This document shows positions 1-64,000 of a stretch of DNA of 64,000 bases, one piece after another (positions within the stretch are counted from its first letter, which is position 1; every line of letters begins with the position of its first letter). The notes below the pieces were generated by a model. That model had not been told where the DNA came from and did no database searches. It saw only the letters and a program-made list of their open reading frames with translations. The stretch spans positions 11,884 to 75,883 of the forward strand of contig MFNE01000030.1 of the NCBI GenBank assembly GCA_001783695.1, written 5' to 3'. A program made the translations under genes and the position numbers. The stretch is from Candidatus Lambdaproteobacteria bacterium RIFOXYD2_FULL_50_16 (GTDB lineage: Bacteria; SAR324; XYD2-FULL-50-16).

Positions 1-2243
1 GCAGCGGCAGCTTGGGCCACTTCGGTTGCAGCGGCAGCGTCAGCCGCATCGCTGGCGGCGGTGGCCGCAGCCGCAGCCGAATCGGCTGCGTCACTAGCGG
101 CTTGGGCGGTTTGGGCAGCAGCGTCTGCCGCGGCAGACTGGGCGGCTTCGCTCGCGGCCGTCTCGGCGGCAGCATCAGCGGCAGCTTGGGCAACGTTGGC
201 TGCATCAGCGGCAGCCGAAGCTTGAGCCGCTTCGCTCGTAGCAGAAGCATCGGCCGCATCACTGGCAGCGGTGGCATCAGCGGCGGCGGCTTGAGCGGCA
301 GCAGATTCAGCTAAAGCGGCCGCTTCAGCCGCATCGGCTTGAGCAGCGGCCTGATCCGCTGCGTCACTAGCAGTAGAGGCTTGAGCAGCAGCAGCTTGTG
401 CCGCATCGGCAGCCGCTTGGGCGTCGGCGGCCTGGGCCGCTTCGGTAGCAGCAGTCTCGTCTGCCGCATCACTAGCAGCAGTGGCTTGAGCAGCAGCAGC
501 TTGGGCCGCATCGGCAGAGGCTTGGGCGTCGGTGGCCTGGGAAGCTTCAGCAGCGGCAGTCGCGTCCGCAGCATCACTGGCGGCGGTGGCTTGAGCCGCC
601 AGATCCGCAGCCGCTTGAGCGGCTTGGTCGGCAACAGCAGCGGCTTGATCGGCAGCGTCACTAGCAGCAGTCGCCTGGGCCTGAGCCTGGGCCGCAGCGG
701 CTTCGGCAGTGGCCGCATCGGCGGCAGCTTGATCAGCAGCATTGCTGGCAGCCGTGGCATCAGCTGCTTGAGCAGATTCGGTTTGGGCAGCGGTCTCAGC
801 AGCGGCAGCTTCCGCCTGGGCGTCAGCCAAGGCTTGATCGGCGGCGTCACTGGCGGCAGTGGCCGCTTGCGCCGCTTCGGCAGCAGAGGCAGCAGCGAGA
901 TCAGCAGCAGCACTCGCAGCAGCGGCTTCAGCAGCAGCTTGATCGGCCGCATTACTGGCGGCAGTGGCATCGGCTTGGGCGGATTCAGCTAGGGCCGCAT
1001 CAGCCGCCGCTTGTTCTGCTTGGCCTAATTCAGTTTGAGCAATCGCTTGAGCCGCTTGGGCGGCTTCTTGAGCTAATTCAGCAGCGGCTTGGGCATTTGC
1101 TGCGGCTTCAGCAGCAGCTTCGGCCTGTCCGGCCTCAATAGCGGCTGTTTCTTGAGCGGCAGCTAATTGAGCCTCAGCGGCGGCTTCGGCGGCTTGAGCG
1201 GCTTGACTAGCGGCAGCAGCAGCAGCGGCTTGCGCTGATTGGCTGGCGGCTTCGGCTTGGGCGGAGGCGGCAGAAGCTTGAGCAGCGGCGGCCTGAGCGG
1301 CTTCGGCTTGGGCAATCGCGTTGGCCTGTTCTACGTTGCCCGCAATGGCATCAGCCAACGCCTGGGCCCCATCTGCATTAGCCTGAGCAGCATCGGCAAT
1401 GGCTTGTGCCTCGGCGGCAGCATCAGCAGCTACTTGAGCAGCAGCAATGGCGTCTTGGGCGGCAGACTCTAACGCGGCTTGAGCTTCGGCTGCGGCCTGT
1501 GCAGCTTGCGCCGCATCGGCAGCCGCTTGAGCGGCAGCAGTGTCAGTCGTATCTGTCGTATCTGTAGCTGTCGTAGTTGTATCGGTGGTACTAGTTGTCG
1601 TCGTAGTTGTTGTATCAGAGGTAGTGTCCGTGGTGGTATCAGACGTGGCAGTTGTGTCCGTGGTCGTGGTGGTTGTAGTGACGGTGGCCGGGTCAAAGGT
1701 GGCGGTAGCGCCTGTAGTGGGTGTAGCGGGAGCTTGGTCTGCAGGTGCGGTAGAAGCCGCTTCAGCAGCGGGGGCGGCTTGGTTCTGGCTGACTAGAAAT
1801 TCTTCTGGGGCGGCGGACTGCTGGGCTTGAGTCGAGGGACCAACATCCATACCGAAACCGCCTTGTTCAGCCGCTTGCTCTTCTTGAACATCTTGGGTTT
1901 CTTGATCTGTGGCTTGAGGGGCAGCCTGAGCATTTTCAACCGCTTGATTCGCCTGGGTTGCTTGGGCATCTTCGCTTGCCTGGTCACCTAGGTCTAATTC
2001 AGAAGACTTCGCGCTAGAAAAGTTGGAGGATATAACCCCTTCTTGAGCTTCCTTTTCGAAGGTGGCTTCCGACTGTCCCACCACTACGGGAGCCGCATCA
2101 CCAGAGGCTTCTTCCCCTTCGATCTTGCCTTCCTCTTGGCCGCTGAAATTCTTCTTTTCAACGTCCGCAAGGTTAGTGAGTTCGTCAAACTCGATGGTTT
2201 CTTTGGATTGCTCTTTGCCTTTGCCTTTTTCTTGATCAGCCAT
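1..2243 (-). CDS. Giant Ala-rich heptad-repeat protein, likely type I secretion substrate (partial, 3' end outside window)
   Basis: The minus frame is open from an ATG at 2243-2241 to the window edge (747 codons), but it is missing from the ORF track because no stop is in the window. A strong SD (GAGGGG, 3 bases before ATG) fixes the start. The N-terminus (MADQEKGKGKEQ) is charged and acidic with no signal peptide, as expected for a substrate with a C-terminal type I secretion signal. About residues 1-180 are Glu/Gln/Ala-rich. A block of nearly pure Thr/Asp follows (about 185-235, TTTTTTTDTTATSDTTTDTT), then over 500 residues of Ala with Gln, Asp, Glu, Ser and Thr. The motif TAASDAAD recurs at heptad multiples, so a long helix or coiled coil is likely. 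It lies downstream of ABC, hemerythrin, ABC and HlyD genes. I infer a large surface or extracellular fibre. No family was recognised, and the decisive C-terminus is outside the window. Confidence 0.85.
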   Translation of the reverse strand, partial: MADQEKGKGKEQSKETIEFDELTNLADVEKKNFSGQEEGKIEGEEASGDAAPVVVGQSEATFEKEAQEGVISSNFSSAKSSELDLGDQASEDAQATQANQAVENAQAAPQATDQETQDVQEEQAAEQGGFGMDVGPSTQAQQSAAPEEFLVSQNQAAPAAEAASTAPADQAPATPTTGATATFDPATVTTTTTTTDTTATSDTTTDTTSDTTTTTTTSTTDTTTTATDTTDTTDTAAAQAAADAAQAAQAAAEAQAALESAAQDAIAAAQVAADAAAEAQAIADAAQANADGAQALADAIAGNVEQANAIAQAEAAQAAAAQASAASAQAEAASQSAQAAAAAAASQAAQAAEAAAEAQLAAAQETAAIEAGQAEAAAEAAANAQAAAELAQEAAQAAQAIAQTELGQAEQAAADAALAESAQADATAASNAADQAAAEAAAASAAADLAAASAAEAAQAATAASDAADQALADAQAEAAAAETAAQTESAQAADATAASNAADQAAADAATAEAAAAQAQAQATAASDAADQAAAVADQAAQAAADLAAQATAASDAADATAAAEASQATDAQASADAAQAAAAQATAASDAADETAATEAAQAADAQAAADAAQAAAAQASTASDAADQAAAQADAAEAAALAESAAAQAAAADATAASDAADASATSEAAQASAAADAANVAQAAADAAAETAASEAAQSAAADAAAQTAQAASDAADSAAAAATAASDAADAAAATEVAQAAA
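46..958 (-). repeat. 21-bp-phased repeats coding for the TAASDAAD anchor
   Basis: The + strand decamer gc(a/g)t(c/t)(a/g)ctgg or its close variants starts at 46, 88, 256, 361, 466, 571, 655, 739, 844 and 949. All are in one codon phase. The intervals are 42, 168, 105, 105, 105, 84, 84, 105 and 105 bases, every one a multiple of 21 (seven codons). The coded anchor is TAASDAAD or a variant, in repeats of 4 or 5 heptads (28 or 35 residues). Confidence 0.85.
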
Positions 2244-2291
2244 GTTCCCCTCAACCGATTATGGGCGCGTGCCCGTTATTTTTCTGACTTG

Positions 2292-2319
2292 AATATAGCA
2301 CAAAACAGGCAATTGACAA
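2292..2319 (-). promoter_or_regulatory. Sigma70 promoter of the giant repeat protein
   Basis: On the minus strand there is TTGTCA (2319-2314), a 16-base spacer, then TATATT (2297-2292) preceded by TGC, which makes an extended -10. Transcription would start near 2285, giving a leader of about 40 bases before the ATG. The repeat protein can therefore be expressed separately from its transporter operon. Confidence 0.65.
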
Positions 2320-2399
2320 TAAATCATTGCAGGTTCGCGCTGGCTAATGTTGGGTAATGCTCGTTTGTTGCCGGTTTAATGCCCTTTTATGGGAAAGTA

Positions 2400-2429
2400 C
2401 GCCCACTTTTTAAAAAATAAAAGTGGGCG
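2400..2429 (-). terminator. Hairpin after hlyD, terminator-like
   Basis: A perfect 11-bp inverted repeat (cgcccactttt / aaaagtgggcg) with an 8-base A/T loop lies 11 bases past the hlyD stop. On the minus strand it carries a T-rich loop but no T-run after the stem. It could terminate or attenuate the transporter operon, or stabilise its 3' end. Confidence 0.5.
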
Positions 2430-2440
2430 ATTTCCCTGAA

Positions 2441-3559
2441 TTATCGCTCAGTTAGAGCCCGCTGGGAGGAAGAATATACCGGCTTGAGCAGGTAATGGAA
2501 GATGGTTTTACTACCCGTTTTGATACTGGCGTCTAAGGTCATGCCCGGTAATATCGGGTTGGCGCCAGGGACCTCCCCTAAAAAGGGTTTTTCAAAATCG
2601 ACTACTGCTTTGTAATAAGGCTGCCCGGTCCGGTCCAAAAAGGTAGCCGCCGAAATCTCGCGCAGCACCCCAGCCATACCGCCATAGCGAGAATAGTCGT
2701 AGGCCGTGAACTTGAGTTTGACCGACTGTCCAGGTTGCACATGGCCAATATCTTTAGAAGAGATCTGCACCTGCGCGAAAAGCTTTCGATCAATGGGGAC
2801 AATCTCCATGATCACTGCCGCAGGGGGCAAGATCCCGCCTAAAGAGTGGGCCGAAAACCCGTGAACCGCCCCCGTTGTTGGGGCGCGGATGGTCAATAAA
2901 TCCAGTTTTTCTTGTACTAAGGCAAGTTCACTGCGAACCAAGGCCAAGTCTTCATTGTTTTTGGCCAATTCCTTAAGGGTCTTTGCATTTTCGGCAATCT
3001 CTTCCATCTTGGCCTTGTATTGCTCAACCTGATTTTGAAATGCGGCCCTGCGAATATCACGATACAAAACCAAAAGCTTTAAAATCTTGTCCTGATCTTT
3101 TCGAAACTGCGCTGATTGTGGGTCATCTTCAGGGACGGTTTCACTAAACTGAATGACCCCTTTTTCTTCTATATAGGATTCTAACCGCCGCTTTTCAGCG
3201 ACCAAATATCGCTCCTGGGCTCGAAGCTGTTTTTGTTGGGCACGAATTTCTGGGTTGTCTAAAACCAACATAGGTTGGCCCTTCTGAACGATCTGTCCTT
3301 CTTCAACAAAAATATCCAAAACAATCCCGCCAGAAATGTGCTGTACCGGCTGTATTTGCCCGGTGGGGATGATCTCACCTTTGGCCACGGCAATCTCGTC
3401 CACCTCGGTAATCATCGACCAAGCTAAAAACATCACAAATACCGCCAAGGAAAAGGCCACGATCAACCTCGTGATAAAGGCCCCACCTGACTCCTCTAAC
3501 AGAATCGACTTGGAAAGGTGTTGTGATTCGAGTCGTAGAAACTTTTTAAGTCGTTCCAT
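2441..3559 (-). CDS. HlyD-family type I secretion periplasmic adaptor
   Basis: This is the membrane-fusion protein that bridges the inner-membrane ABC transporter and the outer-membrane factor. It has 372 aa, shorter than typical HlyD/LapC adaptors (about 430-470). It has a short cytosolic N-terminus, one membrane segment (about 30-50), a first lipoyl half (GEIIPTGQIQPVQHISGG, about 61-95), a hairpin coiled coil (about 105-220), a second lipoyl half (LTIRAPTTGAVHG) and a C-terminal beta-barrel region. The coiled coil is short, so the periplasmic channel or its OMF contact may be compact. It starts 7 bases after the stop of the upstream ABC gene, so they are cotranscribed. Confidence 0.93.
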   Translation of the reverse strand: MERLKKFLRLESQHLSKSILLEESGGAFITRLIVAFSLAVFVMFLAWSMITEVDEIAVAKGEIIPTGQIQPVQHISGGIVLDIFVEEGQIVQKGQPMLVLDNPEIRAQQKQLRAQERYLVAEKRRLESYIEEKGVIQFSETVPEDDPQSAQFRKDQDKILKLLVLYRDIRRAAFQNQVEQYKAKMEEIAENAKTLKELAKNNEDLALVRSELALVQEKLDLLTIRAPTTGAVHGFSAHSLGGILPPAAVIMEIVPIDRKLFAQVQISSKDIGHVQPGQSVKLKFTAYDYSRYGGMAGVLREISAATFLDRTGQPYYKAVVDFEKPFLGEVPGANPILPGMTLDASIKTGSKTIFHYLLKPVYSSSQRALTER

Positions 3560-3566
3560 AGTTTTC

Positions 3567-5696
3567 CTAAGCGCCCAAAAATTTGGGCAATATTTCCTCT
3601 TTGCTGCCGTAGGCCCGCATGCGGCCCTTTTCGAGCCAGAGGATTTTGTCAGCTAGCTCGATAAAACTCAAATGGTGAGTGGCTATCAAGATGGTTGAGC
3701 GGCCTTTGATTTTTCTAATCTCGTTTATAAAGGCGGCTTCTTTTTCGGCGTCACCAGACAAACCAAACTCAGGGTCGTCAAATAAAACCAAGCTGGCCTC
3801 TTTTAAAAACACCCGTGCCAGACTGATTCCTTTGCCTAATTTTTCGGCTAACTCGCCCATAGTACGGCTGTTGGCAAAGGTATTAAACCCTTCAGGCAGT
3901 TCCATGATTTCGTCATAAATCGAGGCTTTACGGGCCGCCTCCCAGATCTGCTGACTAGTGGCGGCAGGATTGGCGAGGCGCATGTTTTGGGTTAAGGTGC
4001 CATGGAAGAGTTGGTTCGATTTGGGCACGTAACCGATTGATTTACGAAGTGTAATCGGGTCAATCTGGCGCAGGTTCATGTCGTCGATCAATACCCGCCC
4101 CGCTTGCGGGTGGTAGTAACCTAACACCAACTTGAGCACCGTCGATTTACCCGCCCCATCATGGCCAACAATCGCCAAGGTTTCTCCCTGTTTTAGGTCA
4201 AACTGAACCGCCAAAAGGGCGGGTGGAGCCTCGGGATTGTAACGGATGGAGACGTTGTTAAAGGCCAGTTTGCCGTGAATACTTTTGGTCAAAGACATGT
4301 TTGTGTCGATCCGGGTTTCGATATTCATCGACATTAGCCGGTCCAATTGGTTGACACTTTTGCCTAATTTTCCGACCTGAGTGATAATCCCCAATCCGGT
4401 CTTTACCGGCGCTAACACCCGCCCTAAAAGTAACATACAAGCCATCAAAGCCCCAACCGACATCCCCCCGCCAATCACCTGATACACCCCAACGGTCATG
4501 GTGGCCAAACTGGAAAAGGTCACCAGTGATTGGCTGGTTGTACCAATCAATGCGTTTAGGCGGGCGGCGTAAAAGCTGTTTAAGGAGGCCTTGGCCGAAA
4601 TTTCCCGGTATCTCTGGCAAAAAATACTGGCACTACCGGTAAACTTAATTGCCTGAAAATTCGAAAGCATATCGAGCAAAAACTCTTGCCGCTCGGACGC
4701 GGCTTTAGAGGCCTTGGCGTTGGTTTGTTTAACCAACGGGTTGATAGCAAAAGCGAAGGCAATAAAGATTAAAATGGAAATGGTCGGAATATAGGCGACC
4801 GGTCCGGCAATAACTACCATGCCCACGATCAGCATGATCACAAAGGGCAGTTCAACTAGGGCCGTAAAACCGGGGCCTGCGAAAAACTCGCGGATCGATT
4901 CAAAATCCTTAATGTGAGAGATTTGGCTGGCTAAGCTAGCCTCTTCGGTGAAGCCCGGTGGCAGATAGAGGATACGCCTCAGTACTTCAATCCCCACAAT
5001 ATTGCCCATACGCACACTTACAAAACCAAACAACCGACTGCGAAGCACACGAAAACCAAAATCGCCGATCACAAAGATAAAAATCCCCATAACCAAAAAC
5101 ACCAAGGAGTAGGTCGATTCGGCAACCAACAACTCGTTATAGATGGTCATAACAAACATCGGAGAAATAAAGGTAAAAACCGATAAAATAAAGGTAATGA
5201 TCAACCCTAACATAAAGGAGACTTTAAAACGCCCTAGAGCCTTGGCGAACCATTCTTTTTGGGGTTTTAAAAATTCAATTTTGTCTGATTGCAAGGACTC
5301 GAATAACAAGGCCAAACCTTTGATCGGCTCTGAGGAGATTTGTTTGTAGGTGGCCGACTTACCGTCAAATATTAGTAATTTTCCCTCGACCTGCTCCACC
5401 AATACCTGCGCCGTCCCCCCTTCGGGCACCCAAATACAGGGCAAAAGCCTGGGGTCTAGGTGATCAAGCTGGGTTGAAACCCCTTTGGATTCAAACTTTA
5501 GGATGGCCAAGGTGTTACGGAATTCGGCCAAGTCCATCTTCGAGGCCATGTAGCTATGAGCTTCGGCCAATTGAGATTGGGTCCCTAACCAACCCAAACT
5601 ATCAAGTAAGGGAACCAAGCAATTAGAAAAGGGGCTCCGCTTTTTAAAACGGGTTCTTAATTTAAATCGAATGGACGATTCGTCGGGCCGGTTCAT
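3567..5696 (-). CDS. Type I secretion ABC transporter, live half with C39-like domain
   Basis: At 709 aa this has the usual length for an HlyB/LapB-type exporter. The N-terminal ~130 residues resemble the peptidase C39-like domain; I see no obvious catalytic Cys-His set, so it would dock substrate rather than cut. Membrane segments fill about 155-440. The nucleotide-binding domain has an intact Walker A (GHDGAGKST, about 509), a Walker B reading LVLFDDPE (Asp replaces the catalytic Glu) and an H-loop His (ATHHLS). The signature motif is degenerate: LGKGI where LSGGQ is expected. The ATG directly abuts the hemerythrin stop (TAGATG). With the dead ABC partner upstream it can form exactly one ATP site. 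Family assignment is firm; the heterodimer is inferred. Confidence 0.92.
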   Translation of the reverse strand: MNRPDESSIRFKLRTRFKKRSPFSNCLVPLLDSLGWLGTQSQLAEAHSYMASKMDLAEFRNTLAILKFESKGVSTQLDHLDPRLLPCIWVPEGGTAQVLVEQVEGKLLIFDGKSATYKQISSEPIKGLALLFESLQSDKIEFLKPQKEWFAKALGRFKVSFMLGLIITFILSVFTFISPMFVMTIYNELLVAESTYSLVFLVMGIFIFVIGDFGFRVLRSRLFGFVSVRMGNIVGIEVLRRILYLPPGFTEEASLASQISHIKDFESIREFFAGPGFTALVELPFVIMLIVGMVVIAGPVAYIPTISILIFIAFAFAINPLVKQTNAKASKAASERQEFLLDMLSNFQAIKFTGSASIFCQRYREISAKASLNSFYAARLNALIGTTSQSLVTFSSLATMTVGVYQVIGGGMSVGALMACMLLLGRVLAPVKTGLGIITQVGKLGKSVNQLDRLMSMNIETRIDTNMSLTKSIHGKLAFNNVSIRYNPEAPPALLAVQFDLKQGETLAIVGHDGAGKSTVLKLVLGYYHPQAGRVLIDDMNLRQIDPITLRKSIGYVPKSNQLFHGTLTQNMRLANPAATSQQIWEAARKASIYDEIMELPEGFNTFANSRTMGELAEKLGKGISLARVFLKEASLVLFDDPEFGLSGDAEKEAAFINEIRKIKGRSTILIATHHLSFIELADKILWLEKGRMRAYGSKEEILPKFLGA

Positions 5697-7073
5697 CTAG
5701 TAACTTATGTCAGGGTGACTATAAAGCTCGAAGTCCACATCGTTGATGTGGTTAATCCAGGGCCTTAAAACCATCGTTTTCACCTTGGGCGAAAAGGCTA
5801 AGTTTCCCACTTTAAGGTGGGAGCGTAAATCAGCTAAGTCTTGCAAAATTTCGTCGTGTTGCCTTTTGTGCTCGCGGTACCTAAAAGGGATCTCCAGCGC
5901 CAACCAAGCCTCTTCTTGAGCAAAAAACTGCCTACCTAGGTCGTGTATTTTTTGTAAGAGGTACACCGTTTCTTGGACCAAATCATCAAGGCGCGTCTCG
6001 CCGATTTCCCATGACTCAATAACCAACACCAAGTCTAAAATCTTATCGGTTAGTTTTCGGTGGGACTCATCCAGCCAGTCCATACCGGTGCTGCGCAGGA
6101 AATATTTGGCCTCGTTCCAGTTGCGCACCTGTTTTACTACGGTGGTTAAAATACTCGCCTCCGCGAAGGTCTCCGCATCCACTTCGTTTATATGGTCGAT
6201 CCAGACCAAGATCAAAGAATCTCTAATTTCTTTGACAATACCAGCCCGACAACGGACCAAGTCGTCTCGTAGCGACTCTAATTGTTTAATAATGCGGTAA
6301 TGTTCTTCAAGGTGGAACTCTTTATTGGGTAAATTGAATCGCTCAATGAGCACCCGCTCGCGAGCAAAATGTTCGGCCATTTTAGAGGCGATAATCTGGA
6401 AATGGTCTTGAAGCTGCGCCCCTAATTTATCCGGCAGGAATTGAAGTGCCTTGTTTAGCTTGATAATGGAAACCAAAATATCTTTGTGATCATGGTCCAC
6501 ATATTCAATCCCGAGGTTATGGATTAAAAGGGCCACATGGTCCCACTTTTCCGCGTGGTCCACGATGTTTTGGTGCCAGCGAGAAAGGGTGAAGGTTCGT
6601 CCGTCGGTTTTGTTGACATGGGCGATCATCCAGTCTTGTAAGAAAAGTTTTAAAAGCTGGCCGATCTTGAGTTTGCCTGCTTTAAAGTCCGAGATCATCC
6701 CTTGTAGGGTGTCGATAAAATATTGGTGTTCTTCTTTTTGCTGTGGGCCACCCTCTAAGAGGTATTGCTCTATCATCCACTCTTCGCGGTCAAACTGTTC
6801 GGTGACAAATTCCAAAACACCTTGGAGAAGTTTTCCTTGGGCTTGAATAAAATCCATGTCCCTGGGTTCGTCTTCAAGTAGGTCTTGCAACCGGTTGTTT
6901 TCAAGTACAAATAAAACCATTTGCTTGAAATATCGCTGCATAAAAAACACACCTGTACGAATAATAATTTTGCCAATATCAGGTTGCACCCTTGCAGTCT
7001 GCCAGACCCAACGCTCCCAAGACTGTTGCCGTCTTTCTTCTAGGGTCATGTCTTTTTCTTCGATCATCAGCAT
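5697..7073 (-). CDS. Triple-module hemerythrin protein within the T1SS operon
   Basis: Three hemerythrin-like four-helix modules lie in tandem in 458 aa. The middle one (about 190-300) has all the di-iron ligands by spacing: H196, H235, E239, H254, H258, H294, D299 (DHDHKD, HFARE, FHLEEH, HINEVD). The first (about 40-158) keeps AHVNKTD but has Gln for the HFxxE His. The third (about 330-448) keeps H338, H402, H406 and HINDVD but has Phe for the HFxxE His. So probably one module binds oxygen and two are structural. No signal peptide or membrane segment is present, so it is cytosolic. It sits between two ABC genes with 2 and 0 intervening bases and has an AAGGA SD. I infer that it couples O2 or iron state to secretion; no function is known. 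Confidence 0.88.
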   Translation of the reverse strand: MLMIEEKDMTLEERRQQSWERWVWQTARVQPDIGKIIIRTGVFFMQRYFKQMVLFVLENNRLQDLLEDEPRDMDFIQAQGKLLQGVLEFVTEQFDREEWMIEQYLLEGGPQQKEEHQYFIDTLQGMISDFKAGKLKIGQLLKLFLQDWMIAHVNKTDGRTFTLSRWHQNIVDHAEKWDHVALLIHNLGIEYVDHDHKDILVSIIKLNKALQFLPDKLGAQLQDHFQIIASKMAEHFARERVLIERFNLPNKEFHLEEHYRIIKQLESLRDDLVRCRAGIVKEIRDSLILVWIDHINEVDAETFAEASILTTVVKQVRNWNEAKYFLRSTGMDWLDESHRKLTDKILDLVLVIESWEIGETRLDDLVQETVYLLQKIHDLGRQFFAQEEAWLALEIPFRYREHKRQHDEILQDLADLRSHLKVGNLAFSPKVKTMVLRPWINHINDVDFELYSHPDISY

Positions 7074-7075
7074 GG

Positions 7076-8839
7076 CTATTCCTTAGGAGAAAAGAGGTTG
7101 ATCTCGATATTGCGTGGCCGAGTCTGAGTAGAGGCCCCCATTTTGGTCAATCGGCCCTTTTTAAGGCTAAAGCGGCGGTCGGCCTCGGCTAAATATCGCT
7201 CATGTTCGCTAACCAGAATTATCGTGCAGTTGCCCTTTAATTTATCGAGTACAAACTTAAAGACCCTTTTTGAATCCACATCGGCCACATCCAAGACCCG
7301 GTTGATCAAAAAAATTCTTGGCCTGACTACCAACGCGCGAGCAATGGCAATTCGGTGCAACATCCCCGAGGGCAAGACGCTATTGGTATGACCCCCGACC
7401 AGGGTTTCGTATCCCTTGGGCAACTGGGCCACCATTTCGTCGAGTTCAATTAGGGAGGCGGCATCTAATGCGGAGGACTTTTTGCGGGTATCAAATAGGG
7501 TGATATTTTCTAAAATCGTACCCCGAAAAAGGTAACTGTTCCCCGAAAGATATTCCATCCGACCTTGCAGGTTAGTATGATCCCATTGGAAAATATCATA
7601 CTTATCAATCAACACCTGCCCGTGGCTTGGATTGAAAACGCCACACATAATCAAAAGCATATGGTTAGTGGCGATGGTATCGGTAGAAGAAATGCCAATC
7701 ATCTCGCCAGGATTGATGGTCAGGTTGATTGACTCTAAAATCGGCTCACCTGTGTTTAGATTGTGGTAAGAGACGTTTTTAAGTTCAATCTCCCCTTCAA
7801 TGGCAGATGGGAAAGGGGGGGCTCCAGGTTTGGTGTCAGGCTCGGTACGGGCGATTTTAGAGATTTTTTCTTGTAAAAGATCGGCTTCTGAAAGTTTTAG
7901 CCAAAAGGTCGCCGCTGCCTGCACCGGGCCCAAGGACCTTCCACCTAGCATGGTGCAAGCCGTCAGCCCACCTACCGTCAAAGTTCCTTCTAAGACCCGC
8001 CCTGCCCCAAAACCGATGGTGCCAAACATAATCGCTTGAGAAAACAAAAACCCGATGTTGCTAGGCATGGCGTTCCAAAAGTTCACCCGCATGTTCGAGG
8101 TAGCGGCGTTTGCCTGAAGCCGTTCATAACGGCGCAACATCTGCTCTTCCATGGTCAGGCTTTTGACCTGGCTAATGGCGTCTAAGATCTCAATAATAAA
8201 GTTATATCGTCGGTCGGTCTGGACGGATTGTTCATTTTGGGCGGTTTCCAGGCCCTGTTTGAAATATTTAATAACCCATAAATAAAGCAGAATCATAACA
8301 ATTGGGAACAACACCAACCATCCACCTACAAAGCCAATCGCCAGCAGGAATAAAACCAAAAAGGGCAGGTCTAAAAGCATTTGGAACGCTTGGCCGGCGT
8401 AAAAGCTTTTAAGCTGGCCCACGGTGTTCAGCCGGTCGAGATGAACCCCCACTTCTTCCGATTGGAACCGGGCCAATTGACCCGATAAGAGGCGATTGAC
8501 CGCAGAGCAGCTAAGTAAGTGTTCAAAACGGGCCGCCATCCAACTACTGATCCAGCTTCTGGCGTAGCGCAGCGCCCATTCTAAGCTAAAGGCGATGATA
8601 CAGCCAAAAACCAGCCAGATTAGGGTATCTGTGGTATGGTTGCGGATAACTCGGTCATAGACCTGCATCAAGGTTAGAGGCAGACCTAAAGAAAAAACGG
8701 TAATCAAGCCAGAAGCCACTGCAATCTGTTTAGAACCGACCCAAAGGTGTTTCATCGCCTTGAGTTGCTCAAGCAGGGTGCCCGGATTTTTAAAGTGGTC
8801 GATTAAATCGACCGGTGCTGTTTCTTCAGGATTGGTCAT
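7076..8839 (-). CDS. Type I secretion ABC half-transporter with degenerate (dead) ATPase site
   Basis: It has 587 aa: an exporter membrane domain (about 40-330) followed by a nucleotide-binding domain, without the C39-like domain of its partner. Key ATPase motifs are lost. The Walker A position reads GISSTDTIATNH (about 381) with no GKS/T. Walker B reads IFLINRVLD (about 507) with neither Asp nor Glu. The signature is LPSGM. The fold markers around these motifs are kept, for example GQVLIDKYDIFQW and GYETLVGG. It is first in a tight operon with the triple hemerythrin, live ABC and HlyD. I infer an obligate heterodimer in which this chain supplies the signature motif for the partner's Walker A. 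It is not a pseudogene: the frame is intact and conserved outside the active site. Confidence 0.9.
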   Translation of the reverse strand: MTNPEETAPVDLIDHFKNPGTLLEQLKAMKHLWVGSKQIAVASGLITVFSLGLPLTLMQVYDRVIRNHTTDTLIWLVFGCIIAFSLEWALRYARSWISSWMAARFEHLLSCSAVNRLLSGQLARFQSEEVGVHLDRLNTVGQLKSFYAGQAFQMLLDLPFLVLFLLAIGFVGGWLVLFPIVMILLYLWVIKYFKQGLETAQNEQSVQTDRRYNFIIEILDAISQVKSLTMEEQMLRRYERLQANAATSNMRVNFWNAMPSNIGFLFSQAIMFGTIGFGAGRVLEGTLTVGGLTACTMLGGRSLGPVQAAATFWLKLSEADLLQEKISKIARTEPDTKPGAPPFPSAIEGEIELKNVSYHNLNTGEPILESINLTINPGEMIGISSTDTIATNHMLLIMCGVFNPSHGQVLIDKYDIFQWDHTNLQGRMEYLSGNSYLFRGTILENITLFDTRKKSSALDAASLIELDEMVAQLPKGYETLVGGHTNSVLPSGMLHRIAIARALVVRPRIFLINRVLDVADVDSKRVFKFVLDKLKGNCTIILVSEHERYLAEADRRFSLKKGRLTKMGASTQTRPRNIEINLFSPKE

Positions 8840-9226
8840 CGGCCTTATAGAAACCTGGTTAAGGTGAAGGACTCCGATTATGCAAAAGACGGTCCTTTAT
8901 CCCTATAAAAACCCGCGAATTCAACCTGCCTATTAGTCGAGTTTTTAGATGTACCCTAAACCGCTCCCTTTTATAGGGCACTCTCCTTAGGTCAAAGTGC
9001 CTATTTTTTGCATAACCTTCACCCTATATCCAATTTTTGGCGCTTGGTCCTTGATCACTAAGGGTTCAGCGGCAATTTACCCATCAGCAAACCTTTGACC
9101 TTTTTCAAATCTTCCGCTAGGGTGAGGCCAATTAAATTGCTTGGCGAACAAAAAGGAACTTAGTTTATTTTTTGGGTATAAAAACCCAGGGAAAACTTCC
9201 TTGGTCTGCGACGGTACTCGGAACCT
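8840..9226. promoter_or_regulatory. Divergent control region with mirrored sequence boxes
   Basis: These 387 bases separate the leftward ABC operon from the rightward tolC operon and hold no gene. Three boxes occur twice in opposite orientation. GGTGAAGG is at 8863-8870, with its complement at 9016-9023. TTATGCAAA is at 8878-8886, with its complement at 9007-9015. CCCTATAAAA is at 8901-8910, with its complement TTTTATAGGG at 8969-8978. The box order is the same reading inwards from each side, but spacing differs. A related CCCTTTTATGGG is at 2382-2393 in front of the repeat-protein gene. A common regulator of all three transcripts is plausible. I could not assign clean -35/-10 pairs here. Confidence 0.5.
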
Positions 9227-10636
9227 ATGAGGGGAATTGGCGTCTTTTTGCTCTTTTGCATTTGGTTTGCTCCTGAACTAAGGGCGGTAACCCTACAAGA
9301 GACCTTGCAAAACGGTATGGCCTCGGAAGAAGCGCAGTCTGAATTTTCCAGGAGTCACCAGGCGATTGATTATCGGGCAGAGGAGGTGGACGAACTGACC
9401 GTCAAAAGCAAACTGACATCAAAATTTGTCCGCTCTCGTAATGATTTGGCCGACACCCAAGACGTGGCGGTTACCGCTTCAGATAAATTTACTAGACAGG
9501 TCGCCTATACCCAGACCTTTGACATGGGCCTTGAGTGGAGCCTGACCCACTATGACCGAGATGAAAACCCACTTAATTCGGGTTCGTCCAAGTCTTTTTA
9601 TGGCAAGGATATTTTTGATATTTCGATGGCGATTTGGGGCTCAAGACTCGATAAAGAACGGCTGACCTCCCAAAAAAGGGAGATTGAGTTGGAAGGGGAA
9701 CAGGCTAAAACCAGCGGGGTCGAACGGCAGTATCAGGTTGAATTGGCAAAGGCCTATTTGGATTATTATCTGGCTCAACAAGAAGCCCAACGCAAAGCAA
9801 AATTAGCCAATCTGACCTTTCAAAAATTGCAGTTTATGGAATCCATGGCGCGGCGTGACGCTCCCATGGAATATCAAAACCTGCAAATGGAAGCCTTGCA
9901 GGCAAGGCATGAAGAGGCCCAAGCCCAGGTTAGGGCGGAGCATTTTAAACAACTTTTAGAACTCGCCCAAGGTTGGCCGGTTAAAGACGAGGCTCTACTA
10001 GAAGAAGCACGGCCCCGGATGTTAAAGGCAGAAGAATTGGCCAAACTTTACCAAAACGGGGATCAGGTAAAGGTGCTAGCCAGAAAAATTCGCACTGCCG
10101 AGCGGGACCTAGGGATCGAACGGGCAGGATATCAGCCCGAAGTGATTATTGGGGGATTTACGGGCCGCACCAACAACGGCTCCCAGGACGGTTTTAGCAA
10201 AGGAACCTATGTGGAGATCAACTACCGCTTCGGCGGCGGGGGCTGGGAAAAGGCCTCGCGGTTAGCTTTGGAGCTTGAAGAACTAAACCTTGATCTGGTT
10301 GACTTAAAAAATCAGCAGGTGCACCAAGCGGCTGCGGATTCGGCTGAACTCAAGATGGCGGCTGAGATGGTGGTTATCAAGACCAAACAATTAGAGATTG
10401 CCCGGGGGATTACCAAGCAATCGTTGCAATCCTTCGGGGTGGGGCAGCAGGGGCATTTAGAACTGGTTGGCTACCAAGAAAAGGAGATTAACACCGAGGC
10501 TGGATTAGACAAAGCCAAGGTGGATTTATGGAAAAAACTGGCCGATATCGCCCAAAAGGCGGAAGTCGATCTTTTAGAATTGGCCGGATGGCCTAGTTCG
10601 TCTAATCAGCCGGAAAACTTCCCGGCACAACCATGA
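9227..10636 (+). CDS. TolC-like outer-membrane factor of the type I secretion locus
   Basis: This is the outer-membrane channel partner for the HlyD/ABC complex encoded divergently. It has 469 aa with a signal peptide (MRGIGVFLLFCIWFAPELRA, cleavage about residue 20). Long Gln/Glu/Ala/Lys-rich helices follow in two blocks (about 130-270 and 330-450). A beta-hairpin segment before the second helical block (TYVEINYRFGGGGWEKASR) matches the conserved FGGG turn of TolC-family proteins. The start is followed by a hydrophobic core, which supports the chosen ATG. It is the first gene of a rightward operon; the next starts 13 bases after its stop. Confidence 0.88.
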   Translation: MRGIGVFLLFCIWFAPELRAVTLQETLQNGMASEEAQSEFSRSHQAIDYRAEEVDELTVKSKLTSKFVRSRNDLADTQDVAVTASDKFTRQVAYTQTFDMGLEWSLTHYDRDENPLNSGSSKSFYGKDIFDISMAIWGSRLDKERLTSQKREIELEGEQAKTSGVERQYQVELAKAYLDYYLAQQEAQRKAKLANLTFQKLQFMESMARRDAPMEYQNLQMEALQARHEEAQAQVRAEHFKQLLELAQGWPVKDEALLEEARPRMLKAEELAKLYQNGDQVKVLARKIRTAERDLGIERAGYQPEVIIGGFTGRTNNGSQDGFSKGTYVEINYRFGGGGWEKASRLALELEELNLDLVDLKNQQVHQAAADSAELKMAAEMVVIKTKQLEIARGITKQSLQSFGVGQQGHLELVGYQEKEINTEAGLDKAKVDLWKKLADIAQKAEVDLLELAGWPSSSNQPENFPAQP

Positions 10637-10649
10637 TCGAGACTTAACA

Positions 10650-12890
10650 ATGAGATACTGGCTTTCTTTGATCTGCTTAATACTTTTCGCCTCTTCGGCG
10701 ATGGCCAAGGAACTGGTGATCACCCGCGACAATACCCCAGAGTGGAGTTTTGACCGCCCGATCTGGGCTGAACTGGTTTTAGGGGAGGTCGTAGCCCACA
10801 ACCGCGCGGTGGCCAACCTAATGGCTCACTATAAAACCCAACCCTTGCTAAAAGCCTTAAGCGACGAAGAGTCGGCCGCCTTAGGGCATGGCATGGTCTG
10901 GTGGGATTTTCGCGCCTTGCCTAAATACCCTTTAAACAACAGCCATGGCCTCTATTTCGAAGCTAATTTCCGCGCCACCGAAGACGACTTGACCCTCAAG
11001 TCGGGGATGATGCTAAACAAACGGCTTTCCTGGCTTTTAGAACTACGAGAACGTTTAAAAGAGCAACAAAAAGAATTAGAAGACGCCAAGGCTGGACAGT
11101 TTGTTAAAATGGCCCAAGCGACAGACCGGCTTTATAACCTTTTGGGCCAAATCAACGTCAACAGCCCCATGACACCTGCGCCTTTTAAAGACGGTTTAGA
11201 AGCCCTGCTTAACAAGCAGTCCGAAGCCCGCCAAGCGCAAATCCGTGCGATTGAAGACGAGGTTGACCCTTTAGCCCAGCTTAACAAACAAAGGGCCTTT
11301 TTTGAAGCCGAACTCAAACGCAGAGAAGAACTACTGGCACACAACACCCACCTGTTCCCAGTAAAAGACGACGAGGCCGGGCTTTTGGCCCAAGCCGAAC
11401 GGCTCAAAGCTGAATTTAACTTCTTTTTAGGTTCTATCCGCATCTATGAAGCCCAACTTAACCGAGAACGGGCTAGAGCGTTTGAGGAAGTCCGCAGGGA
11501 ACTAAAAGCCAAACAACCAGAACCGCCAGATCGTGAAAAATATCCGGCTCCCGAGGCTTATGCCAAGGCTCAAGAAGAGTTCCGCTCGGCGATTCGGGCT
11601 AGCTTAAAAGAGCTAGAGGTCACCAAAAGGCAAAACCAAGCCTTAGAGGCTTTAAAAGAAGCGGAAGCAAGAGTGTGGTTAGGCGAAATGGCTACCCAAG
11701 TTTTAAAACCACGGCTAGAAGCTTTAAGTAAGTTAAAAAACCAGCGGGTGACCGTAGAGGATAAAGACCTCCGTTTTGTGGTTAAAGGATTGGATAAGGA
11801 AGAGCTAGGGGTTCGTTTTGGTTATAAAGGAGCCAATTGGGACCAGACTTTCCCTTCACAAACGATGTTAAATAAGGACGATTTTACTGTAGCCGGGCTT
11901 TGGCGGCTGGCTAGTCCTGATGAAAAACGGATGTACTTCACCTTTGCCGGGGTAACCCTAACCCACAAGCCCGATTCAAAGACACGGTCCTATGAATTAA
12001 CCGACCCTCTGCCCTTTTCTGAAGAAGCGGTTTACGAAAAATATGCGATTGCCGACACAGATAAAGCCCGGATCGAGACTAAAAACCTCAACTACGCCCA
12101 CCGAATGCAAGACAAGCTCTGGGACAAAGAGCTAGGAATGGAGTTTGTTTTGGTGGACGGTGGCTGTTACCAGATGGGTTGTTCGCCCAAGCAACGTCGC
12201 GACGCCGATGGTAATCTTTATTCTGCCAATGAGTGTGAGGAAAACTCTCAACCTGCTCACGAGGTCTGTTTAGATTCGTTTTTATTAGCCAAGTTCGAGA
12301 TTACTCAAAAAATTTGGGAACAAGTGATGGGCTCCCAACCCTCCAAGTTTGCTAAGGGACCCGATTTCCCGGTCGAGTCGGTCACCTTGACCGACGTGCG
12401 TGCCTTTTTAAGTAAGCTCAAGTCCCAAGGCAAAAACTACCGCCTGCCGACCGAGGCCGAGTGGGAATTTAGCTGTCGAAGTGGCAAACAGATGGACTAT
12501 GGCACCTCTTCGGGCGCGGCTAACCACGATCAAGCCAACTTCGAATACACCGGAGGCCGAGACCGGTGGGGCGAAACCGCGCCCGTGGGCTCTTTCCCGC
12601 CCAACCTCTTGGGGCTTTACGACATGAGTGGCAACGTTTGGGAATGGGTTGAAGATGGCTATGACGCCAACTACTATGCCTCCAGCCCCAAAAACAACCC
12701 TCTCAATCAACAAAGTGGAGCCAACGTGCTTAGGGGGGGGTCTTGGCTAAGCCATAGCTCGAATCTTAGCTGTTACAAACGGGTGATCAACGCCCCCGAA
12801 TACACGAACTTTACCGTTGGTTTTCGGGTGGTCCGCGAGGACGCCGAGGGTAATAAACCTGAAGCGGCTCCGGCGGCCAAGTCCAAGTAA
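10650..12890 (+). CDS. Secreted coiled-coil protein with C-terminal FGE-sulfatase-fold domain
   Basis: It has 746 aa with a signal peptide (cleavage after ...FASSAMA, about 19). The middle (about 120-370) is a long charged helical region rich in Glu, Lys, Ala and Gln. The C-terminus (about 497-735) is a formylglycine-generating-enzyme/sulfatase-modifying fold: MEFVLVDGGCYQMG, RLPTEAEWEFSCR, LLGLYDMSGNVWEW, VLRGGSW and GFRVVR in the canonical order. True FGE has two cysteines near the end; here only one remains (SNLSCYKR), so catalysis is doubtful and binding is more likely. Extra cysteines (CYQMGC, NECEE, EVCLD) could form disulfides in the periplasm. It is encoded directly after tolC and 5 bases before the TerB-like gene, so I infer an accessory of the secretion apparatus or its surface product. 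Confidence 0.82.
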   Translation: MRYWLSLICLILFASSAMAKELVITRDNTPEWSFDRPIWAELVLGEVVAHNRAVANLMAHYKTQPLLKALSDEESAALGHGMVWWDFRALPKYPLNNSHGLYFEANFRATEDDLTLKSGMMLNKRLSWLLELRERLKEQQKELEDAKAGQFVKMAQATDRLYNLLGQINVNSPMTPAPFKDGLEALLNKQSEARQAQIRAIEDEVDPLAQLNKQRAFFEAELKRREELLAHNTHLFPVKDDEAGLLAQAERLKAEFNFFLGSIRIYEAQLNRERARAFEEVRRELKAKQPEPPDREKYPAPEAYAKAQEEFRSAIRASLKELEVTKRQNQALEALKEAEARVWLGEMATQVLKPRLEALSKLKNQRVTVEDKDLRFVVKGLDKEELGVRFGYKGANWDQTFPSQTMLNKDDFTVAGLWRLASPDEKRMYFTFAGVTLTHKPDSKTRSYELTDPLPFSEEAVYEKYAIADTDKARIETKNLNYAHRMQDKLWDKELGMEFVLVDGGCYQMGCSPKQRRDADGNLYSANECEENSQPAHEVCLDSFLLAKFEITQKIWEQVMGSQPSKFAKGPDFPVESVTLTDVRAFLSKLKSQGKNYRLPTEAEWEFSCRSGKQMDYGTSSGAANHDQANFEYTGGRDRWGETAPVGSFPPNLLGLYDMSGNVWEWVEDGYDANYYASSPKNNPLNQQSGANVLRGGSWLSHSSNLSCYKRVINAPEYTNFTVGFRVVREDAEGNKPEAAPAAKSK

Positions 12891-12895
12891 AAGCG

Positions 12896-13483
12896 ATGCA
12901 GTTACTCCGCCTTTTAGATAAAAACCTCGAGATTCGGGTCGCCTATTTAAGTATGGTGGCCCGAATGGCAAGTGCTGATGGCACCTTGGATGACGAAGAA
13001 TTAGCCTTTCTGCGTCATAAATTAGAGGTGTTTGCCATCCCAGAAGCCGAGCAAACCCAAATCTTAACCCCGGCTAAGCTAGACCCAACCGAGTTGCAAG
13101 CGGTTTTTCGAGAATTGGTCAAAGAAAACCTGCATTACAGCTTTTTGCTCGATCTGATTATTATGGCGGTCGCCGATGGGCACATCCAGAACCGGGAGCG
13201 CGAAATGTTGCAAAAGGTTAAGCAATACATTGGCATACCCAGTTCAGATTACCATAACCTTATCAACTTCGCTCAGGCTTCAGCCGGTCGCGACGACATC
13301 GAAAAGATCGATCCCGCTCACCTCAACGTTTTAGAAAGTTTCTACCGCTGGGCCAAAGAATTCTTGGTGCCCCTTTACGACCAAACCGGTTTTGCACTGA
13401 ACCCCAAGGTGGACCAAGACCTCAAGGAACTCTTTGAAGAACTCACCGCTGAAGATCAAGACGAAGACTCGGATTTGCTGTAG
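12896..13483 (+). CDS. TerB-like (tellurite-resistance/DnaJ-associated) domain protein
   Basis: It has 195 aa. The helical TerB-like fold is suggested by two acidic repeats in the expected places, MASADGTLDDEE (about 23) and AVADGHIQNRERE (about 91), each resembling the metal-binding turn of TerB/DjlA N-terminal domains. No signal peptide is present, so it is cytosolic. It starts 5 bases after the FGE-fold gene and overlaps the next gene, so it belongs to the tolC operon. Tellurite resistance is not implied: there is no ter cluster. Its role in this operon is unknown. Confidence 0.7.
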   Translation: MQLLRLLDKNLEIRVAYLSMVARMASADGTLDDEELAFLRHKLEVFAIPEAEQTQILTPAKLDPTELQAVFRELVKENLHYSFLLDLIIMAVADGHIQNREREMLQKVKQYIGIPSSDYHNLINFAQASAGRDDIEKIDPAHLNVLESFYRWAKEFLVPLYDQTGFALNPKVDQDLKELFEELTAEDQDEDSDLL

Positions 13484-14597
13484 AAAAAGTATTACCTACT
13501 TGACCCAAGTCTTTATCTTAGGCTTGCTTAGCCTGACTTTAATTGGATGCAACCCCATGACCTCTTCGGAACAAACTAGAGAATCCAAGATTCAAACCTC
13601 CCCCCAATATCAGGGTAAAAAATTCGTCAATCCCAACGGCGCCCCCCATTATTCATTGGCCGACTTTTGGCTGATGGCTAAAAAATATACGGTTATCCCC
13701 AGGGTCGATCCCAAGCCCATCGGCGAGATTCCGGTGGTGTCGGTGGATCCCAAAGATTGGCTAAATCTGGACCCAAAAGAAGTCTTTTTTAGCTGGCTTG
13801 GGCATTCTAGCCTCCTGATTAGTCTGGAGGGGAAAACGATTTTGGTGGACCCGGTTTTAGAAGAGCGAGCGTCGCCTTTTAGTTGGATTGGGCCCAAACG
13901 CTTCCACCGGGCCCCGGTGAGTGTGGCCGGGTTACCCCCGATTGACGTGGTTTTAATCACCCATGATCACTACGACCACTTAGAAGAGCCCACCCTGCGG
14001 GCACTGGCCCAAAAGGTAGGCCTATTTGTGGTGCCCTTGGGGATTGGGGCACTACTCGAAGAATGGGGGGTAAGCCCTGAAAAATTAGTGGAACTCGACT
14101 GGTGGCAGGCCCATCCGTTTGGACCTCTGACGCTAACCGCGACCCCGGCGATCCATTATTCTAGCCGTAGTTTGTTCGACGCCAACCAGCGGCTTTGGTG
14201 TTCCTTTTCACTGGCAGGGCCGAACCGCAAAATCTTTATTAGTGGGGATTCGGGGTATTTTGCAGGGTTTAAAGAGGTCGGCGAACGACTGGGTCCCTTC
14301 GACTATACCTTCTTGAAGATCGGGGCCTACGACGAGACCTGGAAAGATGTTCATATGACCGCTGAAGAGGCGGTGGCGCAACATCTGGATTTAAGGGGCA
14401 ATCTAATGGTCCCCCTGCACTGGGCCAGCTTCGATATGGCGCTACACCCTTGGTACGAGCCGATTGAGCAGATGCGGGCGGCAGCGGATTTGGCAAGGGT
14501 GCGCTACCTAACCCCCCAAGTGGGACAATTTATTGGCCCCCAACCTCCGCCCCAAACCCTTTGGTGGCAGCCTTTAGCTCCGGGTCACTCCTTTTAG
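13434..14597 (+). CDS. MBL-fold metallohydrolase, NAPE-PLD/UlaG-like, probable lipoprotein
   Basis: This 387-aa metallo-beta-lactamase-fold protein carries LGHSSLLISLEGKTILVDP and the metal motif THDHYDHLE (HxHxDH), with later ligands in SGDSG and PLHWASF. The pattern matches NAPE-phospholipase-D-like/RomA hydrolases (COG2220). A TTG start at 13434 has an SD (AAGGA, 5 bases upstream) and lies inside the TerB-like gene. It gives a Lys/Arg-rich n-region, a hydrophobic stretch and a lipobox (LTLIGC), so the protein is likely lipid-anchored. A TTG at 13500 is an alternative start that would lose the positive n-region. It is the last gene of the tolC operon. The substrate is unknown; phospholipid or N-acyl compounds are the family precedent. 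Confidence 0.83.
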   Translation: MKNSPLKIKTKTRICCRKSITYLTQVFILGLLSLTLIGCNPMTSSEQTRESKIQTSPQYQGKKFVNPNGAPHYSLADFWLMAKKYTVIPRVDPKPIGEIPVVSVDPKDWLNLDPKEVFFSWLGHSSLLISLEGKTILVDPVLEERASPFSWIGPKRFHRAPVSVAGLPPIDVVLITHDHYDHLEEPTLRALAQKVGLFVVPLGIGALLEEWGVSPEKLVELDWWQAHPFGPLTLTATPAIHYSSRSLFDANQRLWCSFSLAGPNRKIFISGDSGYFAGFKEVGERLGPFDYTFLKIGAYDETWKDVHMTAEEAVAQHLDLRGNLMVPLHWASFDMALHPWYEPIEQMRAAADLARVRYLTPQVGQFIGPQPPPQTLWWQPLAPGHSF

Positions 14598-14725
14598 GAG
14601 ATAGGTCGTTTGGCGGTTTTTAACTAGGCCAAGGCCGGCTACGGTTCTCGCACCTTGGCCCGTTCGCCTTGCGCCCAACTCTACCCCGCCCTAAACCCTT
14701 TGTTAACCTGGCTTTAGCCCCAAAC

Positions 14726-14747
14726 AGGCGGGCTTTTGAGCCCGCCT
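14726..14747 (+). terminator. Hairpin after the tolC operon
   Basis: An 8-bp GC-rich inverted repeat (aggcgggc / gcccgcct, loop ttttga) lies about 130 bases past the MBL-fold stop. There is no immediate T-run (ctgggtaaat follows), so it is a weak or Rho-assisted terminator candidate. Confidence 0.4.
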
Positions 14748-14821
14748 CTGGGTAAATAACTTTTGCTTTTTGGGGGGCTCTAGGGATAGAGTGGGGGCAA
14801 CTTGAATTTTGGGAGGGGTTT

Positions 14822-16984
14822 ATGAAAGAGATTTTTGATCCGATGGTTTTATTAACTGCCTTAGGTGTACTGGTTGCTGCCATTGGGGTATTTGTAACCT
14901 ATCTCCAATATGATAAGACAGCCGCCAAGTCCCCAAAAATCGATCCCCAAATCATTCAACTCGATTACCAAAGCTCCATCACAAATTTAGCCCATCCAGG
15001 GATGGGTCTTACAGGGTCCCTTACTCAAATCGGCCAACAGATCAATCATAATTACGGCCTCACGGAATCACAACTACAGGATTTAATTAAAAACGTAATA
15101 AAGACTTTACCTAATGAAAATGAAGCCAGTCAGAAGTTGGAAAAATATATCCGTTTAGCGTCGGAATACAAAGAGTTGGCAGAAAAAAACTTGGCAGGGA
15201 ACAAACTAGCCCAAGAAGCGCAGGAAGCGGTGACTGGTGGGCGGCTCGACGAGGCCTTGGCCCTCTACGACCAATCCGAAGCCGCTTGGGCAGAATTAGG
15301 GGAGCAGGCCAAAGCCTTCCAGGCAGAGGAATACTTTGAGGCCGCCAAGATTTTAGAGTTCCAATGCAAATACCCGCCTGCCCTTCTAAAAATCCAAGCC
15401 GCCCTCCAACTAGCCCCCAACCGTTGGGAGTTTAATAACCTTTGGGGGGTTTTGTTAGTGGATACAGTGGACTATCAAGGAGCGATCCAGGCCTTCCAAA
15501 CCGCCCAAACCCAACTCCCCAACCCCCAAGGGGTGGAAGCGGCGAGCCTATTTAACAACCTGGGTAATGCTTGGAGTGAGCTAGGCGAATATGCCAAGGC
15601 CATCGAATTTTACGATCAAGCCTTGCCTATCTTTAAAAAGGCCCTAGGGCCAGAGCATGTTTCTGTGGCCCAAACCTATAACAACCTGGGTACTGCTTGG
15701 AGTGATCTAGGCGAATATGCCAAGGCCATCGAATTTTACGATCAAGCCTTGCCTATCTATAAAAAGGCCCTAGGGCCAGAGCATGTTTATGTAGCCTCAA
15801 CCTACAACAACCTGGGTTTGGCCTGGGCAGCGCGGGGCGAATATTCCAAGGCCATCGAATTTTACGATCAAGCCTTGCCTATCTATAAAAAGGCCCTGGG
15901 GCCAGAGCATGTTTATGTAGCCCAAACCTATAACAACCTGGGTACTGCTTGGAGTGATCTCGGCGAATATGCCAAGGCCATCGAATTTTACGATCAAGCC
16001 TTGTCTATCTTTAAAAAGGCCCTAGGGCCAGAGCATGTTTCTGTGGCTCAAACCTATAACAACCTGGGTAATGCTTGGAGAAATCTCGGCAAATATTCCA
16101 AGGCCATCGAATTTTACGATCAAGCCTTGCCTATCTATAAAAAGGCCCTAGGGCCAGATCATGTTTATATAGCCCAAACCTACAACAACCTGGGTATTGC
16201 CTGGAGAAATCTAGGCGAATATGCCAAGGCCATCGAATTTTACGAAAAGGATTTGAAAATTACTCTAAAGGCCCTAGGGACAGAGCATGTTTCTATGGCC
16301 CAAACCTATAACAACCTGGGTACTGCTTGGAGTGATCTCGGCGAATATTCCAAGGCCATCGAATTTTACGAAAAGGCCTTGTCTATCTTTAAAAAGGCCC
16401 TAGGGCCAGAGCACGACTATCTGGCTCAAACCTATAGCAACCTGGGTACTGCCTGGAGTGAGCTAGGCGAATATGCCAAGGCCATCGAATTTTATAATCA
16501 GGCCTTGCCTATCTTTAAAAAGGCCCTAGGGCCAGATCATGTATCAGTAGCCCAAACCTATAGCAACCTGGGTACTGCCTGGAGTGAGCTAGGCGAATAT
16601 TCCAAGGCCATCGAATTTTATAATCAGGCCTTGCCTATCTTTAAAAAGGCCCTAGGGCCAGAGCATGTTTATTTAGCCAAAACCTATAACAACCTGGGTT
16701 TGGCCTGGGAAGCGCGGGGCGAATATGCCAAGGCCATCGAATTTTACGATCAAGCCTTGTCTATCTATAAAAAGGCCCTAGGATTGGACCACCCTGATAT
16801 AGCGGGAACCTCCTTAAATCTTGCCCTGGCATACGAGGCTCAAAGTGAGCGGCAAAAGGCCTTAGTTTATGCCCAACAAGGGATGGCGATCTTTGAAAAA
16901 AACTTCGCCCAGCTTAACCCCAACCACCCCGATCTACTTAAAGCCCGCCGAGTCCTAGCCCACATTGAGGGCTCAACCCTCTAG
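14822..16984 (+). CDS. Membrane-anchored TPR protein (kinesin-light-chain-type repeats)
   Basis: It has 720 aa. An N-terminal membrane segment (about 8-27, MVLLTALGVLVAAIGVFVTY) anchors it. A helical linker and less regular TPRs follow, then ten near-identical 42-residue TPR units (about 252-671, for example GEYAKAIEFYDQALPI and YNNLGTAW), the spacing of the kinesin-light-chain TPR class. TPR superhelices bind peptides or proteins; the partner here is unknown. The gene is single, preceded by a GGGAGGGG SD. Its repeat array is nearly identical at DNA level, so repeat number may vary between strains. Confidence 0.88.
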   Translation: MKEIFDPMVLLTALGVLVAAIGVFVTYLQYDKTAAKSPKIDPQIIQLDYQSSITNLAHPGMGLTGSLTQIGQQINHNYGLTESQLQDLIKNVIKTLPNENEASQKLEKYIRLASEYKELAEKNLAGNKLAQEAQEAVTGGRLDEALALYDQSEAAWAELGEQAKAFQAEEYFEAAKILEFQCKYPPALLKIQAALQLAPNRWEFNNLWGVLLVDTVDYQGAIQAFQTAQTQLPNPQGVEAASLFNNLGNAWSELGEYAKAIEFYDQALPIFKKALGPEHVSVAQTYNNLGTAWSDLGEYAKAIEFYDQALPIYKKALGPEHVYVASTYNNLGLAWAARGEYSKAIEFYDQALPIYKKALGPEHVYVAQTYNNLGTAWSDLGEYAKAIEFYDQALSIFKKALGPEHVSVAQTYNNLGNAWRNLGKYSKAIEFYDQALPIYKKALGPDHVYIAQTYNNLGIAWRNLGEYAKAIEFYEKDLKITLKALGTEHVSMAQTYNNLGTAWSDLGEYSKAIEFYEKALSIFKKALGPEHDYLAQTYSNLGTAWSELGEYAKAIEFYNQALPIFKKALGPDHVSVAQTYSNLGTAWSELGEYSKAIEFYNQALPIFKKALGPEHVYLAKTYNNLGLAWEARGEYAKAIEFYDQALSIYKKALGLDHPDIAGTSLNLALAYEAQSERQKALVYAQQGMAIFEKNFAQLNPNHPDLLKARRVLAHIEGSTL
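15575..16834 (+). repeat. Ten tandem 126-bp repeats coding for TPR units
   Basis: Ten units of 42 codons share long identical blocks (aaggccatcgaattttacga and aaaaaggccctagggccaga). Variation is concentrated at a few positions: Ser/Tyr after HV, Asp/Asn/Glu before QAL, Ser/Ala after GEY. The near-identity of synonymous sites suggests recent duplication or gene conversion. Confidence 0.85.
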
Positions 16985-17078
16985 CCCCCCACTCCAAAAC
17001 CTTACGGAGCGTTCCCCCTTGCCAAAGCGGTCTGTACCTGTTGCAATCGGTCTCCGGTTTTTTAATTGGGGTTTTGCG

Positions 17079-17876
17079 ATGTTTCGGTATCTGTTTTGGC
17101 CTATTTTGCTGGTGCTTATTGCCACCCAACCCTTGCCCCTGTTGGCCCAGTCGCTGGCCGAGGTTGAGGGGTTGGCGAAGGACTTTTATTTGCGTGGTGA
17201 ATATTACCGCTCTGTTACCGAATATCAGCGGCTGGCTTTTTATTACCCCCAAAAGGCCGCCCAAGCCCAACTGATGGTGGCCCGCGCCTTGATGGCTGGC
17301 GGGCGGCAAGCCGAGGCGATTGCGCTTTTAGAAAAACGGGTACAGCTTAACCCCTCCGACTGGGAAGCGTTGATGCTTCTAGGTTTGGCGCAACTAGACC
17401 AAGACCAAGCCGCGCCTTTCGGCCTGAGACAAACCCAGGTAGAGGCAGCGATGGCGCATTTTTCGAGGCTGCCTAGCGGTGAGCCAATGCGAGAGCGGCT
17501 ATTTGATCTAAGCCAAGATTGGCGCGAACGCGCGCCAGTTGCCCGCCCCAATCCGGCCTTAGCAGGCGGGCTTTCGGCGGTGATTCCGGGCGCGGGCAGC
17601 GCGTACCTAGGCCGCTGGCGGGAGGGGTCCTACGCCTTTTTGATCACCGGGCTTTTTGCTTTGGGCTCAAGGGAAGCCTACCAAAGCGGCCAGCCCGCTC
17701 TGGGAGCGGTTTTAGGCGGATTTGGGCTGGTGTTTTACGGGGGCAATATTTATTTGGCCGTCAATTCGGCCCACAAGCTTGGCGACCAAAACGAAGCCCA
17801 ACAATTAGAACAGTATAGGCGAAAACAGGGGGCCTTTTTTATCCCTGAACAGCCCCAAAAACCAGGGCGCTACTAA
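17079..17876 (+). CDS. Exported TPR protein with C-terminal membrane segments
   Basis: The track ORF starts at 16965, but the ATG at 17079 begins a signal peptide (MFRYLFWPILLVLIATQPLPLLAQ) and does not overlap the upstream gene; it gives 265 aa. After the signal comes a TPR-like helical region (about 25-150; YYRSVTEYQRLAFYYPQ, ALMAGGRQAEAIALLEK). A C-terminal hydrophobic portion follows, with ALAGGLSAVIPGAGSAYLGR and two further membrane segments. That PGxGxxYxGR motif recurs in small membrane proteins of the DUF5683/TM2-like type. The role is unknown; an envelope scaffold is plausible. Confidence 0.75.
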   Translation: MFRYLFWPILLVLIATQPLPLLAQSLAEVEGLAKDFYLRGEYYRSVTEYQRLAFYYPQKAAQAQLMVARALMAGGRQAEAIALLEKRVQLNPSDWEALMLLGLAQLDQDQAAPFGLRQTQVEAAMAHFSRLPSGEPMRERLFDLSQDWRERAPVARPNPALAGGLSAVIPGAGSAYLGRWREGSYAFLITGLFALGSREAYQSGQPALGAVLGGFGLVFYGGNIYLAVNSAHKLGDQNEAQQLEQYRRKQGAFFIPEQPQKPGRY

Positions 17877-17907
17877 CCTCTAACCTTGACCCAAGTCTAG
17901 GACCTCC

Positions 17908-20163
17908 ATGAGCGAACTGACCCCCCAAGAGCGGGCGATTATCAAAGAAGAAGAAAGCCGCTTGGCCAAACTCCAAGGGCTTAGCCGCTCCCAAAGTTAC
18001 GCAGGCAACCGCGAGGCGCTGCTTCGGCAAACCATCGAACTGCGCGAATCTTTAAACGATGCCAACGAAGACGATCTGCCCCATTTGACCGAACAGATCA
18101 ACCATTTGATGAACTTGGTCAACCAATCTGATCAGGCCGACGCAGTCGGGTTTAACCCGAAAAATCCCTACTTCGCCCGGCTGATTTTAGAAGAAGAAAA
18201 CCGGAAACTCGATCTTTATATCGGCACCCAAGTCTTTTCAGAGCGCGCCGCTGGGTTACAAATCGTGGACTGGAAGGCCTCGCCTATCGCCTCCTTATAC
18301 TTCCGATATCAACAAGGCGAAGAATACGAAGAAGAGATCGGCGGCAGGACCGCAGAGGGGGAGATTAAGCTCAAAAGGCACCTGAAGGTCGAGGAAGGCG
18401 AGTTGGTCTTGATCGAAGAAGAGGGCTTGGCCCTACACAAAGAACCAGACGGCACCTGGGGCCGAGGGCGGGCCGCACACTTCCGCCTTGGTGGCGGCTC
18501 TGGCCAAGCGAGCCGCGCCGAGCGCGCGGTCACCGAAGGCCGGGGGCATCGGCTTTTACCCGAAATCACCGCCCTAATAGACCCCGCCCAATTCGAACTA
18601 ATCACCCAACCGGATTCAGGAATCCTCGCCATTCAAGGCACCGCCGGGTCGGGAAAAACCACCGTAGCCCTACACCGGGCGGCCTGGCTCCACCAAAAAG
18701 ACCCGAAAAAATTCGCGCCTGAAAAAATCATGGTCATGGTTTTTAACCGCGCCTTAGCCCGCTATATCGGCCTGCTTTTGCCTAGTCTAGGCACGGACGG
18801 AGTGAACATTGAACATTTTGATCATTGGGCTGGCGAACATCGCCAAAAACTTTATTCGGGGCTTTTCCCTAAAGGTCACAGCCAAGAAACCCCGGTGGCA
18901 GTAATTCGCCTCAAGAAACATCCGCGGTTGTTAAAGTTAATCGAAGATTTTGCCAATAACAAAAAGGCAAACTTGGACCAAACCTTAGCCGAACTGGTTA
19001 AAGCAAAAAGTCTGGGCACCCTTATTCCTAACGCTTTGGCCTCACTCTCCTTTGTTGATCAAATCACAGCCCTGAGGGATTGGGTGCGCGGCCAAGGGCG
19101 GCTGGGTGGACAAACCTTTGCTTATTCAGGCGAGGTCAAAGCCCTGCTTAGTGAGCTATTAGAACAACAATCTTTAGAACTTGAAGGCAATAAAAAACAA
19201 ATAACTTTAGAATTGTACGATGAATTTTTCTCGGACTTCGAAGGGCTCCGTCAGGCTTTTAGTGGGCTTGAAGAACTAGGACCAGAGCGGCTAGAAGAGG
19301 CCATTAATTGGATAAAAAGGGGCTGGGTCGCTCGACAAGAAGGCAGCATCACCGAAGAAGACGCCGAGCCAGACACCTTACTTGACTACGAAGACGACCC
19401 GATTTTACTCTATTTTTGGGTGTTATTTGCTGGGCCTATTGAGAAACAGAAATACGCCCATTTATTAATTGATGAGGCGCAAGATTTAAGTTTGGTCGAA
19501 CACAAGCTGCTGCTTTCTTTAGCCAAAGACCCTAAGTGTGTCACCTACGCTGGTGACCACCACCAACAAATGATCCAGTATAATAACTTTCAAAGTTGGG
19601 ACTGGCTCTTTGATCAACTGGGCCTGCCAGGGCAAAAAATTAGCAATCTGAAGGTCAGTTACCGCGCCACCCAAGAGATTATGGAATTTGCGATGGGTAT
19701 CTTGGGCAAATTGGCCGAAGATGTAACCATCCGGGCCATTAAAAATGGCCCCGCCGTCGAACTACACCGCTTCGCCCACCAAGGCGAACTCGCCCGCGCC
19801 TTGGCCGAAAACCTCAAAGACTTGGTGTTAAATGAGCGCAATGCTTCGGTCGCTTTAATTACTTTGAATCAAAAAAAGGCGAAAGAATATTACGATATTT
19901 TGTACCAAATGGAGATCCCGGGGCTGCGTTTAATTGACGATCAAAACTTCAGTTTCACCGCCGGGATCGACATTACCGACGTCACCCAAGTCAAGGGCTT
20001 GGAGTTTGATTACGTAGTGCTTTTAGACGTGGACGCGGTGGATTACCCAGAAAATAGCTATCACCAATATCTGCTACACATCGGTGCCACCAGGGCTGCT
20101 TACCAGCTTTGGCTGATGAGTTACAAGGAGCCTTCGTTGCTTTTGCCAGCGTCGATGAGGTAG
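17908..20163 (+). CDS. HelD-like superfamily 1 helicase/translocase (UvrD/Rep fold)
   Basis: It has 751 aa. The N-terminus is helical and coiled-coil-like (about 1-80). Next comes the HelD hallmark block (NPYFARLILEEE, LYIGTQVFSE, IVDWKASPIASLYF). Walker A is GTAGSGKTT (about 248). Walker B is LLIDEAQDLS (about 525), followed by the motif III-V region (YAGDHHQQ, SYRATQEI, TDVTQVKGLEFD). HelD-class proteins release RNA polymerase from stalled or post-termination complexes, and E. coli HelD (helicase IV) was described as a 3'-5' helicase. Which activity this protein has cannot be read from sequence. The closing motif VI is short (HIGATRAAYQLWL), and the protein is complete. Confidence 0.85.
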   Translation: MSELTPQERAIIKEEESRLAKLQGLSRSQSYAGNREALLRQTIELRESLNDANEDDLPHLTEQINHLMNLVNQSDQADAVGFNPKNPYFARLILEEENRKLDLYIGTQVFSERAAGLQIVDWKASPIASLYFRYQQGEEYEEEIGGRTAEGEIKLKRHLKVEEGELVLIEEEGLALHKEPDGTWGRGRAAHFRLGGGSGQASRAERAVTEGRGHRLLPEITALIDPAQFELITQPDSGILAIQGTAGSGKTTVALHRAAWLHQKDPKKFAPEKIMVMVFNRALARYIGLLLPSLGTDGVNIEHFDHWAGEHRQKLYSGLFPKGHSQETPVAVIRLKKHPRLLKLIEDFANNKKANLDQTLAELVKAKSLGTLIPNALASLSFVDQITALRDWVRGQGRLGGQTFAYSGEVKALLSELLEQQSLELEGNKKQITLELYDEFFSDFEGLRQAFSGLEELGPERLEEAINWIKRGWVARQEGSITEEDAEPDTLLDYEDDPILLYFWVLFAGPIEKQKYAHLLIDEAQDLSLVEHKLLLSLAKDPKCVTYAGDHHQQMIQYNNFQSWDWLFDQLGLPGQKISNLKVSYRATQEIMEFAMGILGKLAEDVTIRAIKNGPAVELHRFAHQGELARALAENLKDLVLNERNASVALITLNQKKAKEYYDILYQMEIPGLRLIDDQNFSFTAGIDITDVTQVKGLEFDYVVLLDVDAVDYPENSYHQYLLHIGATRAAYQLWLMSYKEPSLLLPASMR

Positions 20164-20174
20164 TTTATTGTTAC

Positions 20175-20215
20175 TTGACTTGGTAATAAAAAAGGTACAT
20201 CTTTAATCTATTAAA
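20175..20215 (+). promoter_or_regulatory. Toxin-antitoxin promoter with palindromic operator
   Basis: TTGACT (20175-20180) is a good -35. The -10 is less clear (TACATC or the overlapping TTTAAT). The AT-rich palindrome TTTAAT-CT-ATTAAA (20202-20215) lies where the -10 or start point would be, the usual position for Phd-type autorepression. Confidence 0.45.
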
Positions 20216-20236
20216 AATTTACATTAAAGGCCCCCA

Positions 20237-20476
20237 ATGCAAAACGAAAACATCACCGAATTCCGCAAGCATTTACCCGATTTTTTTAAAGCCCGCCAAC
20301 GGGTGACCATCAACCACAAATCAGGGGCGATGGTTTTGATCCCGGCGGAAGAGTTAGAAAAAATCGAATTTCAGGCGATTGCGTATGAGATGGACCATAT
20401 TCGGGCCACTCAAAAGCTTTACTCTGGCGAAGAAGTAGAGGCAATGCTTGCGGAAGTCCTCAATCGAAAAAAATAA
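20237..20476 (+). CDS. Phd/YefM-type antitoxin
   Basis: This 79-aa protein has an N-terminal Phd-like fold signature (NITEFRKHLPDFF, RVTINHKSGAMVLIPAEELEKIEF). The pattern of a short beta strand, 'harmful when unrestrained' spacing and VxLIPxEE is typical of Phd/YefM DNA-binding antitoxins. The acidic helical tail (SGEEVEAMLAEVL) would wrap the toxin. It is preceded by a palindromic operator and followed by its partner gene 38 bases later. Confidence 0.78.
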   Translation: MQNENITEFRKHLPDFFKARQRVTINHKSGAMVLIPAEELEKIEFQAIAYEMDHIRATQKLYSGEEVEAMLAEVLNRKK

Positions 20477-20498
20477 AACGCGTTACAAAGGCGTTTTT
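20475..20498 (+). terminator. Hairpin with T-run between antitoxin and toxin
   Basis: The stem aaaacgc / gcgtttt with loop gttacaaag is followed by one more T and then AA. The left arm begins inside the antitoxin stop codon. It looks like a weak intrinsic terminator, which would keep toxin expression below antitoxin. Confidence 0.5.
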
Positions 20499-20514
20499 AA
20501 TTGAAGGACACCCT

Positions 20515-20823
20515 ATGTCAAGATGGTTTGAAACGGCACTCCAGCATTACTTGGAATTGGCGAGTGCCCCCAAGGACAGCACTAAATATCAACTTTTTAT
20601 CAAGATGACCTCGGCAATACGGCAAATAGAGTCCCGGCCAAGTTTGGGCGAGCTTTTGCCCGAAAAGCCTGCAATTATAAATGGCATTCGCCCGACTAGC
20701 TACCGCCTATATAGCGACCCCCAAGGTTCCTTTCGTCTGGCATACGCAGTTTTGGAGCGACCTAACAAAGAAGTCGAAATCCAGATCGAAAATATCTATT
20801 TGGAACAATCCCCCCTCAATTAG
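20515..20823 (+). CDS. Putative RelE/ParE-like toxin of the Phd-antitoxin pair
   Basis: It has 102 aa. Its position right after a Phd-type antitoxin, its size and its pattern fit the RelE/ParE toxin fold: a helical start (WFETALQHYLELA), a helix (LFIKMTSAIRQIESRP), then strands with RPTSYRLYSDPQGSFRLAYAVLE and EIQIENIYLE. I did not recognise a specific RelE subfamily, so a different ribonuclease or gyrase-binding toxin is possible. Its stop overlaps the convergent MinD-like gene by 8 bases. Confidence 0.6.
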   Translation: MSRWFETALQHYLELASAPKDSTKYQLFIKMTSAIRQIESRPSLGELLPEKPAIINGIRPTSYRLYSDPQGSFRLAYAVLERPNKEVEIQIENIYLEQSPLN

Positions 20824-21739
20824 TGGGCACTAAATGAAAATTCTGGCGGATGTTGTGACCTACTCGGCGGATAGAGCCAGAAACCACCGCGTCTGGCGCG
20901 TGAATCAAGACCGGTTGGCGGGCTCGGATTGATTGCAAAGCGAGACTGTCGTATTCCACAAAACCCACGTAATCCAGGTTAATCCCGAAGTATTTCATAC
21001 TTGCCTGCTTCATCGAAAAGCCCACCCTTACATCGTTGGGGGTGCGGACCTGATTTAGCACCACCTTGGGTTTAAAGGCGGCAATTTCGTATTTTAAAGT
21101 TTCCCCTGCTTGGGCATTTATTTCACTAATTTTATAGATTAATTCTGCTGGAGTCTTAGGGTTGTCTTCGTGTTTGGATTCGGTGACCTGCTCTAAAAAG
21201 GCTCGGACCCCTGAGTGCACCATTACGTTTTTCAGCTTCCGATAAAAGGCCGATTTAATAAAACGGTAGGTGTTTTCAACGCTGGTAGGTTCAGGCGCGG
21301 TGATCAAAATCCCCGAATTGGCCATTAAAAACAAGTCTAACGTATGAGAGGCAATTCCTGCCCCTAAATCAATCAATACATAGTCCGCCTGAACCCCTTG
21401 GATCGCTTTAATCAACCGCGATTGCTGCATCTGTTTCGGGTTAGCCGAACCAATCACGTCGTGGGCTCCAGAAGCAAGCCTTAGCCCCGGGATTCCCGTT
21501 GGAATCATGATGTCTTCTAAAGCCAATTGGCTCGACTTTATAAAGTCGGATATGCTGACCCTAGAATAAGAAACCCCAAAAAAGGTATGTAAGTTAGCCC
21601 CGCCGAAATCAGCATCAATCAGAGCTACTTCGTTGCCTTTTTGCGCAAGATCAATGGCCAAGTTGGTGCTGAGGAAGCTTTTTCCCACACCACCCTTCCC
21701 CCCGGCAATCGCCCAAATTTTCTTTTTAGCTGTGTTCAT
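20816..21739 (-). CDS. MinD/FlhG-like P-loop ATPase
   Basis: This 307-aa ParA/MinD-superfamily ATPase has a deviant Walker A with the signature lysine (GGKGGVGKSFLSTNLA, about 13-28), a switch I/ATP-binding Asp (ALIDADFGGAN) and a Walker B/DLG segment (YVLIDLGAGIA). Such proteins dimerise on ATP and position membrane structures such as flagella, chemoreceptor arrays or the division site. No HTH or amphipathic MinD tail is obvious at the C-terminus. Absence of flagellar neighbours leaves FlhG versus another ParA-type role open. It is monocistronic and convergent with the toxin gene. Confidence 0.83.
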   Translation of the reverse strand: MNTAKKKIWAIAGGKGGVGKSFLSTNLAIDLAQKGNEVALIDADFGGANLHTFFGVSYSRVSISDFIKSSQLALEDIMIPTGIPGLRLASGAHDVIGSANPKQMQQSRLIKAIQGVQADYVLIDLGAGIASHTLDLFLMANSGILITAPEPTSVENTYRFIKSAFYRKLKNVMVHSGVRAFLEQVTESKHEDNPKTPAELIYKISEINAQAGETLKYEIAAFKPKVVLNQVRTPNDVRVGFSMKQASMKYFGINLDYVGFVEYDSLALQSIRARQPVLIHAPDAVVSGSIRRVGHNIRQNFHLVPTN

Positions 21740-21979
21740 GATTCAAACAACTAGTGCCGATCTGCGGCGCCCCTCCTTGGGCGTAGGTCCGTTCCTTCCG
21801 TTTCGGGAGGGAGAGACCGGCTGGTCGGGCTTGGTTGTGCAATAGTCAATCCAAATTTGGCATGCTAGCTTATTAAATCTTTGGACTTAGCCCTTTTTGA
21901 CAAGCTTTTGGGTTCTAGTCTTGCCAATAGCAGCTAATGGATTTAGGATAAACGCCTTAGCTAACTCGAGAATAAGACC

Positions 21980-22495
21980 ATGGCCGTTCTAAAAGTACTG
22001 ACCTATCCCGATCCCTTTCTGAAAAAAAATGCCCAAGAGGTAACTGTTTTTAATCAGGAACTAAAGGAATTGGCGGCGGATATGGCCGATACTATGTATG
22101 ACCAAAGTGGCCTTGGACTGGCCGCACCGCAAGTGGGCCAAGGGCTTAGGCTTTTTGTGGCAGACCTCACCTACCGCCCCAATGACCCGGAACATCCGCG
22201 AAACTGGATCGCTTACGTTAACCCGATGATCAAAAAGGGTGAAGGCGAGCAATTTCTTGAAGAAGGTTGCCTTTCGGTTCCTGAATATCGGGCTGAAATC
22301 AAACGCTTTCAGAATATCACCATCGAGTATAACGACCTAGAGGGAAACCTAAAAAAGGTGACTGCTGAGGGTCTTTTTGCGGTTTGTATTCAACATGAGA
22401 TGGACCATTTGGCAGGCAAATTATTTATTGATTACCTGCCGCCGCTGAAGCGAAAAATGATCCAAAAACGCCTTAAAAAATTGGCCGAAGAATAA
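21980..22495 (+). CDS. def: Peptide deformylase
   Basis: The enzyme removes the formyl group from the N-terminal Met of new proteins. Its three motifs are present: GLGLAAPQVG (about 45), EEGCLSVP (about 93, metal Cys) and QHEMDHLAGKLF (about 137, two metal His and catalytic Glu). The length (171 aa) is normal. It is not paired with fmt here. Confidence 0.97.
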   Translation: MAVLKVLTYPDPFLKKNAQEVTVFNQELKELAADMADTMYDQSGLGLAAPQVGQGLRLFVADLTYRPNDPEHPRNWIAYVNPMIKKGEGEQFLEEGCLSVPEYRAEIKRFQNITIEYNDLEGNLKKVTAEGLFAVCIQHEMDHLAGKLFIDYLPPLKRKMIQKRLKKLAEE

Positions 22496-22564
22496 GTGGC
22501 TTTTTCATAACATCGCCATTTTACCCGTTCGATATTAGTATATCATATTGTTTTAAAAGGATTA

Positions 22565-23176
22565 ATGGATCTACTCCTGGGGATTGACGAGGCCGGGCGG
22601 GGGCCGGTGTTGGGGCCTTTGGTCCTGGCTGGGGTTGTGGTGAAAAATTCTCAACTAACCCTTTTACAAAAATGGGGAGTAGCCGACTCGAAAACCTTTG
22701 GGGCTGGTGCCAAGGCCATAGCCCGACGGGCCGAGCTAGCCGAACAAATCAAAGCCCAATTTCCCTACCAGATCGAAACCGCCTCGGCAGAAAAGGTGGA
22801 CACCTATGTGAGACGAGGGGGCCTAAACGAACTAGAGCGCGAAATGGCCAGTCGGATTATTAGGGCCTTCCCCAATTCCCAAGTGATGCTAGACGGGGCG
22901 GGGCTCTTTGGGCCTCTGTGTGGGCCCAAGGTTAGGGCCCAAAACAAAGCCGACCTTAATCACCCTCAAGTGGCTGCCGCCTCAATCCTGGCCAAGGACC
23001 ACCGCGACCGATTGCTAGAGCAACTCTTAAGCCCATTCGAGCCCCAATTCGGCCCGATCAAGGGAGGTGGCTACGCCAACCCGGGCACCTTGGCCTTTGT
23101 CTTGTGGCACCACACCCAAACCGGCCACCTTCCCCCCTTTTACCGCCAAAGCTATAACTGGAAGGCTTTGAACTAG
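22565..23176 (+). CDS. rnhB: Ribonuclease HII, divergent (archaeal-like motif I)
   Basis: The enzyme cleaves RNA in RNA-DNA hybrids and single ribonucleotides in DNA. The 203-aa protein begins MDLLLGIDEAGRGPVLGPLV, with the catalytic Asp-Glu pair of motif I; GPVxGP is the form more usual in archaeal and some other non-classical RNases HII. Further acidic residues lie in MLDGAG (about 114) and the AKDHRDR segment (about 142). The usual GVxDSKxL stretch reads GVADSKTFG. It is weakly similar to typical bacterial RnhB outside the motifs. Start: ATG after a TTAAAAGGAT SD. Confidence 0.83.
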   Translation: MDLLLGIDEAGRGPVLGPLVLAGVVVKNSQLTLLQKWGVADSKTFGAGAKAIARRAELAEQIKAQFPYQIETASAEKVDTYVRRGGLNELEREMASRIIRAFPNSQVMLDGAGLFGPLCGPKVRAQNKADLNHPQVAAASILAKDHRDRLLEQLLSPFEPQFGPIKGGGYANPGTLAFVLWHHTQTGHLPPFYRQSYNWKALN

Positions 23177-23331
23177 ACGAGCTTTTGCCCTTTTATGGCC
23201 CAAAATTATAATTGCCTTGAGTCCCCCTTAGCGCCCCCCAAAGAATAGCCGGCCATCCAAATCGGTTGATAAACAAGGTCTGTGGCTAAGTTTAAGTAGA
23301 AAAATTACCGGAATTCGCGGAAAAGAATGGG

Positions 23332-23556
23332 CTAATTCTTAAAAAAAAGGACGTTTTTTTTAGGCGAATCTTTGGGTTCGTCTTGATCAGAAAGATCTTC
23401 GGGGGCTGGGTCTTGGCGGAGTTCTTTATTGTTTTTACTAAGGTTTTGCAGGAATAAAAAACCTTGTAACAAAAAAATAGCACTAGCCACGGTGCCTAAA
23501 AGTCTTAGAAAAAGACGAAAGGCTTTTGAGGAAAAAAAGCGAATAAAAAGGTCCAT
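23332..23556 (-). CDS. Small single-pass membrane protein, unknown
   Basis: The track ORF is longer (start 23652), but the ATG at 23556 has a strong SD (AGGAG, 5 bases upstream), giving 74 aa. It has a basic N-terminus, one membrane segment (FLRLLGTVASAIFLLQGFLFL, about 13-33), and a polar acidic tail ending in KKNVLFFKN. I do not recognise a family. It stands alone in a gene-poor stretch. Confidence 0.55.
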   Translation of the reverse strand: MDLFIRFFSSKAFRLFLRLLGTVASAIFLLQGFLFLQNLSKNNKELRQDPAPEDLSDQDEPKDSPKKNVLFFKN

Positions 23557-23656
23557 AGGGCTCCTGACTGTGGTTTCATATCCTAGCCTCCATCTGGGAG
23601 TAAGTAAAGACCTTCGCGCAAATCCCGACTTCTTTGACTGTTTAATACGCAAAAAA

Positions 23657-24119
23657 GTGCCCCCCTTTGTCCTGACAAACGGTCAGCTTTTTAAGATAGA
23701 GCCACTGGTTTAAGCACCCACGCCCAAAAAGGAAGCTTGGCCAAAGGTTTATTTCTCCGGTCAAGGCCGCAGAAATGAGTCAGTCGAGTTAAACCAGCGG
23801 ATTGGAAAAAAAAGTGATCGAACGCAACCATACCCTGGTTGGTGACCAAGACGGCAGGATTCACATCCTACCAACTTGTCAGAAGGTTGCGACCCCGAGA
23901 CAGGTAAACACCCCAAATAAACCCAATTTTTTGTTGAGATTGGGGTGCGGTTTTGGGTAAAAAAATCAGTACCGCTACGCTCAAGGTGAGGACTTATTCG
24001 AGAGACTTTGGCCGCTCTGCTACAAGTCGAAAGCCCAAGTTGTTTCGTCGCCGTTGAGTTTGCCGGGGGACAAAAAATAGGGTGGTAGAGGTTATCCTAG
24101 GGGACTAAAAGGGGAATAA
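23657..24119. other. Gene-poor stretch with nested inverted repeats
   Basis: No convincing ORF is seen here. There are inverted repeats: cgcaacc (23823-23829) with ggttgcg (23884-23890), which encloses aggat-tcac-atcct, and caccccaa (23909-23916) with ttggggtg (23940-23947). This could be a structured RNA or a decayed region. I found no tRNA, RNase P, tmRNA or SRP RNA signature in it. Confidence 0.3.
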
Positions 24120-24127
24120 ATGCTCCT

Positions 24128-24355
24128 ATGCGCCGATGCAGGGCAGTTGCCGATGTTTATGGCGTATTTATAATAAAACGGGCTCACAAAGAAGCTAGGT
24201 CTCACAGCTTGGCCAAAGAGATTTTGTTAGCCGGACAAAAGAGCCACTTTGACCTGGAGTGGATTGATATTTTTTTTTTGCCCAAGAGTCCGACTTTGTC
24301 CCTAGGCCAACAAATCCGCCAATTAGCCCAATTTTTGCACTTTGAGCCAACCTAG
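24128..24355 (+). CDS. Hypothetical 75-aa protein
   Basis: This ORF shows a reasonable amino-acid mix (RAHKEARSHSLAKEILLAGQ, then LEWIDIFFLPKSP and LGQQIRQLAQFLHF). It overlaps the convergent STAS-like gene by 33 bases. The SD-like AAGGGGA is 12 bases from its ATG, which is rather far. I do not recognise it; it may be spurious. Confidence 0.3.
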   Translation: MRRCRAVADVYGVFIIKRAHKEARSHSLAKEILLAGQKSHFDLEWIDIFFLPKSPTLSLGQQIRQLAQFLHFEPT

Positions 24356-24787
24356 GGCTTTGTCTTCATTGGCAAAATAACCCTCCTGGGCATGTCCGTA
24401 GCGCTTTTGAAAAAATCCCATTTTTATTTCATCATGGTGCAGCAGCGCCATCGCTAGACAGCAGGTCGTTTGCAGTTGGCGGCGGGTCCTTAGTTCGCGG
24501 GTTTCTTCAGGGGTCAAGTAACTGACCCAAAAGCCGTGATCCGATAAAAACTGCGGGATCGATTGACGAAAGAAGCGGTTCGATTCAATGTTTTCAAACC
24601 CAGCACCACGAAGATCGAATAAAGCTTTAAATGGGTGACCTTGGGGTATTTTGGCGGCTTCCATCGTCAGCCCCACTAGCCAGCGCTCCACTGCCACTTG
24701 GTCTAAGACCCCAGAAAGCCGGGTAACCAAAAGTTGTTCTGGCGCCACCCATAAACTTAGGATCGGGACTTCAGTGGTAAGATGCAT
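24323..24787 (-). CDS. STAS/SpoIIAA-like protein, hypothetical
   Basis: It has 154 aa. The alternation of strands and helices (LWVAPEQLLVTRLSGVLDQ, PFKALFDLRGAGFENIES, FLSDHGFWVSYLTPEE) resembles SpoIIAA-like/STAS-type domains that carry protein-protein signals in partner-switch systems. This is a fold-level impression, not a motif match. It lies 46 bases after the RSH stop on the same strand, so it may be cotranscribed with the stringent-response gene. Confidence 0.5.
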   Translation of the reverse strand: MHLTTEVPILSLWVAPEQLLVTRLSGVLDQVAVERWLVGLTMEAAKIPQGHPFKALFDLRGAGFENIESNRFFRQSIPQFLSDHGFWVSYLTPEETRELRTRRQLQTTCCLAMALLHHDEIKMGFFQKRYGHAQEGYFANEDKALGWLKVQKLG

Positions 24788-24833
24788 AAACGCTCCTCAA
24801 GCGTAAGTTAGCAGGGACTATCTGGAACTGCCC

Positions 24834-26975
24834 CTAAGATTGGGCGGGTGTTTCGGGTTCAAAGAGCCTTCTGGCGGTAACTTGATTGAGGCCGTTAAGT
24901 CTCTTTAAAATCTTAGCAAACTGATCGAGGCTCGCAACCTCGATATTGATTTCTTCAGTCGATTTATTTTCGACCAGCCGGTGGTGACATTCCAGAATTC
25001 GTACCTTTGCCGAAACCAAGATTTTCATGATCTGAAAATGGGTTTTAATATCCTGGTCAAAATGCAGTAAGAGCCGCACTTGGGTCCGTTCCTCTTTGCC
25101 AAAGTCCCAGCTCGCGTCCACCAGTCGTTTAGGGTCGATCCCCCTTAAATTTTTACAGTCGGTCTGATGGATCGAAACCCCTTCACCTTGTATCATCACC
25201 CCTAAAATGTCGTCCCCTTTAAGCGGATTACAACATTTAGCCAGCTTAAATTGTTGATCCTCAAGCCCAAGAATCACCACCCCTTCCGCTTTTCGGCCAA
25301 AGGTTTGCATGATTTTTTTAGAAAAGGTCCAACTCTTCGAGTCAGCCTGCCCGATCAAAAAAACCTTAAGTTCGTTTACCGAACAATTGCCAAAACCTAG
25401 GTCAATCAGAAAGGCTTCGTCACTTTTATATTTTTTATATTTTAGGAACTTACCAAACTCAACAGAGCTTAAATAGTCCTCGCCTTTAAGCCCGATGCGA
25501 GCCATTTGCTCACTAAAGATGTCTTTTCCTAATTTTAAGGCCTCTTGGTTTTCGGTTTTGCGCAATTCGCTACGAATCGAGGAAAGGGCTCGGTTAGTGT
25601 TGGCATAACCTAACCAGGCGGGGGTTGGATGTTCAGAGTCTTCGGTTAGGATCATCACTTGGTCGCCATGCTTGATCCGGTGGTGGATCGGCACCACTTG
25701 CCCGTCAATTTTAGCCCCCCGACAATGGTGCCCCAGCTGGGTGTGTACGGCGTAAGCAAAATCGAGAACAGTCGCCCCCAGTGGCAAGCGGTGAATCCGG
25801 CCTTTTGGTGAAAAGGCGTAAACTAAGTCTGAATATAATTCGCGTGTGAAAATTTCTAAAGATTCTTTGGGGTCTGAAGTGATGGTTAAACTTTTAGAAA
25901 GTTCGTCCAACCATGGCATAGACCGTTTTTTTTCTGCCGCTCGGTTTGTCCCGGCTAGTTTATAAGACCAATGCGCCGCCACCCCGATCTCGGCGATGTG
26001 GTGCATCTCGGCAGTGCGAATCTGAATCTCAAATCCCTGGCCTTCGTCGTTGACCACAGCGGTGTGGATGGATTGATAGCCGTTGGCTTTAGGGAAGGCG
26101 ATATAGTCTTTAAAGCGCCCTTGCACCGGGGTAAAACGCCCATGCACCAACCCCAAGGCGTGATACGCGAGTTCGGTTTCATCGACAATAACTCTAAGAC
26201 CAAGTAAGTCGTGTACATCTTCGTAACTCACCTGATATTTTTGGGCTTTTGTATAAATCGAAAAACAATGTTTAATTCGGTGGTAAAACCTAGCGTTGAT
26301 CCCGTGGGCTTGTAAAATCTTTTCAATGATCCGTTGAGTCCGCTCCAGGGCTGACTGATGATCTAACTGTTTTGATACCAAAAACCGACTGATTGACGCA
26401 AATTCCTCTGGGTAAAGTATGGCAAAACTTAGGTCTTCTAGCTCGATTTTTTGATGATTTAATCCTAAGCGTTCAGCCAAAGGAGCGAAAAGTTCCAAGG
26501 TCTCGGCGGCAAAGTTTTTTACTTTTTTATTAGTCAGCCCAGACCAACTTCGTAACCGTACCAGCCGAATCGCCAAAATCACAAATATAACCCGTGGATC
26601 TTTGGCCGCTGCGTCCACCATCGCCCGCATTGACAAAGCCAAAGCGTCTCTGGATTCAACCCCTAGTCCGGCTGGCTGAAAATGGTCTAGTGAGTCCACC
26701 AACTTGGCTGTGGGCTCGCCAATCTGAGAGGCCAGTTCGCCATAATTTGCGCGGTTATTTTTAATGGTTGAATAAAGCATGCCAGCGACCACCGACTCTA
26801 GGTCGAGCTTGAGCTCGATCAAGACTCGGGCCACCTCCAGATGCTCCTGAATAGCCACCGGACCATCCCCGCCCAAGAGCCGCCCAGCTAAGATGTAGGC
26901 CTTTTGCAAAGGTACAATATCAGCGTCGGGAACATAAGCTTTATAAGAGGAGATGATTTGCTCAATCCGAATCAT
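24834..26975 (-). CDS. RelA/SpoT homologue: (p)ppGpp synthetase with degenerate hydrolase domain
   Basis: This 713-aa RSH protein contains the HD-type region (about 20-180), synthetase (about 240-360; LLGLRVIVDE, QGRFKDYIAFPKANGYQS), TGS (about 400-460; VYAFSPKGRIHRLPLGAT), a zinc-finger/RIS with CCNP...H..DC and a C-terminal ACT. The hydrolase site is gone: the HDxxED position reads YSTIKN, and the later RLHNMRT block reads IRLVRLRS without the metal Asp. Synthetase motif RFKD is the charge type seen in bifunctional Rel/SpoT, not RelA's ExDD. I infer a monofunctional synthetase that evolved separately from E. coli-type RelA. It overlaps gmk by ATGA, in an operon with gmk, a NifU fusion and rpmB. 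Confidence 0.92.
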   Translation of the reverse strand: MIRIEQIISSYKAYVPDADIVPLQKAYILAGRLLGGDGPVAIQEHLEVARVLIELKLDLESVVAGMLYSTIKNNRANYGELASQIGEPTAKLVDSLDHFQPAGLGVESRDALALSMRAMVDAAAKDPRVIFVILAIRLVRLRSWSGLTNKKVKNFAAETLELFAPLAERLGLNHQKIELEDLSFAILYPEEFASISRFLVSKQLDHQSALERTQRIIEKILQAHGINARFYHRIKHCFSIYTKAQKYQVSYEDVHDLLGLRVIVDETELAYHALGLVHGRFTPVQGRFKDYIAFPKANGYQSIHTAVVNDEGQGFEIQIRTAEMHHIAEIGVAAHWSYKLAGTNRAAEKKRSMPWLDELSKSLTITSDPKESLEIFTRELYSDLVYAFSPKGRIHRLPLGATVLDFAYAVHTQLGHHCRGAKIDGQVVPIHHRIKHGDQVMILTEDSEHPTPAWLGYANTNRALSSIRSELRKTENQEALKLGKDIFSEQMARIGLKGEDYLSSVEFGKFLKYKKYKSDEAFLIDLGFGNCSVNELKVFLIGQADSKSWTFSKKIMQTFGRKAEGVVILGLEDQQFKLAKCCNPLKGDDILGVMIQGEGVSIHQTDCKNLRGIDPKRLVDASWDFGKEERTQVRLLLHFDQDIKTHFQIMKILVSAKVRILECHHRLVENKSTEEINIEVASLDQFAKILKRLNGLNQVTARRLFEPETPAQS

Positions 26976-27661
26976 AAAACCAGACCACCTGATAGCTGGA
27001 TTTCATGAAGCAAACGTTTGATTCTTGGGTGTTCTCGGTGCCCGGTTATTCGAAGAATCACTTCAGCTAAGGGGAGTTCGCGAATTTTGTCCCGGTCCAA
27101 GACATGGTATAGAAAGACTTTTAAAAGCCGATCTTTGCCCAGTTCTAGGTTATCGTTTAAAATTACGTGATCATATTGGTCTTGAAAGGCCAATTCATGT
27201 TTGGCGTTACCCAAGCGGCGGGCTAGGCTGGCCTCAGTCTCGGTGCCGCGATTTATTAATCGAGATTTTAACTCTTCAAGGCTGGGCGGGGTAATAAAGA
27301 TATAAACAGCTTTAAAATCAATCGCTTTAAGCTGCATTGCCCCCTGTACATCTACATCCAAAACTACGGTATAACCCGAATTCTCTTGCTCTTGGATTTT
27401 AAGCTTGGAGGTCCCGTAATAGTTGCCATATACCTGGGCCCACTCTAAAAACTCACTTTTTTCGATGCTTTTTTTGAAATCTTCTGGGTCGGTGAAGTGA
27501 TAATCAACCCCTTCGACTTCGCCAGGGCGCTGGGCTCTGGTAGTGGTGGAGACGGAAAGTTGCAGGAAATTGAGGGAAGCGAGAGCCTCTTTAACCAAAG
27601 AGGTCTTACCCGTGCCGCTCGGTGCGGAGACCACGAAAAGGGCAGGCCGGATCAGACCCAT
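26972..27661 (-). CDS. gmk: Guanylate kinase
   Basis: The enzyme phosphorylates GMP to GDP with ATP. The 229-aa product shows the P-loop SAPSGTGKTSL (about 11), the GMP-binding TTRAQRPGEVEGVDYHF and the closing VLDVDVQGAMQL. The ATG at 27661 is used; the track counts a GTG one codon earlier. The stop overlaps the RSH start (ATGA), coupling guanine-nucleotide supply and alarmone synthesis in one operon. Confidence 0.96.
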   Translation of the reverse strand: MGLIRPALFVVSAPSGTGKTSLVKEALASLNFLQLSVSTTTRAQRPGEVEGVDYHFTDPEDFKKSIEKSEFLEWAQVYGNYYGTSKLKIQEQENSGYTVVLDVDVQGAMQLKAIDFKAVYIFITPPSLEELKSRLINRGTETEASLARRLGNAKHELAFQDQYDHVILNDNLELGKDRLLKVFLYHVLDRDKIRELPLAEVILRITGHREHPRIKRLLHEIQLSGGLVL

Positions 27662-27696
27662 CACACCCTGAGTTGGCGGCGATTCCGGCTAGCCGA

Positions 27697-28296
27697 TCAA
27701 ACCGGGATCACCTCGATTGCATGATTCAACGAGATTCTAAGCTGGCTTTGGATAAACTTGAGGGTGCCTGTTGTAGAACTGGCGCAACCAGAACAGGAAC
27801 CTTGATAGTTTACATAAACCTTATCGCCATCGATCTTGTTAAGGACCAACCCCCCGCCGTCAGAAGCCAGGGCAGGCCGGACTTTTTGGTCTAAAACCAA
27901 CTCAATCTTGGCGCTCCACTCTTCTTTGGGCAGATCGTCCAGAAAGATTTGGTTTTTATCCATCCTCAACGCCTGATTCAAAGCGGCATAACCACCTTCA
28001 ACCCAGCGGACCTCGTCAAACCCATTTTGATCAAGCAACTTGGCCGCATCAATGGCTTCTTGGTCTTGGTCCGCATAAACAAAGACCGGCGCAAATGGCG
28101 GCAACTGCATGAGGTTTGCTTCTAAAAACTCGGCAGGAAGATTGTTAGCTCCGGCCAGATGCCCCTGATTATACACCTCAGGACTCCTTAGATCAACAAT
28201 GATCGGCGCAGGAACCGTAAGACGTTCTTCCAGACACCGCTGGGCGGAGATCTGAAAGTCTTGGGCATTAAAATTGTTTTTGTTGGTAAACTTCAT
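27697..28296 (-). CDS. Rhodanese-NifU (Nfu) fusion protein
   Basis: The track ORF runs upstream into rpmB; the ATG at 28296 has an AAAGGAG SD and gives 199 aa. The N-terminal half is a rhodanese-like domain (IIVDLRSPEVYNQGHLAGA, then FVYADQDQEA), but the loop where the active-site Cys belongs reads VYADQDQ, so sulfurtransferase activity is doubtful. The C-terminal half is the Nfu iron-sulfur scaffold (VRPALASDGGGLVL, then GSCSGCASSTTGTL with the CxxC pair). I infer Fe-S carrier function, with the rhodanese-like part as a docking module. It sits between rpmB and gmk. Confidence 0.88.
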   Translation of the reverse strand: MKFTNKNNFNAQDFQISAQRCLEERLTVPAPIIVDLRSPEVYNQGHLAGANNLPAEFLEANLMQLPPFAPVFVYADQDQEAIDAAKLLDQNGFDEVRWVEGGYAALNQALRMDKNQIFLDDLPKEEWSAKIELVLDQKVRPALASDGGGLVLNKIDGDKVYVNYQGSCSGCASSTTGTLKFIQSQLRISLNHAIEVIPV

Positions 28297-28318
28297 TAGC
28301 GGCTCCTTTCCTAATGGA

Positions 28319-28507
28319 TTAGGCCCGCACCTTTCCGCCTCGGATGCAACTGGTGCAGACGCGCATCTTCTTGGTATTACCGTTACTTTTTTTGACCCTA
28401 ACGGTCTGTAAGTTGGGTAACCATCGCTTTTTGGTCTTGTTATGGGCGTGGCTAACGTTGTTTCCGGTAGCGGGTGCTTTCCCGCAAACTTCACACTGCA
28501 TAGACAT
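28319..28507 (-). CDS. rpmB: 50S ribosomal protein L28
   Basis: The 62-aa protein has the L28 pattern: [30 protein letters not shown] and a C-terminal [11 protein letters not shown]. It keeps both CxxC pairs (CEVC and CTSC), so it is the zinc-binding C+ form. There are two in-frame ATGs, at 28507 and 28501. It is the first gene of the rpmB-nfu-gmk-rsh operon and has a clear upstream promoter. Confidence 0.95.
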
Positions 28508-28960
28508 AGGTAACTATCGGCTAAAGTTCGTTAAAACTGGAATCAAGATTTATAACCCTTCCCCGCCAAACAGGCAAGCCAAAATTTAGTTCTCTTGGTT
28601 TGCCGGGCGTTGATACCAAAAGCCCCTTTGTTCCTGGTGCCACACCGCGCCGGGATAATACGGCTAAAAGGAGCTGTCGGGCTAGAACCTGCCAACTTAA
28701 AAACCAAAGGGCCTTGCGGTTGAATTGGTTTAGGGCTTTTAACCTGGCCCCCAACCCAGACCTTAAGCTGGCGATTAAGACCCAAATCCTTGCAAGCAAA
28801 CACTTCAAGCGAAAAACCACCTACCCCAACAAATGTGTCTTGGCGAACCCAAAAAATTGCCCGCAGCCCAATGCCATGGCCGTTAATAGGGAGGACCAGG
28901 TGCTAGCGAGCAAGGTTTTTTTGGTAATAAGCGGGGACCTAAAAAGAGGCTATATCTTCT
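28508..28960. other. Gene-free interval between rpmB and the chemoreceptor
   Basis: Overlapping ORFs on both strands here (28521-28820 and 28600-29004) lack SDs and recognisable motifs, and the plus-strand one runs through the MCP terminator. Only the rpmB promoter and the terminator are supported. Confidence 0.5.
28549..28577 (-). promoter_or_regulatory. Sigma70 promoter of the rpmB operon
   Basis: On the minus strand, TTGCCT (28577-28572) and TATAAA (28554-28549) have an exact 17-base spacer. The start would be near 28542, giving a leader of about 35 bases. Confidence 0.75.
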
Positions 28961-28964
28961 GGGC

Positions 28965-28989
28965 AAAAAAAAAGCCCCGTTTCCGGGGC
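28965..28989 (-). terminator. Intrinsic terminator of the chemoreceptor gene
   Basis: On the minus strand, a 6-bp GC stem (GCCCCG / CGGGGC, 4-base loop) is followed by nine T residues, 12 bases after the MCP stop codon. It is a textbook Rho-independent terminator. Confidence 0.9.
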
Positions 28990-29000
28990 ATTGGCGAGAC

Positions 29001-31325
29001 TTAACTCCGTCCCCCAATAAAGGGGGCGTAGCCTAGGTCCACAATCATGATATGGTTTTGCAACCACTCTTTTAAGAACTGCAACAATGGATCGCCGATC
29101 TGCTCTTGGCCAGATTCGATCGCCTTCACATGCTCCGTGAGTTGACCGATAATCTTTTTATGGCGCGCTAAGTGGGCAGTTTTGTCGGTGTAGTTCGAAG
29201 ACATAAAGATTCCTTCTTCCTCACTGAAGTGATTAACCGCCACCTTAGCCAGCCTTTGAATGGCGTCAATTTGCTCGGGCTGTTTGGCCTTGGCCATCTT
29301 CAGTTTATATAGCTCATTGATACCGTCCACAATCAGCTTGTGTTGGGTATCAATAGTATTGTTGCCGATTAATAAGGCATCGGTCCAGAAAAAGAAGGTG
29401 TCACTGTTTTTAGAGAAGACCCCAATCGAGTCTTTAAGCGAGTTAGAAAGGGTCGAAAGCCGACCCAGGTTTTGGATGTTTTTCTCATTAAGCACCCCGT
29501 TATCCCCGATAGAGCGATTCATCTGGGCAATGCTGGTAGTGATTTCTTTTAACCCTTGAGAAATTTCCGAAGAGGTACGAGCGATTTCTTTAACCCCTAA
29601 AGCTGCTTCTGAAACGTTGCGGGCGGCAGACCTGGACGCGGCTGAAGCTTCGGAGGTGCTGCGAGTAATTTCTTTGATACCCGAGGCTGCTTCTTCGACG
29701 TTAATCGACGAATCCTTAACCGCCTTGGCCACCCCTTCAATCACATCTGCCAATTGTTTGGCATTTTTGGTTTGTTCTTCGACTAACGAACTGATTCCTT
29801 GGTTGATTTCTGAAACCTGCAAAATCACCTTGGAGACCCCTTGGGTCCGCACTGAACAACGCCCTACCAGTTCCTGAACCTGATCGATCTGTTGGGCAAT
29901 TTCGTTGTTGGCATCGGTAGTTTGCTTGGCTAGTTCTTTAACCTCACCGGCCACAACCGCAAACCCCTTGCCCGCTTGGCCTGCACTGGCGGCTTCAATC
30001 GTGGCGTTTAGGGCTAGCATGTTGGTCTGGCTAGCGATGTTGTTCACAAGCTGCAAAATCTGTCCAATCTGCTGGGTTACATCGCCCAACTCATTCATTG
30101 CCTTAGAGTTTTCCTCGGCCCCTTTGTTGGCTTCCAGCGAAATATGGCTTGCCCTTGAAGTACTCGCGTTAATGTTTTGTAAGGAGCTAGAAAGACTGTT
30201 GACCGCCTTGATAATCACCGTCTCGACGTCGTGGCTGATTTTGCCCACGTTGTCGCTAATCCCTGACATATTAACTGAGGCTTCTTCTGCGGCTGCCGCG
30301 ATGGTGTTCATGTTGGCGCTTAATTCTTCTACCACGGTAGTAATACTAGAAACGTTGGCGCTGGCTTCCTCAGAGGAACTAGCCATGGAGGCCATATTGG
30401 CGTTGATCTCTTCGGTCGCAGAACTAATCGAACCAGACATACCCGTCATTTCGGAGGAGGCTGCTTTGATTGAGTTACTGTTTTTATTAAGGTTTACCAC
30501 CAGGGAAGCGGTGGTATCACTGGCGCCGATAATCTCGCTGATGGTACCTTCGAGCTTGCCAATAAACTGGTTAAACCACTTGGCTAATTCGGCTATTTCA
30601 TCGTGGGATTTAACATGAATCCGCCGAGACAAATTGGCATCCCCCGAAGCGATATCCTTTAACATCGCAATAACATGATTCAGCGGGCCAGATATTTGCG
30701 CCGAAAGTACAAAGGAAGCGCCAATGGCTATGATTAGGCCCAAAATCAAACAAATCGTCAACAAGGTCTTTGCTTGGGCGGTGGCTTCTAAATCCTCGGT
30801 TTTGGCCTGATCCACTTCCACAGAAATTTCGGCGATAATTTGCCCCAAAAGGGCGGTATTTTCGGCCTTTACCTCGTCAAAGTAGTCATCTAAGTCAGAC
30901 AAAAGCTTGGTATCTTTGGCCCCGCGATTAATTTCAGGGATCAATTTGTTAAAGCCTACCTTTAATACTCGGTCAAAATTTTCAAAAATCTTTTTGAAAT
31001 TTTTCTGTTTGAGCTCGGTATCGGCAAAAGTCACGTAATGGGCTCGGTCTTCTTTGACTTCCTTAACAAAATCATTCAGGAAGGCAATTCGTTCGGCCTC
31101 AACCTTACCTGTCTCTTTGTCCGCCAGGATATCCATAAAATTCAGGACAAGCTGAATGGACATCAGGTTTAGATCTGCCACTGCTTCCGTAGCTTCGTGC
31201 TTTTTATTCAGCCGGTTAGCTGCTTCATGGCTCGAATTTAGCGCCCAGAATGCGACCATGTTGGCCGTAAAAAACACTAAGATGACGACGGCGAATCCCG
31301 CCCTCAGTTTGGCTCCGATTTTCAT
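29001..31325 (-). CDS. Methyl-accepting chemotaxis protein with C-terminal hemerythrin
   Basis: This 774-aa receptor has a membrane segment (about 10-30), a helical periplasmic sensor (about 31-190), a second membrane segment (about 190-208), HAMP ([19 protein letters not shown]), and a long MCP coiled coil with the CheA/CheW-binding tip ([31 protein letters not shown]). A bacteriohemerythrin domain forms the tail (about 640-770). All ligand motifs are visible: IDTQH, HFSEEE, HLARH, HIMIVD. The architecture matches the family precedent of DcrH, an oxygen-sensing receptor of Desulfovibrio. I infer aerotaxis or O2 avoidance. It is monocistronic with its own terminator. Confidence 0.95.
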
Positions 31326-31502
31326 ACTAAGAAACTGGTTTTTAAGGTTTCAAAGATTGTAGGATCAACCGTAACTGGCGAATCGACTAGGTGCTATTGG
31401 CGTTTAAGCCTCTTGCCGAAAATTTAACGTAACCATACGAATAGGGGAAGCTAATTTTTTTTTAACTCGGGGCCAAAGCTAATCGTTAGCAGGGAAAACC
31501 GC

Positions 31503-32720
31503 TCAAAGCTCTTCTGGATTAATCCCTTGGGCCCTCAAAGTGGCCTTTTTTTTGTTAAGCCCTATAAAACAGACCCCAATCGAAATGATATATAAAACGA
31601 TCAAGGGACCGGCCATCAAAAACATAGTAAAAGGGTCGGGCGGGGTCAAGACGGCGGAAACAATCATTACCACCACCAAGGCCACTCTGGAGTTTTGAAC
31701 CATCATCATTGGGGTGATAATTCCTAGGCGTGCCAAAATAAAAACCGCCACCGGTAGCTCAAAGATCAGACCAAAAGCCAAGAAAAGTTTAATCGTAAAA
31801 TCCAGGTACTCCCCAATCGCCAGACTGGGCATGATCTCTCCAGGCTGACTTAATGACAAAAAGAAATCAAAGCCGTAAGGAAAAACCACAAAATACCCAA
31901 AAAGCGCTCCACCTGTAAAAAAGACAAAGGTGCTAAGCCCAAAACCCCAAAACACCAACTTTTCATCTTTATACAACGCCGGTCCTGCAAACCCCCAAAT
32001 CTCAATCATTAAAAAGGGGAAACTTAAAAACAGCGCCGCATACATGGACACTTTCATCTGGGCAAAAAAGAGTTCGGGTAGCCCAATATAGACCATGTGT
32101 GCTGTCTTGGCTTGGGCGTTGTCGCGCACACAGCGACAGCTAAGCTCTAATACCTGGCCTTGGTCGTCTTGATAATAGGTTTGCTCGGGCGGGGGGCCCT
32201 GGTTTTCTTTGCCTTGATAGATAGTTGCCGCTTTTTTATCATCGCCCATGGCCGAATAATAAATCGCCCGAAAATCGCGAATCGCCTGATCCCCCAAGGC
32301 GGTCCAATCGATCTGGTGCCCTTCCCTGATTTGATCGAGCAAACCCTCTACCTTAGGGGGCTCGGCTAAGGGAAAATCAGGGGTCACCTCCACGGGGGCC
32401 GTTTGCACCGTTTGCGGAAGGGAAAGCTCGTGCGTTTTTAAGCTCCTTGAACAATTGCAATCGTATTGGTCTAGGTCTTTAAAAACCGCTTGGTCTGGGG
32501 ATTCAGGTAGCGGATCTTTGATTGATTGCGAATAACGCTCCAGTGGTCCTTCCACGGGCATCCGAATCAGATCTAAAATTTCCTTTCGAAACCCGTAACA
32601 ACCTAGCACTAAGATCATTAAAATGACCACATATCGAATCAGCCGGACTCGTAGTTCGTCCAGATGATCGATCAGGCTCATGGTGCCGTCAGGCCGAGGT
32701 TGGGGATTTGGTCCTTGCAT
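31503..32720 (-). CDS. tatC: Sec-independent translocase TatC with large periplasmic insertion
   Basis: TatC is the receptor for twin-arginine signal peptides. The N-terminal MSLIDHLDELRVRLIR and segments SFPFLMIEIWGFAGPAL, FGLIFELPVAVFIL and SAVLTPPDPF are canonical. At 405 aa it is far longer than the usual ~250. The extra ~140 residues (about 62-205) fall in the first periplasmic loop, between TM1 and TM2. They are hydrophilic, Gln/Asp/Pro-rich and carry two CxC pairs (C88/C90 in YDCNCSRS, C195/C197 in LSCRCVRD), suggesting a disulfide or metal site at the base of the insert. No tatA/B is adjacent. Assignment is firm; the insertion's role is unknown. Confidence 0.95.
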   Translation of the reverse strand: MQGPNPQPRPDGTMSLIDHLDELRVRLIRYVVILMILVLGCYGFRKEILDLIRMPVEGPLERYSQSIKDPLPESPDQAVFKDLDQYDCNCSRSLKTHELSLPQTVQTAPVEVTPDFPLAEPPKVEGLLDQIREGHQIDWTALGDQAIRDFRAIYYSAMGDDKKAATIYQGKENQGPPPEQTYYQDDQGQVLELSCRCVRDNAQAKTAHMVYIGLPELFFAQMKVSMYAALFLSFPFLMIEIWGFAGPALYKDEKLVFWGFGLSTFVFFTGGALFGYFVVFPYGFDFFLSLSQPGEIMPSLAIGEYLDFTIKLFLAFGLIFELPVAVFILARLGIITPMMMVQNSRVALVVVMIVSAVLTPPDPFTMFLMAGPLIVLYIISIGVCFIGLNKKKATLRAQGINPEEL

Positions 32721-32793
32721 TGTTAGTGGGTCGTATCCGATAATCGGGGATTGGTCACCCCTTTTTATCTACCTTAGCCCCTATTAAAAAGCA

Positions 32794-33834
32794 ATGAGGC
32801 CTTCGATCTCAAAAGAGATGTTGGAAGCATTAGAGCATTTCGCTTATGCTTCGAGCTTCGCCCAGCGGCGGTTTTTGTGTGTATTTGAAAGCCCCCAGGA
32901 TCTGGTCGAGATGATTACGGACTTAAGGCTTTTGCAACAAGCCCGCCTCGATGTTTTGCTCCTCTCCCCCGAGGCACAAGGTTTGCCACATGGGTTTCCA
33001 ATTGATTTGGTGAAAAACCAAGCCAGACTAAAGGCCGCTTTAAAAGCCCACCGGCTTCCCCTTTTAGCCCCCCCCAAGAAAGGCGACTTGGCCCAAGCAG
33101 CCTGGGATTTAGCCCTAAAATACCAGGCTGAGCGTATCTGCTGGCTAGGAAGAGCCCCAGGTATAATAAAAAATGGCGAATTAATCAGCCACTTAGATTT
33201 AGCTGAACTGGCCCAGTTAGTTTTGCAACAGAGCGTTAGTGGGGTGCCCTTGGCGACCTTAGAGCGGGTTTTAGCTTGGTCTAAGCAAAGTGAACTCGAA
33301 TGGGTTTTTGTTGGGGCCCAGTCGGGCAACCTGTTTTTAGAGATATTCACCCACCAAGGGGCGGGTACACTGATCGGGCCAAGCTACCAAAAAGAGATTG
33401 GCCCAGCCAACGCAGCAGACCTGCTAGACCTGCTTTTATTGATGCGGCCCCATTTTGAAGACGGCACCCTATTGCCTATTGATGAGGCCCAGTTGTCTCA
33501 AGATTTAGAGCAATACCGAGTCTTTCGGCTCGATGGCGCGTTAGTGGTCACTGCTCGGCTTAAACGTTATGGGGATCAATATGAATTAGGTAAATTTTGC
33601 AGTCTGCCAAGGTATCAAGGGCGGGGTAGGGCGATGGAGTTGGTCAAGGCGATGGCCGAGGAAGCGCGCGCAGCCGGCGGCAAAAGGCTTTTTGCCTTAA
33701 CCATTGAGCCCAAAATTGGCAAATTTTTCGAGCGCCTTGGTTTTGTCCCGGTGGAGCGCGAAAGCCTTCCTGAGCAATGGGCTCAAGGCTATGACTTCAG
33801 CCGCCCATCAAAGGCGTACGCCCTCGAATTTTAA
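32794..33834 (+). CDS. N-acetylglutamate synthase-like: degenerate kinase domain plus GNAT
   Basis: It has 346 aa. The C-terminal ~130 residues are a GNAT domain resembling ArgA's: LGKFCSLPRYQGRGRAMELV (acetyl-CoA site), RLFALTIEPKIGKFFERLGF, and an ending LPEQWAQGYDFSRPSKAY like ArgA. The N-terminal ~210 residues align in outline with an amino-acid-kinase domain but lack recognisable kinase glycine motifs, as in NAGS where it is regulatory. The likely reaction is acetyl-CoA plus glutamate to N-acetylglutamate, the first step of arginine synthesis. No arg genes are adjacent, so another substrate is possible. Confidence 0.75.
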   Translation: MRPSISKEMLEALEHFAYASSFAQRRFLCVFESPQDLVEMITDLRLLQQARLDVLLLSPEAQGLPHGFPIDLVKNQARLKAALKAHRLPLLAPPKKGDLAQAAWDLALKYQAERICWLGRAPGIIKNGELISHLDLAELAQLVLQQSVSGVPLATLERVLAWSKQSELEWVFVGAQSGNLFLEIFTHQGAGTLIGPSYQKEIGPANAADLLDLLLLMRPHFEDGTLLPIDEAQLSQDLEQYRVFRLDGALVVTARLKRYGDQYELGKFCSLPRYQGRGRAMELVKAMAEEARAAGGKRLFALTIEPKIGKFFERLGFVPVERESLPEQWAQGYDFSRPSKAYALEF

Positions 33835-34085
33835 TCAATATAAAATTCCCTTTGCTCTAAGCAGGCTTGCAGCTCATCTAGATTGGCGAAATAAGCCTTA
33901 CCTGCCCGCAGATGATCTTCAGGCAATTGGCGCAGGTAGGTGCCGGTTGAGCTTACCAGCCAAAAGCCTTCAATTCCTTGCGGAGCGGCCAGCCCCTGGC
34001 AAAGCTCAAATTGAGCGGTCTGACCACCAGCCCGAAGGGATAGGGTCATGCCTGGAGCCAGTTTCTGGGTTTGTTTAGGATTCAT
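33831..34085 (-). CDS. Hypothetical 84-aa protein
   Basis: This short protein is strand-rich (MTLSLRAGGQTAQFELCQG, GIEGFWLVSSTGTYLRQLP) with a helical C-terminus (LDELQACLEQREFY). No signal peptide or known motif is seen. An SD-like AGGAGAAGC precedes the ATG. It ends by overlapping the acetyltransferase stop by 4 bases in convergent orientation. Not recognised. Confidence 0.6.
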   Translation of the reverse strand: MNPKQTQKLAPGMTLSLRAGGQTAQFELCQGLAAPQGIEGFWLVSSTGTYLRQLPEDHLRAGKAYFANLDELQACLEQREFYID

Positions 34086-34169
34086 AGCTTCTCCTGAAAG
34101 GTCTTTACTAAAACCGTTGCAGGTACAATGCCTAAATCCCAGCTAGTCGCTGGTGGAGCTTAGATAAAC

Positions 34170-34592
34170 CTATTTAACCCCAGCCTTGAGCAAGTGGGGG
34201 CTGTATTTCATATCTACCTCTAATATATGGCTAATCAACCAATCAAGAAGGTAGGCAAGCATGTCGGCGATGGCGTCGTTTAGTTCGGAGTCGGCCTTGG
34301 CTTGTTCCCGGTGGATCTTAATTTCTGAAAAAAAATCTTGGTGTTGGGTGCGGTGGTTGGCTAGATCGGCGTACTTGGTTTGGTAAAGCAGTTTTTCTTC
34401 ATGCTCGAAGTGGATACGGGCGTAGGCCTCTAACGCGTCAAACAACCTTTCGGCTTGAGGACGGTCGGTGGAGGGATCAAATTGGCGGTGCAAGACATTG
34501 ATTGCCATCAGCAGCTTTTGGTGCTGCTGATCAATCGAATCAATTCCGGTGTTCCAATCCGTTTTCCAAACTAACTTTTCGAATTGGACCAT
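34170..34592 (-). CDS. Bacteriohemerythrin
   Basis: This 140-aa single-domain hemerythrin begins LVWKTDWNTGIDSIDQQHQKLL and has the full ligand set: DQQH, HFEHEE, HRTQH and HILEVD. These proteins bind O2 reversibly at a di-iron site and carry or sense oxygen in microaerophiles. It is last in the leftward cluster, 7 bases after the lipoprotein stop, so it is cotranscribed with envelope proteins. Confidence 0.95.
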   Translation of the reverse strand: MVQFEKLVWKTDWNTGIDSIDQQHQKLLMAINVLHRQFDPSTDRPQAERLFDALEAYARIHFEHEEKLLYQTKYADLANHRTQHQDFFSEIKIHREQAKADSELNDAIADMLAYLLDWLISHILEVDMKYSPHLLKAGVK

Positions 34593-34599
34593 TTTTTAC

Positions 34600-36150
34600 C
34601 TAAGGGTTTTTGGGCCTAGGGGGAAAGGCCGAATCAGGTAACGGCACCGTCGATGCCGGGTACGCAGTCACCGACTTAAACGCTTTTGCCGACTGGCCGG
34701 AAACATACTTGGCGGTATCGGTTAAACTGATATTGTCGATCATCCCCACCGAAGTCAAGGAGGCATCGGCCACGTCGCTAATCAAAAAGGTGATGGTCAT
34801 AGGTCTGCCCACTTGGCTGATATCCAACGAGCCCTGGAGTAATGCTGACTGCTCCGCACCAGAGAGCCCCGAATAGGACCCTGGCGTACTAGCGGCGGCG
34901 CCGATCCCGTTGACCGAAGCCATTTCGGCCACTACCGCCCCCTTAGGCCCGGAAACCACGACTAACAAAAAGTCGTCAAACGAACTACCCACGTACTCGT
35001 CGAACTCCTCGCTAATAAACATATACTCCCCGTTAAGGAAGTTGCCCGGCTCGGAGATATTGCCAATGGACAAGATACTCACCCGCTTATTTTGAGCCTC
35101 ACCCGTTAAGGAAGCGACCTGGCTCCCAGTACTTAAAAAGGCCGCACTTTTTCCTTCAGAAGCTTTGACCGTGCCAAAGTTGGAGAGGACCCCACAATCA
35201 CCGACACAGGTGAACCCTTCGGCCAATCCATATTCGAAGCCAAAGTCCTTGATATTAGGGACCTTAGCGTTTTTGGTGCCCGTATAAAAATGAAGAGCGA
35301 CCCCTTCAGACAACCCGTTGCCCCCTTTGTCTTTGAGGCCGTTAAGGGGCATTGAGATGTTGATTGTTGCGTTTTCAGCCAAAGACTTAAAGGGGTTCAT
35401 AACTAAAATCGAAGCCCCTTTGGAAGTGTAGAGGTTGCTGATCCGCCCGCAAACGTCGCTGCTGGTGTCGGCTCCTTTGGCGGTCGATTTCACTAAAAAG
35501 TTATTTTTGGTCAAGGTGATCGGCTGGATCGCGTCATCGAAGAAAAAAAACATCGGCGTCCCTGGGTCCACTTCGGTAGCACCTGCAACGGGGTATTGGG
35601 TCTTTAGGCTCATCGTGGTGGTGTCCGCAACGTCAGCAGAGGGGTTGATAGATTCCACCAGGGTGGAACAACCATCTTTAAGGGCAATGTAAACACTCTG
35701 CTGGGTTGTCCCGGTAGTGACCGTTAGAGGGTCAGAGATGCCGATGTTTAAAGCGTCTGGGTTGTCGGTCTCGATCTGACTTTTGGAGTAGCTTGTGGCA
35801 AAGGTAGCCTCAACCAACCGGATGGAGGTCTCAAGGGGCACCGAGAGGGTTACCTGTTTATTCGAATCGACCATGGCCACGTCAAAAGCGGTGGTGAGGT
35901 GGTCGTAAAAATAAGAAGTCACGTCTTGAGAAGCGTCGATTACTGCAACCGCCGAAGCCGAAACCAAGTCCGCACTTGAATCGACGGTGGCATCCGTAGT
36001 GGCGTTGGCCGTCGCCATCGCTTTGCCCCCGTCTAGGCTTAGGGTAACGGTCACCATTACCTTCTGGTCGCCATTGTTATCAGGCTCCCGGCAAGCGGCT
36101 AAGCCTAGTAACAAAAGGGTCATCAACAACAAAAGCAATCGGGTTTTCAT
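34600..36150 (-). CDS. Lipoprotein with Ig-like (Big_5/SbsA-type) domain
   Basis: It has 516 aa. Signal peptide and lipobox (MKTRLLLLLMTLLLLGLAAC) give a lipid anchor at Cys20. After a Thr/Ala/Asp-rich stretch, a domain with YPVAGATEVDPGTPMFFFFDDAI, then NATINISMPLNGLKDKGGNGLSEG, matches the SbsA/Big_5 Ig-like repeat pattern. The C-terminal half has strand-rich sequence and few cysteines. Next to a FecR protein and an outer-membrane barrel, it probably acts at the surface. The ligand is unknown. Confidence 0.8.
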   Translation of the reverse strand: MKTRLLLLLMTLLLLGLAACREPDNNGDQKVMVTVTLSLDGGKAMATANATTDATVDSSADLVSASAVAVIDASQDVTSYFYDHLTTAFDVAMVDSNKQVTLSVPLETSIRLVEATFATSYSKSQIETDNPDALNIGISDPLTVTTGTTQQSVYIALKDGCSTLVESINPSADVADTTTMSLKTQYPVAGATEVDPGTPMFFFFDDAIQPITLTKNNFLVKSTAKGADTSSDVCGRISNLYTSKGASILVMNPFKSLAENATINISMPLNGLKDKGGNGLSEGVALHFYTGTKNAKVPNIKDFGFEYGLAEGFTCVGDCGVLSNFGTVKASEGKSAAFLSTGSQVASLTGEAQNKRVSILSIGNISEPGNFLNGEYMFISEEFDEYVGSSFDDFLLVVVSGPKGAVVAEMASVNGIGAAASTPGSYSGLSGAEQSALLQGSLDISQVGRPMTITFLISDVADASLTSVGMIDNISLTDTAKYVSGQSAKAFKSVTAYPASTVPLPDSAFPPRPKNP

Positions 36151-36155
36151 GGAAC

Positions 36156-36893
36156 TCAGTTGGTGATGGTGAACTTAATCTTGTTGGAATTATTAGAGCT
36201 AGGCGCAAACTGGTTTAGCTCAACCGGCATTTTGGCGCTGTCTGACAGGTTTAAAACCTTGGCTGCGTCCAAGGCGCCAAGGTCCACAGCAGTCGCCCCG
36301 TCCTTTTTTAAGAGTGAGTCTTTGGTAGTTTGATTGACCTTAACCGGCGGGGTCGGAGCTGCGCTTTTATTAACCGAGGAGATCAGGTCCTTGGTTAATT
36401 CTACTACCTTGCCCGGTTCGGACAAGCTGCTTAAAGCAACGGTCCCATCTAGGGTCAAAACCAAGGTATTGGCCCCTTGCGACTGGACCATAAAATCGGT
36501 CCCCTTTACTCCAATTAAGGCATTAGCCGTGCGGACCTGGAACCTTGCTGGCCCTTTTTTGGGTGCGACCACAAAGCGCCCTTTGCCCACTGGCATATCA
36601 AGCCCGGTTTGGGCGGCTGAATAATCTGCTAGTTTAACTAGGGTCGCCGCATAAACCTCAATCATTTCTGACTCGCCCCGCAAATAGATACGGCCACGGG
36701 CATTATTGCTCGAATGGACCTCATCTTTGGCATTAAGCGGAATTTTGACATTGGGCTCTAAGTACAGTTTGGACTTATTGCCGCTGGTCACCTTAACACT
36801 GCCCCAATCGAGTAACAGGTATCCCACCTCTTGGGCGAAGCTCACCCCACTTAAACAAAACAGAAAGAATAGTAAAAGGCTGGTCCGTTTCAT
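36156..36893 (-). CDS. Secreted FecR-domain protein
   Basis: This 245-aa protein has a signal peptide (cleavage after ...SGVSFA). The FecR domain (about 20-165) shows GSVKVTSG, LNAKDEVHSSNNARGRIYL, GKGRFVVAPKKGPARFQVRTANALIGVKGTDF and LTLDGTVALSS. The ending GVKGTDF is a FecR hallmark. The type lacks an N-terminal transmembrane anti-sigma part, so this is the periplasmic-only version often found near cyclase-like and outer-membrane genes, not a classical TonB regulator. It lies 3 and 5 bases from its neighbours. Confidence 0.88.
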   Translation of the reverse strand: MKRTSLLLFFLFCLSGVSFAQEVGYLLLDWGSVKVTSGNKSKLYLEPNVKIPLNAKDEVHSSNNARGRIYLRGESEMIEVYAATLVKLADYSAAQTGLDMPVGKGRFVVAPKKGPARFQVRTANALIGVKGTDFMVQSQGANTLVLTLDGTVALSSLSEPGKVVELTKDLISSVNKSAAPTPPVKVNQTTKDSLLKKDGATAVDLGALDAAKVLNLSDSAKMPVELNQFAPSSNNSNKIKFTITN

Positions 36894-36896
36894 CGC

Positions 36897-38096
36897 TTAA
36901 AATTGATAGATCGCCGAAGCGGCCAAGAGGTTAGCACTATACGCCTTGTAAGAAACGTTTGAACCCATACGCTCCAAAGTGAACTCGCCCAAGAGTGAAA
37001 GTTGGGAACGAAGCTTGTAGGTCCCTTTGAGATTAACACTAATTAGGCTACTGTTTTCCTTAGCGCCTTTTAAAGGATCCGAGGTTTTATAGGTGTACAT
37101 CTTGTCTTTTAGACCCAAGGTAAATTGCGAGCGCTCGTCGTAGGGATAAGTGGCGTTGCCCCCTAAGGTAATAGCATTATAAAAAGCATATTTACCCTTG
37201 GCCTGGTTGATCTCGTAGGCTCCTAAAAACTTCGACTCTAGCCCCATAACCACCGTAGGCCACTCGCCTTGGGCTTTGAGTAACCACGCGTCCTGGTTAT
37301 AATCGCCACTGACCGAGTTAACCGCCCGCTGGGTAAAGGAAAACTCTGAATCAATCTGGTAGGTATCAGCCAGGGTGAAGGACTTAAGTCCGACAAAAAA
37401 GATATCTGATTCTAATTGGGTTTTAGGCAAAATCAAGGTGGGCACCTCGGTACCAATTTGGTTGTAACCACCGCCTACCACCCAACCGCCCCAATCGGCG
37501 TTTTCATAAAGCCCTTTTACTTGAGTAAACCCAATCTCTAAAGTTTTGGCATCGCGGTTAATATAGCGTTCGCGATACCATACCCCTGAAAGGGCCACTT
37601 GCCCGTCTGCTAATGGCAGCTTATACCCAGGTACCAGTGTATAACGCCCCACTAAACTTTTAACCTTTGAGTCAGAACTAGGAGCCAAAAGGGCGTTGTC
37701 TTTGTAACCAAGCCCACCCATCGCCAGTAAGGTCCAAGGCCGGTTGGCCCGCTCTTCGATTTCGGCCGGGGTGCTCAAGCAAATCACCACCTCTTTGGAG
37801 GCCCGCCCAGATTTACTTTCCACCTCAATTTTAAAACTGTTTTCCCCTAAGCTAAGCTCGTAGGGGATCTCAAACCGCCCACGAGTGGGCTCGGCAAGTT
37901 TGTATTCATTCCCGTTAACCCAAACTCTGCTGACCTCATCAAAGCTAGAAACCTCGACAGACAACTTGCCTTTGGCTTTATCGGTCAGGCTATAGTCCGA
38001 ATGGCTAGTAGAGTAAATCAGGATATCCGCAGCCCAAACCTTTGGGACTAATGCGAAAAAGAGGGACAACAGTAGAATTAGGTGGCTAAACTTCAC
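36897..38096 (-). CDS. Outer-membrane beta-barrel protein with N-terminal Ig-like strand domain
   Basis: It has 399 aa. The signal peptide is cleaved near VPKVWAA. Residues about 25-110 form a strand-rich domain (KLSVEVSSFDEVSRVWVNGN, then SFKIEVESKSGRA). The remainder alternates aromatic residues as a beta-barrel and ends in Tyr-Gln-Phe, the BAM recognition type. No specific porin family was recognised. Its gene order (cyclase-like, barrel, FecR, lipoprotein) suggests a joint envelope complex. Confidence 0.72.
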   Translation of the reverse strand: MKFSHLILLLSLFFALVPKVWAADILIYSTSHSDYSLTDKAKGKLSVEVSSFDEVSRVWVNGNEYKLAEPTRGRFEIPYELSLGENSFKIEVESKSGRASKEVVICLSTPAEIEERANRPWTLLAMGGLGYKDNALLAPSSDSKVKSLVGRYTLVPGYKLPLADGQVALSGVWYRERYINRDAKTLEIGFTQVKGLYENADWGGWVVGGGYNQIGTEVPTLILPKTQLESDIFFVGLKSFTLADTYQIDSEFSFTQRAVNSVSGDYNQDAWLLKAQGEWPTVVMGLESKFLGAYEINQAKGKYAFYNAITLGGNATYPYDERSQFTLGLKDKMYTYKTSDPLKGAKENSSLISVNLKGTYKLRSQLSLLGEFTLERMGSNVSYKAYSANLLAASAIYQF

Positions 38097-38263
38097 GGCC
38101 CGATCAGGTAAGGGTTTGGCTTTCTATGGCCAGCCTGCCAAAAAAAAGGCCATTTGTTAAGATATTTTTTTAACCCTTCGGCAAAGTCCGCCGAACGGGC
38201 CTTTGGCGAAAATTTAGAGCGGGTTAAAAGGGCAGTTTTACCAGTCCTAAAAAAAAACAAGGT

Positions 38264-39910
38264 CTATTCTTCAGGTTTTTTGGGATCCGGGTTTTGCCCG
38301 TCATATCCTCGCCAAAGGTTCGTCCCTGCCCCGGTGTCGCCCGGTGAGCTGACCGGGGCCTCATCGCCGATATTGAGGTCCAAAGGGGCGCTCCTTAAGG
38401 TTTCCTCAAGCATATCTGGCACCATCGACTCAAAGCCCCCTTTGAAGTCGGCCTTAAGCTCGGTCAGTCGCTCGCGGGACTCGGAAACTCCCTTTTCGGC
38501 GGGGAGATCTACAATCGAAAAGATTTCTTCGTTTTCCGAAAGGCTTCTTGATTTCAGCCCTTTGGCCTGTTGCTGGCCAAAGCCGACGCTGGCGCGTTCT
38601 AAGGTGCTAGCCGTGACTAAAACCGCTTCCCTTTCGGCGCAACTGCACAAATATTCAGCAACCGCCGCCGAGGCCCCCACAAACGTATAAGCGCCTACCT
38701 GTGGCCCTAAGGTGCCTGCCAGACCTAAGGTAGAGTGTACCCCAATTCCATAATCCAGTTGTTTTTGGCCTAACACCTTGCGTTGGTGGTTAAGCTCGAT
38801 CCAACCGCGGTTGATGCTAACCGCTGCACGCAAGGCGTTGTTCACGCCGTTCATCCCTTCAAACAAGGTGAAGATTTTATCACCAATCACTTTAACTACC
38901 TGCCCACCTAAATCCTTGACCTGTCGCTCAAAAGGAACCAGGTGTTCTTGGAGTAGGTTAGCAATTTTATCGGGGTTTTCTCTGCCGATCCAATCTTGAA
39001 TCCCGGGCACACGAGCGCAAAGGCAAGTAAGGTCGGCCTTTCTAAGCGAAAAGTCGAGACCCTGGTTTACGGTTTCGGGGGCCTTGGTAGTTTTTATGGG
39101 TTGGCGGTTTTGTTCGGCCTGTAACGTTTTAAGGTTATAGGTCATCTGGTTGAAAGCTTGGAACAACTTGCCCACTTCGTCTTGGTAAGGGCTGTCTAAT
39201 TCTTGGTCATATTTTCGGCTTCCCACCTGGGCCATGGCCAGGGTCAGGCGGTTGTGGGCCGAGGCAAAGGGCAGATGAAAAAACCACAATAACAAGAGGC
39301 CTAAAGCAGTAATCCATAATCCGTGGATCACAATTGACGCCCCACTTTGCGCTAAAATACTGTTATATCCAATCACCACCTGCACATAACCGACCTTGAT
39401 CACTTGATCGTCTTTGGTGACGGTTATCGCCTTTAAAAACTGGTAAACCGGCAAAACCTGCCCTTCTGAAGAATAAGGGATCTGGGTAACCTGCACCCCT
39501 TCTTCGCCAGCCGCCTCTAATTGTTCCATCAAACTCGGATGCGCGGTCGCCCCCACCAGGTCCGAACGGGTGCTGGCGTAATAACCACCTGAAGGTAATA
39601 AAATAACCGAGATCTGAACTAGGTCTTTCGCCTTTACAACCAATTCTTTGCCCAGCACCTCTAGCGAGTCTGCCAGTTGTTTAGGTTGGCGATTGTCCAA
39701 GCTGGCCAAAGCCATCTGTTCAGTCATCACCGTATAGGCCTTGCCTTGATGAATCAGGTCTTCAAACCGACTGCTGGCTAATTCGGGTCTAAAAAACAGA
39801 AACATAACCAGGGTCAAACAGCCCGCAAGCAGGACAAGGGCCAACATCTGCTTAAATACAATCGGCAGATTGTTTAACGATGGGGCAGAGGAATGGATCG
39901 GTTCGCTCAT
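38264..39910 (-). CDS. Membrane protein with HAMP and degenerate class III cyclase-like domain
   Basis: It has 548 aa. Two membrane segments (about 22-40 and 192-212) flank a periplasmic sensor; HAMP is about 215-265. The cytosolic domain (about 285-460) has the class III nucleotidyl cyclase frame, but catalytic residues are missing. The first metal Asp (FADxxGF) reads LCARVPGI, and the substrate-specific Asp/Asn segment (IGDxVN) reads VGASAAVA. Only VIGDKIFTLF keeps its Asp. A disordered Pro/Asp-rich tail follows. It lies 167 bases from the barrel gene and 13 from gspE. It is probably a non-catalytic sensor or a very divergent cyclase. Confidence 0.82.
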   Translation of the reverse strand: MSEPIHSSAPSLNNLPIVFKQMLALVLLAGCLTLVMFLFFRPELASSRFEDLIHQGKAYTVMTEQMALASLDNRQPKQLADSLEVLGKELVVKAKDLVQISVILLPSGGYYASTRSDLVGATAHPSLMEQLEAAGEEGVQVTQIPYSSEGQVLPVYQFLKAITVTKDDQVIKVGYVQVVIGYNSILAQSGASIVIHGLWITALGLLLLWFFHLPFASAHNRLTLAMAQVGSRKYDQELDSPYQDEVGKLFQAFNQMTYNLKTLQAEQNRQPIKTTKAPETVNQGLDFSLRKADLTCLCARVPGIQDWIGRENPDKIANLLQEHLVPFERQVKDLGGQVVKVIGDKIFTLFEGMNGVNNALRAAVSINRGWIELNHQRKVLGQKQLDYGIGVHSTLGLAGTLGPQVGAYTFVGASAAVAEYLCSCAEREAVLVTASTLERASVGFGQQQAKGLKSRSLSENEEIFSIVDLPAEKGVSESRERLTELKADFKGGFESMVPDMLEETLRSAPLDLNIGDEAPVSSPGDTGAGTNLWRGYDGQNPDPKKPEE

Positions 39911-39923
39911 GTTTGTTTGACGG

Positions 39924-41669
39924 TTAGGCGTTTAGTTTGCCACTGGCACTGATTCGCAAAAACTCTTCTAAACTGGTCAGACCGGCTAAGGCCTTTTCGG
40001 CGCAATCTTGGGATAATTCCAGCATACCGCCTTCAATAGCGATTTGCCTAATCACGCTGGCATCGGCCCCCTTTGCGATAGCTTTACGTAAAGGGTCGGT
40101 TACCATAAGCAATTCATATACCCCGCTGCGACCTTGATAGCCCGATTGCAAACAAATTTCACAACCTCGCCCCCGCCAGAGGTGCCCGACATAACCTTGA
40201 AGCCACTGCGGCAAAAATCCGGCCTGTTGGAGTTCCTCTTTATCTAAAGGGTGTTCCTCTTTGCAATGGGGGCAAATCAAGCGCACCAATCTTTGGGCTA
40301 CGGCAGCGGTCAAGGTGCTTGAAACTAAAAAGGGCTCGATCCCCATGTCGATCAAGCGAACAACCGAACTGGGGGCGTCGTTGGTATGCAAGGTGGAGAG
40401 CACCAAGTGGCCGGTTAGACTGGCCTGGATAGCGATTTGGGCGGTCTCTGCGTCACGCATCTCGCCGACCATAATCACGTCCGGGTCTTGGCGCAGCATC
40501 GCCCGAAGCCCCTTGGCAAAGGTCAGCCCGGTCTTTTCATTAACCTGCATCTGCCCATAATCCCCGATTTGATATTCGACCGGGTCTTCGATGGTGACAA
40601 TATTTTTTTTCTTAGAGTCGATCTCGGCCAGCGCGGCATAAAGGGTGGTGGTTTTACCAGAGCCTGTGGGGCCTGTGACCAAAACAATCCCGTGAGGCTG
40701 GGTCATCAGGGCCCTCATGCGATTAGCCAGTGCCGGGTTAAACCCTAAACCGGCCAAACTGCCAATCCCTTTAGCCTGATTCAAAAGCCGCAAAACCGCT
40801 TGTTCCCCGTGGATGGTTGGGATGATACTCACCCGTATGTCGATTTTTTTGCCTGCTAGAAGGATCATGGTCCGCCCGTCTTGGGGCTTGGACTTAGACG
40901 AAATGTCGAGCCCGGCCATCACTTTAACCCGGTTGACCAACGGGATGTGCCCCCTTTTTTTAACCTTGGTCACCGGCCTAAGTACCCCATCGACCCGGTA
41001 ACGCACTTGGGTCTCTCCGAAGCCTGGGTCAATATGGATATCTGAACTATTGTCTTTAACCGCCTGGAACAAAATAGAGTTCATCAACCGTTTGATCGGC
41101 TCTTCGTTTTGTGCGTCTAAAAGATCTTCCGTTTCTTCAGAGGACCAATGAGCCAGATAGTCAGTGTCTTGATCTCCCTCTAAAACCTCGGCGGCCTCTT
41201 CGGCGCTAGATTGGTTGGTGTCAAAACTACGGTTGATCGTGGCGGCTAATTCTTCTGGTGAGGTCAAAACTAAGTCCAGACGCTCGGCTCCTAAGGCGCG
41301 CGCCACCTCTAAATAAGGGGCCCGAGGCCAGGGCTCGACAACCGCTAGTCGCAGTTCTTGGTCTTCTAAATGGAGCGGAAAACAGGCTCTGGCCTTGGCA
41401 AAACGGATACCAACCAATTCAAAAAACTGATCTCTTAAGGCTAGGCCAGGGTCGGGCAGGTGGGGGAGCCATTCTAGGCCCAGATACACTGCTAAGGCCG
41501 GTCCGTATTGGGCAGGGTCAATCAGGCGGGATTTGGCCAGCGCCTCCCGCAGGGCGGGCCCTTTGAACTCGTTAATAAGCGCCACTATAGCCGCTTCATT
41601 TTGGGGGGCGGCTCTAGCTATAAGCTTGGCCAGCACTTGGGCCCCAACCTCACTAGAGGTCTGGTTCAT
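39924..41669 (-). CDS. GspE/PilB-type secretion ATPase
   Basis: It has 581 aa. The N-terminal domain of the T2SS E type (about 40-150) is followed by the ATPase core: Walker A GPTGSGKTTTLY (about 335), Asp box IEDPVEYQ, Walker B PDVIMVGEMRD, and the His box LSTLHTNDAPSSVVRL. A four-Cys zinc element (CPHC ... CEIC) lies near the C-terminus. It powers type II secretion or type IV pilus assembly, but no other gsp or pil gene is in the window. It overlaps the exonuclease gene by ATGA and precedes the cyclase-like gene, so it may serve another envelope machine. Confidence 0.92.
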   Translation of the reverse strand: MNQTSSEVGAQVLAKLIARAAPQNEAAIVALINEFKGPALREALAKSRLIDPAQYGPALAVYLGLEWLPHLPDPGLALRDQFFELVGIRFAKARACFPLHLEDQELRLAVVEPWPRAPYLEVARALGAERLDLVLTSPEELAATINRSFDTNQSSAEEAAEVLEGDQDTDYLAHWSSEETEDLLDAQNEEPIKRLMNSILFQAVKDNSSDIHIDPGFGETQVRYRVDGVLRPVTKVKKRGHIPLVNRVKVMAGLDISSKSKPQDGRTMILLAGKKIDIRVSIIPTIHGEQAVLRLLNQAKGIGSLAGLGFNPALANRMRALMTQPHGIVLVTGPTGSGKTTTLYAALAEIDSKKKNIVTIEDPVEYQIGDYGQMQVNEKTGLTFAKGLRAMLRQDPDVIMVGEMRDAETAQIAIQASLTGHLVLSTLHTNDAPSSVVRLIDMGIEPFLVSSTLTAAVAQRLVRLICPHCKEEHPLDKEELQQAGFLPQWLQGYVGHLWRGRGCEICLQSGYQGRSGVYELLMVTDPLRKAIAKGADASVIRQIAIEGGMLELSQDCAEKALAGLTSLEEFLRISASGKLNA

Positions 41670-42577
41670 GCACTACTCCGAGAGCGGGGGTGCCGTTTAC
41701 CTTTTAGCTCTTGTCGTTTAATGCGTTTTTGAATCTGGTCGCGAGTCAGCCGATCCTTTTGAAACTGGATCAAACCAAACAGGCTAACAACCCCTTGGGC
41801 CTGTAAGTCTTCAATAAACCGGTTTAGAAAAAATTTGGTCGCCACTACATCGGGCATCGCCCGGTGGCGATCGTCCATGGTTAGGTTAAAGTGCCGACTG
41901 AGGCCGGTCACCCCGCAAGCATGAAGCTGGGGAAGCAGTTTTTTAGCAATCGCAAAGGTGCAAACCGGAACGGGTGCAGAGGAAGGGGTCAAACCTAAAC
42001 GATTAATCTCGGCGTTTACAAAATAGAAATCAAAAGGGGCATTGTGGGCGACAAACACCGCATCCTTGGCAAACTCGACAAATTTGGGCATTACCTCTTC
42101 AATCAAGGGGGCGCCTTCAACGTCTTTGTTGCTAATACCCGTTAGTTCGGCAATGTGGCGACTAATGTGCTTTTGTGGGTTTACCAGTTGGTCAAACTCC
42201 CCTAGCACTTTCCCCCCTTTAACCCGAATCGCCGCCAAATCAATAATCCGGTCCACCCCTTTGATTGAGCCGGTGGTTTCGATATCGGTAATCACAAACT
42301 CCACCTCGGATAAAGCCGAATCCTTCATCAGTTTTGGTAGGGGTGTTGCCGCCCAAAACTGGGGCTCGGCCTGAACAAATCGGCGGTCCTTTGCCAAGAG
42401 GGCAAAATCCGGTTCCCCGTGTTTTAGCCCCAAAAATTTGCCAATTTGGGTTTCCGATAACGGTTGATCGTATCGGAAAAGAAGTTGAAAGATCGAATCG
42501 ATCAAGGTAAGTCCTGTAACAGCGGGAGTCTCCCACTTTGGTTGGAGATGTTTATCTTCGAACGCTAACAACAACAA
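41666..42577 (-). CDS. DnaQ-like DEDDh 3'-5' exonuclease with N-terminal wing-like domain
   Basis: The DEDDh exonuclease core (about 80-250 of this start) has FVITDIETTG (Asp/Glu), VFVAHNAPFDFYF (Asp) and DDRHRAMPDV (His/Asp). Its layout is like DNA polymerase III epsilon. An N-terminal ~75-residue domain (IFQLLFRYDQPLSETQIGKFL, then LLAKDRRFVQA) looks like a HARE-HTH-type winged helix. The tail is basic. The start is uncertain: the track uses TTG 42724, which overlaps the divergent gene by 39 bases. TTG 42577 avoids this but has a weak SD. No ATG is available before the core. Confidence 0.8.
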   Translation of the reverse strand: MLLLAFEDKHLQPKWETPAVTGLTLIDSIFQLLFRYDQPLSETQIGKFLGLKHGEPDFALLAKDRRFVQAEPQFWAATPLPKLMKDSALSEVEFVITDIETTGSIKGVDRIIDLAAIRVKGGKVLGEFDQLVNPQKHISRHIAELTGISNKDVEGAPLIEEVMPKFVEFAKDAVFVAHNAPFDFYFVNAEINRLGLTPSSAPVPVCTFAIAKKLLPQLHACGVTGLSRHFNLTMDDRHRAMPDVVATKFFLNRFIEDLQAQGVVSLFGLIQFQKDRLTRDQIQKRIKRQELKGKRHPRSRSSA

Positions 42578-42685
42578 GGCAAACTGCCTAGCCCCTTTTT
42601 CACCGGGCTTCGACCCAGAGACCGGGCCAATTCGGGCACAGGAAAATGCAATATTCGTGTCTAAAATCAAAAAACAAATGGCTTT

Positions 42686-45046
42686 ATGAAAAAACTCCCT
42701 CACCTTAAAGGGCTTTTCGCCCAACCTGTGTGGGTTATTGGCCTGCTGTTTTTAGGTTTTAATAGCTTTTACAGCTATGCTTTTTATCAGGTAAATAGCT
42801 TTAAACTAGGCTTAGCACTTATATTTGGCCTTTTGATTTTAGGGCACTTTATAACCCATACCAAATCTTGGGTGCCCAAGGGGGCTAATAGTCTGTTTCT
42901 ATGCCTCTTTATGCCAATTTTAGTAACCCTGCCGGGAGCCCTGTTTGGCGGGTTTAAAACCAACTACAACCTGCCTTATGAATTGGGTGGATGGCTCTTG
43001 CTCTGGGTTTGGGCCTATTATCTATTCCAAGCCTTAAACAAACCCGAATCCTTTGAAACTTGGCTCGATTGGCTAGGAATCAGTTTGGTCTTGGTCACCC
43101 TTTGGGCGACCTTAGAAAAAGCCGGAGTCCTGGGACCAGGCAGTATTCTAGCAGGCGAAGTTAAAGCAAGCTTTGGCCACCGCAACTATTTTAGCAGTTA
43201 TTTAACCCTCATGGTGCCCCTGTTTTTTGCCCTGTTTATGCCCGTTTTAGAGTCTGGGGGCAAGTTTATCCGTTGGGTTTGGCCCAAAAAGGCAAATTGG
43301 TATTTGGCCCTGTTTATTTTAAGTGCCTTCTCCCTCTGGTTTGCCGAAACCCGCGCCGCGATTGCGGGCACCGTGGTTGCCTTGTTTATTTTAGGGATGT
43401 TCCAGGTAGGGTTATTTTACCCGGACAAATACAAAAAAAAGCTAATTATCCTGGTCTTGATCCTGGCCGGGGGGTTGGTAGCCGGGCTTTTGGTTTACGG
43501 GCTAAATTCAGACAATTTGTTTGGCTCTAGGCTTGCCCAACTCTTTGGCAAACGGGCCTGGATCGGGCGGATTATCCCTTGGCAGGCGGCCCTAGCCGCC
43601 TTGAGTGATTCCCCAGTCTTGGGTCATGGCTTAGGTTCTAGTTATAACCTCTTTTTTTCCTTCGTTGACCCGGCCAGCCGCCTCTATCATCACGAACGCA
43701 GCTATAACCACACCCACTCCGAAGTACTCGAATTTTTAGCCGAAGGAGGCATGTTGGCCGCCTTTAGTCTGCTTTTGACCTGGGCTTTGGTCTTTAGAGC
43801 CTTGTGGCGAGTATTAAAGGAGTCCAAGGACCCCAACCATTGGCGATTGGCGCTAGGACTCGGGGGTGCGGTCTTGGCTTTTTGGATTCACGCTAGTTTT
43901 TCGGTCGCCCCAAGGATGATGGTAGCCCGCCTCCCTTGGGCGCTCACCTTAGCCCTCGTGTTTGCCCTAGAGGCCCAACTCAAGGCCCAACCCAAACTAA
44001 GCGTTAAGGAAATTCGCGGTTTTGGATTACTTAATGGGCTGTCTTGGATAGCCGCTGCGTCCTTATTAATCCCTTGGTTGGTGGGACAGTACCAGTTTAT
44101 GTTATTCCAAAGCCTGCCTTCAAATAGAGCCAATCTGGAGCGTTTTGAACCTATCGCCTACCAGAGTGGAGACATGTATGCCCTCGATTTTTTGGTTCAT
44201 GCGCAGGCGGAAAAACAGATGTTGCCCCAAATGCAAAAAACCATAAAAATAATCGAGTCTAAGATTCCTCATTACCGGAACCTAGATTACCAAAAGGCCG
44301 TTTTGGCTCTTTATTTAGGCAAGCCTGAACTAGCACGAAAGCAGGCGCAAGAGGCGCAGCGCTTTGACCGATACGACACCCCCACTATTAGGCTACTCCT
44401 TAGTCTAGCCATTGAGGAGAACGACCTGGAGGCCTTTACCTATCAGTTTGGCCTTTTGACCAAGCGCCTTTTATATCGCAACTTTGTGGTGGTCGCTTTT
44501 GACGAAGATAAGGTGATTTTTGAGCGCGGGGCTACCTCGGAAGGGATTAGCTTTAAGCCCTTGGGCGAAGGACTTCGGGTGAACGTGGATCTGTTTTGGC
44601 TCAATCAGCTCTTAAGTAAAGCCAGAGCATTACGACAAGAGCAGCCCAGCGAAGCGGAAAAAGGAAAAACCTTAAACGAGTTGGCCCAATGGTTGGCCCA
44701 AAATTCCTTTTTCCGCCTGGAAATCAAGCCGGAACAGATGGCCCATGAAGCTGAGGTTTACGCCATGCTGGATCAATACCGCCAATTAAGCGCCCAGTTC
44801 CAAAGGGAAAAGGAATTTATCGATTTTTCTTTGTCTGAAGAGCTGCGGAGTTATGGTCAGGCTGGGGCCAAGGGTTCGCAGGCGCGGCATCAAGAAAAAC
44901 TGGCCCAGGCCCAAGCCAAGTTCGAGTCGGAAAAAAGCCGTTTAGAAACCCAGCTTAATGAATATAGCGAATTCCGTCATTTCCTAGACAAACATAAGTT
45001 TGCCGGAGAATGGCTATCTGAAATTGGGCATCTTTATTTCCCTTAA
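42686..45046 (+). CDS. O-antigen ligase/polymerase-like (Wzy_C) membrane protein with TPR tail
   Basis: It has 786 aa. Roughly 11-12 membrane segments (about 15-470) include the ligase hallmark SFGHRNYFSSYLTLMVPL and the large periplasmic loop with YNHTHSEVLEFLAEGG (HxHxEFLE). The C-terminal ~290 residues are soluble and helical, TPR-like (ALYLGKPELARKQAQEAQRF), with a final coiled coil. It is related to WaaL/PilO-type ligases that transfer glycans to lipid A or protein. No glycan cluster is adjacent. Confidence 0.85.
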   Translation: MKKLPHLKGLFAQPVWVIGLLFLGFNSFYSYAFYQVNSFKLGLALIFGLLILGHFITHTKSWVPKGANSLFLCLFMPILVTLPGALFGGFKTNYNLPYELGGWLLLWVWAYYLFQALNKPESFETWLDWLGISLVLVTLWATLEKAGVLGPGSILAGEVKASFGHRNYFSSYLTLMVPLFFALFMPVLESGGKFIRWVWPKKANWYLALFILSAFSLWFAETRAAIAGTVVALFILGMFQVGLFYPDKYKKKLIILVLILAGGLVAGLLVYGLNSDNLFGSRLAQLFGKRAWIGRIIPWQAALAALSDSPVLGHGLGSSYNLFFSFVDPASRLYHHERSYNHTHSEVLEFLAEGGMLAAFSLLLTWALVFRALWRVLKESKDPNHWRLALGLGGAVLAFWIHASFSVAPRMMVARLPWALTLALVFALEAQLKAQPKLSVKEIRGFGLLNGLSWIAAASLLIPWLVGQYQFMLFQSLPSNRANLERFEPIAYQSGDMYALDFLVHAQAEKQMLPQMQKTIKIIESKIPHYRNLDYQKAVLALYLGKPELARKQAQEAQRFDRYDTPTIRLLLSLAIEENDLEAFTYQFGLLTKRLLYRNFVVVAFDEDKVIFERGATSEGISFKPLGEGLRVNVDLFWLNQLLSKARALRQEQPSEAEKGKTLNELAQWLAQNSFFRLEIKPEQMAHEAEVYAMLDQYRQLSAQFQREKEFIDFSLSEELRSYGQAGAKGSQARHQEKLAQAQAKFESEKSRLETQLNEYSEFRHFLDKHKFAGEWLSEIGHLYFP

Positions 45047-45134
45047 AGGGACCTAGCGGACAAAAGTAAATTCTTGCTGTACGAACCGCCTAGCCCTTAT
45101 CCATAATGGGGCAAAAAAACTTTGGAGTGATCTT

Positions 45135-45953
45135 TTGTCGCATCTGATTATATACACCGATTTAGACGCAACCCTAATCGAGCACACAACGCAGGACTTT
45201 ACCCCGGCGTTGCCGATGCTGAAGGAGCTTAACAGAAAAGCTATCCCTCTGATTCTTAATTCCTCAAGGACCGTCCCCGAGCTACTTCACCTTCGCAAAG
45301 AGATGGATAACCGCCACCCCTTTGGGGCCGAGAATGGCGGCGCAGTCTGCACTCCGGTAGCCTATTTTTCCGGCCCCCAAGTAGCTTTAGATCACGAAAT
45401 TAAGATTGATTATTTGGGGCTCAACTATAAAGCGATTTTAGAGGCGCTTCAGGAACTCAAGGACCTGCACGACTTCAGCTACATTGGCACCAACGACTTT
45501 TCGGTCCCCAATCTGGCCGAAGAGACCAATATGTCGTTGGAGATGGCCATAAAAGCGAAATCTAGGGTTTGTTCAGAGGCGCTATTGTGGCTCGATTCCA
45601 AAGAATCGATGATCCACTTTGAAGGGCAACTCGCCGAGCGCAACCTTAGGTTAATCAAGGGGGGCCGGTTTTATTATGTGATTTCTAAACGCGCCGATAA
45701 GGGCGGGGCGGTTTCTTGGATCAATTTTAACTTCGCCGAAGCCCACCCTTCTGATTCTTTTTTTACGGTCGGCATTGGTGATTCCTTAAACGACCTTCCC
45801 CTGCTCAAATCGGTCGATCTGCCCGTGGTGGTCAAGCCCCCCAGAGGCGAAGCCCTAAACCTAGCGCACCCTAAAGCCATTTACACCGAACAGAGCGGCC
45901 CCTTGGGTTGGGTCGAAGGGGTGGAAAAAGTTTTAGAACGGCTCAAGTTATAA
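45135..45953 (+). CDS. Mannosyl-3-phosphoglycerate phosphatase-like HAD phosphatase
   Basis: The TTG start has a GGAG SD 7 bases upstream. The 272-aa HAD-IIB protein has YTDLDATLIE (motif I, with Ala where Gly is usual), SSRTVPEL (motif II) and GIGDSLNDLPLL (motif IV). The insert HPFGAENGGAV is the MpgP/YedP form. The likely reaction is removal of phosphate from mannosyl-3-phosphoglycerate to give the compatible solute mannosylglycerate. No synthase (MpgS) gene is nearby, so the true sugar-phosphate substrate is open. Confidence 0.8.
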   Translation: MSHLIIYTDLDATLIEHTTQDFTPALPMLKELNRKAIPLILNSSRTVPELLHLRKEMDNRHPFGAENGGAVCTPVAYFSGPQVALDHEIKIDYLGLNYKAILEALQELKDLHDFSYIGTNDFSVPNLAEETNMSLEMAIKAKSRVCSEALLWLDSKESMIHFEGQLAERNLRLIKGGRFYYVISKRADKGGAVSWINFNFAEAHPSDSFFTVGIGDSLNDLPLLKSVDLPVVVKPPRGEALNLAHPKAIYTEQSGPLGWVEGVEKVLERLKL

Positions 45954-46039
45954 TTTAGATTTTTTAAGTCACTTGAAACTTCTTGTTTTTTTAATGCCCA
46001 GCCTGCTAAGCTCTAGGCAGGGGATTTTTTGGAGCAAAA

Positions 46040-46429
46040 ATGGAAAAAATCGATCTGGAAGCCCTCATCCCTGAGGGTTGGCTTGAAGAGCACTGGACCG
46101 AATACCTTTCAATAAACGAGCGGATTACCCTGACCGTGATACGGGTCAAAGCATCCCAACGGCGATGGCCGGTTCCACTGGTACGGCCCCAAGATTTTGA
46201 GGATTTTTTTAAGGCAGAGGCCGACAAATTTGGAACCACAGTCGGTGATATCAAGGGCTTTATCGGAGAAATCGCCCAAACCAAAGCGAAGGAACAGGTT
46301 TTTCAGAAGTATTATGGAGCCCTGATCCCCAAGGACAGCCAAGGCAAACCCCTGATCACCCGCAAAGATCTAGACCCTTACCTAGGCCCTGCGGTTACCC
46401 TGCGAATGCCAGCGGCTAAACCGACCTAG
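46040..46429 (+). CDS. Hypothetical 129-aa protein
   Basis: The protein is soluble with a charged helix pattern (FEDFFKAEADKFGTTVGDIKGFI, EQVFQKYYGAL). A GGAG SD sits 6 bases before the ATG. It overlaps the convergent metH stop by 4 bases. No family recognised. Confidence 0.6.
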   Translation: MEKIDLEALIPEGWLEEHWTEYLSINERITLTVIRVKASQRRWPVPLVRPQDFEDFFKAEADKFGTTVGDIKGFIGEIAQTKAKEQVFQKYYGALIPKDSQGKPLITRKDLDPYLGPAVTLRMPAAKPT

Positions 46430-49400
46430 TGGAAGCCCGCTTCCTGGTGGAAGCTAACTACCGCTGCGGTACTGCCTAAAGGTGAAAACTCGTCACCCTC
46501 GGTCAGTGAAACCCCCACCCTCTCACCTGCCCCCAGCAAGTCAAATATCACTCGGTTGTTCTCTAAGTCTTTTAGTGCTGGATACCCTGGCGAATAGCGG
46601 CAGCTTGGCCCTGATTGAGGGCCATAAACCGCCAGATTCAAGGTTTGGTTTAGATAGGCCCCCATGTCTTCGGCTACTCGGTCGGCCAGACCTTGGATAA
46701 TCCAGGCCGACTCACTATCGGCCCCTTTTAGGGAAGCCACCGCTCGATCCGCCTCTGGACCGGCGGTGCTAAGCTGAAGCCCTATATAACTGTGGCCGGC
46801 TTCCCCAAAATACTGAGCCACTGAAAACTGGTCCTTCTTCCCTTGGCCGATCACCGGGTTAAAGGCCACCTGCCCGAGGGTTTGTTTTTGGGCATTATAC
46901 AAGGTCACTCGGTCCCCTTGGGCTTGGGCGGCAAAAAGCCCGTAAACCCCTTGGGGAACAATCCAACCTTCGGCTTCGGCGCGGCTAGCCCATTGATTAA
47001 GCTGCTCATCTAGCTGTGCTTGGGTAACCCCTTTTTGGGCCCAGCTCCCCTTCCCGCCATACTTCCAGTTGAGGGTGTAAAGCAGGGTTTTATTAATTTT
47101 GGGCAAAAACTCGGTGAGTTTAATCTCCACCCGCTTGGGCGCAAATAGTTTGTTCCAATCGACAGCAGGTGCGGCCACGATGACCCGGCGAGGCAATTCG
47201 TTTAACAAGCTGGCCTCCTGAGAGGCCAGATTTTGCCCGGCCCGATAGGCCTGTTCCAAAGCCTCCCGGTTTTTAGCCAGCACTTGGTCCCTACGACCAG
47301 GATCGGCCAGCTGTCCCAAAATATTCACCCCGTCCATCGCCGACCGACAGTAAAAGACGTTGGCCCGCATCTGGGCGAGGTCGTCAGACCCAGCCAGCCC
47401 AACATAGGCGGCGTGCCGCCGGTTGACAGGGGCCCCACCAATCAAAAGGTCGATCTTTTTCTCTAAGCCTTGTTCAACCAGCATTTTTGAAAGAGTAATC
47501 ATATGATTGCTAGTCTGCACCAAGAGCGCAGAAAGCCCAATATAACCGGCCCCCGACTCTTTCGCTTGATCGATAAAGGTTTGCAGCGGTACCTGCACCC
47601 CCAAATCAATCACCTTATAACCGTAGTTTTCCATCAAGGTTTTGGTCAGGTCTTTGCCAATCGAATGGACGTCTTGATAGACGGTTCCCAGCACAATAGT
47701 CCCTTTGTTGGGGATTTCGGCCCCTTTGGTTTTAGACTTCATGTAGGCCTCTAAAAAGCCCATCACCTGTTTCATCACATCGGCTGCTTTAAGCAGATGG
47801 GGCAAAGAAACTTGGCCCTCAGCAAAGCCCTGGCCCAACTCCTCCATAGCCACCATCAAATGGTCGTTGATCAAAACCAAAGGCTCGATCCCACCTCTAA
47901 CCACCTCGGCCAAGGTTTCAACTATGTTATCTTGATAGGTAAAAGAAAACTCACCCACTTGGACCCGGCCTTCCACACGAGCCTTGAAACCGTCTTTAAT
48001 TTTTTGGCAGACCTGGGCAACTGGCTCTAGGTCTTCATAAGCCGTCTTCTGCACCACGGGCCCACCCTTCTTGGCTAGCGCAATCTCCTCTAGCTGGGCA
48101 AAGGCTTCCATGTCTTTGTGATGGATCACCTTAAGCCCCAAGGCGTAGTCATTAGGGTCTAAGGACTGGGCGGGAACATAGTGGTTCGGGTTGACGATGG
48201 CCGCGTCGAGCCCTACTTTTCGCCCTTCATCTAAAAAGACCGAGGTCAGAACCTTGCGCATATAAGGCTTTTGGGCCAACCCGTTGGTCAGGTTGCCCAC
48301 ACCGATGGTGGTTTTAACCCCTGGATAAAGCGCCTTGATCCGAGGAATCGAGTTTAAGGATTCTTGGGCAAAGTTTAAAGCCGGATCTGATTCCGAGCCA
48401 ATAGGGAAAGCGTTGACATCGACCAAAAACTGCTGGGGCAAAAGGCCGTGTTTCTCGATTGCCTTCTTTAAAATCTGGCTGGCCAAATCTACCTTTTCAT
48501 CAGCAGTCACCGCCGGGCCTTTGGGGCCTGTGGTCAGGGCAATGTAAACTGGGCCGTGGGCTTTGGTTGCCTCAAGCACCGCGTCCACCTTATCCACCCC
48601 TTCGCTATATTCTTCTAGCGAGATGCTGTTAACAATCGGGCGGCCTGGATAGACTTCGATAGCGGCCTTGAGCGCGTCCACATCAAAACTATCTAAACAA
48701 AAGGCTCCCGAAAAATCGACACATTGGTGTTGCAAGACGGCGACTAACGTATCCGCCGTATTAACTTGGTTGCTGTCCATACATATGTCCAACACCTCTA
48801 ACCCAAGGTCCCTGGTCTGCTCGGTGACCACCTCTTCTAACACATCCTGATCAATACTTCCTGGGCGCTCGACCGCGTCTCGAACCTGTTTACTGCCCCG
48901 CACGTTAAGCCGCTCACCAATCCGAATCAGGGCCTCTGCACTATTCAAGGCCACCGCCTTTTGCGGGCCAGATATATAGACCTCGGTTGGTAAAACGCGG
49001 GCCTTTGGTTTTTTGCCTTGGAGCAAAGCGGCCAAGGCCTTGATATGGGCTGGGCTGGTGCCGCAACAACCACCCACCACGTTAACCCCGTATTTCTCCA
49101 CATACTCAGCGATTGGCTTGGCAAACTGTTCAGGGCTTAGCTTAAAAACAGTTTGCCCATTTTCCGATTCAGGCATCCCGGCGTTGGGGATCACACAAAT
49201 AGGAATCCTGGAATATTGAGCTAACTTGGCCACCGTAGGCCCCATTAGGTCAGGGCCAATCGAGCAGTTAATACCGAAGGCGTCGATCCCGGTGTACTCC
49301 AAGGTGGTTAAGGCTGCGTGGATATCTGAGGCAAAGATCTGCATCTTCGAAAATTGGTCCACCGTCACCTGCGCCTGGATAGGCAGGATTACCCCAGTCT

Positions 49401-50031
49401 CTAAAAAGGCCTTTTGGGCCCCCATTACTGCCGCCTTAAGCTCTAACATGTCTTGTTGAGTCTCAAAGAGGATCACGTCCGCCCCGCCCTCGATTAGACC
49501 AGTCACCTGAAGTCGGAAATTTTCAATAATACCGGCAAAGCTACCCCGTTTAAGATCCGCATGGGTCGGGCTTAAAACCTTGTTGCTCGGACCGATACTG
49601 CCTAAAACCAAGAGTGGGCGACCATCGTAGTCAGGGTCTAATTTATAAGTTTCAAGGGCGGCCCTGGCCAGTTGGGCGGCCTCGCGGTTGAGTCTTAAGG
49701 TTAGCTCTTCGATTGACAAGCGGTTAAGGTCTTGCGCCGCTTTCGGAAAGGAGGTTAAATCAAGCCTAGAGAAATCAAACTCTTCTAACCGGTAAGGACT
49801 CGCCCCAAAGGTGTCGGTCTCGACCGCCATCGCCCCGGCGCGAAAATATTCTAAGTGAATCCCTTTTACCGCTTCGGGCCTAGAAAACACCAAAATATCC
49901 CCTAACATCTGAAACTCTTCACCGCCGTACGCATCGGGTCCAAGGCCTAGGCGCTGCACCATCGTGCCCATAGCCCCATCGATAATTAAAACACGTTCCG
50001 ATAAAAGTTGGCGGTAGGCTTGTGGGGTCAT
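46426..50031 (-). CDS. metH: Cobalamin-dependent methionine synthase
   Basis: It has 1201 aa with all four modules: homocysteine domain with zinc Cys (GINCSIGP, VVGGCCGTSPAHI; 1-340), pterin/methyl-THF domain (about 355-630; IRIGERLNVRGSKQV), cap and B12 domain (about 690-910; TVYQDVHSIGKDL, the DxHxxG cobalt-ligand motif) and AdoMet reactivation domain (about 960-1201; RYSPGYPALKDL, then GVSLTEGDEFSPLGSTAAVVSFH). The reactivation domain is shorter and divergent from E. coli's but keeps the AdoMet RxxPGY motif. It is third in a thrH-nnrS-metH operon (20-base gap). I saw no cobalamin or SAM riboswitch. Confidence 0.96.
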   Translation of the reverse strand: MTPQAYRQLLSERVLIIDGAMGTMVQRLGLGPDAYGGEEFQMLGDILVFSRPEAVKGIHLEYFRAGAMAVETDTFGASPYRLEEFDFSRLDLTSFPKAAQDLNRLSIEELTLRLNREAAQLARAALETYKLDPDYDGRPLLVLGSIGPSNKVLSPTHADLKRGSFAGIIENFRLQVTGLIEGGADVILFETQQDMLELKAAVMGAQKAFLETGVILPIQAQVTVDQFSKMQIFASDIHAALTTLEYTGIDAFGINCSIGPDLMGPTVAKLAQYSRIPICVIPNAGMPESENGQTVFKLSPEQFAKPIAEYVEKYGVNVVGGCCGTSPAHIKALAALLQGKKPKARVLPTEVYISGPQKAVALNSAEALIRIGERLNVRGSKQVRDAVERPGSIDQDVLEEVVTEQTRDLGLEVLDICMDSNQVNTADTLVAVLQHQCVDFSGAFCLDSFDVDALKAAIEVYPGRPIVNSISLEEYSEGVDKVDAVLEATKAHGPVYIALTTGPKGPAVTADEKVDLASQILKKAIEKHGLLPQQFLVDVNAFPIGSESDPALNFAQESLNSIPRIKALYPGVKTTIGVGNLTNGLAQKPYMRKVLTSVFLDEGRKVGLDAAIVNPNHYVPAQSLDPNDYALGLKVIHHKDMEAFAQLEEIALAKKGGPVVQKTAYEDLEPVAQVCQKIKDGFKARVEGRVQVGEFSFTYQDNIVETLAEVVRGGIEPLVLINDHLMVAMEELGQGFAEGQVSLPHLLKAADVMKQVMGFLEAYMKSKTKGAEIPNKGTIVLGTVYQDVHSIGKDLTKTLMENYGYKVIDLGVQVPLQTFIDQAKESGAGYIGLSALLVQTSNHMITLSKMLVEQGLEKKIDLLIGGAPVNRRHAAYVGLAGSDDLAQMRANVFYCRSAMDGVNILGQLADPGRRDQVLAKNREALEQAYRAGQNLASQEASLLNELPRRVIVAAPAVDWNKLFAPKRVEIKLTEFLPKINKTLLYTLNWKYGGKGSWAQKGVTQAQLDEQLNQWASRAEAEGWIVPQGVYGLFAAQAQGDRVTLYNAQKQTLGQVAFNPVIGQGKKDQFSVAQYFGEAGHSYIGLQLSTAGPEADRAVASLKGADSESAWIIQGLADRVAEDMGAYLNQTLNLAVYGPQSGPSCRYSPGYPALKDLENNRVIFDLLGAGERVGVSLTEGDEFSPLGSTAAVVSFHQEAGFH

Positions 50032-50051
50032 GGATTTTTCCGAATGGGGCG

Positions 50052-51263
50052 TTAAATTTCGTCTGCCCTTGGTTTAAAGTAAATCGTCAAAAACCTCAAG
50101 GCCCAGGGCAAAAGCGCCAAGAGCCAAAAGGCCACCGGCACCCAAAGGAGGGGCAGGGCCGGGTCGTATTGGGTCAAAGCCAATTCGAGCCCCACCCGAG
50201 AAAGGGCGGCCAGCTGGACCAGTTGAAACCCCAGCACCAGCCACCAAGAGGCTTGGACCGGTCGGCCTGAGTGGCCATAACTGACCCTCGGCACCAAGCC
50301 AAAAAGTAGGCTGGCCATCAAGCCCAAGGTCAAAGCATGGAGCCCAGCCATCTCTAAATGGGCCTCTACCTCACCCATAAAACGGCCCCAGGCGTAGGCC
50401 AGATGAAGGCCCAAAGCCAGCGGGAACCAGAGAATTGCTTGGTATAAAAATCCTAAGATCCACCCGCCTGACTTGGGGCGCCAAACCTGCCACTGGTAAA
50501 ATTGAAACAGGGTCACACAAAGCAGCAGGCTATCAGAAATCAACCAATATTCTTGGACCTCAAAGACGTAAGCCCAAGTTTTAAGAAACAGCCCCAACGC
50601 CCACAGAGGCAAGGCCGGAGGCCAAGAGGACAGCGCCCATCCAGGGTTTCGCGAATTGGTAAAAAAGGGCAGGAGTCGCCAAAATAGGCTTAGGATCAAC
50701 CCTGGCCAAAAGAAATACAGCCCTACCCCCAGGCCCATTCGGTAAAAAATCGGTAGCTGGTAGAGTTGATACAAAAAGGCCGCCAACGAGCCCAAGACCC
50801 CGCCACCTAAGGCGATCAAGATAAAGGTCGGTTGACGGCGCTCCTCGCTGGTCCCCAGTTTAAAGAGCCGCAAGAGATGCGCCCAGGCCCAGAGGTGCCC
50901 GGCAAACAACATAAAGGCCCCAATCCGCCCCCAGGGCTCCCCGGTCCAGAGTTGGGTAAAATACAAGATCCACCCCGGTGCTAAACACCAAAAAGGCCCC
51001 CAATAGGCCTTAGCAAGATGCTCAACTGAACCCATCCAGCGGGGGAAGGCGGTAAACAAAAAACCCAAAGCAAACAGGCTAAACCCGCCATACATCAACC
51101 CAAACCCATGGATTGGCAGGGGGCCGGTTTTGTAATCAAAGGCCCACTTAAACCGCAAGCTTAGATAATGCCCCCACCAGAGCATCGCTGCAATCAAGCT
51201 TAAAGCAGCAGCGCTGAAATAAAGCCGGTGAGGTTCAGAAAACAGCCGGGTTATTGGGTTCAT
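50052..51263 (-). CDS. NnrS-family heme/copper membrane protein
   Basis: This 403-aa protein has about 12 membrane segments. NnrS-like features include an N-terminal PHRLYFSAA, IHGFGLMYGGFSLFALGFLFTAFPRW (second segment His), and a late EMAGLHALTLGLMASLLFGLVPRVSYGHSGR, which carries the conserved histidines. NnrS proteins bind heme and copper and protect metabolism under nitrosative stress. It lies two bases after the thrH stop and 20 before metH. The link with B12-dependent MetH, an NO-sensitive enzyme, is suggestive but inferred. Confidence 0.85.
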   Translation of the reverse strand: MNPITRLFSEPHRLYFSAAALSLIAAMLWWGHYLSLRFKWAFDYKTGPLPIHGFGLMYGGFSLFALGFLFTAFPRWMGSVEHLAKAYWGPFWCLAPGWILYFTQLWTGEPWGRIGAFMLFAGHLWAWAHLLRLFKLGTSEERRQPTFILIALGGGVLGSLAAFLYQLYQLPIFYRMGLGVGLYFFWPGLILSLFWRLLPFFTNSRNPGWALSSWPPALPLWALGLFLKTWAYVFEVQEYWLISDSLLLCVTLFQFYQWQVWRPKSGGWILGFLYQAILWFPLALGLHLAYAWGRFMGEVEAHLEMAGLHALTLGLMASLLFGLVPRVSYGHSGRPVQASWWLVLGFQLVQLAALSRVGLELALTQYDPALPLLWVPVAFWLLALLPWALRFLTIYFKPRADEI

Positions 51264-51265
51264 CC

Positions 51266-51889
51266 CTACCAGGGCTCGGGGAGGTGTTTGGAAAGCTCGG
51301 CTTTGAAGGCCTGGTAGTCCTGGACCACTGGGTATTGGGGAAACTGAGCAGCAATGGCCGCTGGTGGCCTAAAAAAAATCCCATGGTCCGCTTCTTCGAG
51401 CATACTAACGTCGTTAAAGCTGTCCCCGGCGGCGATGGTTTTAAAGTTGAGGTCTTTAAAGGCCTTGACCGCCTTGCGCTTTGGGTCCTCGATACGCAAG
51501 TGATAATCTAAAATCTTTCCCAAACCAGGCTCGACCGTTAAATTGTGGCAAAAGAGGGTAGGCATACCCAGTTTTTCCATCAAGGGCTTAGCAAACTCGG
51601 CAAAGGTGTCCGAGAGGATTACCACTTGGCTACGCTGTTTAAGCCAGATTAAAAATTCCAAGGCCCCCTCAAAGGGCTGGAGTTGTCCGATGACCTCTTG
51701 GATGGCTTTAAGGGTCAAACCGTGTTCCTCCACAATCTTAAGACGCAACCGCATCAATTCGTGGTAATCAGGGATATCACGGGTGGTTAACTTCAGTTTT
51801 TCGATGCCCGTTTTTTGAGCAACATTGATCCAAACTTCGGGGACAAGGACCCCTTCGAGGTCCAGGCAAGTGATGTATAGCTGTTTCAT
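51266..51889 (-). CDS. thrH: ThrH: phosphoserine phosphatase / homoserine phosphotransferase
   Basis: It has 207 aa, HAD type: CLDLEGVLVPEVWINVA (motif I DxEG, diagnostic of ThrH in place of DxDGT), VVILSDTFAEF, and AAGDSFNDVSML. The Pseudomonas ThrH dephosphorylates phosphoserine and can phosphorylate homoserine. It is first in the thrH-nnrS-metH operon, so serine/threonine/methionine supply is grouped. Confidence 0.93.
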   Translation of the reverse strand: MKQLYITCLDLEGVLVPEVWINVAQKTGIEKLKLTTRDIPDYHELMRLRLKIVEEHGLTLKAIQEVIGQLQPFEGALEFLIWLKQRSQVVILSDTFAEFAKPLMEKLGMPTLFCHNLTVEPGLGKILDYHLRIEDPKRKAVKAFKDLNFKTIAAGDSFNDVSMLEEADHGIFFRPPAAIAAQFPQYPVVQDYQAFKAELSKHLPEPW

Positions 51890-52007
51890 CGGTAAAGGCA
51901 GTCCTTGAGCTTTGCCGGGGGTTGCGGTAGTTTATGGATAATTTTACAGCTAGGGTAACAATCGGTAAGACTAACCGCCCCAACTAAACCGGGCAACCCC
52001 AAAAGCC

Positions 52008-54284
52008 ATGAATCTGTCCAAAACCCTTAAAGAAAAAATCGAACTCCTACCCGGCGAGCCAGGGGTCTATCGTTTTTTCGATCAAAAGGGGCGGCTAATT
52101 TATGTGGGCAAGGCGAAAAACCTTAAAAATCGGGCGCGTAGCTACTTCACCGCCGCCGCCAAAAAAGACCCCCGGATTTGGGCTTGGGTGGACCAAATCA
52201 AGGACCTCGCTTGGATTGTTACGGGTAATGAGATTGAGGCCTTGATTTTAGAGGACCATTTAATTAAGACCAATCGGCCTCGCTACAACATTGAACTAAA
52301 AGACGATAAGTCTTACCCCTATTTTAGGCTATCCGTTGGGGAACTTTACCCCCGGCTCTCGCTGGTACGTAACCCCAAAAAGGACCGGGCGCTTTATTTT
52401 GGCCCTTTTGTGGCGGTCAAAACCGCCCGCGCCGCCTTAACCAGCATCCGTAAAGCCTTTCCCCTGCGCCAATCCAAGTTTGAACTAGACGGCACCAAAA
52501 CCCACCGCCCCTGCCTTAATTACCAAATGAAACGTTGCCTCGCCCCCTGCGCCGGGCTGGTCAGCCCTGAAGAATACGGGAAATTGGTCGAACGGGTGGT
52601 TTGGTTGTTAAAGGGTAATTACGAAGGCCTGATACTCGAATTAAAACAGGATATGTTAGCCCGCTCTGAAGAAATGCGTTTTGAAGAGGCCGCCTTGCTT
52701 AGAGACCAGATGCGGGCCTTAGAGCGCACCTTCGCTAGGCAGCGGGTCTTGACTAAAGAACGGATCGACCGGGATATTTTGGCCTTGGTGCGCCAGGGCG
52801 GGTTCGCCGGGGTGCAGGTGCTGTTTGTGCGTGGTGGAATTTTACTGAGCGACGACTTTTTATATTTCGCCAAGGGCGGGGATTATTCGGATCAGGAACT
52901 AATTCGTTCGGCCCTCTCGAAGCTATATTTTGCCGGGGAAAAGCCCTTGCCCAAGGAAATCTGGTTGCCTACGGTTAACGACGATATTTTGATTTTAGGG
53001 GAATATTTCTCCCAGCGTCGCGGCACCAAGGTGGCCCTGCTTAACCCGCAGCGCGGCGACAAGATGGGCCTAATGGCTATGGCTAAACAAAATGGCGAAG
53101 AGAATCTGCGTTTAAGGCTAAATGTGGAACAAGCGGAGGAGCAAATTTTGAGCGAGACCATGAGGGTGCTCAAATTAACCAAGTTACCTCAGCGGATGGA
53201 ATGTTTTGATATCTCCAACACCATGGGCAAACATTCGGTCGCCAGCATGGCCGTTTTTGAAGGGGGCAAGGCCCAAAGTAGCCAGTACCGCATCTATAAA
53301 ATCAGAACCGTAGAAGGCCCCAATGACTTCGCTAGCTTGGCCGAAGTGATGTCCCGCCGATACAAAAAAGAGGCCGACCAACCCTGGCCCGACCTGATCG
53401 TCATCGACGGCGGCTTGGGCCAATTACGCGCCGCCCAACACATCTTAGAAGGCCTCGGCTGGGACCCTGCCCAAACCGACCTCATCGGCCTTGCCAAAGG
53501 TAGAAGCCTCAAACGCGCCCACCTCAAAGCCCAGGATTTGGGCCAGTCTGGCCAAGGCGGGCCCACCGCCAATTTGGAAGAAGGGGTAGAGGTAGGGGAT
53601 TTGGCTGGATCGGACGAGGTGAGGGATTCTGCCCGGCTTATCTTTGGCCGAGATGCTTCTTTGCTCCCCTCCAACAAGGATGATTCCTCCCTCCCCTCTG
53701 GCAGTGAATCCTCCCCCCGCACCAAAGGGAACGGACACCCCCTTCCCTCTACCCCAGGTGGGGGTTTGGAAGAATTGGATGAGGCCGGGGAGGATACGGC
53801 AGACGATTTGCCCACCAGCGGCGAGGAGGAATATTTGGGTGGGAACGAGCCCCTTGAAGAGGGGGATTTAGACGAATTTGAGGGCGATAGCGAATTTGGG
53901 GGAATCGAGGGAAAAGGGGTGAAGACCCTTAAAAATAAAGGGGCAGACGAGGAAGAGGACTTTGAATATGTAGTCAAGCCGGGCCGTAAGAACCCGGTTC
54001 ACCTCAAAAAAAACAGTAGCACCCTCTTTTTATTGCAACGCTTAAGAGACGAAGCCCACCGCTTCGCCATCACCCACCACCGCAAACTCAGAGCCAAGGC
54101 CGCTACCCACTCGGGCCTCGAAGACATCGAGGGCATCGGCCCCAAAAAACGCGCGATCCTCCTCAAACATTTCAAATCCTTGAGCGCCATCAAAACCGCC
54201 ACCCCCGAAGAACTAGTCGCCACCCCCGGCCTCACCCCCAAAGACGCCCAAGCAGTCTGGGATTTTTTTGGTTCCGAAAGTTAG
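52008..54284 (+). CDS. uvrC: Excinuclease ABC subunit C with acidic insertion
   Basis: UvrC makes both incisions in nucleotide excision repair. Its domains are GIY-YIG (GVYRFFDQKGRLIYVGKAKN, about 18), UVR, the RNase H-like endonuclease (ECFDISNTMGKHSVAS and IDGGLGQLRAA) and tandem HhH (LEDIEGIGPKKRAILL). At 758 aa it is ~150 longer than usual. The excess lies at about 500-650, between GLAKGRSLKR and YVVKPGRKNPVHL, inside the endonuclease domain where the normal linker is short. The insert is Gly/Ser/Asp/Glu-rich and looks disordered (EEEYLGGNEPLEEGDLDEFE). The flanking core is intact (LLQRLRDEAHRFAITHHRK). Confidence 0.97.
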   Translation: MNLSKTLKEKIELLPGEPGVYRFFDQKGRLIYVGKAKNLKNRARSYFTAAAKKDPRIWAWVDQIKDLAWIVTGNEIEALILEDHLIKTNRPRYNIELKDDKSYPYFRLSVGELYPRLSLVRNPKKDRALYFGPFVAVKTARAALTSIRKAFPLRQSKFELDGTKTHRPCLNYQMKRCLAPCAGLVSPEEYGKLVERVVWLLKGNYEGLILELKQDMLARSEEMRFEEAALLRDQMRALERTFARQRVLTKERIDRDILALVRQGGFAGVQVLFVRGGILLSDDFLYFAKGGDYSDQELIRSALSKLYFAGEKPLPKEIWLPTVNDDILILGEYFSQRRGTKVALLNPQRGDKMGLMAMAKQNGEENLRLRLNVEQAEEQILSETMRVLKLTKLPQRMECFDISNTMGKHSVASMAVFEGGKAQSSQYRIYKIRTVEGPNDFASLAEVMSRRYKKEADQPWPDLIVIDGGLGQLRAAQHILEGLGWDPAQTDLIGLAKGRSLKRAHLKAQDLGQSGQGGPTANLEEGVEVGDLAGSDEVRDSARLIFGRDASLLPSNKDDSSLPSGSESSPRTKGNGHPLPSTPGGGLEELDEAGEDTADDLPTSGEEEYLGGNEPLEEGDLDEFEGDSEFGGIEGKGVKTLKNKGADEEEDFEYVVKPGRKNPVHLKKNSSTLFLLQRLRDEAHRFAITHHRKLRAKAATHSGLEDIEGIGPKKRAILLKHFKSLSAIKTATPEELVATPGLTPKDAQAVWDFFGSES

Positions 54285-54367
54285 GTCCACTGCTTTTGGT
54301 CGGGTTAAGCAAATAGGGCAACCCAATACAAACAAAAAAAGATTGTTTTACAGATCGAATTAATTTA

Positions 54368-54389
54368 AGCTAAATACAGATATTTAGCT
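54368..54389. promoter_or_regulatory. Perfect 9-bp inverted repeat before the AAA ATPase
   Basis: agctaaata-caga-tatttagct lies 31 bases before the ATG in an AT-rich leader that contrasts with neighbours. It is a candidate operator or leader hairpin. Confidence 0.45.
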
Positions 54390-54419
54390 AATTTAGTAAA
54401 TAATAAAGCAAACCAGAAT

Positions 54420-55643
54420 ATGGAAAACCCCTTTCGTCCCGGCGCCGGTCACCGCCCGCCCTTTCTGGCCGGACGCCAAGAATCCACGGACCAATTCAAA
54501 GAATTCCTAGAACAAAAGGAAATCTTGTCGAACTGTATTTTGACGGGCCTGCGCGGCGTCGGCAAAACGGTTTTACTGAATACTTGGCGGCCCTTGGCAA
54601 TTGAGCGAGGTTGGCTTTGGTGTGGCAATGAGCTTTCTGAGTCAGCGGCAGCCTCTGAAAAAAAAATGGCCGTGCGCTTGCTTGCGGACCTTTCCCTGCT
54701 TACCTCAGAATGTAAACTGGACCCCCAAAAAATTCACCACCAGGTCGCAGCGGCTAAGGTGAAAGGGGTAAAGCTTGATTACGATGGGCTTTGGGCGCTT
54801 TATGAAGCTGTCCCTGGATTGGTTTCGGACAAACTGAAAGTGATTTTAGAAACTGCCTGGAGCCATCTATCGCCCAACCCTTCCTTCAAAGGGGTGATCT
54901 TCGCTTATGACGAGGCCCAAACTGCGGCAGACAGCGACAAAAACCGCGAATATCCTTTGGCGTTGATTCTGGATGTATTTCAATCGATTCAAAGCCGTGG
55001 GATCCCGATGATGTTAGTTTTGGCAGGTTTGCCGATGCTTTTTCCAATGTTAGTCGAGTCCAGAACCTTTGCGGAGCGGATGTTTAAGGTTTTATCTTTA
55101 GACAAATTAGACGAAGAGGCCAGCGAGCAAGCTATTGTTCGGCCTATCGAAATGGCTAAACTACAAGACCCTAAAACACCAAATTTTTTACCTAAAACCG
55201 TCAAAACAATTGTCGAAAAATCAGGGGGCTATCCCTATTTTATTCAGTTTATTTGCAAGGAAGCGTTTGATGCTTTTATCCAACAAGGCATTGGGGGAGC
55301 GAAAGAATATTCAGCACCGATTGATTCGATTGCCCGAAAATTGGATTTAGATTTTTTTGCTGCCCGCTGGAGCCGATTGACCAATCCCCAACGGAGCCTG
55401 TTGACTTTGGCATCTGAAGCATTGTCTAGCACTGAAGACTTCACCACTGCCGGGATCAAAAAGGCTTCGGCCAAACATTTTAACAAACCGCTGACCAGTA
55501 GCGCCATCACCCAGATGTTGGCGACCTTAATCAATAAAGGGATGGTGTACAAAAACCGTCATGGAAAATATTCCTTTGCCGTCCCCATGTTTGGGCAATT
55601 TATTGCGCGGCAAATCCAAAACGAGTCGAAGAAGGTGCAGTGA
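54420..55643 (+). CDS. AAA ATPase, archaeal-ATPase/ORC-like
   Basis: This 407-aa protein starts MENPFRPGAGHRPPFLAGR, the typical opening of AAA proteins with an ORC-type fold. Walker A is TGLRGVGKTVLL (about 43). Walker B is GVIFAYDEAQ (about 160). Sensor I is probably LAGLPML, followed by the arginine-rich lid and a C-terminal winged-helix-like part (LTNPQRSLLTLASEAL). Such orphan ATPases often appear in mobile or defence settings, but there is no partner gene here. The role is unknown. Codon use and the AT-rich leader hint at possible transfer. Confidence 0.8.
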   Translation: MENPFRPGAGHRPPFLAGRQESTDQFKEFLEQKEILSNCILTGLRGVGKTVLLNTWRPLAIERGWLWCGNELSESAAASEKKMAVRLLADLSLLTSECKLDPQKIHHQVAAAKVKGVKLDYDGLWALYEAVPGLVSDKLKVILETAWSHLSPNPSFKGVIFAYDEAQTAADSDKNREYPLALILDVFQSIQSRGIPMMLVLAGLPMLFPMLVESRTFAERMFKVLSLDKLDEEASEQAIVRPIEMAKLQDPKTPNFLPKTVKTIVEKSGGYPYFIQFICKEAFDAFIQQGIGGAKEYSAPIDSIARKLDLDFFAARWSRLTNPQRSLLTLASEALSSTEDFTTAGIKKASAKHFNKPLTSSAITQMLATLINKGMVYKNRHGKYSFAVPMFGQFIARQIQNESKKVQ

Positions 55644-56606
55644 TTACCCTTCCATATCAAAGGACCTATGGCGTTGGGCTTTGATTTGGGTGTCTAGGTA
55701 CATAAATTTGACGGTCGCGAAGAAGGGGCTGTTGTCGAAGTCGCAAGGGACGATTTGGCTGTAGTTTTTGGTGCGGTGCAACGCTAGTTTGAAATAGTCT
55801 TCCACCGTTTCCAGGCGGGCCTTTTTTCGGCGTTCTTTTTGGTGGCGGAAGCGTAGGGAAGGGGCGATGGGGTAGCCCGCTTCTTGGAAGGCGCGGGCGA
55901 TCATCCCAGAACAAATATAGAGTCGCTCAAAATCGGTGGAGCCCCCTATATAAACCTTGGTGTCGGGGCGAAACTTCGAATAGGCGTATTTAAACAGCAG
56001 TTTCTCGATATTAACCACATCGTATTTGGGCTGCTCGACTAGCATTCGTTCCATAAAGGCGTTGACCTTGGCCAACCCTTCTTTATCAAGCAGGCTGGGG
56101 CGGCAGATACGTAAGTCCAGATTGATGTATTTAGAAATGGGGCTGATGACCACCCCCTCGGGCTCGGCCTCGATTAATTCCCCTTGGCCAAGGTAGTAGG
56201 CCGAGTGGCTGTAAGGGCTGGTGGTCAAGGTTTGGATGATCCGGCTGATTCGTTGGTTGCCTCGTACTAAAATCACATCGCCGGGAAGCGCGGCCTCTAA
56301 AAACCGCCGGGTTTTGTAGGTAAAAAAGATCTCTTGGTCTTCCTCGCTGCCCAAGAGGGGTTGGGCGGAATCGTAGCTGGGCATGGTTTCGAGTAACCGC
56401 TCCATCAGCTTTTGGTAGGCTAGCGCTTTGACAACCTCGGGCGAAAGCGATTTGCCCAGTTCGGTTAAATGCTCAAACCCACCAAAAATCAAACCGTCCA
56501 GGAGTTTATTATGCCCGACCAACAGCCCAGAGGCGGCGGCAGTATCAACGATCTTTTTTTGGATTTTGTCTTTAAATCCCCGCAACCGGGATAACAACTC
56601 GCTCAT
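55644..56606 (-). CDS. YiiX/YaeF-type permuted papain-like amidase
   Basis: It has 320 aa. The C-terminal half has the permuted NlpC/P60 (YiiX-like) signature: LPGDVILVRGNQRISRIIQT, SPYSHSAYYLG (catalytic His) and YICSGMIARAFQEAGY (catalytic Cys). The N-terminal ~100 residues are helical and hydrophilic, without a signal peptide. Such enzymes act on peptides or lipids. It ends next to the AAA ATPase stop in convergent orientation. Confidence 0.82.
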   Translation of the reverse strand: MSELLSRLRGFKDKIQKKIVDTAAASGLLVGHNKLLDGLIFGGFEHLTELGKSLSPEVVKALAYQKLMERLLETMPSYDSAQPLLGSEEDQEIFFTYKTRRFLEAALPGDVILVRGNQRISRIIQTLTTSPYSHSAYYLGQGELIEAEPEGVVISPISKYINLDLRICRPSLLDKEGLAKVNAFMERMLVEQPKYDVVNIEKLLFKYAYSKFRPDTKVYIGGSTDFERLYICSGMIARAFQEAGYPIAPSLRFRHQKERRKKARLETVEDYFKLALHRTKNYSQIVPCDFDNSPFFATVKFMYLDTQIKAQRHRSFDMEG

Positions 56607-56631
56607 CGTTGCCTAAAGGGAGGGAGCGAAT

Positions 56632-57384
56632 TTAGGTCGCTTCTGGGGTCTTGGGCGGCTCACCCATTAGGCTTCTTAGTTGAGCAATGGCCTTGGTGCG
56701 CATTTGGCTGACCCTGGATTCGGTGATATTTAAAACCGCCCCAATCTCTTTTAGATTCATATCTTCGTTGTAATAAAGAGCCAGCACCATTCGCTCCTTT
56801 TCAGGGAGCTTTTCAATCGCAACCGCCAGCAAGCTTACTGCCTCACTCCCCAAAAGCTGTTCCATCGGGCTTTGGGCTTCGGCACTAGCTAGGGTGTCTA
56901 AAATATTCATCTCATCTTCATCGAAGTCATGGGAGATCAAGCCTTCTAGGGACAACAGCGGGATGGGGCGGGCTTTATCGATAAAGTCGGGTAGTTCTTT
57001 GGGGGAAATTTCTAGGGCCTCGGCCAATTGATTATCACTAGGATGATCCACCTCTTTGGCTCGCAAACTGCGGTAGGCTTTGTCTAACTTATTGCCATTG
57101 TCCCTAACCGAACGGGGAATCCAGTCTTTAGCGCGCAGGTCATCAAGCATCGCCCCCTTAACCCTATGTTCGGCGTAGGTCTTAAACAGGTGCCCTTGAC
57201 TAGGGTCGTATTTCTCAGCCGCCTCTAAAAGCCCAATCATCCCCACTTGGACCAAGTCATCACGCAAAAAGCCGTCTGGAAGGCGGGCCGAAAGGCGGTT
57301 GGCAATATGCTTGACCATGGGTGCATATTCCATCACTACCTCCTCTTTCGAGGCTTTAGCTTGTTTGGCGTAGGGGTTATACAT
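56632..57384 (-). CDS. fliA: FliA/WhiG-family RNA polymerase sigma factor
   Basis: This sigma28-type factor drives late flagellar and chemotaxis genes. From ATG 57384 (the track starts at TTG 57420) it has 250 aa: MYNPYAKQAK..., region 2 (GFLRDDLVQVGMIGLLEAAEKYDP, YAEHRVKGAMLDDLRAKDWIPRS), region 3 and region 4 (EKERMVLALYYNEDMNLKEIGAVLNITESRVSQMR). Region 2's MLDDLR-DW-PRS is typical of FliA. A GGGAG lies 3 bases before ATG. No anti-sigma flgM is adjacent. Confidence 0.93.
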   Translation of the reverse strand: MYNPYAKQAKASKEEVVMEYAPMVKHIANRLSARLPDGFLRDDLVQVGMIGLLEAAEKYDPSQGHLFKTYAEHRVKGAMLDDLRAKDWIPRSVRDNGNKLDKAYRSLRAKEVDHPSDNQLAEALEISPKELPDFIDKARPIPLLSLEGLISHDFDEDEMNILDTLASAEAQSPMEQLLGSEAVSLLAVAIEKLPEKERMVLALYYNEDMNLKEIGAVLNITESRVSQMRTKAIAQLRSLMGEPPKTPEAT

Positions 57385-57470
57385 GGGCTCCCAAGGTTGA
57401 AGACGCCCTTTAAAAAGCAAGGGTTATGCCTTCTTACGCCCGCCCCTAGAATTTAGGGGTGGGATGGGTT

Positions 57471-58904
57471 TTAAAGGGTGTTGGTTTCTTTTTGAGGCAA
57501 CTTAACCGCCACTTGCTCGCCAGGCCGAAGGTGGCGCCAGCGCTGCTCAGCACGGTAGTTCCAAGCCTTTATTTGGTGGATCGTCACCTTATAGGCTTGG
57601 CTGATACTCCAAAGCGAATCTCCCCGCTGGACCGTATGGTAAATAAACCCATCCCGGTTTGCCGGTGCCGAGATTTGGGCCGAAACACGAGAATATTGCG
57701 GCAAAACGTAACTATTGGACACCGGCAGCATTATCCGCTGGTTCAACCGCAATAGTTTGCCTCGGGAGATTTGATTAAACGAAATGATCTGGGCGATAGG
57801 CACGCCATATTCGCGGCTAATCGACCACAGGTTATCCCCTTTTTGCACCTGATGATACTTCCAAAAACGGGTTCGGTTTTGTTCTAACTGGTTCAGCTTT
57901 TCCTGGTCCGGTTCAATGGGCCTAGGCACCATAATCACATAGGTTGGATGATGCGCCGGGGTCAGCCCTTTGGGGATCGAAGGGTTTAGTGATTGTAACT
58001 CTGCCTCGTCAATTCCAATCACCTCCGAAATCTGCGCCAAGGTCACCCCACCGGGCACTTCTAAGGGGTAGCGAGGTTTTTCTTCCAACATCTCGGGCAG
58101 ATCGTTAAATCCGTAGGCCTCCAGGTTGGCGAATAAAATATTTACTGCGTAAAAGGCGGGCACATATCCCCTAGTTTCCCGAGGAAGTTTTAAGGCCCAA
58201 AAATCTTGATCTTTGCCTAAACGAACGGCCCGTTTAATCGCGCCTCGAACCCGGCCAGAGCCGGAGTTATAAGCAGCCAAGGCCAATTCCCAATCCCCAA
58301 ACTCGCGGTAGAGATTTTTTAGGTATTTAGCGGCGGCGCGGGTTGATTTTTCGGGATCGTAGCGTTCGTCGTGCCACCAACTATTAGAAAGCCCATACAT
58401 CCGCCCAGTGTAGGACATAAACTGCCAAAGCCCAAGGGCTGAGGCGCGGCTGCGGGCTTGGGGGTTAAAGTTAGATTCGACGACCGAAAGGAAGGCAAGG
58501 TTGGGGGGCAAACCCTCTTCGGCGAAGATCCGCCGGATCATGGGTAAATACGTGGCGCTGCGCTCAACCGCTTGTTCAAAAACATCGCGCTTGCGGCCAG
58601 TGTACATGGCCACAAAGGCCTCAATCTTTTTATTAGAATAAATCGGAATCTCATCGACCGAAACCGGGGCCGCCAATTCATCCGCTTCCGCCAAGGAGGG
58701 GGGCATTTGGCCGTCCATCTCTGCGGAAACCGCTTCGTCCTTGTCTTTGATCTCAAGGTCTTCAGCTTCTTCAGGGCTTAGCTGGGTCTTGCCTACAACC
58801 TGAGGGTCTGCCAACTCGTCTAGACTTAAATCTTGGTCCTGATCCTGTGCGTACAGGTTTAAGCAGAACAAGAGGGCGAGCATCAACAACAGGTAGCGTT
58901 TCAT
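57471..58904 (-). CDS. mltD: MltD-like membrane-bound lytic murein transglycosylase with LysM repeats
   Basis: It has 477 aa. A signal peptide (MKRYLLLMLALLFCLNLYAQ) is followed by an acidic linker. The SLT goose-lysozyme-type domain (about 105-230) has LAFLSVVESNFNPQARSRASALGLWQFM (catalytic Glu in VES) and LALAAYNSGSGRVR. LysM repeats follow: YHQVQKGDNLWSISREYGV and YHTVQRGDSLWSISQAYKV, plus a weaker one near 290. It cleaves peptidoglycan glycan strands. It lies 86 bases upstream of fliA on the same strand and may be cotranscribed with it. Confidence 0.93.
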   Translation of the reverse strand: MKRYLLLMLALLFCLNLYAQDQDQDLSLDELADPQVVGKTQLSPEEAEDLEIKDKDEAVSAEMDGQMPPSLAEADELAAPVSVDEIPIYSNKKIEAFVAMYTGRKRDVFEQAVERSATYLPMIRRIFAEEGLPPNLAFLSVVESNFNPQARSRASALGLWQFMSYTGRMYGLSNSWWHDERYDPEKSTRAAAKYLKNLYREFGDWELALAAYNSGSGRVRGAIKRAVRLGKDQDFWALKLPRETRGYVPAFYAVNILFANLEAYGFNDLPEMLEEKPRYPLEVPGGVTLAQISEVIGIDEAELQSLNPSIPKGLTPAHHPTYVIMVPRPIEPDQEKLNQLEQNRTRFWKYHQVQKGDNLWSISREYGVPIAQIISFNQISRGKLLRLNQRIMLPVSNSYVLPQYSRVSAQISAPANRDGFIYHTVQRGDSLWSISQAYKVTIHQIKAWNYRAEQRWRHLRPGEQVAVKLPQKETNTL

Positions 58905-59021
58905 AGGCTTCGAATTCCACAGGGTTTTTCCCCTAAGGTCTATTAGAGGTTTATTGCAGATCCTCCATGAAATATCAAGGAAAACCGCGCCCAGCGTTGA
59001 TGCAGGATTGGTGCCTATAAT

Positions 59022-59043
59022 GGGGCATTTGAGCCCCGTTTTT
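59022..59043 (+). terminator. Orphan plus-strand intrinsic terminator
   Basis: ggggc / gcccc with a 6-base loop, followed by gttttt, forms a terminator in plus direction, although both flanking genes are on the minus strand. It may end an antisense or small RNA, or protect mltD from readthrough. Confidence 0.5.
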
Positions 59044-59165
59044 GGCTCCGCCGAGGGAAAACCGTACGGATCGGTATATTAATTAAGGGTCTCCGCCTAA
59101 ATATAAATTCCTGCTAAAGTTTTTTTCAGCCCCTAGAAATCCCACTTTTTACCCAGAATGCAGCC

Positions 59166-60119
59166 CTAGGCCGCTGGATCAGCCCAACGTTCTAAGACCA
59201 TCACTAATAAAAAGCCTAATACGGCCAAACCAATAGCCAACCCTAGTTCGGTTCCTATTTCGGGCCAAATGTTTTGGTCGCGAAGTACATGTAGTTTGCC
59301 CCGAATCTCCACCTGTTCTAACACCTCTTTAAAGGGCCAAACCTTGCGTAAGCTACCGGCCATTAGGCCCGTTAAAAGGGCTAAGGTGAGCTTTTCATAG
59401 TGATGCAAAAGATAACTTAACACCCTAGAAAAACTAGTGATTCCCACAAACGCGCCTAGACAAAAACAGGCGATAATCACCAAGGACTGGGCTTCGAAAG
59501 GGTGCTTGAGGGCTCCGGTGACATATTCATATTTGCCCATGATCAAAAGCAAAAAAGCCCCCGAAATCCCAGGCAGAATCATCGCGCAAATAGCGATCAT
59601 TCCCGCTAAAATAATAAACCACCAAGTCTCGGGGGTTGAGACCGGAATCAGACCCACAATCACAAAGCCTACCAAGCCTCCCACCCCAAAGGCGGCCAGG
59701 GTTTTAGGGCTCCAATGAACCTTTTTGCCTAAGATCCAGATGGAGGCCAAAATCAACCCCAAAAAGGCGGACCAAGTCAACACCGGTTGTTCGTCTAGGA
59801 GGTAATTCATCAGCCGGGCGATGGAAATAATCGCCGTGCTAATCCCGGCTAACAAGACCACCAAAAACCGGAGATGTACATGAGCCAAAAACCCGGCCAA
59901 ATCGAGGCGCAAGAGTTTTTTAACCGCATCCCCATCAATTGATTTAATGGCGTCAATCAATTGGGTGTAAATCCCGGCAATAAGGGCGATGGTGCCACCA
60001 GAGACACCAGGGATGATGTCGGCAGTGCCCATAGAAACCCCTTTGAGATATAAGACCAGGGCCTCTTTGAGGTTATTAGGACCAGGGCTTTTTTTAAAGG
60101 CGTCGATTAAATTAGGCAT
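59166..60119 (-). CDS. DUF368 family membrane protein, undecaprenyl-phosphate translocase (PopT)
   Basis: This 317-aa protein starts at ATG 60119 (the track's 60272 start lies inside hpt). It carries LYLKGVSMGTADIIPGVSGGTIALIAGIY, a DUF368 hallmark, and about 9-10 membrane segments with a second CAMILPGISGAFLLLIMGKYE. DUF368/PopT recycles undecaprenyl phosphate across the inner membrane for cell-wall and O-antigen synthesis. It follows hpt by 52 bases. Confidence 0.93.
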   Translation of the reverse strand: MPNLIDAFKKSPGPNNLKEALVLYLKGVSMGTADIIPGVSGGTIALIAGIYTQLIDAIKSIDGDAVKKLLRLDLAGFLAHVHLRFLVVLLAGISTAIISIARLMNYLLDEQPVLTWSAFLGLILASIWILGKKVHWSPKTLAAFGVGGLVGFVIVGLIPVSTPETWWFIILAGMIAICAMILPGISGAFLLLIMGKYEYVTGALKHPFEAQSLVIIACFCLGAFVGITSFSRVLSYLLHHYEKLTLALLTGLMAGSLRKVWPFKEVLEQVEIRGKLHVLRDQNIWPEIGTELGLAIGLAVLGFLLVMVLERWADPAA

Positions 60120-60171
60120 GTCAAATTGGGAGTAAGGTTTAAGGCTGGCTGATGATTCAAGAAGGAGGCCC

Positions 60172-60684
60172 TTAGCGTAGTTCTGGTGGCAATTCAGCAA
60201 TAAAGGGGAGGTTGCGGTATTTGCCGTTGTAATCCATCCCGTAGCCCACCACCCAGGCGTCTGGGCAAGCAAAGGCGCAGAAATCGGGGGTGAAGGCTGC
60301 CATTTTTTTATCTAACAAAACACAGGTTTTCACCTCTTCGGCCCCGGCCTTTTTAAAGGTGGAGCAGACCAAACGCAAGGTCTGGCCACTGTCTAAGATG
60401 TCGTCGATCACCAGTATTTTTTTGCCCTGGACCGAAAATTTAAGCTCTATCTCTGGGGCCTTGGCTTGGGTGCCTTGGTAACTTTGGACCCGCATGGTTT
60501 GCACTGGGCATTCGAGGTCCAGATGTCTTATTAAATCGGCCATAAATACGATACTCCCATTCATCAAACCCACCAATTCGGGCCCCGGGCCGCCTTTATA
60601 ATGATAGGTAATTAGCCGGGCAAGGTGGCGGATTTGCGCCTGAATCTGTTCTGGGCTAAATAAGATATGTTCGAATCGGCTCAT
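60172..60684 (-). CDS. hpt: Hypoxanthine phosphoribosyltransferase
   Basis: This 170-aa purine salvage enzyme uses PRPP to convert hypoxanthine or guanine to IMP or GMP. The PRPP loop ILVIDDILDSGQTL (about 95) and ELVGLMNGSIVFMADL at the N-terminal side identify it. It precedes popT and is divergent from gatB, with an 89-base gap that holds both promoters. Confidence 0.94.
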   Translation of the reverse strand: MSRFEHILFSPEQIQAQIRHLARLITYHYKGGPGPELVGLMNGSIVFMADLIRHLDLECPVQTMRVQSYQGTQAKAPEIELKFSVQGKKILVIDDILDSGQTLRLVCSTFKKAGAEEVKTCVLLDKKMAAFTPDFCAFACPDAWVVGYGMDYNGKYRNLPFIAELPPELR

Positions 60685-60773
60685 AATAGTCCCTAATCTT
60701 GACGATATCTTTCCCCAGTGCCAGGATAACTGTCAATCAACGTTTCGCCTGATAACTTTACCCGACTCGTGCA

Positions 60774-62219
60774 ATGCAATTTGAACCGGTGATCGGGCTG
60801 GAGGTTCACGCCCAGCTCTCTACAGAAGCCAAGATGTTTTGCTCCTGCCCTAATCAATATGGAGCAGAGCCCAACCAAAACACCTGCCCTGTTTGTTTAG
60901 GTCTCCCCGGCGCTTTGCCCACGATCAATCAAAAGGCGGTTCAGTTTGCCATCCAGTTGGGGTTGGCCACTAATTGCAAGATTCGCCTAGACAGCCAGTT
61001 TGCCCGAAAAAACTATTTCTACCCAGACCTGCCCAAGGCGTATCAGATCAGCCAATTTGATCGGCCCATCTGCGAAGGTGGCTGGATCGAGATTGAAACC
61101 AAGGCGGGCACCAAACGGATTGGAATCACTCGTATCCATATGGAAGAGGATGCGGGCAAACTGGTCCACGAAGGCCAAGACCCCAACGCTTCTTATGTCG
61201 ATTTAAACCGCGCCGGAGTGCCTTTGGTTGAGATCGTCAGCGAGCCTGATATTCGCAACTCAGAAGAGGCCAAAGCCTATATGGAGAAGATCCATAGCTA
61301 TGTCACCTATCTGGGAGTCTGCAATGGGGATATGGAAAAAGGGAATTTACGTTGCGACGCCAACGTCTCGATTCGGCCTAGGGGTCAAGCCCAGTTTGGC
61401 ACTCGCACCGAGACTAAAAACATCAATAGTTTTAGAAACGTTGCTGCGGCGATTGAGTTTGAAATCGCTAGGCAAACCGATGCGGTTTTAGACGGGGAAA
61501 CCATCATCCAAGAAACCCGACTTTGGGACGGCGCGCTGAACCAGTCGCGCTCGCTACGGGTCAAAGAAGACAGTCACGATTACCGCTACTTCCCCTGCCC
61601 AGACCTGCCCGTGGTTAAAATCGAGCAAGAAGAGGTGGACCGGACCCATGCGAGTCTGCCCGAGTTGCCCGACCAAAAAAGGGACCGATTTGTTTTAGAA
61701 CATGGCTTGAGCCACTACGACGCCTCTGTCTTGGTAGCCTCGCAAGAGGTGGCCTTTTATTTTGAGCAATGCCTCAAAGCAGGGGCCAGTCCTAAACCAG
61801 CTACCAACTGGATCTTAGGTGATATGCTCCGACTACTCAACGAAACCAAAACCGAAGCCACTCAATGTAAGGTAGGGCCTAAAAGCTTGGCGCAAATGAT
61901 CGCCTTGATCGAGGACGGTACGATCAGCGGCAAAATCGCCAAAACCGTTTACCAAGAGATGTTTGAGACCGGCAAATATCCGGCGCAAGTGGTTGAAGAA
62001 AAAGGGCTTAAGCAGGTAAGTGATGAAGTTGCCCTGTTGGTAATTTGCCAAAAAATTGTAGCCGACAGCCCCGAACAGACCGCCGCCTACCAAGGGGGCA
62101 AGGACCGGCTGTTTGGTTATTTTGTGGGCCAAGCGATGCAAGCGACCAAGGGCAAAGCCAACCCTGGTGTGATCAATAAAATTTTTAAAGAACTCCTCGG
62201 CGAACCTAGCCAAGGTTAA
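60774..62219 (+). CDS. gatB: Aspartyl/glutamyl-tRNA amidotransferase subunit B
   Basis: GatB binds misacylated Glu-tRNA(Gln)/Asp-tRNA(Asn) and amidates it with GatA and GatC. The 481-aa protein opens with EPVIGLEVHAQLSTEAKMFCSC. The zinc Cys pairs CSC and CPVC frame NQNTCPVCLGLPGALPTIN. HDYRYFPCPDLPVV and a YqeY-like tail (about 330-480; NWILGDMLRLLNE, NPGVINKIFKELL) complete it. GatA/C are not in the window. Confidence 0.97.
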   Translation: MQFEPVIGLEVHAQLSTEAKMFCSCPNQYGAEPNQNTCPVCLGLPGALPTINQKAVQFAIQLGLATNCKIRLDSQFARKNYFYPDLPKAYQISQFDRPICEGGWIEIETKAGTKRIGITRIHMEEDAGKLVHEGQDPNASYVDLNRAGVPLVEIVSEPDIRNSEEAKAYMEKIHSYVTYLGVCNGDMEKGNLRCDANVSIRPRGQAQFGTRTETKNINSFRNVAAAIEFEIARQTDAVLDGETIIQETRLWDGALNQSRSLRVKEDSHDYRYFPCPDLPVVKIEQEEVDRTHASLPELPDQKRDRFVLEHGLSHYDASVLVASQEVAFYFEQCLKAGASPKPATNWILGDMLRLLNETKTEATQCKVGPKSLAQMIALIEDGTISGKIAKTVYQEMFETGKYPAQVVEEKGLKQVSDEVALLVICQKIVADSPEQTAAYQGGKDRLFGYFVGQAMQATKGKANPGVINKIFKELLGEPSQG

Positions 62220-62225
62220 GAAACT

Positions 62226-62245
62226 GGGGGCAAGTCCCCCCTTTT
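62226..62245 (+). terminator. Terminator after gatB
   Basis: A GGGGG / CCCCC stem with a 5-base loop is followed by C and four T residues, 6 bases past the stop. The short T-run makes it moderate. Confidence 0.6.
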
Positions 62246-62259
62246 CCAACTCCCCTAGA

Positions 62260-64000
62260 ATGAACAATTCCCCAAAAACCGTTAAATTGGCCGATTACCG
62301 GCCCTTTAGCCACGACCTTTTAGAAGTATCTTTGGCTTTTGACCTCTACGAAACCCATGTTTTGGTTACGGCTCGCTGCCATTATAAGGCCAAAAAAACG
62401 GCCAAAGAGATGTGGCTAGATGGGGAAAAGCTTGAACTCCAGTCGATCTTGATCAACGGGGCTCCCTGGAGCGACTATCAAATTGACGCAGAGGGCATGA
62501 AACTAACCGGTCTGCCCAAGGCCTTCGAGCTCACCTTGGTCACCCAGATTTACCCCAAGGAAAATAAAGCCTTAGAAGGGCTTTATCAGTCGGGCAGTCT
62601 CTTTTGCACCCAATGCGAAGCCCAAGGGTTTCGCAAAATCACCTACTTCCCTGACCGTCCAGATGTGATGACCCTTTTTAGAACCCACATCACCGCTGAC
62701 CTCGCCCAATACCCCGTTTTGCTTTCAAACGGCAACCGAATTGGCCAAGGCTCCCTAGAAGGAGGCCGCCACTGGGCCCTGTGGGAAGATCCTTTTAAAA
62801 AACCCTGTTATCTTTTTGCCCTAGTGGCCGGCGACCTAGTGGCCCGTCAGGACCGTTTTATCACAAAAAGTGGCCGTGTAATCGCATTAGAACTCTGGAC
62901 CGAGCCCGAAACCGCCCACAAAACCGCCCACGGCATGGAGAGTCTTAAAAAAGCCATGGCTTGGGATGAGCGGGTCTATGGTTTGGAATATGATCTCGAT
63001 ATCTTTATGATTGTCGCGGTCAAGGATTTCAATATGGGCGCTATGGAAAACAAGGGGTTGAATATTTTTAACTCCTCTTGTGTTCTGGCTAACCAAAAAA
63101 CCAGCACAGACGGGGAATTTGAGTGGATCATGGGGGTCATTGGCCATGAGTATTTCCACAATTGGTCAGGCAACCGGATCACCTGCCGCGATTGGTTTCA
63201 GTTAAGCCTCAAAGAGGGTTTAACCATCTTTAGGGATCAACATTTCTCCGCCGACATGACCTCTAAAGCAGTAAAACGGATCGAAGAGGTTAAGCTGATT
63301 AAAACCAGCCAATTTGCCGAAGACGGCGGCCCTATGGCCCATCCGGTACGGCCCGAATCTTATGTAGAAATAAACAATTTTTACACCTTGACCGTTTACC
63401 ACAAAGGTTCCGAATTGATTCGGATGGCCAGCCTAATCCTGGGCAAGTCGGGGTATTTTAAAGGGGCCAAGCTCTACTTTGAGCGCCACGATGGTCAAGC
63501 TTGCACCATCGAGGATTGGCTTAAAGCCTTAGAGGATGGATCGGGAGCCGATTTAAGCCGCTTTAAGGATTGGTATTTCCAGGCAGGCACCCCCGAACTA
63601 AGTTTAAAAGTGGACTGGGACGAAACCAAAGGGGAGGCTCGGCTGCATTGGCAACAAACCAACCCACCCACCCCAGACAGCAAAAAGAAGCAACCCTTAT
63701 TGATCCCGATCCTGCTCAAAGCCTTTGGTCAAAAGGGGCAAGCCCTTATCTACCAAGCTTTGGGCGAAAAAAGGCAAGGCGAGTGGCTCTACCTGATGGA
63801 CGGCAAAAAAACCGAGTTGGTTTTAGAAGGATTAAGCGAACGCCCCCTGCTATCGGTACTACGCGGTTTTTCGGCCCCTGTGCGGTTGCAGTATGAGCCT
63901 ACCCAAGCGGACCGCTTGGTTTTAATGGCCCATGATGACGATGGGGTCGGGGCTTTCGAAGCCGCCCAAGGACTCTTGACTACTGAAATTTTAGCGGGAA
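62260..64000 (+). CDS. pepN: Aminopeptidase N (partial, 3' end outside window)
   Basis: The plus frame is open from ATG 62260 to the edge (580 codons); the ORF track omits it as incomplete. The M1 motifs are present: GAMENKG (about 260, exopeptidase) and [12 protein letters not shown] (about 295, the zinc HExxH), followed by [12 protein letters not shown] with the third ligand Glu. The N-terminal barrel domain opens [15 protein letters not shown]. It resembles the E. coli PepN subgroup ([23 protein letters not shown]). The enzyme removes N-terminal residues from peptides in the cytosol. It lies 40 bases after gatB. Confidence 0.95.
   Translation, partial: [580 protein letters not shown]

Follow-up and report, generated by a model that had tools for sequence, protein, structure and literature searches.

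Genes at the locus

The window analysed here, a stretch of 64,000 nucleotides (positions 11884-75883 of contig C30), belongs to a genome of 3.14 Mb (G000) that is 97.9% complete. Its left end holds the beginning of a giant gene coding for an Ala-rich protein, which is preceded on the same strand by components of a type I secretion system (T1SS). The remainder of the giant gene was read in L009 (C30:1-16000), where each position equals the window position + 11883. The features of interest are the following, in window coordinates:

1..2243, minus strand: N-terminal 747 residues of the giant Ala-rich protein (gene at L009:7111-14126)
1..1538, minus strand: Ala-rich, heptad-phased, predicted helical region (512 residues, the start of a helical part of about 1,940)
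1539..1682, minus strand: Thr/Asp block (residues 188-235)
1683..2243, minus strand: N-terminal head (residues 1-187), acidic, nine Lys, the first ~70 residues resembling a neighbour ORF in genome G023
2247..2252, minus strand: Shine-Dalgarno-like GAGGGG 5' of the ATG (read from the sequence)
2292..2319, minus strand: sigma-70-like promoter TTGTCA-16-TATATT with TG before the -10 (a consensus match only)
2400..2437, minus strand: terminator-like hairpin CGCCCACTTTTT/AAAAAGTGGGCG between the HlyD and giant genes (read from the sequence, absent from the pattern scan)
2441..3559, minus strand: HlyD-type T1SS periplasmic adaptor (TIGR01843, 278.9 bits, cut-off 208.65)
3567..5696, minus strand: T1SS ABC subunit 1 (ABC1), LssB/LapB-like, Walker A intact, LSGGQ lost
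5697..7073, minus strand: triple hemerythrin-domain protein, between both ABC genes
7076..8839, minus strand: T1SS ABC subunit 2 (ABC2), shorter N-terminus, Walker A degenerate, LPSG signature kept
9227..10636, plus strand, divergent: TolC-type outer membrane efflux protein (PF02321, 28.4 bits, cut-off 22)

The genes upstream of the giant gene on its strand are, in transcription order, those of ABC2, the triple-hemerythrin protein, ABC1 and HlyD. Among NCBIfam models, both ABC ORFs fit TIGR03375 best (E = 1e-136 and 4e-99) but stay under its curated cut-off; their Pfam ABC domains score over cut-off. In an alignment with two related clusters described below (G013 and G023), the Walker A Lys has disappeared from ABC2 of each of the three genomes (TDTIATNH, ENSGTTTT and QDSVRTTS) while LP[ST]G is kept; ABC1 is its reverse, with Walker A kept and the signature lost. 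These motifs suggest that both subunits may form a heterodimer with a single working ATPase site. Two different ABC subunits are also found in the atypical four-component T1SS of Vibrio, RtxB/RtxE/RtxD/TolC (PMC3034196). The likeness is one of component make-up (two ABC subunits, HlyD and a TolC-type protein); the Vibrio substrate is unrelated and the present cluster differs in having one ABC subunit without Walker A and a triple-hemerythrin gene between the ABC genes. Close relatives of this hemerythrin protein occur in only three (G000, G013 and G023) of the 52 genomes sampled from the phylum, which are all of one class, and always between two ABC genes. The window copy has lost part of its His ligands; an oxygen or redox link to secretion is possible.

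Extent and putative expression signals of the giant gene

The open minus frame of at least 747 codons claimed by the sequence-only reading is real. It starts with the ATG at 2243 and meets no stop over 747 codons (window 3..2243) up to the window edge; since it runs off the window end, it is absent from the default ORF list. An assembly gap of 7 N lies immediately left of the window (L009 11877-11883) and the same frame resumes beyond it. Across a second gap of 9 N (C30:9502-9510) the frame shifts, which is read as an inexact gap estimate. The segments beyond the window, B (788 codons) and C (796 codons), have one stop-free Ala-rich reading each. A stop shortly past the window edge had been named beforehand as evidence against the giant gene, and none is there: the TAG is located at C30:7111, 4,773 bases further left, and is followed by GCCGCCTTCGGGCGGTTTTTTTT, a GC hairpin with a T-run. 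Because the composition is the same throughout and a scan of the strand found no other promoter-like site than the one at the giant-gene ATG, we infer with some firmness that segments A (the window part), B and C are a single gene; this stays an inference because the frame changes across the second gap. The known part of the protein amounts to 2,331 residues, a lower bound given the two gaps, and the whole to about 2,340. The number of repeats is open to revision, as both gaps lie within the gene.

A strong ribosome-binding site and promoter of its own had also been attributed to the gene. GAGGGG and TTGTCA-16-TATATT are indeed present, the latter about 50-75 bp upstream of the ATG, but 0.9 such sites are expected by chance in the region and the promoter may not deserve to be called strong. 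Since a promoter-like site precedes the giant gene and a hairpin follows the HlyD gene, the giant gene may not be co-transcribed with the T1SS genes.

Composition, phasing and predicted structure

The giant Ala-rich gene is real and the composition of its product is unusual. Ala makes up 44-54% of each segment, and the known 2,331 residues include 446 acidic residues, 21 Lys and no Arg, His or Cys, for a net charge of about -425. Large hydrophobic residues are rare, and Pro and aromatic residues are confined to the head and the tail. The N-terminus is not hydrophobic, in agreement with the earlier observation that a signal peptide is lacking. The Thr/Asp block noticed at the same time is present, with 34 T and 8 D in 48 residues, and is probably a flexible linker; the glycosylation suggested for it earlier is a possibility. 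Beyond it, about 1,940 residues are judged helical by their composition (A 236-747, B 1-498, B 566-788 and C 1-708), interrupted by an Asp/Lys block (B 499-565, L009:10186-10389) that lies on a 60-bp tandem repeat and could possibly be an ion-binding hinge. The protein ends in a Gly/Asp-rich tail of 90 residues, devoid of Arg and Lys, that finishes in QNDDLFGV. No match to the giant protein was found among Pfam, NCBIfam or PDB sequences.

The heptad periodicity expected of a coiled coil is visible in several ways. Each of the four helical pieces has its best Ala period at 3.50; the powers of 10.2, 21.8, 7.5 and 17.7 were reached by 8, 0, 131 and 0 of 2000 shuffles, respectively. The third piece is short and its period is not significant alone. 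In segments A and B, Ala fills 83-85% of one heptad position, and the position three residues before it is 68-75% Ala and 18-19% Ser. The ten [AT]AS[DN]AAD anchors that had been described at multiples of 21 bases were recovered in one register, with spacings of 35, 35, 28, 28, 35, 35, 35, 56 and 14 residues, and the best internal self-matches fall at multiples of seven residues in 54 of the 54 windows with a good match. The phasing is real within long stretches, but it is not strict along the whole chain as had been proposed, for all three segments contain off-register anchors and some of the short tandem periods listed by the scan (15, 24 and 27 bp) are not multiples of 21. The repeats of segment C measure 210 bp (70 residues), and further tandem periods include 105, 84 and 21 bp. 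Differences between the 70-residue units are mostly silent (pS 0.43 vs pN 0.06), so the protein sequence has been under constraint. Duplication alone accounts for the repeats, but not for the main duplications being multiples of 21 bp.

AlphaFold2 models the last 300 residues as one unbroken helix of 208 residues, mostly with pLDDT >90, followed by a disordered tail of 90 residues. The first 747 residues were modelled at low confidence (mean pLDDT 45), with a disordered head and Thr block and then long helices. These are single-sequence monomer models and carry no information on assembly. Together with the composition, the Ala period and the profiles of the neighbouring genes, the tail model supports the original notion that a gene next to a T1SS codes for a long helical protein with heptad phasing. 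If straight and continuous, its helical part would measure about 290 nm, at 1.5 A per residue.

Relatives in other genomes

A related T1SS cluster with an ORF of similarly acidic, Thr-rich beginning was found in two other genera (G013 and G023), both from a different family within the same class. The ORF of G023 directly follows HlyD and runs off the contig; it begins with MASEQKKNKSQQEFDEQT, continues with a Thr/Asp-rich stretch, and the alignment of its head to the window head beats 2000 of 2000 shuffles. In G013, HlyD is followed by a second adaptor and a TolC-type gene, two genes on the opposite strand and an acidic, Thr/Glu-rich ORF that leaves the contig end. The G013 head resembles that of G023 (15/2000 shuffles), and its similarity to the window head is not significant (253/2000). 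Both ORFs, in the parts that can be seen, are acidic and of low complexity and are not Ala-heptad; judging from these sequences, the Ala-rich body is so far known in G000 only. Their missing C-terminal ends were sought on the other contigs and none was found. A search of 58 genomes with the C-tail of the giant protein gave chance-level matches only, and a profile of the heads had no match at E <0.07 beyond the three source genomes.

The phylum's further T1SS loci (L047-L050) are ordinary systems with one ABC subunit, and their visible cargo is rich in Asp and Gly, not in Ala. One of them (L048:7297-12000, in G008) has a different giant Asp/Gly-rich ORF, with 1,568 residues before it runs off the sequence read there, beside an ordinary one-ABC T1SS. 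A Kiloniellales locus recovered as a HlyD relative has HlyD and both ABC subunits, without the hemerythrin gene and without an Ala-rich giant downstream. A literature search for Ala-rich T1SS cargo found none.

Possible export and function of the giant protein

Extending the contig to the left gave access to the C-terminus, in which a T1SS signal had been anticipated. Its last 20 residues abound in G, D, V, F and L, with R, K, E and P all absent. Such a composition, along with a terminal [FLI][VAI] motif, has been reported for the C-termini of T1SS substrates (PMC8861453). Composition and disorder fit this description and the final GV half fits it, with V last and G in place of F, L or I; a C-terminal signal is plausible. 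The RTX or Ca-binding repeats that were also expected did not materialize, as the giant protein has no array of GGxGxDxUx nonapeptides and only one isolated match, GGFGMD, in the head. Export by the adjacent T1SS is favored by the position of the gene, the similar neighbour ORF in two genera, the lack of a Sec signal and the Gly/Asp tail, which make the proposal credible.

The scenario that we consider fairly probable is that the protein is exported by this T1SS and forms a fibre of Ala-core coiled coils with a structural role at the surface or in the matrix. In that case, the Gly/Asp tail would be recognised by the two-subunit ABC exporter, and the unfolded chain would be threaded in one step through the channel made of HlyD and the TolC-type protein. 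Outside the cell, the Ala-rich body may fold into helices whose Ala/Ser stripe, made of two heptad positions three and four residues apart, would pack as tight, silk- or Alacoil-like Ala-core coiled coils. The helical part could reach a length of up to some 290 nm. The Thr/Asp and Asp-rich blocks would act as hinges, and the acidic head, exported last, would lie nearest the cell. A surface or matrix fibre serving attachment or cohesion would be the likely role. Several points weigh against this scenario: an RTX array that could drive extracellular folding is absent, the final GV only half fits the reported motif, the model of the first 747 residues is of low confidence, the giant gene may be transcribed apart from the T1SS genes, two gaps lie within its repeats, the G013 and G023 ORFs are not Ala-heptad where visible and their C-termini were not found, and the G013 head has no significant similarity to the window head. 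A bolder version, which we regard as doubtful, is a bacterial silk, in which one giant polymer of Ala-core coiled coils would be secreted by a heterodimeric, hemerythrin-linked T1SS, perhaps in response to oxygen or redox conditions, and would fold outside the cell without RTX repeats.

Several other explanations deserve consideration. The net charge of about -425, the absence of Arg and the Asp-rich block would suit a T1SS-exported, soluble and mostly monomeric acidic polyelectrolyte, acting in the matrix as an ion- or water-binding polymer without any coiled-coil fibre, and the Ala stripe is indeed only weakly hydrophobic and large hydrophobics are rare. Yet, such a polymer has no need of a period of 3.5 or of a conserved register, and we hold this explanation to be unlikely. 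Quite improbable in our view is a cytoplasmic helical protein, of a cytoskeletal, scaffold or desiccation type, that merely adjoins the T1SS genes. The missing signal peptide, the promoter-like site and the hairpin after HlyD agree with it; nevertheless, an ORF with a similar head adjoins the same T1SS cluster in other genera, the protein carries a Gly/Asp tail and no other candidate substrate was seen in the cluster.

Giant T1SS-exported adhesins of the LapA and SiiE class are built of beta-rich domains. The present protein shares with them its size, repetitiveness, acidity, T1SS neighbourhood, disordered C-tail and lack of a Sec signal, but differs by its Ala-rich helical heptads. Retention in the LapA manner, with an N-terminal plug in the channel and release by a LapG-type protease, could draw support from the T1SS next to a giant repetitive body and from LssB being the best-fitting model for both ABC subunits. 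We disfavor it as very unlikely, since no LapG-type protease (Peptidase_C93) was found in the 97.9% complete G000 genome (a control genome and G003 do match), and the giant protein has neither an RTX array nor a Pfam adhesin domain. Finally, two internal N gaps, GC-rich repeats and antisense frames that are open in places might point to an artefact, either low-complexity DNA or an assembly chimera instead of a single coding gene. The excess of silent changes between repeats, the non-repetitive head and tail, the ribosome site and the terminator after the stop make this scarcely credible.

To return to the exported fibre, its closest counterpart in way of working may be honeybee silk, whose F1-F4 proteins form Ala-rich helices with small residues at the core heptad positions (PMC12284834). 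Those features are shared with the present protein, as with Alacoils, and no homology is claimed. The coiled-coil regions of the silk proteins have about 210 residues and are distributed over four proteins, whereas a single bacterial chain here has about 1,940 helical residues and hardly any basic ones. Giant fibres that are exported and coiled coils with an Ala core have each been described before; their combination, together with the hemerythrin-linked two-ABC machine beside it, would be a new variation on them, with an unusual cargo on a familiar export route. The giant T1SS cargoes known so far are largely beta-rich, and many of them depend on calcium to fold outside the cell. If confirmed, a helical cargo that is half alanine and free of Arg would represent another way to pass a giant chain along the channel; it would also be a silk-like material with a simple genetic basis. 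Assemblies break inside genes of this kind, which are easily missed for that reason, as illustrated by the gaps in G000 and the contig ends in G013 and G023.

Other genes in the window

The TolC-type gene is followed on the plus strand by genes for FGE-sulfatase/GldK-like and TerB-domain proteins (10650-13483), with spacings of 13 and 5 bases, and the three genes are possibly one operon. Further along the same strand, 14822-16984 codes for a 720-residue protein with many near-identical TPR-like repeats (NNLGTAWSDLGEYAKAIEFYDQAL...).

Follow-up and report, generated by a model that had tools for sequence, protein, structure and literature searches.

The window – the whole 64,000-nucleotide stretch of DNA analysed here – carries at its left end a tight operon in the order ABC1, triple hemerythrin, ABC2, HlyD and a giant low-complexity presumed cargo gene, with a TolC-like gene divergent from it. 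The operon genes all lie on the minus strand: ABC1 (7076–8839), whose sequence motifs indicate a half-transporter with a pseudo-ATPase NBD; the multi-hemerythrin subunit (5697–7073); ABC2 (3567–5696), by its motifs a half-transporter with an N-terminal C39-like region; the HlyD-type membrane fusion protein (2441–3559; TIGR01843, above cut-off); and the presumed substrate (1–2243), which runs off the window's left end. The TolC-like outer membrane channel (9227–10636, plus strand) contains an OEP domain. PF00664 and PF00005 are present in both ABC genes and, together with the adaptor in the operon and the TolC-type channel, these complete the gene set of a type I secretion exporter. An earlier note on this DNA had placed the hemerythrin gene in a type I secretion operon, abutting both ABC genes. 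This was confirmed: the flanking genes are ABC exporters of that type, and the gaps are 2 bases (ABC1 to hemerythrin) and 0 bases (hemerythrin to ABC2).

The description of the ABC genes as LapB-type was only partly upheld. TIGR03375 (LssB/LapB) is the best model for both, but the label is loose, since ABC2 (457 bits) and ABC1 (333 bits) both fall below its curated cut-off of 693. A link to LapA/LapD/LapG retention was considered and rejected: a LapG-type protease (PF06035) was not found in the window genome or in seven of the other eleven genomes with the hemerythrin system. FNR-like sites (two mismatches) are in excess over shuffles across the window (58 versus 28), with no excess specific to the operon. 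On the 3′ side of the TolC-like gene, closely spaced genes (10650–14597, plus strand) encode FGE-sulfatase-domain, TerB-domain and metallo-beta-lactamase-fold proteins, and 14822–16984 (plus strand) encodes what by eye is a 720-residue protein of near-identical kinesin-light-chain-like TPR repeats.

The frame at 5697–7073 is a real one, and its 458-residue product scores above the cut-offs of three hemerythrin models: TIGR02481 (1.5e-37, 128 bits; cut-off 51.75) and NF033749 (1.5e-33, 116 bits; cut-off 84), each matching three stretches, and PF01814 (34 bits; cut-off 25.3). The structure prediction called for in the earlier note was in agreement, AlphaFold2 with 12 homologues returning a four-helix bundle in each of three modules (3 × 4 helix pattern; mean pLDDT 84.2, pTM 0.73). 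Module 2 of an earlier, first model aligned with DcrH-Hr (2AWC) over 130 residues at 1.9 Å (Z 17.0); this alignment to a solved hemerythrin covered module 2, while the bundles of modules 1 and 3 rest on the AlphaFold2 helix pattern. The window contains two further hemerythrin genes, both on the minus strand: 29001–31325, encoding 774 residues with a C-terminal hemerythrin domain, and 34173–34595, a single-domain frame of 141 residues.

A neighbourhood search for the gene order gave a clear answer: hemerythrin lies between ABC1 and ABC2 in all twelve genomes found to encode a triple or quadruple hemerythrin protein – three SAR324, Magnetospirillum sp. SS-4 and eight other Pseudomonadota. Among 52 genomes of the window's class, three (G000, which is the SAR324 MAG containing the window, G013 and G023) encode the full protein, always in this position. 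The order is the same in SS-4 (L026), where the presumed substrate gene adjoins ABC2 and HlyD is divergent. A search with the hemerythrin profile alone of 398 evenly drawn genomes of the SS-4 phylum yielded eight more, every one with ABC1–hemerythrin–ABC2, and with an HlyD-sized gene of typical N-terminus adjoining the ABC pair wherever the contig reaches. In several relatives the ABC and hemerythrin genes overlap by 4 bases. Half of the twelve proteins have four modules, the others three. Distribution is nonetheless sporadic: searches of a further 316 genomes of the SS-4 order, and of 385 genomes drawn from its class, found no additional case. GTDB contigs gave no match to a single-protein scan with the hemerythrin protein and eight loci to a profile scan, a search that under-reports the family: two are true members (L025, L026), while L027 and L032 were rejected as ordinary hemerythrin genes without ABC exporter neighbours and L028–L031 as scoring like single hemerythrin domains. 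A tblastn search of plasmids with the SS-4 protein gave no match. Two variants of the neighbourhood were seen. A single-domain hemerythrin gene (L106 6159–6749, G851) lies directly upstream of ABC1, 2 bases away, and may provide this operon with a second hemerythrin input. G013 has an additional, short HlyD-like adaptor gene (L024 5919–6770, minus strand) between the main HlyD and a TolC-like gene.

A second feature of these loci concerns the two ABC genes, which encode homologous halves. In all twelve hemerythrin-containing loci the P-loop Lys of ABC1 is replaced by Thr, Met or Ala and the catalytic Glu by Lys or Arg, and the H-loop His is absent; the window protein reads Thr and Arg at the first two positions and carries the signature LPSGM. 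By these motifs ABC1 is a pseudo-ATPase. The Walker A of ABC2 (GH-D/G-G-x-GK) is intact in 11 of the 12 loci, which are all those with sequence available. In the window ABC2 retains Walker A (GHDGAGKST) and the H-loop, its Walker B has DD in place of DE, and its signature is degenerate (ELAEK); degeneracy of the signature is general to the SAR324 members, and several of the other loci have lost the H-loop His. The losses are complementary in that one site stays near canonical, ABC1 keeping an LP-S/T-G-type signature and ABC2 Walker A and B. Because ABC1 appears to be a pseudo-ATPase and the only intact Walker A is on ABC2, no more than one canonical ATP site could be active, the one formed by the Walker motifs of ABC2 and the ABC1 signature.

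The closest hemerythrin-free relatives are the ABC1–ABC2 pairs of Rhodospirillales and Azospirillum (L036, L069–L088), which are homologous and adjacent in the same order, and widespread in Rhodospirillales. Unlike the hemerythrin-containing loci they have no hemerythrin gene, and their ABC1 proteins keep the catalytic Glu in 21 of 21 cases and the P-loop Lys in 20 of 21. In Azospirillum the two halves are fused into one protein, and for this reason ABC1 and ABC2 probably form a heterodimer. These hemerythrin-free pairs are split or fused; an ABC1 profile at E < 1e-80 matches 205 of 314 Rhodospirillales genomes. Hemerythrin-free ABC2 proteins often have long low-complexity N-terminal extensions; such N-terminal segments in some of them (759–1216 aa) were considered as sensor domains and dismissed, being of low complexity or, in L077, the product of an over-called start.

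In the ABC1 tree the hemerythrin-associated proteins occupy one side of a branch with SH-aLRT 100. Since they form one clade, the link between hemerythrin and the pseudo-ATPase half counts as one evolutionary event; it is compatible with a single origin rather than with repeated coupling. A single insertion could have been inherited passively, and ABC1–ABC2 pairs without hemerythrin exist and presumably work, so the gene might be a mere passenger of the operon that plays no part in export. Yet the family spans two GTDB phyla at approximately 25–30% identity with gene order, iron ligands and N-terminal motif all kept, and on account of this conservation we regard passive carriage as very unlikely.

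What the exporter carries is suggested by its neighbour. The open reading frame of the presumed substrate starts at 2243, 197 bases after HlyD, and ends at contig position 7111; it measures some 7 kb in all (L022 7111–14126) but spans assembly gaps (NNN), so its length and frame are uncertain. The product is a giant repeat protein rich in Ala, Gln, Thr and Asp; Ala makes up approximately 44% of the first 740 residues, and Asp/Lys-rich runs also occur. Six presumed substrates with a visible start share an N-terminal motif – EFDELTNLADVE in the window, ELDDLTVLQNVE in SS-4, and ELDxFTVLLDVE or ELDQMTVLLNTE in other loci – followed by long low-complexity repeats. Pfam searches of sampled pieces returned no domain except one low-complexity match. 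On grounds of position, repeats and shared motif we presume this protein to be the candidate cargo.

A central issue is whether the hemerythrin modules are equipped to bind oxygen. Module boundaries in the window protein are approximate. Module 2 (6150–6578, minus strand; residues 166–308) is alone in having a complete seven-ligand di-iron site (H196, H235, E239, H254, H258, H294, D299). Module 1 (6579–7019, minus strand; residues 19–165) retains four of the seven ligands, with F49, Q93 and Q112 in place of His, and module 3 (5715–6149, minus strand; residues 309–453) retains six, F383 replacing the helix-B His. That only the middle module is complete thus agrees with what had been noted before; modules 1 and 3 are indeed both damaged, although module 1 has lost three His, more than had been claimed.

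Alignment of all 42 modules of the twelve proteins revealed a regular pattern. Every protein has exactly one module with all seven ligands, the last in ten of them and module 2 in the window and L023. All but one of the incomplete modules (29 of 30) have Gln in place of the first His of helix C, the sole exception being window module 3 with its helix-B Phe; among 33 control hemerythrin domains from outside the family Gln never occurs there. We take this His to be His73 of textbook hemerythrin numbering, an Fe1 ligand. Oxygen binds hemerythrin at Fe2, and the Gln-type modules would therefore retain the ligands on the oxygen side. Incomplete modules of the eleven relatives still have six of the seven ligands, both His of the oxygen-binding iron among them, and for that reason look tuned rather than dead. 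Window module 1, which is also without both Fe2 His, probably has no working Fe2 site and looks to be the one module that is truly dead. The proposal that flanking modules serve as scaffold may thus hold for window module 1, and perhaps module 3, but does not extend to the relatives.

Scaffolding could nonetheless be the task of the protein as a whole: the bundle stack might bridge the pseudo-NBD, the C39-like domain and unfolded cargo as a structural or assembly subunit, with iron needed for folding and not for sensing. The conserved N-terminal W-x-R-W..QTAR motif and the inter-module Trp residues lie outside the iron sites, the window protein tolerates ligand loss in two modules, and the presumed substrates share an N-terminal motif, all of which would suit such a role. 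A pure scaffold would be expected to shed ligands more freely, as window module 1 has done, whereas all 12 proteins keep the complete site and almost all of their other modules hold six ligands. We consider this account possible, if on the unlikely side.

Local chemistry would make direct use of the iron. Hemerythrin proteins are numerous in microaerophiles and have been discussed as oxygen stores or sensors (PMC3770913), and more than ten hemerythrin-domain loci besides the triple-hemerythrin gene are present in the window genome. The protein might act as a local store or scavenger of O2, ROS, NO or iron beside the exporter, or protect the exporter, with no part in signalling. Other, stand-alone hemerythrin genes would suffice for such a purpose, and neither the strict placement between the ABC genes nor the rule of one complete module is explained; we find this reading doubtful.

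The hosts offer a further clue. Magnetotactic bacteria are typically dwellers in gradients. Several genomes with the system encode a close homologue of MamK (best matches 5LJW, 5JYG and 5LJV at approximately 1e-119), these solved structures, labelled actin-like ATPase, being ones that we take to be MamK. In the phylum sample MamK was found in 8 of 9 genomes with the hemerythrin system versus 44 of 389 without it (Fisher p 4e-7, for genomes that are not phylogenetically independent). The ninth genome, G864, shows neither MamK nor MreB, and because MreB is missing too its assembly is probably incomplete. Two of the three SAR324 genomes with the system have MamK; it was not found in the window genome (97.9% complete). 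One SAR324 host, nPCR_bin7 (SAR324 cluster bacterium nPCRbin7, JADGAV010000032.1), is a published magnetotactic MAG (PMC7602337). An adjacent magnetosome cluster was sought and rejected: in G013, G023 and G058 MamK lies on other contigs than the operon. Given that the genomes are not independent, that most MamK-containing genomes are without the system and that the window genome has no detected MamK, we regard the system as over-represented among magnetotactic bacteria but not as part of the magnetosome toolkit.

Our preferred reading is that the hemerythrin protein acts in the cytosol as a dedicated, oxygen- or redox-responsive subunit of a type I secretion exporter whose ABC halves form a heterodimer; we assign it a probability of about 0.45. 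The order found in 12 of 12 genomes, the coupling at 2 and 0 bases, the degeneration of ABC1, the Azospirillum fusion, the rule of one complete module and the enrichment in MamK-containing genomes all argue for it. Its two parts differ in strength: dedicated membership of the exporter unit is well supported, whereas gating of export by oxygen or redox state is inferred. Against the reading stand the restriction of the system to one clade, the damage to two of the three window modules, the non-independence of the MamK link and the finding of no operon-specific site for an oxygen regulator.

As to mechanism, our proposal is tentative. The subunit would hold or release the pseudo-ATPase half, so that oxygen or redox state switches export of the giant surface protein directly, after translation, in gradient-dwelling and mainly magnetotactic hosts. 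Its docking site could be the pseudo-NBD of ABC1 or the ABC dimer, with contact made perhaps via the conserved helix bearing the W-x-R-W..QTAR motif. Binding of O2 (or a redox or NO signal) at the one complete site, its response tuned by the six-ligand Gln-type sites, would change the bundle stack and thereby allow or block the ATP cycle. Export could be turned either on or off by oxygen; in either direction surface protein output would be matched to the position of the cell in the oxygen gradient.

There exist parallels with several known systems. Exporters of the LssB/LapB type (TIGR03375; for example LapBCE for the adhesin LapA) likewise combine an ABC membrane domain and NBD, the C39-like N-terminus seen on ABC2, an HlyD partner, a TolC-like channel and giant repetitive cargo. 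Unlike these, the hemerythrin-associated exporter has two unequal ABC halves, one a putative pseudo-ATPase, with a multi-hemerythrin gene between them. A near-canonical ATP site paired with a degenerate one also characterizes the heterodimeric exporters TAP1/2, TM287/288, BmrCD and TmrAB and the asymmetric full transporter Pdr5, the last with a comparable breadth of motif loss (PMC7756269). The exporter described here differs from these in being of the protein-exporting type I secretion type, in the Lys or Arg that replaces the catalytic Glu in its degenerate half, and in the metalloprotein encoded between its halves. The complete module resembles bacteriohemerythrin of M. capsulatus (4XPX) and DcrH-Hr (2AWC) in fold and ligand set; three or four modules, the patterned His-to-Gln change at the helix-C ligand and an exporter rather than a chemoreceptor as neighbour set the family apart. 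DcrH-Hr, the hemerythrin domain of a chemoreceptor, is a precedent for hemerythrin as a sensory input. No report linking a hemerythrin with a type I secretion ABC pair was found in the open-licence literature, the scope of our search (subscription papers lay outside it), in keeping with the earlier note, which knew of no described type I secretion system with such a component.

In the usual description of type I secretion, a homodimeric ABC exporter works with an adaptor and a channel, and control is exerted at transcription or through subsequent cargo release; the role of hemerythrin in bacteria is often unclear. That the exporter represents a new form of type I secretion is, as a conserved unit, well supported. 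If the reading offered here is true, a conserved metalloprotein subunit joined to a pseudo-ATPase half would constitute a new means of controlling such an exporter, and a bacterial hemerythrin would gain a defined partner. The finding also points to an uncharacterised family of surface proteins in magnetotactic bacteria; one member is in Magnetospirillum, and because strains of this genus have been cultured and are amenable to genetics, a knockout is plausible. Our analysis of these loci suggests that oxygen or redox state may control the output of cell-surface protein in sediment and magnetic-sensing bacteria.
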